Assembly (NCBI GenBank): GCA_028700415.1 | Contig: JAQVSS010000003.1 | Coordinates: 25,277 to 60,948, forward strand | Source of the DNA: Kiritimatiellia bacterium | GTDB taxonomy: Bacteria > Verrucomicrobiota > Kiritimatiellia > RFP12 > UBA1067 | Reading direction: 5' to 3' | Length of the DNA stretch: 35,672 nt | Shown here: piece after piece, positions 1 through 35,672 of the stretch | Layout: every line of letters begins with the position of its first letter | Position numbering within the stretch: the stretch's first letter is position 1 | Notes under the pieces: generated by a model | What the model was told of the DNA's origin: nothing | The model's input: the letters and a program-made list of their open reading frames with translations, nothing else | Database searches by the model: none | Translations under genes and position numbers: made by a program

Positions 1-1795
1 AGACTAAATTTCCGCATGCGGCAAACGTAAAGTTTTCGAGCGTGGTCACGCCGGCACCAATCGTGACATTGGTCAGACAAGAACAGTAACGAAAAGCGCC
101 TTGACCAAGGGTATTCACCCCGTCAGGAATTCTGACACTGGTTAGGCCTGTGCCAGAGAATGCATAGACGTCAACAACGCTAACGCTTTCTGGAATCGTG
201 ACACTGGCCAAGTTGTTGCACTCCAAGAATGCATATCTTCCGATATGGGCCATGCCGCTGCCAAACGTAACATTGGTAAGACCCCTACAATACGCGAACG
301 CCGTCTCATTGATTTTGATCACGCTGTCAGGGAATACAACGCTGGCAATATTGGTGCAGTCCCTAAACGCATCCTGATCTATGTAGCTAACAGGCAAACC
401 GTTGATTGTGCCGGGTATGACCAACGCCTCACCAACGATTCCACTCAGGTATTTTGTGACCGTAATCTGGCCATTGTGGCTTATGAACTGCCAAGGAGCG
501 ATCACCGCCGTCGGACGGCCGCTATAGGTCGCATCCCACCCAGTGGTCCCCTGCAGATGATAGACCGTAAGATCACTTTCATAGAATATTTCCGTATCTG
601 GCCCGAAGCAAGGGGCATTGCCAAAGAAATCAATTCGTTCGAGTTGCGGGCAAAAAGCAAAAGCACGTTCGCCGATATTGGTCACATTGGCCGTAACAGT
701 GATATTGGTTAGGCTGGTACAGCCGCTAAACGCTGAAGCGCCGACACATGTTACGGGCAGCCCGCCCACCGTATCAGGAATGGCCACATGGCCGTCAGCC
801 GCAATATATTTTGTAACGGTGACCGTATAATCGGCATTCGTCGCATAGGTGAACGCATCTCTATATAAAGGCATTATTGAGATATCTTGGGATGGCATAG
901 TCACCGTAGTCATCGCAGATGTTGCGCTCGCCACGTATTGTGTGTCGCCAATCCATCTTTCAAATGTTTTACCCGCTGCAGGCTCATTAGCTGAAATGAA
1001 CACAAGTTGTTTGTACTTGCACGGCCAGTATATAAAATCGCCACCTGTGCTTAGATGAAGGGTGAAATAGGCCTCCCATAGTGCGGTAGGCCGACCGGCC
1101 CAACTTGTTGGCACTTCTGGCCAGCCTGCGGCGCCGTCAAGACGGTATACTGTCGCGATACTACCGTATCCAAATAAACCGAATGTAGTGTTTATGCTCG
1201 GCGCATCGCCTAAAAAATAGGCGCTTGTCAAACTAATGCAGTCTAAGAATGCGTTTGCGTCGATGGCGGTGACACCGTTGCCGACTGTGATGTTGGTCAT
1301 GCTACTACAGTCTCGAAAAGCCACTTCCCCGATGGTCTTTACACTGTTGGGAATGGTCACACTGGCTAGGCGGGAACAGCCGTTAAAAACGTCATGCCCG
1401 ATGGTAGAAACATTATTACCGATCACAACGCTAACGAGGTTTGTGCACCTAGAGAATAAATAGCCTTCGATGAAGGTGAGCCCGTTGCCAATCTTGGCGT
1501 TAGCCAGACCATAGCAATACATAAATGCTCCATTTCTGATATTAGTGACGCTGTCTGGAATTACAACGCTGGTCAAGCTGGAATTACCGCGAAAAGCATC
1601 CATTCCAATACTTACAACGGGGAAACCATCAAGCGTATCAGGAATAATCACATCACCGCCTGCGCCCATATATTGTGAAATCGTTGCGTCTCCATTCACG
1701 ACAGTATACATGTAATCGCTCGCATGCAGTGTGTTAGACGATACCGCAAACACCAAAAAAAACATGGCATAGGTTTCGAAGCGCTGTATAAACAT
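1..1795 (-). CDS. BspA-like leucine-rich-repeat surface protein (partial, 3' end outside window)
   Basis: The minus-strand frame is open from an ATG at 1795 to the left edge: 598 codons, with no stop reached. A GGAGG ribosome site lies 6 bases upstream. The start gives a short hydrophobic signal-like segment (MFFLVFAVSS, about residues 11-20). It is followed by tandem LRR_5/BspA repeats of about 23 residues with the pattern LTSVxIPxSVTxIGxxAF and a conserved cysteine. Around residues 255-325 a divergent InlB B-repeat-like module interrupts the LRRs (motif AAGKTFERWIGDT), and LRRs then resume. This is the usual architecture of secreted adhesion or surface proteins of the BspA family; the ligand cannot be told. 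Composition is visibly more AT-rich than the neighbouring genes, which may mean transfer or relaxed constraint. The family call is secure, the function is not. Confidence 0.9.
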   Translation of the reverse strand, partial: MFIQRFETYAMFFLVFAVSSNTLHASDYMYTVVNGDATISQYMGAGGDVIIPDTLDGFPVVSIGMDAFRGNSSLTSVVIPDSVTNIRNGAFMYCYGLANAKIGNGLTFIEGYLFSRCTNLVSVVIGNNVSTIGHDVFNGCSRLASVTIPNSVKTIGEVAFRDCSSMTNITVGNGVTAIDANAFLDCISLTSAYFLGDAPSINTTFGLFGYGSIATVYRLDGAAGWPEVPTSWAGRPTALWEAYFTLHLSTGGDFIYWPCKYKQLVFISANEPAAGKTFERWIGDTQYVASATSAMTTVTMPSQDISIMPLYRDAFTYATNADYTVTVTKYIAADGHVAIPDTVGGLPVTCVGASAFSGCTSLTNITVTANVTNIGERAFAFCPQLERIDFFGNAPCFGPDTEIFYESDLTVYHLQGTTGWDATYSGRPTAVIAPWQFISHNGQITVTKYLSGIVGEALVIPGTINGLPVSYIDQDAFRDCTNIASVVFPDSVIKINETAFAYCRGLTNVTFGSGMAHIGRYAFLECNNLASVTIPESVSVVDVYAFSGTGLTSVRIPDGVNTLGQGAFRYCSCLTNVTIGAGVTTLENFTFAACGNLV

Positions 1796-1933
1796 AGCTC
1801 TCCTCCGGTTTTGCATAGCCTTTAGCTGACAACCTGGCGCACGTTCATGGTGCAAGAAAATCGCATTTGAATCACTAGCTTCTCATAGGCAATCCGGCTA
1901 CATATCAAAACCCGCGATTTGTAATTATTATGC

Positions 1934-1943
1934 GGGGGGGGGG
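1934..1943. repeat. poly-G tract upstream of the surface-protein gene
   Basis: An uninterrupted run of ten G lies about 140 bases upstream of the BspA-like start codon at 1795, in the non-coding region. Homopolymers of this length are prone to slippage and in other bacteria can set promoter spacing of surface genes. Here a role is only a possibility, because no convincing promoter hexamers were identified next to it. Confidence 0.6.
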
Positions 1944-2281
1944 CAAAAAGAGTCAATCCGGAAATTCGCATGAAAAACGTTGGCCCCGGAGTCGTTCCGC
2001 CTGTAGCCTACAGGCGCATAAAAAAACCGATAGAGACGTTGGGCTCAATGCTGCCTTGTTTCGCAGGAACAGTCAGGTCAGCCGTCTGGATGAAGAACCG
2101 GCTGGCAGGCGCGCCAGGGCTCTCTGTCCGCCGCGAAAACAACCGGTTTTGCCCTTGCTCCTACAAAAGCCCCGTGTCAGAATGGCGGCAAGCTTCATTT
2201 GAAGGAAGAGGATCGCGAAGAACGGCCAAGTGATGCGATGACTATTGGCTAACGCGGGCGGAGCCCGTAACCCAATATTCT

Positions 2282-2356
2282 CACCACGAAGTCACGAAGG
2301 ACACGAAGAAGAGGCGAATCATTAAAAAACTTCGTGTTCTTCGTGCCTTCGTGGTG
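2282..2356. repeat. 27-bp inverted repeat built from CACGAAG units
   Basis: Left arm 2282-2308 and right arm 2330-2356 are reverse complements with two mismatches, separated by a 21-base AT-rich loop. Each arm is itself a string of related CACGAAG units. It could fold as a long hairpin at DNA or RNA level. It lacks a U-tract, so it is not a standard terminator. Dispersed intergenic palindrome (REP-like) is the most cautious label. Confidence 0.8.
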
Positions 2357-2465
2357 CAACAACTTGTTTTTGTCATGCTTGCCGGTTCGTAAGGCACTAA
2401 CACTGCAAATTATGAATCGACTTTTTTGGTAGAATGTTCCTGCCGTTAGGAAAGGTTTGATCGTG

Positions 2466-4457
2466 ATGAGAATGTATTTGATTTTAGTACTGTCTGTTTG
2501 CAGCGCCTATGCGGATGTCGCCGCGTCCGCTCCGGCGGCCGATCCGGTGACCACGCGCTGGACGTTCGGCGCACACGAGCCTTACACGATGTACCGGCGC
2601 ATGGGCCGGCGCAGCACCGGCGGCATCGACGGCAACGCTTTGTGGGTCAAGCCGTGGCTGGATTGGTTCGACGCCGAGTCGCCCGCGCTCATGCAGGAGC
2701 TCGGCCTCAACATGCTTCACAGCCGATTCTACAAAGGTATGGGCTGGGAGGTCGAGAAGAAGGACTTTCCGAACGTCAAACGCTTCGTGGCGAACTGCCA
2801 CGCCCACGGCGTTCGCGCCCTCGCGTATGTGCAGTTCTCGACCCTCTATCCCGAGGTGATGCGGCACGAGATCCCCAACGTCGACGAGTGGACACAGGTG
2901 AACGAGAAGGGCGAGAAGGTCACTTATTTCAATGACTATTTCCGCTGGATGCCGTGCATAACCTGCCGCGAGTGGGAGGACTACATCAAGCGGATGTGCA
3001 CCATCGCCCTCGCCGAGGGTGGTTTCGACGGGGTCATGTTCGACAACACGTTCGTCGGACCCTGCTACTGCAAGCGCTGCGAGCGCTTGTTCCACGAGCA
3101 CCTCATGGCCATCAAGAATCCGTCCGAGCGGTTCGGCTTCGACCGTCTCGACGGATTCGTCCAGCCGCGCGGCGTCAAGCAAACGCCGGAGATGCGCGAC
3201 CCCTTGGTGCAGGAATGGATGATGTGGCGCCGGGACATCATGCTTGGCGTCTTGATCCGCCTCCGCGCCCACATCAAGTCGGTCAAGCCGGACGCCGTCA
3301 TATCGGCAAACGTCATGCCGGTCCGGCGCACGGAATCGATGCTGCTGCATTCAATCGATATGACGGCCGTTCTTGAGAAATTCCTCGACCTCTCCATCAT
3401 GCAGCAGGAGAATTTTCCGTGCGTCGAAAAAGACGGCGGTGTGGTGAACCGTGTCCGGGATCTGAAACTCTGCGCTGAACTCGGCCGTCCGGTCGTCGCG
3501 CTGTGCGACGCGGCCGCCGATATGAGCGAGGAGCGGGAGAAGCATTATATGCGTCCGCTGCTCGAGGATCTTTTCTGGCGCGGCATCCCCACCGACCGCA
3601 CGGTCATCTCCCCCGCGCCGGTGAAAGGCTTCGTCGACCGCAAGCGCGTCGAGAAGCGCAAGCCGCAGCTCGAGCGGTTCAACCGGTTCGCGCTCGAAAA
3701 ACGTACGCTCCTCAACGCGCCTTCCTATCAGCCGGTGCGCCTCGTGTGGTCGCCGGACACGCTGGCTTTCTCCAAGAAGAGCAATTTCTCGCTCGCGGCG
3801 GCGGAGGAGATATTCCTCCGGAATCACGTGCCGTTCGGCTACAGTGTCTCCCGCTCGAACGGGCCGCTGTCGATTCCGGCGGATTGCGAGGTGCTTGTCG
3901 TTCCGGGGCAGACATGCCTTTCGGCGAATCAGATCGACGATCTTGCCGCCTGGGCGGACAAGGGCGGCAAACTGATCGTCACCGGCGATTCCGGCCGGTA
4001 CGACGAACGGAACGCCCAACGGCTCGAGAATCCGCTGCTGCCTCGCCTCGCCGGAAAGCCGAATGTCATTACGCGCGCGGAAGCGGATGTTCTGCCGAAA
4101 GTCAAAATCGGATGGAGCGCGCGCTACGCACCGCCGGCCGACGGCGGCAGGGCGTTGATGGCGGATCTCGCCAAGACCGGATTCAAGGGCGAAGTCGAGG
4201 TCGTGAACTGTCCGCAGACAACCTTCGCCGACATTCGCAAGACGGCCGACGGCTATGCGGTGCTGATGCTCAATTACGCTCCCGAAAAACCGGTCACCGG
4301 CGCGACTGTCCGCGTTCCCGCCGGCGCGAAGAGCGTCTGCACGCTTCCGTTCGAACCCGGCACGAACGAGACCTTGAGCAAGAGTCTCCCCGTGTCGTCC
4401 GAATCAACAATCACCCTCCCCGATTTCCGAACCTGCGCGGTGGTCGTGATAAAATAA
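2466..4457 (+). CDS. secreted glycoside-hydrolase-like protein (GHL6-type barrel with GATase-like domain)
   Basis: About 663 residues. In-frame TTG (2457) and GTG (2463) lie just upstream. I chose the ATG at 2466 because the AGGAAAGG ribosome site ends at 2455, too close to the TTG; GTG 2463 is also possible. An N-terminal signal peptide (MRMYLILVLSVCSAYADVA) points to export. The next ~380 residues resemble the hypothetical glycosidase families related to GH42/GHL6: a TIM-barrel pattern with HSRFYKGMGW, FDGVMFDNTFVG and a cysteine cluster CYCKRC. Residues around 420-520 look like the class-I glutamine-amidotransferase-like (beta-galactosidase trimerisation) domain (CEVLVVPGQTCLS ... GGKLIVTGDSG). 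A small beta domain ends the protein. The substrate is unknown. It stands alone, with no operon partner on this strand. Confidence 0.75.
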   Translation: MRMYLILVLSVCSAYADVAASAPAADPVTTRWTFGAHEPYTMYRRMGRRSTGGIDGNALWVKPWLDWFDAESPALMQELGLNMLHSRFYKGMGWEVEKKDFPNVKRFVANCHAHGVRALAYVQFSTLYPEVMRHEIPNVDEWTQVNEKGEKVTYFNDYFRWMPCITCREWEDYIKRMCTIALAEGGFDGVMFDNTFVGPCYCKRCERLFHEHLMAIKNPSERFGFDRLDGFVQPRGVKQTPEMRDPLVQEWMMWRRDIMLGVLIRLRAHIKSVKPDAVISANVMPVRRTESMLLHSIDMTAVLEKFLDLSIMQQENFPCVEKDGGVVNRVRDLKLCAELGRPVVALCDAAADMSEEREKHYMRPLLEDLFWRGIPTDRTVISPAPVKGFVDRKRVEKRKPQLERFNRFALEKRTLLNAPSYQPVRLVWSPDTLAFSKKSNFSLAAAEEIFLRNHVPFGYSVSRSNGPLSIPADCEVLVVPGQTCLSANQIDDLAAWADKGGKLIVTGDSGRYDERNAQRLENPLLPRLAGKPNVITRAEADVLPKVKIGWSARYAPPADGGRALMADLAKTGFKGEVEVVNCPQTTFADIRKTADGYAVLMLNYAPEKPVTGATVRVPAGAKSVCTLPFEPGTNETLSKSLPVSSESTITLPDFRTCAVVVIK

Positions 4458-4540
4458 TAAATGTCTAATGTCGAAACGTGACCCCTATATGCGCACCAGC
4501 ATGCCACGAGATTCCCGTTTTCCGGGTGTTCGATCGATTG

Positions 4541-4560
4541 TTTTGGTTCACGCGATTCTG
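4541..4560. repeat. 20-bp dispersed repeat, left copy
   Basis: TTTTGGTTCACGCGATTCTG occurs here and, identically and in the same orientation, at 35561-35580. The match extends imperfectly by a few bases on both sides (GATT before, CCTG after). On the minus strand it sits just after the stop of the DUF445 gene and reads in frame as ARIA followed by a second stop. The other copy encodes a VRIA-stop tail. The rest of the 4458-4577 gap shows nothing else recognisable. Confidence 0.75.
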
Positions 4561-4577
4561 GCCTGTCGTTTGCCGAG

Positions 4578-6107
4578 CTAACGCATGATGAGCAGCAGAA
4601 CCCCTTGGGCGATACCGACCGTGAATCCGATGACGCCGCCCAAAGCCGTGACCCAGAGGAGTTCGCGGTTGGCCACGCTGCGGGCGATCTGTTCCATTTT
4701 TTTGTCGTCGTAGACGGTGATGGATTCGGAGATAATGTCCCAGAAACGCGTGCGTTCCGCGAGGTCGGTGATGTTGGCGCACGCGAAGCCCGTGAGCTGG
4801 TCGACCAATAGCGCGGCGAGCCGGGATTGGGCTCCCTCCGGCAGGAACCGGCTGGGCGACCCGATCGGGCGCGCGCAGAGCTGTTGTATGGCCTCTTCCG
4901 TTTGCTCCGCGATTTGCGGGCGCACGTCGGCCGAGCGCAGGGCGTTGTGCAGGGTTTCGGCAAGCCAGTCGAGGTAGGCCGAGATGTCGCCGTCGGCGGT
5001 CAGGAGGGTTGAAGCGTCGGCAAGGGTTCCGGCCTGGAGGCTGTCGAGCACGGAGGCCGTGACGCTCGCGAACCCGTGGCGGGTCATGTCGCGCACCGCG
5101 TCCGAGGCGAGCAAGGCCCTCACGTGCCGCTCGATGCCGTCCGGGGTGTCGGTGTCCAACAGCTCGGCCCAGGTGCGCCCGAGCAGTTTGCGGACGGCGG
5201 TCTCGACCAGTCCCCGCATCCGTTCGGCATCGCCTGCACGGGCGAACTGGATCCGGACAGTGGGGGGGAGGGTTTCGCAGAATTTTGCGAGTTGGGTTTC
5301 GACGATGGCGGCCCCGGAGAGTCCGCTGAGGAGCGTGCCGATCGCGCCTTGCCCGTTGAGGCGCGTCTGGACTGCGGTCCGGATGGCGGCGCACAGCGCT
5401 TCTTGGGCGGGCGGGGTGGCGAGCAGGCCGGCGAGTTCTTCGCCCAGCAGGCGCGTGCGTGAACCTGCCAGCGCGGCGAGTTCGGCGGTGTTCGCGGGGC
5501 CGAGGAACGAGGCGGGCGTGGGGTGGCCGGTCATCCAAGAACGCAGTCCGCCGGCGATGACGGCGCAGAGGCGCTCGCGGTGTTCCGGGAACAGCACGGC
5601 GTCGGCGAGGCGGTCGGGCAGGCCTGCCAAGAGGTCGCGCGTCGGCGCAGGGAGGAGTTCGGCCGGCCGGCGGGGCGCGAGGCGCTGCCATTGTTCATCC
5701 AGAAACGGACGCAGGACGTCCGCACGGAAAGAGGGTTCAGACAGCCGGTCGGCCACTGCGCCGGAGGCGAGCGTGGCGAGCTGCGACTGGAGCGTGCCGA
5801 GGCGCAGGCCCGCGTAGTCTTTGGCCAGCGTGTCGAGCGAGGGCCAGGGGCGGGCCGCGGCTTCCTGAAGGGCGGACAGCACAGCGGAGCGCAGGTTTTC
5901 GGCCACTTCGGGCGAGGCGAGCCGGCTGGCGATCTTGTCGGGGCTCATCAGTTCGCGGCTGATGACTTTCTGGACCGCTTCGGCGATCTCCTTTTTTTTC
6001 TTTGCGAAAAGTGCCCAGAAGACCCACCGGATGGCGAGGTCATTCGTGCCGGCACCGATGACGAACCCTACGATGCCTTGGAGAAGAAACTCAAAAAACA
6101 TGTGCAT
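4578..6107 (-). CDS. DUF445 family membrane protein (YheB-like)
   Basis: About 509 residues from the ATG at 6107; a second ATG two codons later (6101) is also possible. The longer open frame upstream overlaps the PIN toxin region and is proline/arginine-rich shadow sequence. The N-terminus MFFEFLLQGIVGFVIGAGTNDLAIRWVFWALF is the characteristic DUF445 opening, with a membrane helix and the GxxTNxLAIxW motif. A long helical middle follows. The C-terminus ends in a second membrane helix (about residues 483-507, ALGGVIGFTVGIAQGVLLLI). Members of this family are inner-membrane proteins of unknown role. No Shine-Dalgarno is obvious. It lies 67 bases downstream of the PIN toxin on the same strand and may be co-transcribed. 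Confidence 0.85.
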   Translation of the reverse strand: MHMFFEFLLQGIVGFVIGAGTNDLAIRWVFWALFAKKKKEIAEAVQKVISRELMSPDKIASRLASPEVAENLRSAVLSALQEAAARPWPSLDTLAKDYAGLRLGTLQSQLATLASGAVADRLSEPSFRADVLRPFLDEQWQRLAPRRPAELLPAPTRDLLAGLPDRLADAVLFPEHRERLCAVIAGGLRSWMTGHPTPASFLGPANTAELAALAGSRTRLLGEELAGLLATPPAQEALCAAIRTAVQTRLNGQGAIGTLLSGLSGAAIVETQLAKFCETLPPTVRIQFARAGDAERMRGLVETAVRKLLGRTWAELLDTDTPDGIERHVRALLASDAVRDMTRHGFASVTASVLDSLQAGTLADASTLLTADGDISAYLDWLAETLHNALRSADVRPQIAEQTEEAIQQLCARPIGSPSRFLPEGAQSRLAALLVDQLTGFACANITDLAERTRFWDIISESITVYDDKKMEQIARSVANRELLWVTALGGVIGFTVGIAQGVLLLIMR

Positions 6108-6174
6108 GATAGAGGAACAATGGGAACAAAGGCGGAACGCGGCAGGGACGTCGCGCGCCGCCTTTCTGACCGGT

Positions 6175-6669
6175 TTATGCCGTGGCGCACGCGGCGTTGT
6201 TTGGCGCGGGGGGCGCATCCTGTGCGGGGGAGGCAGGCGCGGCCGAGGGGTCTGCCTTGAGCGCGTCGGAAAAGCCCATGCTTTCCGCCGCGCGAAGCAA
6301 TTCCTCGTCAGTGGTCGCGAGCAGACAGGTGATCCCATGCGCGGATTGCAGTTCCAGAAGGGTGGCGAGGTGGATCGCCTGTGTGGTTCCCACGGCCGTG
6401 GGGAAGGCGTCGGCCGCGCGGTGCAACACGTTGCCCGTGACGGGCACGAGGGTGACACTTTCGCAGACGCGCTCGATCCAAGAGCCGAGACGGGCGCGTT
6501 GCGCGTCATCCAGTTTCCCGGACAGGCGGAGCAGGTTGGCCGTCCGGTAGCATTCTGTGCGCATCAGGGTGCTTGCGTAGGCCGCTGTCCAGTTTCCCCA
6601 GCCGTCCCATGTTTTCTTTGACCCGACTAATTGGCAGATCACGAGGGTGGAGTCGAGATAAACGGTCAT
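6175..6669 (-). CDS. PIN-domain toxin (VapC-like ribonuclease)
   Basis: 164 residues. The N-terminus MTVYLDSTLVICQL has the first PIN acidic residue (D6), RTECYRTANLL gives E39, and ATTDEELLRAA gives D121. The usual third aspartate, in the D-AIHLA motif, is Q97 here (TTQAIHLATL), so the metal site may be altered. PIN toxins of this type cleave RNA, often tRNA or rRNA. The start codon overlaps the antitoxin stop by 4 bases (ATGA), the standard coupling for a toxin-antitoxin pair. A disordered Ala/Pro-rich tail after residue ~138 is unusual. Family call is firm; toxicity is inferred. Confidence 0.88.
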   Translation of the reverse strand: MTVYLDSTLVICQLVGSKKTWDGWGNWTAAYASTLMRTECYRTANLLRLSGKLDDAQRARLGSWIERVCESVTLVPVTGNVLHRAADAFPTAVGTTQAIHLATLLELQSAHGITCLLATTDEELLRAAESMGFSDALKADPSAAPASPAQDAPPAPNNAACATA

Positions 6670-6917
6670 CTTTTCCTTCTTTCCTGCATGAGTTGTTTGA
6701 TTGGATCGGCATCGAGGCCGAAGCCCCCAATTTCCTTGAGTTCCGAAACGGGCCGGGTGGGGGGAATGAGCGGGAGCCGCCCCGAGACGCCGTCTTCAGC
6801 CAAAAGGCGTGCGATGACGCGTTTGTGGCTGGTGATCAGCACATCCCTGCCTTGCCGCGCAAGGCCGAGGTAGTGGCTGAGCTTTTGCTTGAGCGTGGCT
6901 GTGTTTACTGTTGTCAT
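6666..6917 (-). CDS. Phd/YefM-type antitoxin
   Basis: 83 residues from the ATG at 6917; an in-frame GTG at 6923 is the alternative. The sequence MTTVNTATLKQKLSHYLGLARQG then VLITSHKRVIARLL is the Phd/YefM DNA-binding fold, where the N-terminus binds the operator and the C-terminal helix neutralises the toxin. It directly precedes and overlaps the PIN gene. No Shine-Dalgarno is present. The predicted -10 box ends 6 bases before the ATG, so the transcript would be leaderless or nearly so. An operator-like palindrome overlaps the promoter. Confidence 0.88.
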   Translation of the reverse strand: MTTVNTATLKQKLSHYLGLARQGRDVLITSHKRVIARLLAEDGVSGRLPLIPPTRPVSELKEIGGFGLDADPIKQLMQERRKR

Positions 6918-6923
6918 GGACAC

Positions 6924-6953
6924 ATAATAGACACATGGTGTCTATAATTTCAA
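6924..6953 (-). promoter_or_regulatory. toxin-antitoxin promoter with embedded palindromic operator
   Basis: On the minus strand TTGAAA (6953-6948) and TATTAT (6929-6924) are 18 bases apart, a near-consensus sigma70-type promoter. Between them lies a perfect 8-bp inverted repeat with a 3-base centre (ATAGACAC-ATG-GTGTCTAT, 6927-6945). It overlaps the -10 box, as expected for autoregulation by the Phd-type antitoxin. Confidence 0.75.
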
Positions 6954-7076
6954 GCGGAAAAGCGAGAACCCCTAAAGCGAGATTCAAGTCGACACCCCTT
7001 CTTTTAATCGATAATCTGGCACGCATGATTGATGGGTAAAAGATTTCTGACGGGGCAATTAAGAAGGAGGCGGGGA

Positions 7077-10000
7077 ATGAAAAGGACGCATATTTTCGGA
7101 TGCGCATGTGCGGTGCTGCTGCCGTGCGCTGCGGCTGCCGTGGACGTTAAAGGCGATTTCGCGCAAACCGGGACAAACGGAAAACCGGTAGGCTGGGAGC
7201 GGAACGAGTGGGAGGGGTACAGGCCGTTCGCCAAATCCGAGGTCATCGATGACGCTGGCGCAAAAATTTTGCACATCTATGATGTCACGGCCGAACACGG
7301 TTTCGGGTGGAAGAGCGGCACGTATATCAAATGCAAATCCGGTGACACGCTCTTCGTCAGCGCCACCGTCAAAGGTAAAGGCTGCCTTTCCTTTCAGCTT
7401 CAGTATTTCGCAGCGGGCAGAAAATGGACCGGCTGCGACGTCAAAACCTCAAGCATGACCCTTTCCGACGCATGGTCCGCGGGTTCCGCCGAAATCGTTG
7501 TCCAAGACCTTGAGAATGGCATTACCGATGAAGCCTTCCTGACGTTCAGCGGCAAAAAAGGTGCTGAGGTCTATATCAAGGATATCAAGGCCTTTCATGA
7601 AAAAGGCGAATATGTCGGCCACCTCACGTTTCCGGTCGTGTGGAATTGCTTCGCGCCGGTCGACGGCGCGTTCGAACCTTCGGCAAAGGATCTGACGGCC
7701 ATTCCCCCGGCCTTCGGCGGCGTCAAGGGCAAGCCCATGGTTCTCAACGACAGCCAGCTGGACTTCCGCCCGTTCTTTTCCGGGCAGAAAGCGGGGAACT
7801 GCGGCTGGGCCTTTGCCGAGTTCGAGTCGCCGCTCGAGTGCGAATATACGCTCGGGGCCGGTGCCGACTGGTGGATGCGCTATTACCTCAATGGCGAGGT
7901 CATCCTAGACACCCTTAAAACCGGCAACGGCAAAAGGCAGCCGCGCGTTTCCGACCACACGAAGACCGTCAAAGTCAAGAAAGGCAGAAACGTCATCGCG
8001 GTCAAATTCCTGACCGGCAACGGCTCATCCGTCCTTGCGGTCGGCGGCGCAAACGAACTCCGCAAGCTCAAGACCCGGATGAATGTCGTCAAGACGTTTA
8101 AATCCGATGATTACGACACCCCCGGCACCCGTCCGGGCAACCCTGCGCTCATTCAGGATTATCCCTGTCCGGGGCTGCTGAAACTGACGGGGCAGGGCGT
8201 GTATACCGCCGCGCCCGAGGTCAGCGTCGGCTTTCCCGGCGAAGAATACACGTTGCCCCCCAAAAGCGGCGGCGACTATTTCATAACCGGCGTCCGCCTG
8301 CAGTCTTTCGGAACAAGGGAGCGCCGCGACTCGGCACTGACATTTGACATCGGCGGAAAACTTTCGGTCACACTCACGCACCGGAAAAATTCCCCCAGCG
8401 TCACCCTCGCCGCTTTCTCCGGAACCGAGGAGCTCAAACGTGCCGAACTGGCGGTTTCCGCTCTTCCCTCCGACCTCAAGCTTGCTGTGAACCACCACGG
8501 CTTCATCTTCATGATCGACAGTCTGGTGGACAGCAACCGCAGGATCTTTAAAGGACCGGCTCCGGTTCTGGCCACGCTGGAAAACAAGACGTTCGCGGCT
8601 GCGCTCGTTTTCCGCGCCGGCGGCGCCACCGCCGAAATGGTTGTCGACGACTATTTCACCGGGATCGCCGCGCTGGAGGCCGTAAGCAGCCAAATACCGT
8701 TCAAGGTCGATCTGCGCGAGACGTTCGATCCGGGCAAGGAGGGCTGGAAGCTGGTTTTCAGCGACGAGTTCGACGGCAGGGAAGTCGACTGGGAAAACAA
8801 ATGGTATCAGCCCGTCTGGGACAAAAAGGGGCGTAAGGATTTCGCCACGCTCACAAACGGTCTTCTGGAGCTCAAATGCGACTGGGATGAAAAGGAAAAG
8901 GACCAGCTGCGTACGATCGGGCTTTGGAGTCGCCAGACCTTCCTGTACGGTTATTTCGAGTCGCGCCTGAAATTCACGAAGGAGCCAGGATGGTGGGCGG
9001 CGTTCTGGGCCATCGATGAGGGCAGGAATCCGATGACCGGCGGCGGTTTCGAGATCGACATCTTCGAGGACTACTACACCCGCAACGGGGGCGGTGTTTT
9101 GGATCATAACCTGCACGTCAGCGGCGGCCAAGGGTCCAAAAGCTGGAATTACAGCACCAAGCTGCCCGGCTCGCTGGATGACTGGTATGTCATCGCCGCG
9201 AAATGGACTCCCTTCGAGGTCTCTTATTATCTCAACGGGAAGCTCATGAAAAGCTCCGCCCGGCACAGTCCGTATCAATCCGTCACGTTCGATGCGTTCA
9301 GCCATGCGTTCTGTGTCGCCCCGGTCCGCATCATCACCAGCGGCCAGATCCAGACCAAAGGCGAACGGGGCAAAAACTTCCCGGAGACCTATTATGTCGA
9401 TTATGTCCGCGTCTATCAGGATCCGGAGGCCTCTGTTCCGGAGGTCACCTGGGCGAAAAAACCCGCCAAGAATTTCGTCAGGAGGGGTGAGCCGCTCGTT
9501 ATGGAAGCAAAGGCCGCGGGCCGGAGCAAGGCCAAGACCGCGTATCTTTTCGACAACGGTTTTCTGATCGATTATAAAACACGGGAGCCGTTCCGCTTCG
9601 AGTTCGCGATCGACAAGAAGCATTACGAGGGCACGGCGTGGGAAGCGGGCGGACGGCAGGGAAACAAGTTCGTCCTCGACGGCTATCCGCATTCCTTCAG
9701 CATCGCGGTTCAGGATGAAAAAGGGTCGGTCGGTTTTGCGCCGGTCAACACGGTCATTGCGACCGACAGGGAGAGCGCTCCCTACCAGGGAAAAGCCGCC
9801 GAGGTGCCCGGCAAGATATTGCCCGGCAATTTCGACGAGGGCGGTGTTGACGTGGCCTACTGGCGTTTCCCGCCGGGAAAGGGCGCACACGCAAACACCT
9901 TCCGGCCCGGCGAGCGTATCAATGGGCACAGCATTTATATCCGCAACGGCGAGTGGGTCAACTACACGGTCAACGTCAAACGGGCGGGCGCGTACACGGT

Positions 10001-10238
10001 GACCCTGGACTATCTTCTGGGGAAAACGCACGATCCCGTTCCGCAGAGGATGCCGCTTATGATCGACGGCGTTCAGGTTGCGGATTTCGCGCTCACTCCC
10101 GAAGGGGAGCAAAAAGCCAGACGCAAGATCTCCGCCGCAGGTATCCGGCTCGAGCCCGGACCGCACACGGTCACGGTCATGTCGCTCGGAATCTGGACGC
10201 CGGTCTTTCTCGGGTTGGAGTTCACGCTTGCGGAATAA
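7077..10238 (+). CDS. secreted GH16 family glycoside hydrolase with C-terminal CBM6/35-like module
   Basis: 1053 residues from the ATG at 7077. AGGAGG at 7065-7070 stands 6 bases upstream, and the longer frame from 7029 lacks a site. A signal peptide (MKRTHIFGCACAVLLPCAAAAV) opens it. Residues ~25-340 form beta-rich modules, including a jelly-roll-like region with WWMRYYLNGEVI. The GH16 catalytic domain covers ~555-785 (WKLVFSDEFDG start) with the active-site motif EIDIFE at 659-664, so E659 is the nucleophile and E664 the acid/base. An Ig-like segment (~790-900) and a CBM6/35-like domain (~920-1050, GEWVNYTVNVKRAGAYTVTLDY) follow. GH16 enzymes cut beta-1,3/1,4-glucans or galactans such as laminarin, agar or carrageenan; the exact substrate is not readable. 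Export makes it an extracellular or periplasmic polysaccharide degrader. Confidence 0.9.
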   Translation: MKRTHIFGCACAVLLPCAAAAVDVKGDFAQTGTNGKPVGWERNEWEGYRPFAKSEVIDDAGAKILHIYDVTAEHGFGWKSGTYIKCKSGDTLFVSATVKGKGCLSFQLQYFAAGRKWTGCDVKTSSMTLSDAWSAGSAEIVVQDLENGITDEAFLTFSGKKGAEVYIKDIKAFHEKGEYVGHLTFPVVWNCFAPVDGAFEPSAKDLTAIPPAFGGVKGKPMVLNDSQLDFRPFFSGQKAGNCGWAFAEFESPLECEYTLGAGADWWMRYYLNGEVILDTLKTGNGKRQPRVSDHTKTVKVKKGRNVIAVKFLTGNGSSVLAVGGANELRKLKTRMNVVKTFKSDDYDTPGTRPGNPALIQDYPCPGLLKLTGQGVYTAAPEVSVGFPGEEYTLPPKSGGDYFITGVRLQSFGTRERRDSALTFDIGGKLSVTLTHRKNSPSVTLAAFSGTEELKRAELAVSALPSDLKLAVNHHGFIFMIDSLVDSNRRIFKGPAPVLATLENKTFAAALVFRAGGATAEMVVDDYFTGIAALEAVSSQIPFKVDLRETFDPGKEGWKLVFSDEFDGREVDWENKWYQPVWDKKGRKDFATLTNGLLELKCDWDEKEKDQLRTIGLWSRQTFLYGYFESRLKFTKEPGWWAAFWAIDEGRNPMTGGGFEIDIFEDYYTRNGGGVLDHNLHVSGGQGSKSWNYSTKLPGSLDDWYVIAAKWTPFEVSYYLNGKLMKSSARHSPYQSVTFDAFSHAFCVAPVRIITSGQIQTKGERGKNFPETYYVDYVRVYQDPEASVPEVTWAKKPAKNFVRRGEPLVMEAKAAGRSKAKTAYLFDNGFLIDYKTREPFRFEFAIDKKHYEGTAWEAGGRQGNKFVLDGYPHSFSIAVQDEKGSVGFAPVNTVIATDRESAPYQGKAAEVPGKILPGNFDEGGVDVAYWRFPPGKGAHANTFRPGERINGHSIYIRNGEWVNYTVNVKRAGAYTVTLDYLLGKTHDPVPQRMPLMIDGVQVADFALTPEGEQKARRKISAAGIRLEPGPHTVTVMSLGIWTPVFLGLEFTLAE

Positions 10239-10240
10239 AG

Positions 10241-10315
10241 CGTTGCCGCGAGGTCACGGAGGTCGCGGACACGAACACGGTGCCCAAGCGCTTTTACCGG
10301 GCGGTGAGCCCCTGA
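10241..10315 (+). pseudogene. possible 3' remnant of a secreted-protein gene
   Basis: Just after the GH16 stop, one frame reads VADTNTVPKRFYRAVSP-stop. The RFYRAVxP ending resembles the C-terminal tail often seen in large secreted proteins of PVC bacteria. It has no start or body here. It may be a fragment left by recombination, or chance. It sits next to the heptamer-repeat element, which would fit local rearrangement. Confidence 0.3.
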
Positions 10316-10330
10316 TAAGAGAAGGGAAAG

Positions 10331-10450
10331 AACGCTCAACGTTCAACGTTCAACTCTCAACGTTCAAGTGGGGAGAACTGCGAACGGATGCTAATCCCTA
10401 CGGGTTTTTTACTTGAGAGTTGAACGTTGAGCGTTGAGAGTTGAGAGTTA
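10331..10450. repeat. heptamer-array inverted-repeat element, left copy
   Basis: The left arm (10331-10369) is a run of 7-base units of the type TCAACGT/TCAACTC. The right arm (10411-10450) is the inverted counterpart, units TTGAACG/TTGAGCG/TTGAGAG. They enclose a ~42-base core (GGGGAGAACTGCGAACGG ... CCCTACGGG followed by a T-run). The same architecture and core recur at 10883-10988, where the left arm is shorter by exactly two heptamers. The two copies bracket the four-helix-bundle gene. The core's CCC-TAC-GGG plus T-run resembles a minimal terminator. Confidence 0.85.
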
Positions 10451-10481
10451 CTTAGTGTTTAACGTTACAAAGGATTCGCTT

Positions 10482-10883
10482 ATGCCTGACCGGACATTCG
10501 ACTTGGAAGAGCGGCTTCTGAACTATGCGGCGCTGATCATCCGGCTGGTCGAAAATCTGCCGGACACACGCGCGGGCAACCACATCGCCGGTCAATTGCT
10601 CCGTTCCGGCACCTCTCCGTTGCCCAACCACGGCGAGGCGGAAGGCGCGGAGTCGAAGAACGATTTCATCCACAAGCTGGGGATTTGCCACAAAGAACTG
10701 CGCGAGTCGCGCCGCTGGCTTAAGCTGATCCGGCGTGTGCCGCTGTTGACCGACACCGCCGCGTTGGATGCGGCCCTGGACGAGACCGACGAACTCGTCC
10801 GCATCTTCGCCGCCAGTATCCGCACCGCCCGCGCCGGCGGCTGCCGGGAAGACGGCGAAACGTATGGGGAAGAGAGGGGATGA
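10482..10883 (+). CDS. four-helix-bundle protein (S23 / 23S rRNA intervening-sequence type)
   Basis: 133 residues from the ATG at 10482, with AAGGA 7 bases upstream. The frame extends 16 codons further up but that part lies in the repeat element. Typical S23 features are RLLNYAALIIRLVENLP, AGNHIAGQLLRSGTSPLPNHGEA, KNDFIHKLGICHKELRESRRWLKLI and a helical C-terminus. The family forms pentameric helical bundles, was first seen inside 23S rRNA intervening sequences, and is related to the Avd accessory proteins of diversity-generating retroelements. Here there is no rRNA or reverse transcriptase nearby. Instead the gene is bracketed by two copies of the heptamer-array element, the right one starting at the last base of its stop codon. 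Function is unknown; association with the repeats suggests one mobile unit. Confidence 0.9.
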   Translation: MPDRTFDLEERLLNYAALIIRLVENLPDTRAGNHIAGQLLRSGTSPLPNHGEAEGAESKNDFIHKLGICHKELRESRRWLKLIRRVPLLTDTAALDAALDETDELVRIFAASIRTARAGGCREDGETYGEERG

Positions 10884-10988
10884 ACGCTCAACTCTCAACG
10901 CTCAAGTGGGGAGAGATGCGAACGACTGCCAATCCCTACGGGTTTTTACTTGGGAGTTGAGCGTTGCGCGTTGAGAGTTGAAAGTTTA
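10883..10988. repeat. heptamer-array inverted-repeat element, right copy
   Basis: Left arm 10883-10907 (AACGCTCAACTCTCAACGCT and on), then a core nearly identical to the left copy (GGGGAGAGATGCGAACGACT, then AATCCCTACGGGTTTTT), then right arm 10948-10987 of inverted heptamers. It begins at the last base of the four-helix-bundle stop codon. It runs into the 3' end of the minus-strand hydrogenase-related small-subunit gene, whose last ~15 codons and TAG stop lie inside it. Confidence 0.85.
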
Positions 10989-11760
10989 TGTCGTCTTCGA
11001 TGCGGCCGATCAGGCGGAGCAGGCCGTCGAGGATGGTGAGGGGGTTCGGCGGGCAGCCGGGAATGTAAAGGTCAACCGGCACGATGCTTTCCGCGCCGTT
11101 GCCGGCTTCCGCGTGCCCGATGTAGGGTCCGCCGGAGATCGCGCACGCGCCGACCGCGATGACGATGCGCGGATCGGAGACGGCGTCGTACGTTTTCTTG
11201 AGCGCGAGCGCCATGTTCCGCGACACAGGGCCGGTCACCAGAAGGCCGTCAGCGTGGCGCGGCGAGGCGACGAACTGGAGGCCGAAGCGACTCAGATCCC
11301 AGCCCACCGTGCCGAGCACGTTGGAGTCGGCCTCGCAGGCGTTGCAGCCCCCGGCGCTGACCTGCCGGAGCTTCAGCGAGCGGCCGAAGAGCTTCCTGTA
11401 CTTCGCGTCAAGGGCGGCCGCGGCGACTTCCGCCGCCTGCCGTTCGCGGGCCACGAGCAGGTCCTTGCGGCTGCGGGCCGCAAGCTGGTAGTTCTGCGAG
11501 AAGGTGATGGCTTGCTTGGGGCAGGCCTCGGCGCAGTCGGTGCAGAAGAGGCACTTGCCCAAATCGATGCGTCCGGGATCCTGCGGATCGAGCGCGCCGG
11601 TCGGGCAGGCGTCCGCGCAGGCGCGGCACCCCTCCGGGCACTGGGCGGTGTCGATGACGGGCCTTCCGCGGAAACGGTCGGGCAGCGGCGGCGGCGCGCC
11701 GTCGGGATACTTCATCGTGCGGTGTTTCTGCTGTAGCCGGGCGAGTAGGATATTGATCAT
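10936..11760 (-). CDS. ferredoxin (HyfH-like) fused to NuoB/HyfI-like small subunit of Ehr complex
   Basis: 274 residues from the ATG at 11760, which overlaps the preceding stop (ATGA). Residues ~35-90 hold two 4Fe-4S motifs: C41/C45/C48/C52 and C70/C73/C76/C80, as in HyfH/HycF/NuoI. Residues ~115-255 are the NuoB/HycG/HyfI-type small subunit, with C139, C142 (GGCNACEAD), C206 (VGACAISGG) and C236 (PGCPPNP) as ligands of the proximal 4Fe-4S cluster. In hydrogenase-4 these are two separate proteins; here they are one chain. It should pass electrons between a soluble partner and the membrane arm. The last ~14 residues come from the heptamer-repeat element and look unrelated to the family. Confidence 0.88.
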   Translation of the reverse strand: MINILLARLQQKHRTMKYPDGAPPPLPDRFRGRPVIDTAQCPEGCRACADACPTGALDPQDPGRIDLGKCLFCTDCAEACPKQAITFSQNYQLAARSRKDLLVARERQAAEVAAAALDAKYRKLFGRSLKLRQVSAGGCNACEADSNVLGTVGWDLSRFGLQFVASPRHADGLLVTGPVSRNMALALKKTYDAVSDPRIVIAVGACAISGGPYIGHAEAGNGAESIVPVDLYIPGCPPNPLTILDGLLRLIGRIEDDINFQLSTRNAQLPSKNP

Positions 11761-13289
11761 AAATCGTGTCCGCAGTAGGAGAGGTTGAAACTCTTGTTGC
11801 AGATCGGGAAGTCCGAGATCTCCTGGTCGCGCAGGGCATACGCGAGACCGGGCCAGTTGTGGAACGACGGGTCCACCACCTTGTAACGGGCGAACCGTCC
11901 CTGCGCGTCGGTGAGCGCCACATGACAAACCTCGCCCCGCCACCCTTCGTTGAGGGCGACCGCGAAGCTGTCCGGCGCAAGCGCCTTTACGGGGACACGG
12001 GGCGCCCCGGAAGGCAGTGACCGGATCTGGTCGCGGATGAAACCGATGGTGTGCTGGATCTCCAGCCAACGCACAAACGCGCGTGCGAAGACATCCCCCG
12101 ACTCGCACGTCGAGAGGGGAATATGCGAGAAGCAGAAGATGCCGGACGGCTGGTCGCGGCGGACGTCCCGCTCCAGGCCCGAGGCGCGTGCCGCAGGCCC
12201 GACGATGCCCAGCTCGGCCGCGACCTTGCGCGGCAGCGGCCCGACCTCCTCAAACCGCGCCATGACCGACTGGGTGTCCCACAGGAGCCGGATGGCGACG
12301 GTCGCGTCCTTTTCGCCCGCGTCCAGGCGTCGCCCGAGTTCCGCCATGCGGTCGGCGTCGGCGTCAAAACCCAGCCCGCCGGGCCGAATCAGGCCGCGCC
12401 CGAAACGGCTGCCGCACAGCAGGGCCGTCATGTTGAGAAAATCACCGCGGATGCGCCCGCAAAAACTGGCCGTGGGCAGATAGCCGACATCCCCCGCCAG
12501 CGCGCCGAGGTCCCCGATGTGGTTGGCCAAGCGCTCCAGTTCGAGGGCGATGCCCCGGACCGCCTGGGCGCGCGCACTCGCCTGGCAACCCGCGAGCGCC
12601 TCGATCACGTGGCTGTACGTGGTGGCGTGCGCGACGGTGGCGTCGCCCGACAACGTCTCGGCATAGTGAACCGTGCGCGCGTTGGGTCCGCCGATCAGCT
12701 CCTCCTCCACCCCTCGGTGCTGGAACCCCAGCGCGATTTCGAGGTGGAACACCTGCTCGCCGTGGCACTGGAAACGGAAATGGCCGGGCTCGATGACGCC
12801 CGCATGGACGGGGCCGACCGCGACCTCGTGGACCTGTTCGCCTTCAACGCGGTAGAAATCGCCCACAGCCGGGAGAATCGGCTGGCCGGCGGGCCGGCCC
12901 CATGCGTCGCGCCCGGTCCACGAGCGGCAATACCGCACCGGTTTGAACCACGGGTGGCCGATGGGCCTCAGACCGAACTGTTCGGCGATCTCGCGTTCGA
13001 AGAGATGTACTTGGGGGCAGCGCGGCGTGAGCGACGGGAACTCGCCGCCCGCGATATCCGTTGCCGCTGCGGACAAGAGGTTTTGCTCGTCGTCGGCGAG
13101 CACGGCATAAATCCGGGTCGCGCCGGGGATCGGCGAGGACGCTCCGAACAGGGCGCTCACCCGCTGGCGCGCGGCCACGCCGTCAAGGATGGCCTGGCCA
13201 AACACTTCGGGAGTGAGCACGGGGATTTCGGAGCGTTTGACCGCCTGCCCATTGGTCAGCGTCGCGAAGTCGGGGCGGGAAGCGTTCAT
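11757..13289 (-). CDS. HyfG/HycE/NuoCD-like large subunit lacking NiFe ligands (Ehr large subunit)
   Basis: 510 residues; start overlaps the stop of the HyfF-like gene by 4 bases. Residues ~30-130 are a NuoC/30-kDa-like domain ending in FEREIAEQFGLRPIGHP. The rest is NuoD/HycE-like (GFQHRGVEEEL, RLANHIGDLGALAGDVGY). Active NiFe hydrogenases of this group have CxxC after the HRG helix and a second CxxC near the C-terminus (DPCxxC). Here the first site reads LSGDATVAHATT (within about 208-225) and the second DPSFHNWP (473-480), with no cysteine at either. The protein therefore cannot hold the NiFe centre. This matches energy-converting hydrogenase-related (Ehr) complexes. The substrate of the catalytic pocket is not known. 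Confidence 0.88.
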   Translation of the reverse strand: MNASRPDFATLTNGQAVKRSEIPVLTPEVFGQAILDGVAARQRVSALFGASSPIPGATRIYAVLADDEQNLLSAAATDIAGGEFPSLTPRCPQVHLFEREIAEQFGLRPIGHPWFKPVRYCRSWTGRDAWGRPAGQPILPAVGDFYRVEGEQVHEVAVGPVHAGVIEPGHFRFQCHGEQVFHLEIALGFQHRGVEEELIGGPNARTVHYAETLSGDATVAHATTYSHVIEALAGCQASARAQAVRGIALELERLANHIGDLGALAGDVGYLPTASFCGRIRGDFLNMTALLCGSRFGRGLIRPGGLGFDADADRMAELGRRLDAGEKDATVAIRLLWDTQSVMARFEEVGPLPRKVAAELGIVGPAARASGLERDVRRDQPSGIFCFSHIPLSTCESGDVFARAFVRWLEIQHTIGFIRDQIRSLPSGAPRVPVKALAPDSFAVALNEGWRGEVCHVALTDAQGRFARYKVVDPSFHNWPGLAYALRDQEISDFPICNKSFNLSYCGHDL

Positions 13290-14719
13290 GGCTGGCCCTC
13301 CAGGAAAAGAACCGCGTCGCGGATGAGCGCGGTAATGGGCGCAGGAATGTAGACGCCCAGAAGCAACACGAGCAGCAGCAGACCGACAATCGGCGCGCTC
13401 GAGAGGAACGTGTCGCGGTACGGCCTGCTGCGCGCCTCGAACGAGGCGCGGCCCTGCACCACCTTCAGCACGGTCGCGCCCATGCCGATGAAAACCACCA
13501 GCAGCAGAAAGAGAAAGAGCCCGCCCGTGACGTAGCGTCCCGCGTCAAACGCGCCGTTGAGGATGGAGAACTCGCTGATGAAGGGGCCGAACGGCGGCGA
13601 GCCCGTGATGGCGAAAAAGCCGACGAGGAAGAGCGTACCGGAAAGCGGTACCCGGCGCATCGCGCCCGACACCTGTTCGGTGCTCTTGCTGCCGTAAGCG
13701 TGGTAAATGTTTCCGGCCGAGAAGAAGAGCATGCCTTTGGTCAAGCCGTGTACCAGAACGTGCAGCAGCGTGCCGAACAGGGCCGTCGCGCCGATGCCGA
13801 GCCCCATCGCGAGAATGCCCATGTGCTCAACGCTGGAATAGGCGAGCATCCGTTTGAAATCGCGCTGCCCGACGAGGAACACGCAGGCCACGCCCATGGA
13901 GAACAGCCCCATCCACAGCAGCGGGCGGGAAACGAAGGCCACATCCCCGGCAGCCGCGCAGATGTGGTACATGCGCAGGATCGACAGGAACGCGCAGGGC
14001 AACAAAGCGCCCGACAGCATCGCGGAGACCGGCGACGGGGCTTCGCTGTGGGCGTCTGGCAACCACGTGTGCATGGGCGCCAAACCCATCTTGGTGCCGT
14101 ACCCGACGAGCAGCAGCAGAAACGCGGCATGGAGCCACGGCTTGGACAACTGCGGCGCGTGTTTCAGAAGGCCCTCAAGCGTGAGCGTGGATTCCAGCCC
14201 CGCGTGCAGCGAGGAATAGGCAAGGAAAAAGGTTCCCAGCAATCCCAAGGCGATGCCCACGGAACAGACCATCATGTATTTCCAGGTGGCCTCGATGCTC
14301 CGCGGCGTGCGCTCGAAGTAGATCAGCGGCGCGGTTGCGAGGGTCGTGGCCTCGATGGCCACCCAGGTCAAACCGAGGTGGTGCGACCACGTGACCAGGC
14401 TCATGAGGCCGAGGAACGCCATAAAGCAGAAACAGAAGGCGCGGTTGGGATGTCCGGCGCAGTGGCGGAGATACCCCGCCGCATAGAAGGAGCAGAAGAA
14501 GAACAGCGTGCTGACAGTAAGGAGAATGATCTTGCCGAACGGGTCGAGCACGAGCCACACCGAACCGGCCGTCAGGTCCGGACGCGCAAGCGCGAAAACC
14601 GTCAGCGCGAAGTGCACGGCACCCGTTACCGGGATCAGCCAGGGCCTGAAGCGGTTGGATGGGAGGGCCGCGGCGAGGGCGGCCATTAGAATCGGGAAGA
14701 GAATCAGTGCGAACGCCAT
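13286..14719 (-). CDS. HyfF-like antiporter-type membrane subunit of Ehr complex
   Basis: 477 residues, multi-pass (about 13-14 hydrophobic segments). It is of the NuoL/M/N-MrpA/D antiporter family. The core GYGTKMGLAPMHTWLPDAHSEAPSPVSAMLSGAL carries the conserved lysine in the broken helix, and LAYSSVEHMGILAMGLGIG and HGLTKGMLFFSAGN follow as expected. The length matches HyfF more than the longer HyfB type. It should form part of the ion-pumping membrane arm. It follows the HyfE-like gene by 6 bases and overlaps the large-subunit gene, so translation is tightly coupled. Confidence 0.88.
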   Translation of the reverse strand: MAFALILFPILMAALAAALPSNRFRPWLIPVTGAVHFALTVFALARPDLTAGSVWLVLDPFGKIILLTVSTLFFFCSFYAAGYLRHCAGHPNRAFCFCFMAFLGLMSLVTWSHHLGLTWVAIEATTLATAPLIYFERTPRSIEATWKYMMVCSVGIALGLLGTFFLAYSSLHAGLESTLTLEGLLKHAPQLSKPWLHAAFLLLLVGYGTKMGLAPMHTWLPDAHSEAPSPVSAMLSGALLPCAFLSILRMYHICAAAGDVAFVSRPLLWMGLFSMGVACVFLVGQRDFKRMLAYSSVEHMGILAMGLGIGATALFGTLLHVLVHGLTKGMLFFSAGNIYHAYGSKSTEQVSGAMRRVPLSGTLFLVGFFAITGSPPFGPFISEFSILNGAFDAGRYVTGGLFLFLLLVVFIGMGATVLKVVQGRASFEARSRPYRDTFLSSAPIVGLLLLVLLLGVYIPAPITALIRDAVLFLEGQP

Positions 14720-14725
14720 GAGTCG

Positions 14726-15367
14726 TTACTCCTTCAGCGAAATCAGCCGGCGCGTATCCGTGGACGAGAACGCCTGGTTGATCTGATTGACGATAATGCA
14801 GATCACAAAGATGCCGACGAACAGATCCAGCAGCACGCCCATCTCGACGACGAACGGCATGGCTTCGACCAGCAGCATCCCGAAAATGAAAATGCCGTTT
14901 TCCAGCACGAGATAGCCCATGACTTGAGAAATGGCTTTGAACCGCGTGATCAACAGGATGAAGCCGACGAGCACGGTCGCGATGGCGGCCGGCACGATCA
15001 GCGCGCCCGTGTGATGCGCGGCGAGCGGCAACCGGTCGGCGAACAGCAGCGCAAAGACCGTGCCCAGCGCGCCGAGGATGACGGAGGTCTGAAGGCCGAT
15101 CAGGGGTTCGACCTCGCGCTTGATTTTGACGTCGCGCAACGCGCGGATCATCATGCCCGGAATCGCGATGCCTTTCAGCGCGATGGAGGTCACGACGGTC
15201 AGGGCGATCACGGGCGAAAAACGTTCGTGCAGCAGAAGGGGCAGGAGCCCCAACAGGGCGCCCTGTATGGCCACGGTCCGGATGACCGAAACGATCCGAA
15301 TCGTGCCGAGCGCAAAAAGGTTCAGCATCAAAACGATGACCAGAATGGAGTTAAGCAGGTTAGTCAT
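14726..15367 (-). CDS. HyfE-like membrane subunit (NuoK-related)
   Basis: 213 residues with about 6-7 membrane helices. The hydrophobic segments, the motif LENGIFIFGMLLVEAMPFVVEMGVLLDLFVGIFV and the position between HyfC-like and HyfF-like genes identify HyfE of hydrogenase-4 and related complexes, which carries a NuoK-like part with membrane-embedded acidic residues. It starts 4 bases after the stop of the HyfC-like gene. The C-terminus (STDTRRLISLKE) is cytoplasmic and polar. Confidence 0.85.
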   Translation of the reverse strand: MTNLLNSILVIVLMLNLFALGTIRIVSVIRTVAIQGALLGLLPLLLHERFSPVIALTVVTSIALKGIAIPGMMIRALRDVKIKREVEPLIGLQTSVILGALGTVFALLFADRLPLAAHHTGALIVPAAIATVLVGFILLITRFKAISQVMGYLVLENGIFIFGMLLVEAMPFVVEMGVLLDLFVGIFVICIIVNQINQAFSSTDTRRLISLKE

Positions 15368-15371
15368 AACA

Positions 15372-16280
15372 TTACCTTATCAGCAGGATGAACCCGAAGC
15401 CGCAGAAGAGCAGCGCGCCGACCAGCAGGTACGGCACGCGCCGCATCTGGAGACGCGCCATCACGGACTCCACGATGCCGATCACGACCGCCAGTCCCAG
15501 AATCTCCGCGAGATACAGCGGCCCGTCCAGCCACGCCTGGCCGAACCGGAACGGCGCGATCACATGGAGCAGCACCGTGCCCAGCACGAGCAGTTTGACG
15601 GCCGAGGCGTACAGGATCATGCTGAACAGGGGTCCGCTGTGATCGAGCACCATCGCCTCGTGGATCATCGTCAATTCCAGATGCGTGGTGGGGTCGTCAA
15701 CCGGGATGCGGCAGGTCTCGGCCAGCAGCACGATGAACAGGCCGATCCCGATCAGAACCAGCGGCGCGGCGATACCGGCCGACAAGGTGTTCGCGGGAGC
15801 CTGCAGCATCGCCGTCAGCGTGAGGGACCCCGAGATCTTCGCCAGCACCAGGAGGGCGAAGAAGAGAGCCGGTTCAGAGAGGCAGGCGAAAGTCACTTCG
15901 CGCGCCGACCCCATACCCTCGAAGGCCGAGCCGGTGTCCAGCGCGGCCGAGGTTGTGAAGAAACGCGCCAAACCGAAGAGATAGGCGAAAAGAATCAGGT
16001 CGCCCGCAAAAGCGATCGGCGCATCGCCCCCGCCCATCGGGATCAGCAGCCCGGCCAAAAGGGTCGCCGCCAGCGTAACGATCGGTCCCGCACGGAAAAC
16101 CCACGTGGTCGTTGTGCTCAGCACGAGTCCCCGGCGCATCAACTTGGCGAGGTCATAATAAGGCTGGAGGAACGGCGCGCCGACACGTCCGGCGAACCAC
16201 GCCTTGGTTTTGGCGATCACGCCCAACAGCAGCGGCGGAAGAAGCAGAAGAACCAAAACATGGAGGATGGTAGCGATCAT
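15372..16280 (-). CDS. HyfC/HycD/NuoH-like membrane subunit of Ehr complex
   Basis: 302 residues, about 8 membrane helices. Family hallmarks are GRVGAPFLQPYYDLAKLMRR near the N-terminus, FTTSAALDTGSAFEGMGSAREV, and AETCRIPVDDPTTHLELTMIHEAMVLDHSG. These form the NuoH-type interface that links the hydrophilic arm to the pump modules. The ribosome site GGGGAG lies within the last codons of the preceding gene, 6 bases away, suggesting coupled translation. Confidence 0.9.
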   Translation of the reverse strand: MIATILHVLVLLLLPPLLLGVIAKTKAWFAGRVGAPFLQPYYDLAKLMRRGLVLSTTTTWVFRAGPIVTLAATLLAGLLIPMGGGDAPIAFAGDLILFAYLFGLARFFTTSAALDTGSAFEGMGSAREVTFACLSEPALFFALLVLAKISGSLTLTAMLQAPANTLSAGIAAPLVLIGIGLFIVLLAETCRIPVDDPTTHLELTMIHEAMVLDHSGPLFSMILYASAVKLLVLGTVLLHVIAPFRFGQAWLDGPLYLAEILGLAVVIGIVESVMARLQMRRVPYLLVGALLFCGFGFILLIR

Positions 16281-16286
16281 TCTTTC

Positions 16287-18272
16287 TTAACTCCCCATGC
16301 CGCACCAGACGAGCAGCACGATCATAGCGATCAGGATGTAAAGCACGTACACGTGCGTCTGCCCTTGCTGCAGGACGCGCAGCCGGGGCAGACGCTGCCC
16401 GACCGCATGGAAGACCGGCATCACCAGCCGGTCGAGCACGGTGTCAGAAACCAGGCTTTTGAACGAGGAAGGCCTCGGGAAGAGCCCGTGCAGAGAGGTC
16501 CGGAATTTTCTGGGCCACAGGAGTAACGCGGTCAGAGCAACGAGCGCATCGCCGAGGGACGAGCCGGTGTATTGCATGCGCCCCGTCGGACGCGCGTAAC
16601 CGCAGTCCCAGGTGAGGCCCGCGCGGACGGTCTGCTGGCGCAACGTCATTTTCAGAATGAGGGTCACGGCACCGGCAAAAACCGCGAGCGTGAGCCCGGC
16701 CACCGTGAGACGCTCCAGCGGCACAACCGCCGCGAGGGTTCCCGCCCCGGCTGCCTGCGGCGACCAGGTGCGGACCGCGGATTCAAGCAGCGGTGCCGCG
16801 GCCAGCGGAAAGAGCCCCAGTCCGGCGCAGCCGCAGGCGAGGACGGCCATGGGCGCCAGCATCGTTGCGGGCGGCTCGTGCGCGTGGTTGCCCGCTTCGC
16901 TGCGCGGCGCGCCGAGGAAGACCGCCCCCAGCACCTTCACGAAGCACGCCGCCGCCAGCGCGCCGGTCATGGCCAGCGCCGCCGCCGCAAAAGCCCCCGC
17001 AGGCGTTCCCGTCTCCGCGCCGAGCCCCACGGTGCGGAACAGCCCGAGGTAGAGCAGCCACTCGCTGACAAAGCCGTTCAGGGGCGGCAACGCGCAGATC
17101 GCGACCGCGCCCACGGCGAAAAGCGCCATCACGCGCGGCAACCGTTTGGCAAGTCCGCCCATGCGGTCGATCTCACGCGTCCCCGCGGCATGGATGATCG
17201 CGCCAGCGTTGAAGAAGAGGAGCGATTTGAACAGGCTGTGGTTCCAGACGTGGAGCAACGCTCCGCCCAATCCCAGCAAGACCCATTCGGCATGGCCTTG
17301 GGAACGCCCGATCAGCGCCAACCCCACTCCCAGCGCGATGATGCCGATGTTCTCAATGCTGCTGTACGCCAGCAGCCGCTTCAGGTCGCGCTGGCCCATG
17401 GCGAACGCGATGCCCGCCACGCTGGTGATCCCGCCGACGGCCAGCACCAGAGTCCCCCACCACAGTTCGCTGACCGGCAGCAGGGCGGTCATCCGGACGA
17501 TGCCGTACACGCCCATCTTGAGCATCACGCCCGACATCACCGCCGACACATGGCTGGGCGCGTTGGCGTGCGCGCCGGGCAACCAGACGTGCAGGGGCAT
17601 GAGGCCCGCCTTGAAGCCGAAACCGATCAGCGCCAGCACAAAAACCGAACTGGACATCACCGCGGTGAACGCGTGTCCCGTTTCCAGCAGGAAAGAGCCT
17701 GTGGCGTGGCGCCAGCAGGAGAACATCGCAAACAGGCAGAGGGTGCCGATATGCGTGGCGATGAGGTAGATCCAGCCCGCCTTCCGGACTTCCGTTTTAT
17801 CGTCCTCGGCCGCCGCCGCGAAATAGGCCGCGATCGCCATCACCTCCCACGCGAGCAGAAAGAGCAGACCGTCGCGTGCGATCACGACCAGCGCCATCGC
17901 CCCCGCCAGCAGCCCGTAGGCGAGGCCCACGCGACAGCCGTTGGCCGGATGCTCGGACTGCTTCCAGTAACCGAGACCGTAGACGGATCCGAGCATGGGC
18001 ACGATAAACACGGGAAGCAGAAACAGGGCGGAAAGGGGGTCGACCGCCACCGCAAACCGGCTCTGGGGCAAACCCCACATCACGTTGAGCGAGGGCGCGG
18101 CATGGCCGGCAAGAATGGCCGCGACAACCGCCAAGCCCAACACGCTGCCGATCGCCATCAGGGCCGTCGCAATGCGTTGACCCGTCGCGGAGCGTGCCGG
18201 AAGCAGACAGGCCGGCACACCGCTGAACCCCATCGCGGCAATCGCAATCAACAAAATCAGCAAACCATTCAT
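16287..18272 (-). CDS. HyfB-like antiporter-type membrane subunit of Ehr complex
   Basis: 661 residues, about 15-16 membrane helices. Antiporter core: GFGFKAGLMPLHVWLPGAHANAPSHVSAVMSGVMLKMGVYGIVRM, with the two conserved lysines, then LAYSSIENIGIIALGVGL and HSLFKSLLFFNAGAIIHAAG. The C-terminal extension typical of HyfB/HycC (TWDCGYARPTGRMQYTGSS, then a basic segment and a final helix) is present. It is the first large pump module of the operon. The final ~95 residues are similar in layout to the separate 94-residue protein encoded just upstream (18301-18585). Confidence 0.9.
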   Translation of the reverse strand: MNGLLILLIAIAAMGFSGVPACLLPARSATGQRIATALMAIGSVLGLAVVAAILAGHAAPSLNVMWGLPQSRFAVAVDPLSALFLLPVFIVPMLGSVYGLGYWKQSEHPANGCRVGLAYGLLAGAMALVVIARDGLLFLLAWEVMAIAAYFAAAAEDDKTEVRKAGWIYLIATHIGTLCLFAMFSCWRHATGSFLLETGHAFTAVMSSSVFVLALIGFGFKAGLMPLHVWLPGAHANAPSHVSAVMSGVMLKMGVYGIVRMTALLPVSELWWGTLVLAVGGITSVAGIAFAMGQRDLKRLLAYSSIENIGIIALGVGLALIGRSQGHAEWVLLGLGGALLHVWNHSLFKSLLFFNAGAIIHAAGTREIDRMGGLAKRLPRVMALFAVGAVAICALPPLNGFVSEWLLYLGLFRTVGLGAETGTPAGAFAAAALAMTGALAAACFVKVLGAVFLGAPRSEAGNHAHEPPATMLAPMAVLACGCAGLGLFPLAAAPLLESAVRTWSPQAAGAGTLAAVVPLERLTVAGLTLAVFAGAVTLILKMTLRQQTVRAGLTWDCGYARPTGRMQYTGSSLGDALVALTALLLWPRKFRTSLHGLFPRPSSFKSLVSDTVLDRLVMPVFHAVGQRLPRLRVLQQGQTHVYVLYILIAMIVLLVWCGMGS

Positions 18273-18300
18273 CGGTATCAGACCTTTTTATCATGAATCC

Positions 18301-18585
18301 TTAACGCGCGAACCATTGCGCCGCGAACTGTTTGAAAGGAAACAGCATGCCCAAAAGCGCGAGCAGCGTCACAAGGATGCAAAGCACGTGGTGTTGGGTT
18401 AGCCCGCGCCGGAAGCGGTGGAACCGGGAGAACCAGACTTCGATCTTGCGTGCCGCCGGAAACATCAGCCGGTCCAGCACCGCGTCGGCCACATGACTGT
18501 GCAGGCTGCTGCCCGGCGCCGGGGAAAGCCCCGATACGCGCGGCAGCCGTCCCTGCGGACGGAGCACGCGACGGGACAGAAACAC
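18301..18585 (-). CDS. small membrane protein resembling the HyfB C-terminal tail
   Basis: 94 residues from a GTG at 18585 with GAAGGGA a few bases upstream. The sequence SSLHSHVADAVLDRLMFPAA aligns by eye with SSFKSLVSDTVLDRLVMPVF of the neighbouring HyfB-like protein. Both are followed by a basic amphipathic stretch ending in HVLCIL or HVYVLYIL and one final membrane helix. It looks like a free-standing copy of the antiporter C-terminal extension. It could be an accessory subunit or the remnant of a second, truncated HyfB/HyfD-type gene. It lies 28 bases from both neighbours in the operon. Confidence 0.7.
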   Translation of the reverse strand: MFLSRRVLRPQGRLPRVSGLSPAPGSSLHSHVADAVLDRLMFPAARKIEVWFSRFHRFRRGLTQHHVLCILVTLLALLGMLFPFKQFAAQWFAR

Positions 18586-18613
18586 GAGGGTTCCCTTCGG
18601 TTTTGATCCTTTC

Positions 18614-19291
18614 TCATCCTTGAATCGCGGCCTCGGCGGTTGCCAGTACGGCCAGGATCTCGTCGCGGGAGGACTGCCGTTTGAGCGCCGCTTTAAAAGC
18701 CGGGTTATGCAGGATGAAGCCCAGCCGCGACAACAGGTGCAGATGTGTTTTGACCGTGGGGCTGATCAGCGTGAACAGGGTGTTGACCGGCTTGCCGTCG
18801 AGGGCGTGAAAATCGATGGGCGTCTCGAGAAAGCTGAGCGTGACAACCGGTTCGGAAACGTGCAGCACCACGGGATTCCGCACGTGGGGAATCGCGACGC
18901 CATCGCCGATGCCGGTGGAGCCCAGGCTCTCGCGGGCCAGCAGGATCTGATAGAGGAATTCGCGGTCAACCTTTTCCGGCAGTTTCAGCAGGCCGACAAT
19001 TGCCCGCAGCACGGAGGCTTGGTTGGTTCCGCCGACGCGGTAAACCACGCCTCCCGCCTTTAGCGCTTCGGTCAGTGTCGGCAAGACACCCTTGCCCAGC
19101 TCCTTCGCCTCGAAGAGATCGGGAGAGACGGGAATGTTGCGGGAGGTGGCCCACTCCAACAGGTCGGCGCGGTTGAAACGGATATCCTCGTTGACCGTGT
19201 GGGAGGGGATCTCTTCCTGCCTGACCCATTTATAGACCGTTTCGTCGGAAACGTTCAGAAGAGCTGCCGCATCTTTGACTGACAGTTGCAT
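18614..19291 (-). CDS. HTH (excisionase/MerR-like) fused to PTS EIIA type-2 domain (PtsN-like)
   Basis: 225 residues. Residues 1-55 are a winged-helix excisionase-type DNA-binding domain (LSVKDAAALLNVSDETVYKWVRQEEIPSHTV). Residues ~70-220 are an EIIA-fructose/nitrogen-type domain with the phosphorylatable histidine H136 in GVAIPHVRNP. Such fusions are candidate regulators that sense PTS(Ntr) phosphorylation. It is the first gene of the Ehr cluster, 28 bases before the small membrane gene, so it likely controls or tunes that operon. No Shine-Dalgarno is visible before the ATG, and the T-run of a terminator hairpin ends only about 9-10 bases upstream. Confidence 0.87.
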   Translation of the reverse strand: MQLSVKDAAALLNVSDETVYKWVRQEEIPSHTVNEDIRFNRADLLEWATSRNIPVSPDLFEAKELGKGVLPTLTEALKAGGVVYRVGGTNQASVLRAIVGLLKLPEKVDREFLYQILLARESLGSTGIGDGVAIPHVRNPVVLHVSEPVVTLSFLETPIDFHALDGKPVNTLFTLISPTVKTHLHLLSRLGFILHNPAFKAALKRQSSRDEILAVLATAEAAIQG

Positions 19292-19300
19292 ATAACATAG

Positions 19301-19325
19301 AAAAAGACCGCCGGTTTCGGCGGCC
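19301..19325 (-). terminator. hairpin terminator between tRNA-Ala and the HTH-EIIA gene
   Basis: On the minus strand GGCCGCCG, loop AAAC, CGGCGGTC then TTTTT forms an 8-bp stem with one G-T wobble (stem 19306-19325, T-run 19301-19305). The plus-strand reading also ends in TTTT, so it could work both ways. It should end the tRNA transcript, and it sits almost at the start codon of the next gene. Confidence 0.8.
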
Positions 19326-19334
19326 TTTTAATCA

Positions 19335-19410
19335 TGGTGGAGCGAAGGAGATTCGAACTCCTGACCCCCACGTTGCGAACGTGATGCTCTACCAACTGAG
19401 CTACCGCCCC
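19335..19410 (-). tRNA. tRNA-Ala (anticodon CGC)
   Basis: 76 bases including encoded CCA. The cloverleaf folds fully: acceptor GGGGCGG/TCGCTCC with the alanine identity pair G3-U70, D-arm GCTC/GAGC, anticodon stem TCACG/CGTGG with loop TTCGCAA (anticodon CGC, reading GCG codons), T-arm AGGAG/CTCCT with TTCGAAT loop. The anticodon and G3-U70 agree on alanine. Confidence 0.95.
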
Positions 19411-19414
19411 ATGA

Positions 19415-19443
19415 ATTCAAAAAAGTGATGTTAAAATTATCAA
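19415..19443 (-). promoter_or_regulatory. tRNA-Ala promoter
   Basis: On the minus strand TTGATA (19443-19438) and TTGAAT (19420-19415) are exactly 17 bases apart, and the tRNA 5' end is at 19410. The -10 box is imperfect at its first positions but spacing and location fit. Confidence 0.6.
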
Positions 19444-19450
19444 AGGCCGT

Positions 19451-19487
19451 CCGGTTCGGCAAGCACGATTTTCTGTTGCCAAACCGG
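19451..19487 (-). terminator. inverted repeat after the catabolic operon, possible terminator
   Basis: CCGGTTTGGCAA and TTGCCGAACCGG (minus strand) form a 12-bp stem with one wobble and a 13-base loop, about 20 bases after the transporter stop at 19507. There is no immediate T-run, so it may be a factor-dependent terminator or just a stabilising hairpin. Confidence 0.5.
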
Positions 19488-19506
19488 TCGATTTGCGCGC
19501 TACCGG

Positions 19507-20901
19507 TTACACGGCCTTTTTTGCCTCGGAATCAAAAAGGCGCTCGATTTCCTCCAACGATTTCCCTTTGGTTTCGGGGATGAACAACACCGTCAGGAAA
19601 TAAAGAACGCCCGAGGCCGCGAAACCGAAGAAAACGGGGCCGTATCCCCAGGCATTGACCATTGGGAAGAATGACGACGCGAGTCCCCAAGCCGTGAACT
19701 GATTCGCGAATAGCGCGATCGCTATGCCGTTCGCACGGATCCGCGACGGCATGAGTTCGGAAAGAATGAGCCACACGCAGATGCCCGGGCCCAGCGAATA
19801 AAAGGTCTGCATGGCGAGAAACGCCGCCAGCGTGACGAAACCGGAAACCGGCGAAGGCGTCATCCAGCCGCGCTCCAGGGCGAAGAACAGCGCACCTATG
19901 GCGGCCAATCCGACCGTCACTCCCGCCGTGCCGACTTTCAGTAGCCATGTTCGCCCCTTCCGGTCCACGAGCCCGACGGCCACGAGGGTCACGATGAGAT
20001 TCGTCGCCTTGAGCGCCAGATCCCCGGCGTTGCCGAGTGAACCGGAGAGTCCCGCCTTCTGGAAAAGGGTCACCGCATATGCGATGATCGAACTCATGCC
20101 GATCGTCTTGTTGAACGTGAGGACAAGGAGCGTGAGCAGGAACGGGACAACGTATCTGCGCTGTAACAAGGTCGAAGAGGCGGAGAGGAGGGAAGCCGGC
20201 GCACGCGTGCCATCCTCCGGCTTCACCGGCACTCCCGTAGTGCGGGCTCTGGACTTTCCGGCCCGTTTTTCCAGCCATACCGGCGACTCTTTCAGGAAGA
20301 GAGAACCGGCGAGGAGCACGCCCACCGGCAACACCGTCCACCAGAAGTTGACGCGCCAGGCCAACGACTTGGCCGCGGCCGGGACGACCTCCGCCGCCGC
20401 GTCCGCGGCACCGAAGACCTTGGCGACGAGAATGCCGACCGCCGCCGCCGAGACGAGTCCTATCCCGAGGAACAGCTGAAAAATCCCGGTGCCTTTCCCG
20501 CGCGTTTCCGCCGGTAGGCATTCCGCAAGGTACAGGGGCATCACCACCGCCATGTAACCGGCGCTCATCCCCTGCAGCACACGGCCCGTCAGCATCGTGA
20601 CGAGCGACGTTCCTGAGAAACACACCACCGGGACCGCCGCGAGAAAAAGCGCCGCCGAAAGGACAATCGTCCGCTTCCGGCCGAAACGTTCGCAGAGCAC
20701 GCCTGCCGTGGCGGACGCCAGAATCCCGCCGAACATCACGCCGCCGACAATCCAGCTCACCTGCGCGTCCGTGTAGATCTCCAGCGCTTTGATGTACGGC
20801 ATGGAAACGGCGATCACGCCGAAATCGATCCCGTAAAGGAGTCCGCCGAGCCCGCCGATCAGCAGCAGGAACTTCCCGTATGTCGTGTCGTCCCAGATCA
20901 T
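19507..20901 (-). CDS. MFS sugar porter
   Basis: 464 residues, 12 predicted membrane helices. Sugar-porter signatures are GGLLYGIDFGVI in helix 1, ERFGRKRTIVL (the RxGRR loop), GRVLQGMSAGYMAVVMPLYLAECLPAETRG, LVDRKGRTWLL in the second half, and the C-terminal PETKGKSLEEIERLF. It imports a monosaccharide or sugar acid across the inner membrane, normally with protons. Its ATG overlaps the stop of the dehydrogenase gene (ATGA), so it is the last gene of the catabolic operon and likely brings in that pathway's substrate. Confidence 0.9.
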   Translation of the reverse strand: MIWDDTTYGKFLLLIGGLGGLLYGIDFGVIAVSMPYIKALEIYTDAQVSWIVGGVMFGGILASATAGVLCERFGRKRTIVLSAALFLAAVPVVCFSGTSLVTMLTGRVLQGMSAGYMAVVMPLYLAECLPAETRGKGTGIFQLFLGIGLVSAAAVGILVAKVFGAADAAAEVVPAAAKSLAWRVNFWWTVLPVGVLLAGSLFLKESPVWLEKRAGKSRARTTGVPVKPEDGTRAPASLLSASSTLLQRRYVVPFLLTLLVLTFNKTIGMSSIIAYAVTLFQKAGLSGSLGNAGDLALKATNLIVTLVAVGLVDRKGRTWLLKVGTAGVTVGLAAIGALFFALERGWMTPSPVSGFVTLAAFLAMQTFYSLGPGICVWLILSELMPSRIRANGIAIALFANQFTAWGLASSFFPMVNAWGYGPVFFGFAASGVLYFLTVLFIPETKGKSLEEIERLFDSEAKKAV

Positions 20902-21821
20902 TTCGCCACCCCGTCGAGGCCGATGCAGATCGTACGGATTTTCTCCACCGAATACTCGAAAAAGTTCTTCTCAAAGTCGCACGAGAACGCCGCCACATGC
21001 GGCGTGACGATGCAGCGCGGATGCTGCAGGAGACGGCTCTTCACGTCCGGCGGTTCGTCGCACATCACGTCGATCGCCGCGCCGCCGATCACGCCCGTGT
21101 CGAGCGCGTCCGCGAGCGCCTCTTCGTCGACGACGGGGCCGCGCGACGTGTTCACGAGGATTGCGTTCTTCTTCATCAGCGCGAGGCGTTCGGCGTTGAT
21201 AAGGCCCTTCGTCTCGGGTGTGAGCGGACAATGCACAGACACGTAGTCGGCCGTCTTCAGCACGTCTTCGAGCGTCGACGAGCCCGGCACAACCGGATCA
21301 TAATGGAGCACCTTCATGTCGAAGCCGCTCATCATCTTCTCGACGCGCCGCGCAATGTTGCCGTAGCCGACAAGTCCGAGCGTGCGGTGGGAGATGTGCC
21401 AGTCCATCCCCTCCACCTTTCCCCATTCGTAGCCGGCTTTCGCCCGCGCGTTGTACTGCGGGATCTGGCGGATATAGCTGATGAGCAGCGCGACGGTGTG
21501 TTCGGCCACACATTCGGCGATCGATTCCGGCGTGTTGTACACGCCCACGCCGTGCGCCTTCGCCCAATCAAGCGGCAGCGCATCCAGTCCCGATCCGGAC
21601 CTGAAGAGCGCCTTCACGCCCGGCATCTTGTCCAGCGCCTCCGGCTTCAGGCACAGGTTCGGCCCGAACATCCACAGCACTTCCGCGTCCGGAAACGTCT
21701 TCAGCAATTCATCCGGCGTCTCACACCGTTTCGCCCGGAAATCGCAAAACGACTTGATCTTTTCCGCGATTCCCGCGGGCAATCGCTCTTCGCCTGCCGT
21801 CACCAATACGACTTTATGCAT
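20898..21821 (-). CDS. D-2-hydroxyacid dehydrogenase (NAD-dependent, PGDH/glyoxylate-reductase-like)
   Basis: 307 residues from the ATG at 21821; the longer frame upstream overlaps the aldolase gene. Dinucleotide fold LVGYGNIARRV (GxGxxA, 152-157). The catalytic set of the D-isomer family is R227 (NTSRGPVVDEEAL), E256 (CDEPP) and H275 (TPHVAAFS). It interconverts a 2-keto acid and a D-2-hydroxy acid using NAD(P)H. In this operon it may reduce a product of the aldolase step, such as pyruvate or glyoxylate or hydroxypyruvate; that is inference. It starts 32 bases after the aldolase stop. Confidence 0.87.
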   Translation of the reverse strand: MHKVVLVTAGEERLPAGIAEKIKSFCDFRAKRCETPDELLKTFPDAEVLWMFGPNLCLKPEALDKMPGVKALFRSGSGLDALPLDWAKAHGVGVYNTPESIAECVAEHTVALLISYIRQIPQYNARAKAGYEWGKVEGMDWHISHRTLGLVGYGNIARRVEKMMSGFDMKVLHYDPVVPGSSTLEDVLKTADYVSVHCPLTPETKGLINAERLALMKKNAILVNTSRGPVVDEEALADALDTGVIGGAAIDVMCDEPPDVKSRLLQHPRCIVTPHVAAFSCDFEKNFFEYSVEKIRTICIGLDGVAK

Positions 21822-21853
21822 TTCTTCAACCTTGACCTTTCCGCCCTCAATTC

Positions 21854-22615
21854 TCACCGGACCGCATCGCAGTCTTTTTTGAACGCCCTGATCCCCGCGG
21901 CCATCGCGCCCCAATCGCTGGTGCCGGCGAACCAGTCCACGCCGCGCTGTTTCCAGCGGGGGAAACCGCCCGCCGCCGTGCCGAGCCACTTGCCGGCCTT
22001 CTTGATTTTGAGCGCGACTTCGTCGATCACCTTGTTGAGTTCCGGATCATCCATCTGGTTGAGAATCCCCATCGAACCCGAAAGGTCGCACGGGCCGATA
22101 CAAAACGAGTCCACGCCGGGCACCTTGAGGATCTTGTCGAGGTTCTTCACCGCAGCGATGTGCTCAATCTGGCAGATGACGAGCGGCCACTTCGCCGAGT
22201 ACTTCAGGTAGTCGAAGAAATCCTCCGAGCCATAACGGACCGCACGGCGCACACCGCAGCCGCGGATGCCCGCCGGAGGATAACGGCACGCGGCGACCGC
22301 GGCCTCGGCGAGCTCGGGAGTGTTGACCATCGGGACGATGATCCCGTCCGGCGCGATGTCGAGATAGGGCTTGATGAGCATCGGCTCGCACGCCCGGACG
22401 CGCACGAGCCCCGCGCACCCCGTTCCGCGCAACGCGATGAGGTGCCGCTGAACATCCTGTATCGTGTGCGGGCCGTGCTCCGCGTCGATCCAGCAGAAAT
22501 CCATCCCGCAGTCGCCGGCGAGTTCGCTCACGATGAGATCGCTCATCGTCACCACGCACCCGATCGACGTTTTCCCTTTTTCGAGATTCTCGAACAACCT
22601 GTTTTCAACGTTCAT
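21854..22615 (-). CDS. HpcH/HpaI family aldolase (2-keto-3-deoxy acid class II aldolase)
   Basis: 253 residues from the ATG at 22615, with AAGGAA upstream; the longer frame to 22645 has no better site. Motifs: WIDAEHGPHTIQDVQ (D44, E46, H47), RVRACE, PDGIIVPMVNTPELAEAAV, CQIEHIAAV (E151) and GPCDLSGSMG (D177). E151 and D177 are the expected divalent-metal ligands. Family members split 2-keto-3-deoxy sugar acids (for example 2-keto-3-deoxy-L-rhamnonate) or hydroxy-oxo-heptanedioate into pyruvate and an aldehyde. The operon's sugar transporter favours a sugar-acid type substrate. It lies 26 bases after the Ldh2-type gene. Confidence 0.88.
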   Translation of the reverse strand: MNVENRLFENLEKGKTSIGCVVTMSDLIVSELAGDCGMDFCWIDAEHGPHTIQDVQRHLIALRGTGCAGLVRVRACEPMLIKPYLDIAPDGIIVPMVNTPELAEAAVAACRYPPAGIRGCGVRRAVRYGSEDFFDYLKYSAKWPLVICQIEHIAAVKNLDKILKVPGVDSFCIGPCDLSGSMGILNQMDDPELNKVIDEVALKIKKAGKWLGTAAGGFPRWKQRGVDWFAGTSDWGAMAAGIRAFKKDCDAVR

Positions 22616-22641
22616 TTCCGTGTTCCTTTCCCTTTCAGATT

Positions 22642-23682
22642 TCAAAAGGTCTCCGCCGTCAAAGCGGCGCGCTCAAGCTCCTTTTCGGACGCCGCCGGCA
22701 ACGTCAGCCCGTTCGTCAGCGCGTCCGCTTCACGCCGCCATTCGAGCTCGCCGGGATACAGAACCTCAGAGACGCCCTCCACCGTCGGGCAGCGCTTGAG
22801 CTCTTCGATCATCGCGTCCGTCCGCCCGGCGAATGCGTCCTTGCCCCCGAAGAACTCCGGGTTGACGACGATGAAGGCATGGCCGGTGTCCGCATCGCGT
22901 CCGGGCTGCGTGTTCCAGCTGTGGACGCCCGACATCATCCCGCTCATCGCGAGAACGCCGGTCATCATCTCCACCATCGCGGCGAAGCCATAGCCTTTGT
23001 GCTCTGCGAAGGGCAGCATCACCGCGTCATGCCAGATTTCGTTCGGGTCGTCCGTCGGCCGTCCGTCCCTGGTGAGTATCCAGTCCGCCGGTATCCGCTT
23101 GCCCGCCTCGGCGGCGATCACGAGCTTGCCGGCCGCGACCTTGCTCATGCACACGTCGAAAAGAACGGCGCGGTACTTTTTTCCGGGCGCCGCATAGGCG
23201 AAGGGGTTGTTGCCGATCGCCGCCGCACGCCCCCCGGCCGGAGCGACGAGGGGACAGGTGTTGGACATCGAAAAACCGACGTAGCCGCGGTCCGCCGCCA
23301 TCATCGCGTAACAGCCGGCGGCACCGTAGTGGTCCGAGTGGTTGACGGTCGCGATCCCGATCGCCTGGTTCTCCATCTTCGCGACCAGCATCCCCATCGC
23401 CTTCATGGCGGCGGGAATGCCGAGCCCGCCGGCGGCGCTCACCATGAGCGAATTCGGACTTTCCTTCAAAACGACCGGCTCCGTTGCCGGCTTGATGCCG
23501 CCGGCTTTGATGCAGTCGAGATAGCGCGCGAGCCGCACGACACCGTGCGAATGGATGCCGCGCATGTCGGTCGTCACCAGCACGTCCGCGATCGCCGCGG
23601 CGTCCTGCGCCGGTATCCCCGCTTTCGCGGCAATCGCCGCAACGCGCGTTTTCAACTCGCCGCAACAGTATTTTCCCTTCAT
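22642..23682 (-). CDS. Ldh2/malate-lactate-type dehydrogenase (YiaK/AllD/ComC family)
   Basis: 346 residues from the ATG at 23682 with GGGAGAG upstream. Family features are RGIHSHGVVRLARYL with the catalytic histidine (H46), NHSDHYGAAGCYA, NTCPLVAPAGG, IGNNPFAYAAP, and the NAD-binding FEDGK-like region LPFAEHKGYGFAAMVEMMTG. Known members reduce 2,3-diketo-L-gulonate, oxidise ureidoglycolate, or act on sulfolactate, malate or lactate. The exact substrate here is open. It is the first gene of the operon, divergent from the AraC regulator with a 216-base shared control region. Confidence 0.88.
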   Translation of the reverse strand: MKGKYCCGELKTRVAAIAAKAGIPAQDAAAIADVLVTTDMRGIHSHGVVRLARYLDCIKAGGIKPATEPVVLKESPNSLMVSAAGGLGIPAAMKAMGMLVAKMENQAIGIATVNHSDHYGAAGCYAMMAADRGYVGFSMSNTCPLVAPAGGRAAAIGNNPFAYAAPGKKYRAVLFDVCMSKVAAGKLVIAAEAGKRIPADWILTRDGRPTDDPNEIWHDAVMLPFAEHKGYGFAAMVEMMTGVLAMSGMMSGVHSWNTQPGRDADTGHAFIVVNPEFFGGKDAFAGRTDAMIEELKRCPTVEGVSEVLYPGELEWRREADALTNGLTLPAASEKELERAALTAETF

Positions 23683-23898
23683 TTCGTGCTCTCCCACATT
23701 CCGACACACCTGACGCCGTAAAGCCTACGGACGGTACCTGATCCCGTTGTCACCGTCACGGGGTTCAAGGCAGACGACGGGATCCTGAGCCATCGTGGAG
23801 AAAATACCATATTCCACCCCTTCTCCGCACCCCCCTACGTATGAAATCCGAGAATAATTGTTTCTTATAACCACCGGGCAGGTGCTATACTTTTCCCC
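23683..23898. promoter_or_regulatory. divergent control region between catabolic operon and AraC gene
   Basis: A TATACT -10 box at 23886-23891 ends 7 bases before the AraC ATG at 23899, and no Shine-Dalgarno precedes that ATG, so the AraC mRNA may be leaderless. A TTATAA lies 15 bases further up as a weak -35. An imperfect palindrome with TGGA/TCCA ends lies near 23800-23820 and is a candidate activator site. The operon promoter on the minus strand was not located with confidence. Confidence 0.45.
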
Positions 23899-24798
23899 AT
23901 GAAAAAGAACGTGTTGCCGCCCTTGACGGACATCACGAGCGAACAGAAGATCCTCGAACCCGAAAAGGACGGGATCGAAGGGGTTCCCGCCGTCAGCTTC
24001 GCCCGGTACAGAACGAACTGGCGGGCGCTTCCCAAACACGTGCACGAGGGCTGCATCGAACTCTGTTTCTGCGCGCGCGGATCGCTCGTCTTCGAATGCG
24101 AAGGGAAAACGCACACGCTCCTCCCCGACAACGTGTTCCTGACGCAGCCCGGTGACCGGCATCACCTCGTGACGAACCACAAGGGCATGCGGATGTACTG
24201 GCTGTTCTTCCGTTATCCCGCGAAAGGCCGGACCGTTCTCGGGCTGACGGCGGGGGAATCCGCCGCGCTCGTCCGGAAACTCAGGACGATCGAACCGCAC
24301 ACTTTCGCGGTGAACGGCGAAATGAAGCTCCTCTTCCGGGATTTCTTCCGCGCCTACGCCGAACTTCCGAAAGGCGACTTTCGCACGCTTACGCTCAGAA
24401 CGGCCGTTCTCCGTATCCTTCTGCTGACAATCAAATGTTCAAAGAACCCTCCGACGCTCAAAACGCTCGCGAAAATCTCGCGTATCGCGAGGGTGATGTC
24501 GAAACGTCCTTCCCGCCGGTTCACCGTTTCCGAACTCGCCGTGCACGCAAAACTCTCGCAGAGCCGGTTCACATCGCTCTTCCGCCAAGTCGTCGGCCTG
24601 CCGCCATATGCCTACCTCGCCTCCTGCCGGCTGAACAAAGCGAAACAATATCTTTCGGAAACAGACGTTCCCATCCGCGACATCGCCCAAGCGCTCGGGT
24701 ACGCCTCGCCGCAACACCTCGCCATGCAATTCCGCAAAACGTTCGGGATCACCGCTACGGAATGGCGCACGCAACAGCGTTCGCACCCTCAGGCCTAA
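23899..24798 (+). CDS. AraC family transcriptional regulator with cupin sensor domain
   Basis: 299 residues. The N-terminal ~150 residues look like an AraC-type cupin: HVHEGCIELCFCARGSLVFECEGKTHTLLPDNVFLTQPGDRHHL. The C-terminal ~100 are the double HTH: FTVSELAVHAKLSQSRFTSLFRQVVGLPPYAYLASCRLNKAKQYL, then DIAQALGYASPQHLAMQFRKTFGITATEWR. These regulators usually bind a sugar or sugar-derived ligand and activate a neighbouring operon. Divergent orientation to the dehydrogenase/aldolase/transporter genes makes it the likely local activator. Confidence 0.92.
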   Translation: MKKNVLPPLTDITSEQKILEPEKDGIEGVPAVSFARYRTNWRALPKHVHEGCIELCFCARGSLVFECEGKTHTLLPDNVFLTQPGDRHHLVTNHKGMRMYWLFFRYPAKGRTVLGLTAGESAALVRKLRTIEPHTFAVNGEMKLLFRDFFRAYAELPKGDFRTLTLRTAVLRILLLTIKCSKNPPTLKTLAKISRIARVMSKRPSRRFTVSELAVHAKLSQSRFTSLFRQVVGLPPYAYLASCRLNKAKQYLSETDVPIRDIAQALGYASPQHLAMQFRKTFGITATEWRTQQRSHPQA

Positions 24799-24857
24799 AG
24801 GAACCCTGCGTTTTCACGGTTTCAGGTCGCGGGGCGACATCTCACGGACCTTTTGCC

Positions 24858-24886
24858 TTGAACAGCCTTTGTTCACGCATTAAGCT
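24858..24886 (+). promoter_or_regulatory. candidate promoter of the phosphoesterase-exonuclease operon
   Basis: TTGAAC (24858-24863) and TAAGCT (24881-24886) are 17 bases apart, about 31 bases before the ATG at 24918. No clear ribosome site follows. Confidence 0.45.
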
Positions 24887-24917
24887 ATCTGCATTGTCCG
24901 TGCGTTCTCTTTAACTT

Positions 24918-26420
24918 ATGCGTTACGCCATCGTCTCCGACATCCACGCCAACTTCCCCGCGTGGAAAACTGTGCTGACCGACATTGCCGATATGAAGGC
25001 AGATAAAATCATCTGCCTCGGAGATGTGGTCGGATACGGCTCCCAACCCGTCGAGGTGCTCGAGTCGGTGTACCGTGTCGTAAACGTCACCCTCATGGGC
25101 AACCATGACGCCGCCGTCTGCGGCAAGCTCGACCCCGACACCTTTTCGCCGCGCGCCAAGGACGCCGTACTCCGCCACCGCGAACAGCTCGCGCAGCCCG
25201 GAATCGATTGGCTCAGCCGGCTGCCGCTCATGTTGACCGCGCCCGGGTTCCGCTGCGCCCACGGCGACTTCTCCGACCCCGCCGCTTTCCATTACATCAT
25301 CAAGCCCGAGCACGCGCTCCCCTCCTGGCAGGCCACGGGCGAACAGTTGCTCTTCGTCGGCCATTCCCACATGCCCGGCATCTATGTCGTCGGCGCCAGC
25401 GGGAAACCCCATTTCATTGAGCCTTGCGATTTTCAGCTCGAAGACGGGAAACGCTACATCGTCAACCCCGGCAGCGTCGGCTACCCGCGTGTGGGCGACT
25501 GCCGCTCGTCCTACTGCCTCTACGACGACGCCACCCAAACCCTTGTGTTCCGTCAACTCCCGTTCGACGATGACCTCTACCGCCAATCGCTGCGGGACGC
25601 CGGCTTGGAGGATGACCCCTGGTTGGGCCGGCAGGCTTCGCGCCGCTTCCTGCCGCGCGTGCGCGAACAGCTCTCGTTCGCCAAGCCGAGTCCGGCCAGG
25701 CAGTCCCCGCAGAATCCCGGCTCATCCGCGCCTGACAGGTCCCGCACGCCCCGCAAACGCCTGTTCACATTGGCGACACTCCTCCTCTGCGCCGTGGCCG
25801 TCGCCAGCCTCGTGGCTTTCACCGCCGGGCGCACGGCCAGTGCCCGTCCCGCGCCGGCCATTTCCGTGCCGGAGTTCGACCTGCCTGCGGTTGCCGCCTA
25901 TCCGCTCGTGCCGCCCGACAAGAATCTGTTGCCTGCGCTTCCCGCCGCCCTCAATCCGGACGGGCGGCTCGCGGGTTGGCGATACGCCTTCGAAGACCGG
26001 AACAGGCAGGATTTCGGGACGGGCTTGCGCGACGCCTCCGTCACCCTCCTTATCCGCAACACCGGGACCTGCCGCATGGTGCTTGAATCCCCATGCATCG
26101 CCCTCGCCGGCACGAGCCTCCCCGCCCTGCGTTTGCGCGGACGGGTTTACAAGCCCGAGCCGTTCTCGGGAACGGTCTTCTGCCAGCTCCTCACCTACAC
26201 CTCGGAACCGGACGGCTCACTCAAACAGGGCCGGAGCGAAAACTATGAGCTGCGCACCGCCAGGCGCAAGTCCGCCACCCCGCGTGCGGACAGGGATGTC
26301 CGGATCCGCCTCGCGAGGAACGTCACGCACGTGCGTTTCCGTATCGAGGCCGCGTTCGACGGCACCCTCGAAATCGCGCAGCCGTACCTCGCGGGCGACA
26401 CAAAAGGAGAGCCGAAATGA
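24918..26420 (+). CDS. calcineurin-like metallophosphoesterase with membrane anchor and extracytoplasmic domain
   Basis: 500 residues. Residues 1-245 are a complete YfcE/MPP-type phosphoesterase: D8-x-H10 (VSDIHANF), GDVVGYG (D36), GNHD (61-64), a histidine in CAHGDFSD and GHSHMPG. All expected metal ligands are present. A basic linker (~245-280) leads to one membrane helix (~282-304, LFTLATLLLCAVAVASLVAFTAG). The C-terminal ~190 residues would then lie outside the cytoplasm and look like a beta-sandwich of unknown role. The family cleaves phosphodiesters or phosphomonoesters; the substrate is unclear. The stop overlaps the exonuclease start, so the two are translationally coupled. Confidence 0.85.
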   Translation: MRYAIVSDIHANFPAWKTVLTDIADMKADKIICLGDVVGYGSQPVEVLESVYRVVNVTLMGNHDAAVCGKLDPDTFSPRAKDAVLRHREQLAQPGIDWLSRLPLMLTAPGFRCAHGDFSDPAAFHYIIKPEHALPSWQATGEQLLFVGHSHMPGIYVVGASGKPHFIEPCDFQLEDGKRYIVNPGSVGYPRVGDCRSSYCLYDDATQTLVFRQLPFDDDLYRQSLRDAGLEDDPWLGRQASRRFLPRVREQLSFAKPSPARQSPQNPGSSAPDRSRTPRKRLFTLATLLLCAVAVASLVAFTAGRTASARPAPAISVPEFDLPAVAAYPLVPPDKNLLPALPAALNPDGRLAGWRYAFEDRNRQDFGTGLRDASVTLLIRNTGTCRMVLESPCIALAGTSLPALRLRGRVYKPEPFSGTVFCQLLTYTSEPDGSLKQGRSENYELRTARRKSATPRADRDVRIRLARNVTHVRFRIEAAFDGTLEIAQPYLAGDTKGEPK

Positions 26421-27280
26421 TTAAAACCATCGCGGATGAGGTCTGGGCTTTCGACTGTGAATGGGTGCCCGACCTGCAGGCTGGGCGCCTGCTTTACCAG
26501 CTGCCGGACGACCTGCCCTCCGGCGAGGTTCTCCGCATCATGTGGGAACAGGGCGGCGCCACGCCCGAAAACCCGATGCCCTTCTTGCGCACGCTCCTTT
26601 GCCGTGTGGTGTCGATCGCCATGGTCATCCGCCGCACGTCAAAAAACGGCGATGTGCAGCTCTTCCTTCAGGCCTTGCCCGAGAACCCCGACGACCCGGA
26701 GCAAGACGAGGCATATATCCTCACGCGCTTCCTGCTCGACGGCTTGTCCACGCGGGACCCGCAACTCGTCGGCTTCAATTCCCGGAACTCCGACCTGCGC
26801 ATCCTGACGCAGCGGGCGATCACAAACGGGCTCACGCTCAAGAGCCTGTGCGAACGGCTCGACGCGAAACCGTGGGAGAGCCAAGACATCGACCTCATGG
26901 AAATGGTCGGCGGCTTCGGAAAAAATTACGCGGTCTCGCTGAACGAAATCGCCAAGCTCTCCGGGATCCCCGGCAAACTGGACACCACCGGCGACGATGT
27001 GTGCGGCCTCTGGTACAGCGGCCACCGCCGGGAGATCGTGCAGTACAACTGTTTCGACGCGCTCACCACCTATCTGGTGTGGCTGCGCCTGGCGTATTTC
27101 TCAGGCCGCTTCAGCGCCGGCGACTACGTCATCGAGCAACAGCGCCTCAAACGCCTGCTCGACGAGCGCCTCCAGAAACCGGAGAACGCTTTCCTGCGCG
27201 TGTATCTTGACGCCTGGCGTGAACTGAAAGCACGGACCGGACAGCTCGGAGACGGCGTGTTTGCGCCCGCTGATCAGTGA
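26417..27280 (+). CDS. predicted 3'-5' exonuclease related to the PolB exonuclease domain
   Basis: 287 residues, starting in an ATGA overlap with the phosphoesterase gene. DnaQ-fold motifs: Exo I FDCEWVPD (D13, E15), Exo II VGFNSRNSDLRIL, Exo III YNCFDALTTYLVWLR (tyrosine and aspartate). This matches the stand-alone PolB-like exonuclease family (DNA_pol_B_exo2), which lacks a polymerase domain and probably degrades single-stranded DNA or RNA from the 3' end. The 3' end overlaps the convergent lpxA gene by 7 bases. Confidence 0.87.
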   Translation: MIKTIADEVWAFDCEWVPDLQAGRLLYQLPDDLPSGEVLRIMWEQGGATPENPMPFLRTLLCRVVSIAMVIRRTSKNGDVQLFLQALPENPDDPEQDEAYILTRFLLDGLSTRDPQLVGFNSRNSDLRILTQRAITNGLTLKSLCERLDAKPWESQDIDLMEMVGGFGKNYAVSLNEIAKLSGIPGKLDTTGDDVCGLWYSGHRREIVQYNCFDALTTYLVWLRLAYFSGRFSAGDYVIEQQRLKRLLDERLQKPENAFLRVYLDAWRELKARTGQLGDGVFAPADQ

Positions 27281-28053
27281 ACCCCGCGCTTGCTGTTCGC
27301 GTAGAACTCGACCAGCGTGCGGATCTCGGGGAGATCGGCCACCTCGTACTTGATGCGCTCCAGCGCCTGCGTGCGGTTGAGCCCTTCGCGGTAGATCAGC
27401 TTGTAGGCCTCTTTCAGCGCGGCACGCGCCTCGGCCGGGAATCCCCGGCGCTGCAGCCCCACCATGTTCGGCCCCAACACATGTGTTCCGTCACCCGTGT
27501 TCTCCGTTACCATATAAGGTGGGCAATCTTGACGGACCTTCGTCGTACCGCCGATCATGGCGTAGGCCCCGATGCGGCAAAACTGGTGAACGCCGACCAT
27601 GCCGCCGAGCGTCACGAAATCCTCGACGGTCACCTCGCCCGCGAGGGTCGTCACATTCGCCATGATCACATCGTTCCCCACCGCGCACCCGTGCGCGATA
27701 TGGCAATACGCCATAATCAGACACCGGCTCCCCACCCGCGTCACTTCTCCCGGCTTGGTCCCAAGATGCACCGTCGAAAACTCGCGCAACACCGTCTCAT
27801 CCCCCACCTCGACGAAAGAGACGTCGCCCGCCTGATATTTCAAATCCTGCGTCTTCATGCCCACACACGCGAACGGGAAGACCTCGCAGCGCTTGCCCAG
27901 TGTGGTATGTCCCACCACATAGGCGTGAGACTGGACAACGGTCCCCGCGCCGATCTTCACGTCCGGGCCGACCGTCGCATACGCGCCGACCTCCACGTCC
28001 GCGTCAAGTTGAGCTTTTGGATCCACGATTGCTGTCGGATGAATCAACGCCAT
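27274..28053 (-). CDS. lpxA: UDP-N-acetylglucosamine O-acyltransferase (LpxA)
   Basis: 259 residues, the usual LpxA length. Left-handed beta-helix hexapeptide repeats run from residue 2 to ~190 (IHPTAIVDPKAQLDADVEVG and on), with the catalytic histidine in CHIAHGC (H121, equivalent to E. coli H125). The C-terminal helical domain (RRGFPAEARAALKEAYKLIYREG) is typical. It catalyses the first step of lipid A synthesis in the cytoplasm. AAGGAG precedes the ATG at 28053. It follows the LptF/G-type gene by 24 bases, giving a small lipopolysaccharide operon. Confidence 0.95.
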   Translation of the reverse strand: MALIHPTAIVDPKAQLDADVEVGAYATVGPDVKIGAGTVVQSHAYVVGHTTLGKRCEVFPFACVGMKTQDLKYQAGDVSFVEVGDETVLREFSTVHLGTKPGEVTRVGSRCLIMAYCHIAHGCAVGNDVIMANVTTLAGEVTVEDFVTLGGMVGVHQFCRIGAYAMIGGTTKVRQDCPPYMVTENTGDGTHVLGPNMVGLQRRGFPAEARAALKEAYKLIYREGLNRTQALERIKYEVADLPEIRTLVEFYANSKRGVH

Positions 28054-28077
28054 CTTTACTCTCCTTTTTCTCAGACA

Positions 28078-29169
28078 CTACAAATTCTTGGGGATCAGAT
28101 ACGCCGCCAGCGCCAGGCAGGCCGCGACGGGAACCCAAAGCAGGGCATACGGCTGAATCTCGGGCACCTTATCCAAAGACCGGAAAAGAATCACGCACAA
28201 GTAAAAAACCATCGCGACAGCCAGGCTGACCGCCATGCCGATGGTCGACTCCTTGCGGTGGGTGCGGATGCCGAGCGGCACGCCGATCATGATGAAACAG
28301 ATCGAGGAGCAGGCATACACGAAACGGAGTTGGTATTCAGTCCGGTAAATACTCAGCAATTTACGCTTCGCCGCGCGCGACAAGCCCTTCTCGTTGGCGC
28401 GGATGTCCCGAATCGCCTGGCGCAGCTCGTAAAACCGGAAATCCTTCTCCTTCCGGACGTACGAGCGCCGCTTCAGCGCCCCTTGGATAACGTGCCTGAA
28501 ACGGTCAGCCGACGCCACACCCGGGCGGTCATACTCGATCGGATCCACGCGCACCTTATACATTTCGAGCACAATGTCCGACGCATTCGTAGAGACCAAG
28601 GCTTTCTCGGCCTTGATCTCGCGCGTCAACCCTTTCTGACTGTGGTCGAAAACCAGCAGATCCGAAAGCCAGTTTCCCTCTTTCTTCGCGAACCAGAGCG
28701 TCAGGTTGGGGAAGTCGCTGATAAAACGCCCCGGCTCCAACAAGTCGAGACCCACATCCACACTGATCAGCGAATTCAGGTTCCTGCGCACCTCGTGGCT
28801 GCGCGGCACAATCTCGTTGTTGATGTAGATCCCGAGAAAAGCGCAGGCCAGCCCCGTCAGCAGCGGCCATTTCATGATGTGAATCAGGTTGACGCCGCAC
28901 GCCCGCATCGCCGCGATCTCGCTGTCGGCCGACAACCGGCTGAAAACCAGCAGCGCGCTCACCAGCAACGCCAGGGGCACCGTGAGCGTGAGCGTCTCCG
29001 GCAACCCGACCAACAGGAAAAGCCCGATCGCATGCAGGGGAAGCCCTTCGATCATCAGCCGCGTGATCCGGACCAGAAGGCCGATCGTCAGGACAAACGA
29101 CAGTACCAGCCAAGCCAAGATGAACGCGGCCAGAAAAGACTGCAGCACATATCGTTCGATTATTTTCAT
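28078..29169 (-). CDS. LptF/LptG family LPS-export permease
   Basis: 363 residues from the ATG at 29169; a TTG at 29181 is in frame but has no clear site. YjgP/YjgQ layout: MKIIERYVLQSFLAAFILAW start, three N-terminal helices (LPETLTLTVPLALLVSALLVFSRLSADSEIAAMRACG), a periplasmic beta-jellyroll (~140-260), and three C-terminal helices (FVYACSSICFIMIGVPLGIRTHRKEST). In the LptB2FG transporter these move LPS out of the inner membrane. Whether it is LptF or LptG cannot be told by eye. The start lies only 15 bases from the OmpA-gene terminator. Confidence 0.9.
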   Translation of the reverse strand: MKIIERYVLQSFLAAFILAWLVLSFVLTIGLLVRITRLMIEGLPLHAIGLFLLVGLPETLTLTVPLALLVSALLVFSRLSADSEIAAMRACGVNLIHIMKWPLLTGLACAFLGIYINNEIVPRSHEVRRNLNSLISVDVGLDLLEPGRFISDFPNLTLWFAKKEGNWLSDLLVFDHSQKGLTREIKAEKALVSTNASDIVLEMYKVRVDPIEYDRPGVASADRFRHVIQGALKRRSYVRKEKDFRFYELRQAIRDIRANEKGLSRAAKRKLLSIYRTEYQLRFVYACSSICFIMIGVPLGIRTHRKESTIGMAVSLAVAMVFYLCVILFRSLDKVPEIQPYALLWVPVAACLALAAYLIPKNL

Positions 29170-29183
29170 CTTCCATCCCAAAC

Positions 29184-29225
29184 AAAAGGCCGCAAAAGAA
29201 ACCTTTCGTTCCCTTGCGGCCTTTT
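29184..29225 (-). terminator. strong rho-independent-type terminator after the OmpA-like gene
   Basis: AAAAGGCCGCAA (29184-29195) and TTGCGGCCTTTT (29214-29225) form a perfect 12-bp stem with an 18-base loop; the outer A/T pairs supply the U-tract in either direction. It sits 33 bases after the OmpA-like stop and directly before the LPS permease start. Confidence 0.85.
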
Positions 29226-29257
29226 ATCAGCGCTCCGTCAAAAACGGGCACCCCTGA

Positions 29258-30589
29258 TTACGGGTTCACATACTTGACCTTGTCGGCGTTGGTTCCCGCA
29301 CCGCGGATGTAGATTTCCACGCGGCGGTTCTCGGGATTCCCATTCACCAGGTCCGGCTGCACTTTAGGACGGCTGTAACCATACCCGACTGCGCTCAGTT
29401 TGTCCACCACAACTCCTTTGCCGACCATATAGGACTGGACGGCCTGCGCGCGGCGCTCGGAAAGATCCTGGTTGTATTTCTCGCTAGACCGCGTCCGGCG
29501 GTCCGCATGACCCTCAATGACGGCTTTCGCCTGAGGGTTACGCAGCAACACGCGCACGACCTGATCGATGTCCTTGAAATACTCGGACTTGATCACCGTG
29601 GTGTCGTAATCGAACTGGATGTAGACCTCGAACAGCATCAGGTCGTCGGTGGGGTCCAGCGGATTGGTGTGATCCTCGATCACTTCGTGCCCGTCGGCCA
29701 CCCCGCCTTTGTCGGTGTCGCGGTCCAACGGGTTCGTCTTGTGGGTGAAAACTTCCTCCCCATCTTTGAGCCCGTCGAAATCGGTGTCCGGATTCAGCGG
29801 GTTGGTCTTGTAGACCTTCACCTCATCGCCGTCCGTCAGCCCGTCGCCGTCGGTGTCCTTGTTGAAGGGATCCGTGCCCAGTTTGGCCTCTTCCTCATCC
29901 GTCAGCCCGTCGCCGTCCGAATCCTTGGGCAAGCCTTCGGCAACGGCCACACTGTCCGCCGCCCCCTTGCCGCCGCCGCCAAACCGGTAGGCAACACCCG
30001 CGTCCGCGGTATAGATGAACTCGCAGGTCTGGTCCAGCGCCATGAACGCACGGGTATCGGCGCGCAGCGACCAACGGTCATTCAGATGGTACATCAGACC
30101 CGCACCCACGCGCGGACCGGACACGCTGTATTCACTGCCTTCGCAGAACACATTGTCGTTGGCGCGGTAATAGCCGAAGCCCGCCGTCAGATACGGATCC
30201 AGCCGGTTATAACGGTTGAAATGGTAGAGGCCATCCACGAACGCGCCGCGGATGCTTTGCCCGCTCACACCGTCGTCGCCACCGCCCCACAGCCCCGTAC
30301 CTCCGCCGGGACAACATGCCCCGCCATCCCTGTCATCCCGGCCGTCGCGCCCGTTACTGGTGATGTTGGGAGCCCACGACACCCCGCCTTCAACCGACCA
30401 GTGGTCGGAAAGATCATACCCCAGACGGAGCACCATGTTCAGCCCCTCGTCGACGGGCTGATTGCCCTCAAAAAACATCATCCCGACACCGGGGCTCACA
30501 TACCACCGGGGCGCATCAGCCAACTCATCGGCTTGAACCGCAAAAACACCGGCCATGAAAACAATCATCATGCGATACAACATTTGCAT
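29258..30589 (-). CDS. OmpA family outer-membrane protein with thrombospondin type-3 calcium repeats
   Basis: 443 residues; AAGGAG 6 bases before the ATG. Signal peptide about residues 1-20 (MMIVFMAGVFAVQADEL). Residues ~28-203 are an OmpA-like beta-barrel (WYVSPGVGMMFFEG ... GVAYRFGGG) with a Gly/Asp-rich insert containing CC at ~79-110, likely an external loop. Residues ~222-312 are TSP3 repeats (DSDGDGLTDEEE, DTDGDGLTDGDE), which bind calcium. Residues ~318-435 are the OmpA C-terminal peptidoglycan-binding domain (VIEGHADRRTRSSEKYNQDLSERRA). It anchors the outer membrane to the wall. It is monocistronic, with its own promoter and terminator. Confidence 0.92.
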   Translation of the reverse strand: MQMLYRMMIVFMAGVFAVQADELADAPRWYVSPGVGMMFFEGNQPVDEGLNMVLRLGYDLSDHWSVEGGVSWAPNITSNGRDGRDDRDGGACCPGGGTGLWGGGDDGVSGQSIRGAFVDGLYHFNRYNRLDPYLTAGFGYYRANDNVFCEGSEYSVSGPRVGAGLMYHLNDRWSLRADTRAFMALDQTCEFIYTADAGVAYRFGGGGKGAADSVAVAEGLPKDSDGDGLTDEEEAKLGTDPFNKDTDGDGLTDGDEVKVYKTNPLNPDTDFDGLKDGEEVFTHKTNPLDRDTDKGGVADGHEVIEDHTNPLDPTDDLMLFEVYIQFDYDTTVIKSEYFKDIDQVVRVLLRNPQAKAVIEGHADRRTRSSEKYNQDLSERRAQAVQSYMVGKGVVVDKLSAVGYGYSRPKVQPDLVNGNPENRRVEIYIRGAGTNADKVKYVNP

Positions 30590-30623
30590 TTCTTACTCCT
30601 TTTTTCTGAAATGAAGATGAACA

Positions 30624-30652
30624 AAGATTAGCATGTGATGACAGATACTGCA
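30624..30652 (-). promoter_or_regulatory. promoter of the OmpA-like gene
   Basis: On the minus strand TTGCAG (30652-30647) and TAATCT (30629-30624) are 17 bases apart. They would give a leader of about 28 bases ending in the AAGGAG ribosome site before the ATG at 30589. Confidence 0.6.
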
Positions 30653-30714
30653 ACACGATTTTTGCAATATTACATTTTTTTAAGTTCCGCTTTAATCCGG
30701 AAAGAAAAATGTGA

Positions 30715-30740
30715 TCCGCCACGTCCCCCGACGTGGCGGA
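30715..30740. repeat. perfect 11-bp hairpin in the intergenic region
   Basis: TCCGCCACGTC, loop CCCC, GACGTGGCGGA. On the minus strand a T-rich stretch (ATTTTTCTTT) begins about 5 bases after the stem, so it could terminate transcription from the 30920-35428 gene cluster. A dispersed palindrome is the alternative. Confidence 0.65.
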
Positions 30741-30919
30741 CCCGTATACTTCAGAACACAGGCACGCCGTCATCCCGCGTTGTCCTGTATGCGCCCCGAA
30801 TGTCCGACCCTGGCGTTCTTGACCGCGAGAACACTTTGTTTCCCGCAGCTGGCGTCTTTACAGGCATAACCCCCTGCACACCGTGCATGTTCAACCGCAC
30901 GTGCCATGCCAACGCCCGC
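30741..30919. other. gap after the transglutaminase-like gene, no gene seen
   Basis: Together with 30590-30740 this makes a 330-base gap. Open frames exist on both strands but run into the neighbouring gene, have no start signal and match nothing I recognise. No further regulatory motif is evident. Confidence 0.4.
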
Positions 30920-32629
30920 TCACAATGCCCAGTCGGTTTCCGCCGGCGTCTTCGCGGAAGGGAACGCGCATACCCGGCGCCCGTCCGCATACACGGTTGC
31001 CGTGCCCGCATCCAGAACCAGACGCATCGCGCCACATCCCCGGCCGCGGGCAACGTTGGCCACCAGCAGCGCCTTTTCGAGCCCGTCGCCGCGCCGGAAA
31101 TTCCAGACCTCGTCCGGCTGGGCCAGCCGCGCCGCGCCGTCGTAAATTGATTCGGACGGCCATGCGGCGACGCGGCGCAGCACCTCTTCCTCGGTCAATC
31201 CCGCCGCACCCGCCACGCTCACGGGGTTCCGCTCCAGCGCCGCTTTCACAAAAGGCGCGCACGGTGTGCGCGTCAGGTCGCGCCAAGCGTAGAAAGCCAG
31301 TTCCGCAGTCAGGTTCCGCCCCCGAGCGGCCTCGACCTGATCGATCACCTCCCCGCGCGTCATCTCCGCGGTCAGCCTCAACGGGTGCTGCTCCTCTTCG
31401 AAGGCCACACCTTCCGCCACCGGCAGGCGAGGCTCGGTGTGGCAGAACCTCACAAGCAGCTCCACCATATCCGAGGCATTCATGCAGGCGTCGCCGATCT
31501 TTACCTTCAGCGCGTTCAGATTCTCCGGATCGTCCAGATCGATCACCCGTTCCCGCACAAAGCCCTCGATGTCGTTCAACACGATCTTGCAGGGACAACA
31601 CGACGCCGCGAAGGTCTCCAGCGGGATCATCTCCAGCAACTTCCCGCGCGTGGCGTCCGTCACCTTGTAAGGGCTCTCTTGCTCGAAACTGAACGCCTGC
31701 TCCAGCGCAAGATAACGGGGTGTCCCGTGAAGGGGCCAGCGCAACACGAAACACTGACGGCAACGCGGGTTCTGGCGCAGGAAGTTGCCCAGTATTTCGG
31801 GGGTGAGACGCGTCTTGAGATACGCGCGCAGCTTCGCGGAAAACTGTCCGTACGCCTGCCGGTCGATGGTCGCCTTCGGATAGAGCGTGTGGATATAGCC
31901 GGTGGGGTGACAGACCATCGACACCCGCTCATTCTCCAGCGCCCGCCGCGCCTGCCCAGAAATCGGCGTGCCGTTGAACCACATCGCCTTGGTCACCAGC
32001 CGCCGGTTGTTGAGCAGCACGCCGTCCTCAACGTCCACAAAGTTCTGCGAGTGCAGCGGCGTCGCCATCAGAAACACCTTTTCCAACGGGATACCCGCCA
32101 CCACAAAAAGCGCCGCCGCATAAAGCGCCGCAAGCGAGACGCACTCCCCCGCGCCCGTGGCGTACCCCTCCCGGAACCGGAAGGCGTCCATGGCCTCGAC
32201 CGTCTCGGTCTTCCAGTAGGGGATCACGTCCGAAGAATATTTATCCAGGCCGAAGTGCGTGCGGATATCGATGTCAAAGTAGTAGGCGTCCCCCTCGTAG
32301 CCGAACAGCGCGTTGGATTGCGCGATCACCTCCGGCGGCATGAACCCGGAAAACCGGGCCAGCTCGCGTTTCTGATCCGTAAGCCCCCACGTCTCCAGGT
32401 CGAGGTTGAAAACATAATGGTCCATGATGTACTGCTTCAGCCGCTGGAGCCGCCGGTGGGGTTTCATCTTGCGGACGCCTTTGAACCAAGGGTCGTCCCG
32501 CCACTGCCAGAGCCGCGGCGACATGATGTTCGCCAGCACCAGGCTATACATCAGTTCCGGGAAGATGAAGAGCTCCATGTCCGAAAGCGTAATCGCCGAG
32601 GAGCACCGCTCCAGCTCTTGTTGCGTCAT
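30920..32629 (-). CDS. unknown protein with transglutaminase-like core
   Basis: 569 residues from the ATG at 32629, with AGGAG upstream; the longer frame overlaps lnt. I do not recognise a named family. Around residues 155-215 there is a plausible transglutaminase-type Cys-His-Asp arrangement: GAGECVSLAALYAAALFVVAGIP, then ATPLHSQNFVDVEDGVLLNNRRLV. A cysteine-rich stretch CCPCK lies further on, and FVLRWPLHGTPRYLALEQAF is in the middle. No signal peptide or membrane helix is evident, so it is probably cytoplasmic. It lies 14 bases after lnt on the same strand and is likely co-transcribed. A protease-like or cross-linking role is only a guess. Confidence 0.65.
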   Translation of the reverse strand: MTQQELERCSSAITLSDMELFIFPELMYSLVLANIMSPRLWQWRDDPWFKGVRKMKPHRRLQRLKQYIMDHYVFNLDLETWGLTDQKRELARFSGFMPPEVIAQSNALFGYEGDAYYFDIDIRTHFGLDKYSSDVIPYWKTETVEAMDAFRFREGYATGAGECVSLAALYAAALFVVAGIPLEKVFLMATPLHSQNFVDVEDGVLLNNRRLVTKAMWFNGTPISGQARRALENERVSMVCHPTGYIHTLYPKATIDRQAYGQFSAKLRAYLKTRLTPEILGNFLRQNPRCRQCFVLRWPLHGTPRYLALEQAFSFEQESPYKVTDATRGKLLEMIPLETFAASCCPCKIVLNDIEGFVRERVIDLDDPENLNALKVKIGDACMNASDMVELLVRFCHTEPRLPVAEGVAFEEEQHPLRLTAEMTRGEVIDQVEAARGRNLTAELAFYAWRDLTRTPCAPFVKAALERNPVSVAGAAGLTEEEVLRRVAAWPSESIYDGAARLAQPDEVWNFRRGDGLEKALLVANVARGRGCGAMRLVLDAGTATVYADGRRVCAFPSAKTPAETDWAL

Positions 32630-32643
32630 GAAAACCTCTCCTC

Positions 32644-34317
32644 TTATCGCCGCCCGCGCCTGTCCATAGCGAGTCCGCACACCGCTGTCGCCAACACCGC
32701 CGCAAGACCGGGGAAACCCAACAGCCAATCCCCCCACCGCGTGTACGGCGAGGCCAACGGCTCGCCCGGCACCGCCACCTGCGTCACCAGAAAACCGGAG
32801 AAATCCGACACCGCGCCATTGGACTCCAGACGCTTCACCCGCCCCACCGCATCCACCGCGCAGGACACCCCCGAATTGGCCGCCCGCACCAGCGGCACGC
32901 CGTTCTCCACCGCGCGGAACACAGACTGGTTCAAGTGCTGCAGCGGCTCGATTGACCCGTTGAACCAGGCGTCATTGGTCATCAGCACCAACAGCCGGGC
33001 ACCCGCCCGCACCGCTTCACGGCTCAGCGACGGCACCGTATCCTCGAAGCAGATCATCGGCCCCAGGGTCAACACCTCTCCCGCCCTTCGCGTCACCTTC
33101 AGGATGCCCGGGCCGTTCCCCGGCGTGCAGCTCACCCCCGTCGGCGCCAGCCGTTGCAGGAACGGGAACGTCTTGTCCAGCGGGATATACTCGCCGAAGG
33201 GCACCAGATGACGCTTGCGGTAACGCCCCAGTGTTTCGCCCGACGCCGAAAAAAGCCACGCCGCATTATAGAACAGCAGACCCTCGGGCGCGGACGCCGT
33301 CACCGCCGCCGGCTCGGTTTCCAGCGTTCCCGTCAACAAAGGCGCGCCCGCCGCCGCCGCGCCATCGCGGATCATCTTCATGGTCTGCGGCTGGTCGGGC
33401 ACCGACCCCAACACCGCCGTTTCGGGCCACACCACCACATCCGGCCTGGCCGCCCCCGCCAGACGCGTCTGATTCACCAGCAGGTCGAGCTGTGACCGCA
33501 CCGTGTCACTGTTCAGCGTGAAGATGCAGGGCGAATTGGGCTGCACCAGCGCGACCCGCCACACGGCCGCCTGCCCTTCCGCCCGTTTCCACCCGTTCAC
33601 ACGCCCGACACCCCAGGCCCAACAGCCGATCACGAGCGCGAACGGCAGCAGGCTCTCGGCCGAGCGCAACAGCCGCGCCGCGAACGACGGCGTTCCGCAC
33701 GGCTGGCGCGTCAGGCGTGCGATGAACGGCGCGGCGGAACGTTCCAGCATGCCCGCAACCGCACCGTTCGCCAACACCAGCAGCGCGGACACGCCATACA
33801 CCCCGGTCACCGACGCCACTTGAATCAGCGGCAGGTTGGCCACCTGGCTCACCCCTAGAAAATTCCACGCGAACCCGGAAAACAACCAGCCCCGCGCAAC
33901 CTCGGTACCCGCCCACATCAGAGGGTCAAGAACCACCACCGCCGTCACGCGCCGCCATCCCGACGCCGTGCCCGCCCAACGCCATACACGGGCCGACGCA
34001 TACGCGTATACCGCCAGGAAAACCGCGCACCACGCCGAGAGCGCCACCTGCCCCAGGATCACCAAAGGCCAAGGCCCCTCGTTTTTGATGATCGCGGGAA
34101 ACCAGCTCAGCGTCAGCACCCAGAAAACCAGACCGCTCAGCCACGCCCAGCCGAACGCCCCCTTCGGCGTACTGTGGCGGATCACAAGGAACAGCGGCGC
34201 GAGCGCCAGCCACGCACTCTCCGCTTGCGCCTGCGGCGGGAACGCCGCCCACAGCAGCAGGCCGCTGGCCACCCCGGCCGCGCCCTTCAGCACCCGCATC
34301 CACTTTTCTTGTGTCAC
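32644..34317 (-). CDS. lnt: apolipoprotein N-acyltransferase
   Basis: 557 residues from a GTG at 34317, placed 9 bases after GAGGAG; a TTG at 34353 gives a longer frame without a better site. Six to seven N-terminal membrane helices (LLLWAAFPPQAQ, FGWAWLSGLVFWVLTLSWFP, GFAWNFLGVSQ) lead into a nitrilase-like domain. The catalytic triad is E299 (VVWPETAV), K368 (YRKRHLVPFGEYIPL) and C423 (MICFEDTVP). A final membrane helix ends the protein. It adds the third acyl chain to lipoproteins on the periplasmic face of the inner membrane. It lies 42 bases after the YeeE/YedE pair. Confidence 0.93.
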   Translation of the reverse strand: MTQEKWMRVLKGAAGVASGLLLWAAFPPQAQAESAWLALAPLFLVIRHSTPKGAFGWAWLSGLVFWVLTLSWFPAIIKNEGPWPLVILGQVALSAWCAVFLAVYAYASARVWRWAGTASGWRRVTAVVVLDPLMWAGTEVARGWLFSGFAWNFLGVSQVANLPLIQVASVTGVYGVSALLVLANGAVAGMLERSAAPFIARLTRQPCGTPSFAARLLRSAESLLPFALVIGCWAWGVGRVNGWKRAEGQAAVWRVALVQPNSPCIFTLNSDTVRSQLDLLVNQTRLAGAARPDVVVWPETAVLGSVPDQPQTMKMIRDGAAAAGAPLLTGTLETEPAAVTASAPEGLLFYNAAWLFSASGETLGRYRKRHLVPFGEYIPLDKTFPFLQRLAPTGVSCTPGNGPGILKVTRRAGEVLTLGPMICFEDTVPSLSREAVRAGARLLVLMTNDAWFNGSIEPLQHLNQSVFRAVENGVPLVRAANSGVSCAVDAVGRVKRLESNGAVSDFSGFLVTQVAVPGEPLASPYTRWGDWLLGFPGLAAVLATAVCGLAMDRRGRR

Positions 34318-34359
34318 CGCGTCTTTCTCCTCATACACCCCAACCTGAATCAACCGGCC

Positions 34360-34887
34360 TTACACGCGCTTGAACTCACACCAGACGAACGTTACAATCC
34401 CCACGCCCCATAGGGCCGCGATGCACAGCCACGGCGAAAGCTTGAGAAGCTGCGGCAGGGTCATCCTGCCGTAATCCTTCCACGTCAGGACCGTGATTTT
34501 AAGGGTCGGGTATGCCTCCGCATAAAGCGCCGCGCCCACCAACATGCCGGCGATCACAAACAGCGCGTGCCACCGCCCCTCGCCCAGCGCGCCCACCGCC
34601 GTGCCCGGACAAAGACCGGCCACCGCCCACCCCATCCCGAACAGCAGCCCTCCCGCCACCGTAGCGCCCACGTTCATGGCGGTGTGGCTCACCGTGACGG
34701 CACCCGCCTCGGCCAGCAGTTGCAGCCCCACGCTCCCGACCATGACCGCAGAGAACATGAACTTGACGAGCGTCATGTCCTTGAACGTCAGCGCCCCGAC
34801 CTGCCGGTCGAACCGCAGCACGCCGCCCTTCTGCAGCAGGAACCCGAAGAGGATTCCCGTCACCAGCCCCAGAATTTGCTCAGTCAT
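34360..34887 (-). CDS. YeeE/YedE family membrane protein (second of pair)
   Basis: 175 residues, about 4-5 membrane helices. It has the family motif GLCPGTAVGALGEGRWHALFVIAGM and an N-terminal GILFGFLLQKGGVLRFD. YeeE/YedE proteins are half- or full-size channels, some shown to take up thiosulfate. The half-size proteins commonly occur as adjacent pairs that would together form one channel. Start overlaps the stop of the first gene by 8 bases. Confidence 0.87.
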   Translation of the reverse strand: MTEQILGLVTGILFGFLLQKGGVLRFDRQVGALTFKDMTLVKFMFSAVMVGSVGLQLLAEAGAVTVSHTAMNVGATVAGGLLFGMGWAVAGLCPGTAVGALGEGRWHALFVIAGMLVGAALYAEAYPTLKITVLTWKDYGRMTLPQLLKLSPWLCIAALWGVGIVTFVWCEFKRV

Positions 34888-35428
34888 TGAAGTTGTCTTT
34901 CATATGCAGGCCGCTCGCCACCATCAAGCCGCCCGCAAAAAAACACACCGTCGTCGCCAGCCCCGCCACCGAGAGCTGCATCACGCCGCTCAGCCCGTGC
35001 CCAACCGGACACCCGTCCGCCAGCCGTGCCCCGAACATCGCCACGACACCCCCCAGAAAACCACCGATGCTCCGCTTGACCTCGCTCGGCCCGAAACGTT
35101 TGTGCCACATCGGGGGGACGCCCTCCCACTCAAACGCGCCCCCGGTCAGCGCCGCCGCCAGCGCGCCCAGAAAGATGCCGCATACCAACATCAGCTGCCA
35201 GTCATCCTTCGTTTTCGCTTTTTTGAAAGCCTCTTTTTTCTCCACCCGCCCGGGCAGGATTCTCTGCTCGATCACCGCCGCCGCACGCACATACGCCGCG
35301 GTTGAAGCGAAATACGCCGTTCTCCCCATTACTTTTGTCGTGGCATACGCCGACCCGATCGCCAGCAGTCCTGCCAACGCACCCGCAAGATAGGGGTTCC
35401 ATTTCCGATCCCTTTTCTTTCCGTTCAT
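34880..35428 (-). CDS. YeeE/YedE family membrane protein (first of pair)
   Basis: 182 residues from the ATG at 35428, with AGAAGG 7 bases upstream; an in-frame GTG at 35446 is weaker. Helices include YLAGALAGLLAIGSAYATTK and LMLVCGIFLGALAAALTGG. The signature is ARLADGCPVGHGLSGVMQLSVAGLATTVCFFAGG, with the conserved cysteine in DGCPVGHG. It pairs with the next gene as a probable sulfur-compound (thiosulfate-type) importer. No sulfur-metabolism gene is nearby, so the cargo is uncertain. Confidence 0.88.
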   Translation of the reverse strand: MNGKKRDRKWNPYLAGALAGLLAIGSAYATTKVMGRTAYFASTAAYVRAAAVIEQRILPGRVEKKEAFKKAKTKDDWQLMLVCGIFLGALAAALTGGAFEWEGVPPMWHKRFGPSEVKRSIGGFLGGVVAMFGARLADGCPVGHGLSGVMQLSVAGLATTVCFFAGGLMVASGLHMKDNFND

Positions 35429-35457
35429 AACCGGCACCTTCTCCACTTTCGCTTATC

Positions 35458-35487
35458 AGCATATCAAGCCATGCGGCCCGGACGCAA
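35458..35487 (-). promoter_or_regulatory. candidate promoter of the YeeE/YedE-lnt cluster
   Basis: On the minus strand TTGCGT (35487-35482) and TATGCT (35463-35458) are 18 bases apart. The -10 box ends about 30 bases before the ATG at 35428. Confidence 0.5.
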
Positions 35488-35560
35488 GAACACCCAACGC
35501 CGAACTCCCGGTCGCGAATCGGCTGTGAATCGGCAGCCCCTCGGAGGTGCAAGGTTGATT

Positions 35561-35580
35561 TTTTGGTTCACGCGATTCTG
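35561..35580. repeat. 20-bp dispersed repeat, right copy
   Basis: Identical to 4541-4560 in the same orientation. Here it covers the stop codon and last codons of the partial minus-strand frame at the right edge. Confidence 0.75.
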
Positions 35581-35672
35581 ACCTGCTTGCGGTCGCCGAT
35601 GATGTGGCGCCAGAGTTCGTCGTATCTGCCGGACATGTAGGCGACGCGGAAGGGCAGAAGCGCATCCGCCCC
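35568..35672 (-). CDS. 3' end of an unidentified protein (partial, start outside window)
   Basis: The minus-strand frame entering from the right edge encodes 34 residues ending FRVAYMSGRYDELWRHIIGD and then RKQVRIA before a TGA. There is no internal stop, the composition looks protein-like, and it is co-directional with the neighbouring genes. It is too short to assign. The last codons lie in the 20-bp repeat. Confidence 0.45.
   Translation of the reverse strand, partial: GADALLPFRVAYMSGRYDELWRHIIGDRKQVRIA

Follow-up and report, generated by a model that had tools for sequence, protein, structure and literature searches.

Energy-converting hydrogenase-related (Ehr) complexes are widespread across bacterial phyla and common in soil, sediment and groundwater bacteria, where they are annotated as hydrogenase 4 or formate hydrogenlyase (FHL) and give rise to claims of H2 production. 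They have been reported without an assigned function in Sulfobacillus (PMC4378227), in Margulisbacteria and relatives (PMC6349859), in CPR bacteria (PMC7304191) and in comammox Nitrospira (PMC10284858), and the role of the seven-gene complex of Geobacter sulfurreducens (GSU0739-0745) was never investigated (PMC7894505). An operon of this kind in a Kiritimatiellia bacterium raises the question of whether its product can perform hydrogen chemistry at all and, if not, what reaction it carries out. The window, meaning the whole 35,672-nucleotide stretch analysed, is one part of a 4.9 Mb MAG that is 87% complete, so absences from the host genome are provisional; the named relatives of the host are Kiritimatiellae/Lentisphaerae bacteria. 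New here are a replacement signature, its contrast with the quinone and MBS sites, a PTS-type regulator and, by genome counts, the Hyp independence of Ehr (HYP INDEPENDENCE).

Organization of the operon

The operon occupies the minus strand from 18585 to 10936 and encodes HyfB-, HyfC-, HyfE- and HyfF-like subunits, a 510-aa large subunit and a HyfH/HyfI fusion whose ATG start overlaps the stop codon of the large subunit gene (Table 1). Open reading frames were found at the places given by the first-pass annotation for this gene set, and their Pfam and NCBIfam identities agree with it. The gene coordinates thus stand, while the outer edge that it drew at 18585 takes in a 94-aa HyfB-like tail and omits the regulator immediately upstream. 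None of the operon's proteins passed the NCBIfam hydrogenase-4 equivalog cut-offs; HyfB, for example, scored 568 bits against a subunit B cut-off of 667. Across 80 named loci the regulator came first, followed by a single or a second HyfB-like gene and then by C, E, F, large subunit and HI. The seven genes of the Geobacter cluster are consistent with B' B C E F LSU HI, where LSU is the large subunit and B' a second HyfB-like gene. Several loci (L170, L172 and L182-L183) carried Ehr gene sets in tandem or doubled, and in L170 the first operon encloses an extra C-E-F-LSU set that has no small subunit of its own.

Table 1. Positions of the Ehr genes, their key residues and the upstream regulator in the window
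Feature	Position	Strand	Evidence
Predicted regulator: HTH_17 (excisionase-type) and PtsN/fructose-type PTS IIA domain	18614..19291	-	Pfam HTH_17 1e-14, PTS_EIIA_2 3.5e-26
94-aa ORF, C-terminal remnant of second HyfB-like subunit (B')	18301..18585	-	
HyfB-like antiporter-type membrane subunit, 661 aa	16287..18272	-	Pfam Proton_antipo_M 1.2e-49
HyfC/NuoH-like membrane anchor, 302 aa	15372..16280	-	Pfam NADHdh 2.5e-28
HyfE-like membrane subunit, 213 aa	14726..15367	-	NCBIfam hydrogenase 4 membrane subunit 5e-18
HyfF-like antiporter-type subunit, 477 aa	13286..14719	-	NCBIfam hydrogenase 4 subunit F 2e-104, under cut-off
Ehr large subunit (NuoC-NuoD/HycE-like), 510 aa, without NiFe ligands	11757..13289	-	
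E167, column of MbhL E21 / HycE E193, hydrogenase proton-transfer Glu	12789..12791	-	
Former ligand site 1, residues 214-217, SGDA replacing CGIC	12639..12650	-	Alignment
Former ligand site 2 and C-terminus, residues 497-510, CNKSFNLSYCGHDL	11760..11801	-	Alignment
HyfH/HyfI fusion, 274 aa	10936..11760	-	Pfam Fer4 and Oxidored_q6

The large subunit lacks the NiFe ligands

The best match to the large subunit among PDB sequences was E. coli HycE (7z0s_E, 2.7e-47), which was also the best fold match (TM 0.85) to its AlphaFold model (mean pLDDT 86). We aligned the subunit with HycE, HyfG, MbhL and true group 4 homologues from the host's order. In this alignment, CGIC of HycE corresponds to SGDA and CYSC to SYCG, leaving all four ligand columns without a NiFe-ligand cysteine, as had been claimed from the sequence of this operon. 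The CxxC column of the second site falls in NLSYCGHDL (residues 502-510), the last nine residues of the protein, with S504 at the C3 column, G507 at the C4 column and a conserved cysteine, C506, between the two. The first-pass annotation had located the first site correctly at residues 214-217 and had taken DPSFHNWP for the second. We rejected the latter as a ligand site, as these residues (473-480) align with the ATYANWP segment of HycE, approximately 30 residues upstream of the true site. Judged by the alignment, the conclusion drawn from the misplaced site, that the ligands are missing, is right all the same. The chain terminates where mature hydrogenase subunits terminate, and hence leaves a maturation protease nothing to cut off. 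From its ligand columns, the Ehr large subunit is predicted to be unable to bind the NiFe center needed for hydrogen chemistry.

A conserved signature replaces the ligand sites

The vacated columns are themselves conserved. Across 56 Ehr large subunits, C1 was alanine in 51, serine in 3, cysteine in 1 and valine in 1; C2 was threonine in 52, alanine in 2 and serine in 2; and C3 and C4 were invariably serine and glycine, respectively. Cysteine was therefore absent from C2, C3 and C4 in all 56 and from C1 in 55. G215 and D216, which adjoin the ligand columns, were invariant, and the C-terminal motif CNKSFNLSYCG was nearly so. Together these define an alternative, near-invariant site signature, [AS]GD[TSA] plus NKSF..SY.G. 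The E167 column held glutamate in 56 of 56 Ehr rows and holds glycine in complex I.

Because the 80 named loci were retrieved with patterns containing the C-terminal motif, its invariance among them is partly built in, and the unbiased evidence comes from whole-protein searches at the order and phylum levels. The motif was present in all 13 intact homologues from the host's order, and deep Ehr members found phylum-wide, down to about 295 bits, retained both GD and NKSF..SY.G. The homologues read below about 212 bits were all CGIC/CxxC hydrogenases with the exception of L176. We rejected C497 and C506 as universal metal ligands, having found V/I and S/A at these positions in deep Ehr members. 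The placement of the C-terminal motif in the pocket rests on the alignment, since residues 495-510 had pLDDT below 50 in the single-chain model.

Relative to its relatives, the large subunit gene had a dN/dS of 0.10-0.15, indicating purifying selection. The pattern of conservation argues that the vacated NiFe site was replaced and would be functional rather than decayed, and the Ehr large subunit probably carries out a reaction other than hydrogen chemistry. The signature makes sequence sufficient for telling Ehr apart from genuine group 4 hydrogenases and supplies candidate residues for mutation. Ehr large subunits of L034-L037 have no NuoC-like N-terminal part and end in CGTDR. The large subunit of L176 (3659-5230) has neither the NiFe cysteines nor the Ehr signature, reading AGTT and FGLSVAEND instead, and possibly belongs to another NiFe-less class.

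Ehr in relation to known systems

To place the family, we built a maximum-likelihood tree without both ligand regions and with few reference sequences. Ehr formed one clade (support 98/95) that joined the long-branch L176 (100/98) and then HycE/HyfG (96/96). The proposal that Ehr lies between group 4 hydrogenases and complex I was not borne out by this topology, in which Ehr sits beside HycE/HyfG, while an AU test did not reject a grouping of Ehr with complex I (p = 0.19).

The assignment to Ehr itself was upheld by a group-4-like subunit set, the missing NiFe ligands, the lack of HypD and a 98/95 clade shared with Desulfuromonadales homologues. The large subunit is related to those of group 4 hydrogenases and has no CxxC NiFe motifs; Hyf/Ech-like subunits and antiporter-type membrane proteins are encoded in a single operon; and the clade includes the Desulfuromonadaceae locus L098, which represents the Geobacter-type bacteria. 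The operon shares its subunit set and NiFe ligand loss with Ehr of Geobacter, Sulfobacillus, Margulisbacteria, Nitrospira and CPR bacteria, and its large subunit is approximately 57-62% identical to, and of the same family as, those of Desulfuromonadales/Geobacter-type Ehr. These results support the conclusion that the operon encodes an Ehr complex, a known kind. It differs from known Ehr in that one HyfB-like gene is cut to a 94-aa tail.

E. coli FHL and hydrogenase 4 (HycE, HyfG) provide the nearest PDB sequence and fold, the same membrane subunits and the same E193 column. In contrast to them, Ehr has no NiFe ligands, no HycI-cleaved extension and no formate dehydrogenase, and is HypD-independent. 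Complex I (NuoD/Nqo4) resembles Ehr in fold, order of the FeS chain, antiporter subunits and NiFe ligand loss, but Ehr has neither NuoEFG nor the quinone His and Tyr, and its proximal motif is CxxC rather than the CC of complex I.

Maturation genes and the case for hydrogen

Active group 4 [NiFe] hydrogenases and FHL have four cysteines in L1 and L2, which this subunit does not, and depend on the Hyp machinery, of which HypD was absent from the host MAG at 87% completeness. Among 60 relatives, HypD was missing from 14 of the 17 Ehr-bearing genomes; in other lineages, 15 of 50 genomes with Ehr lacked it. MAG incompleteness may explain some of these absences but hardly all, and where HypD is present in Ehr-bearing genomes it may serve other hydrogenases. 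Nor did the host genome contain a molybdopterin oxidoreductase (PF00384; Mo-bisPGD enzymes), the family of the FHL formate dehydrogenase partner. The first-pass annotation had seen no formate dehydrogenase or maturation gene in the window, and this holds beyond the window for HypD and the molybdopterin oxidoreductase family. The partnership with a formate dehydrogenase that has been proposed for Margulisbacteria (PMC6349859) was rejected for this host, which has no Mo-bisPGD enzyme, and no such enzyme or formate dehydrogenase recurred next to the operon in 80 loci.

These observations bear on whether Ehr could be an FHL or other H2-evolving complex despite its absent ligands, as suggested for Geobacter. 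In G. sulfurreducens all Ehr subunits are made and are more abundant during growth on formate, from which the authors raised the production of H2 from formate (PMC7894505). However, the ligand columns, as aligned, argue against H2 chemistry in Ehr, the host genome has neither HypD nor a Mo formate dehydrogenase, and genuine group 4 members from the host's phylum retain both CGIC and CxxC. We consider hydrogen evolution by this complex scarcely credible.

Electron donor, acceptor and ion pumping

The HyfH/HyfI fusion carries motifs for two ferredoxin-type [4Fe-4S] clusters and the proximal [4Fe-4S] cluster of the small subunit. Its 8 ferredoxin-type and 4 proximal cysteines, 12 in total, were each conserved in at least 71 of 77 homologues. 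The proximal motif has the CxxC spacing of hydrogenases, and is neither the CC of complex I nor the three-cysteine form of MBS. At the columns of NuoM E144, K234, K265 and E407, HyfB has E, K, K and E and HyfF has E, K, P and E, such that most antiporter charged residues are retained; HyfF of E. coli likewise lacks the third lysine (K265 column). As read from the sequence, these FeS and antiporter residues lend support to two predicted functions, the uptake of electrons from a ferredoxin-like carrier and the pumping of ions.

The genomic setting is compatible with such a donor. Rnf and two NADH-dependent [FeFe] A6 hydrogenases, found in the host genome along with a NuoEF-like fusion, show a ferredoxin economy, and the host looks like a fermentative, ferredoxin-based anaerobe. 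The Ehr locus has genes for neither NuoEFG nor a Mo enzyme and the genome lacks Mo-bisPGD enzymes, so that a soluble carrier is left as the donor.

The P. furiosus MBS sulfane reductase offers one precedent for the acceptor, being like Ehr derived from group 4 with its NiFe function lost, and it pumps ions. Reduction of polysulfide in the manner of MBS, at a proximal [4Fe-4S] cluster that is open, would accord with this history, and MBS is also without equivalents of E21, H38 and Y87 (PMC7684303). Yet MBS requires a three-cysteine proximal cluster and a shortened loop, whereas Ehr conserves four cysteines with CxxC spacing; MBS keeps two of the four ligand cysteines, whereas the host subunit keeps none of four; and the glutamate lost in MBS is retained in Ehr. 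Polysulfide reduction of this type is very unlikely in our estimation.

Quinones provide a second precedent. Ehr could be a ferredoxin:menaquinone oxidoreductase, working as an Fpo-like or NDH-1-like minimal complex I whose quinone site was rebuilt from the Ehr motif, given that Ehr and complex I share a fold family and that the literature places Ehr in respirers that use quinones, among them comammox Nitrospira and Geobacter. A UbiA search of the host genome gave three matches, one of them to a MenA-like prenyltransferase that fell under the curated cut-off. Against this, both quinone headgroup residues of complex I were replaced in 56 of 56 Ehr rows, with isoleucine at the column of Nqo4 H38 and glycine at that of Y87. 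No menaquinone genes accompany the MenA-like gene within the stretch read around it, the host genome contains no cytochrome bd and no other homologue of the complex I 49-kDa subunit, and Ehr also occurs in CPR bacteria (PMC7304191). We view menaquinone reduction in the manner of complex I as rather unlikely, while less so than the sulfur reaction.

We favor, as the probable reading, that Ehr is a membrane-bound, ion-translocating oxidoreductase that is fed by ferredoxin and reduces a small-molecule acceptor. Under this model, reduced ferredoxin would dock on the HyfH part of the fusion, with its two [4Fe-4S] clusters, and pass electrons to the fully cysteine-ligated, hydrogenase-type proximal [4Fe-4S] cluster in the HyfI part. 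From there, electrons would reach a small-molecule acceptor in the former NiFe pocket, the putative lining of which comprises the conserved GD[TSA] loop, the glutamate kept at E167 and NKSFNLSYCG from the C-terminus. The acceptor may be a quinone-like molecule bound unlike in complex I, or another small molecule. By homology and the retained charges, its reduction would drive H+ or Na+ pumping via the HyfC anchor and HyfB/HyfF, and expression would be under a regulator sensitive to PTS phosphorylation. More tentatively, and at less than even odds, the pocket could be a distinct catalytic site with an acceptor foreign to known complex-I relatives, and with synthesis tied to phosphorylation by the sugar/nitrogen PTS through a dedicated regulator. 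Geobacter, Trichlorobacter and Pontiella are cultured hosts in which the reaction of this entire branch of relatives of complex I could be sought and found.

A PTS-type regulator accompanies the operon

The predicted regulator upstream of the operon has its phosphorylatable histidine at H136. A regulator of this type was near the first HyfB gene in 45 of the 62 Ehr operons with enough upstream DNA, and the HTH_17-PTS IIA fusion is conserved beside Ehr operons in many phyla (L052-L131). The phospho-accepting histidine was retained in 53 of 53 rows, and the host genome encodes Enzyme I (EI) of the PTS. From this conservation we infer that the Ehr operon may be under PTS phosphorylation control. 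A literature search limited to open-licence papers did not return the link between this regulator and Ehr. On its far side, the regulator gene is adjoined by one for an MFS sugar transporter of the xylose/glucose type (19507-20901).

Downstream of the operon, the only recurring genes were those for GAPDH (PRK08289 type) and a GGDEF protein, in approximately 10 mostly Desulfuromonadales loci. The long-form GAPDH gene lies a short distance 3' of Ehr in L083, L088, L089, L093, L098, L099, L107, L113 and L079, often followed by that for the GGDEF protein. In the window, the operon is followed by a gene for a four-helix protein of the 23S rRNA intervening-sequence type (10434-10883) and then by one for a secreted, 1069-aa glycoside hydrolase family 16 protein of the beta-glucanase type (7029-10238).

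A shortened second HyfB-like gene

The close relatives L024-L027 have a complete B' of 665-670 aa between the regulator and HyfB. The 94-aa ORF of the host is positioned right after the regulator gene and is 58% identical to the part of the L024 B' (665 aa) that spans residues 543-665, with a VFL-like, B'-like start joined in frame to the last ~90 residues. The shortening is apparently an in-frame internal deletion, which may be either a true deletion or an assembly error. The dN/dS of the remnant was 0.31-0.34. Operons with only one HyfB are common elsewhere, at 48 of 61 by simple counting.
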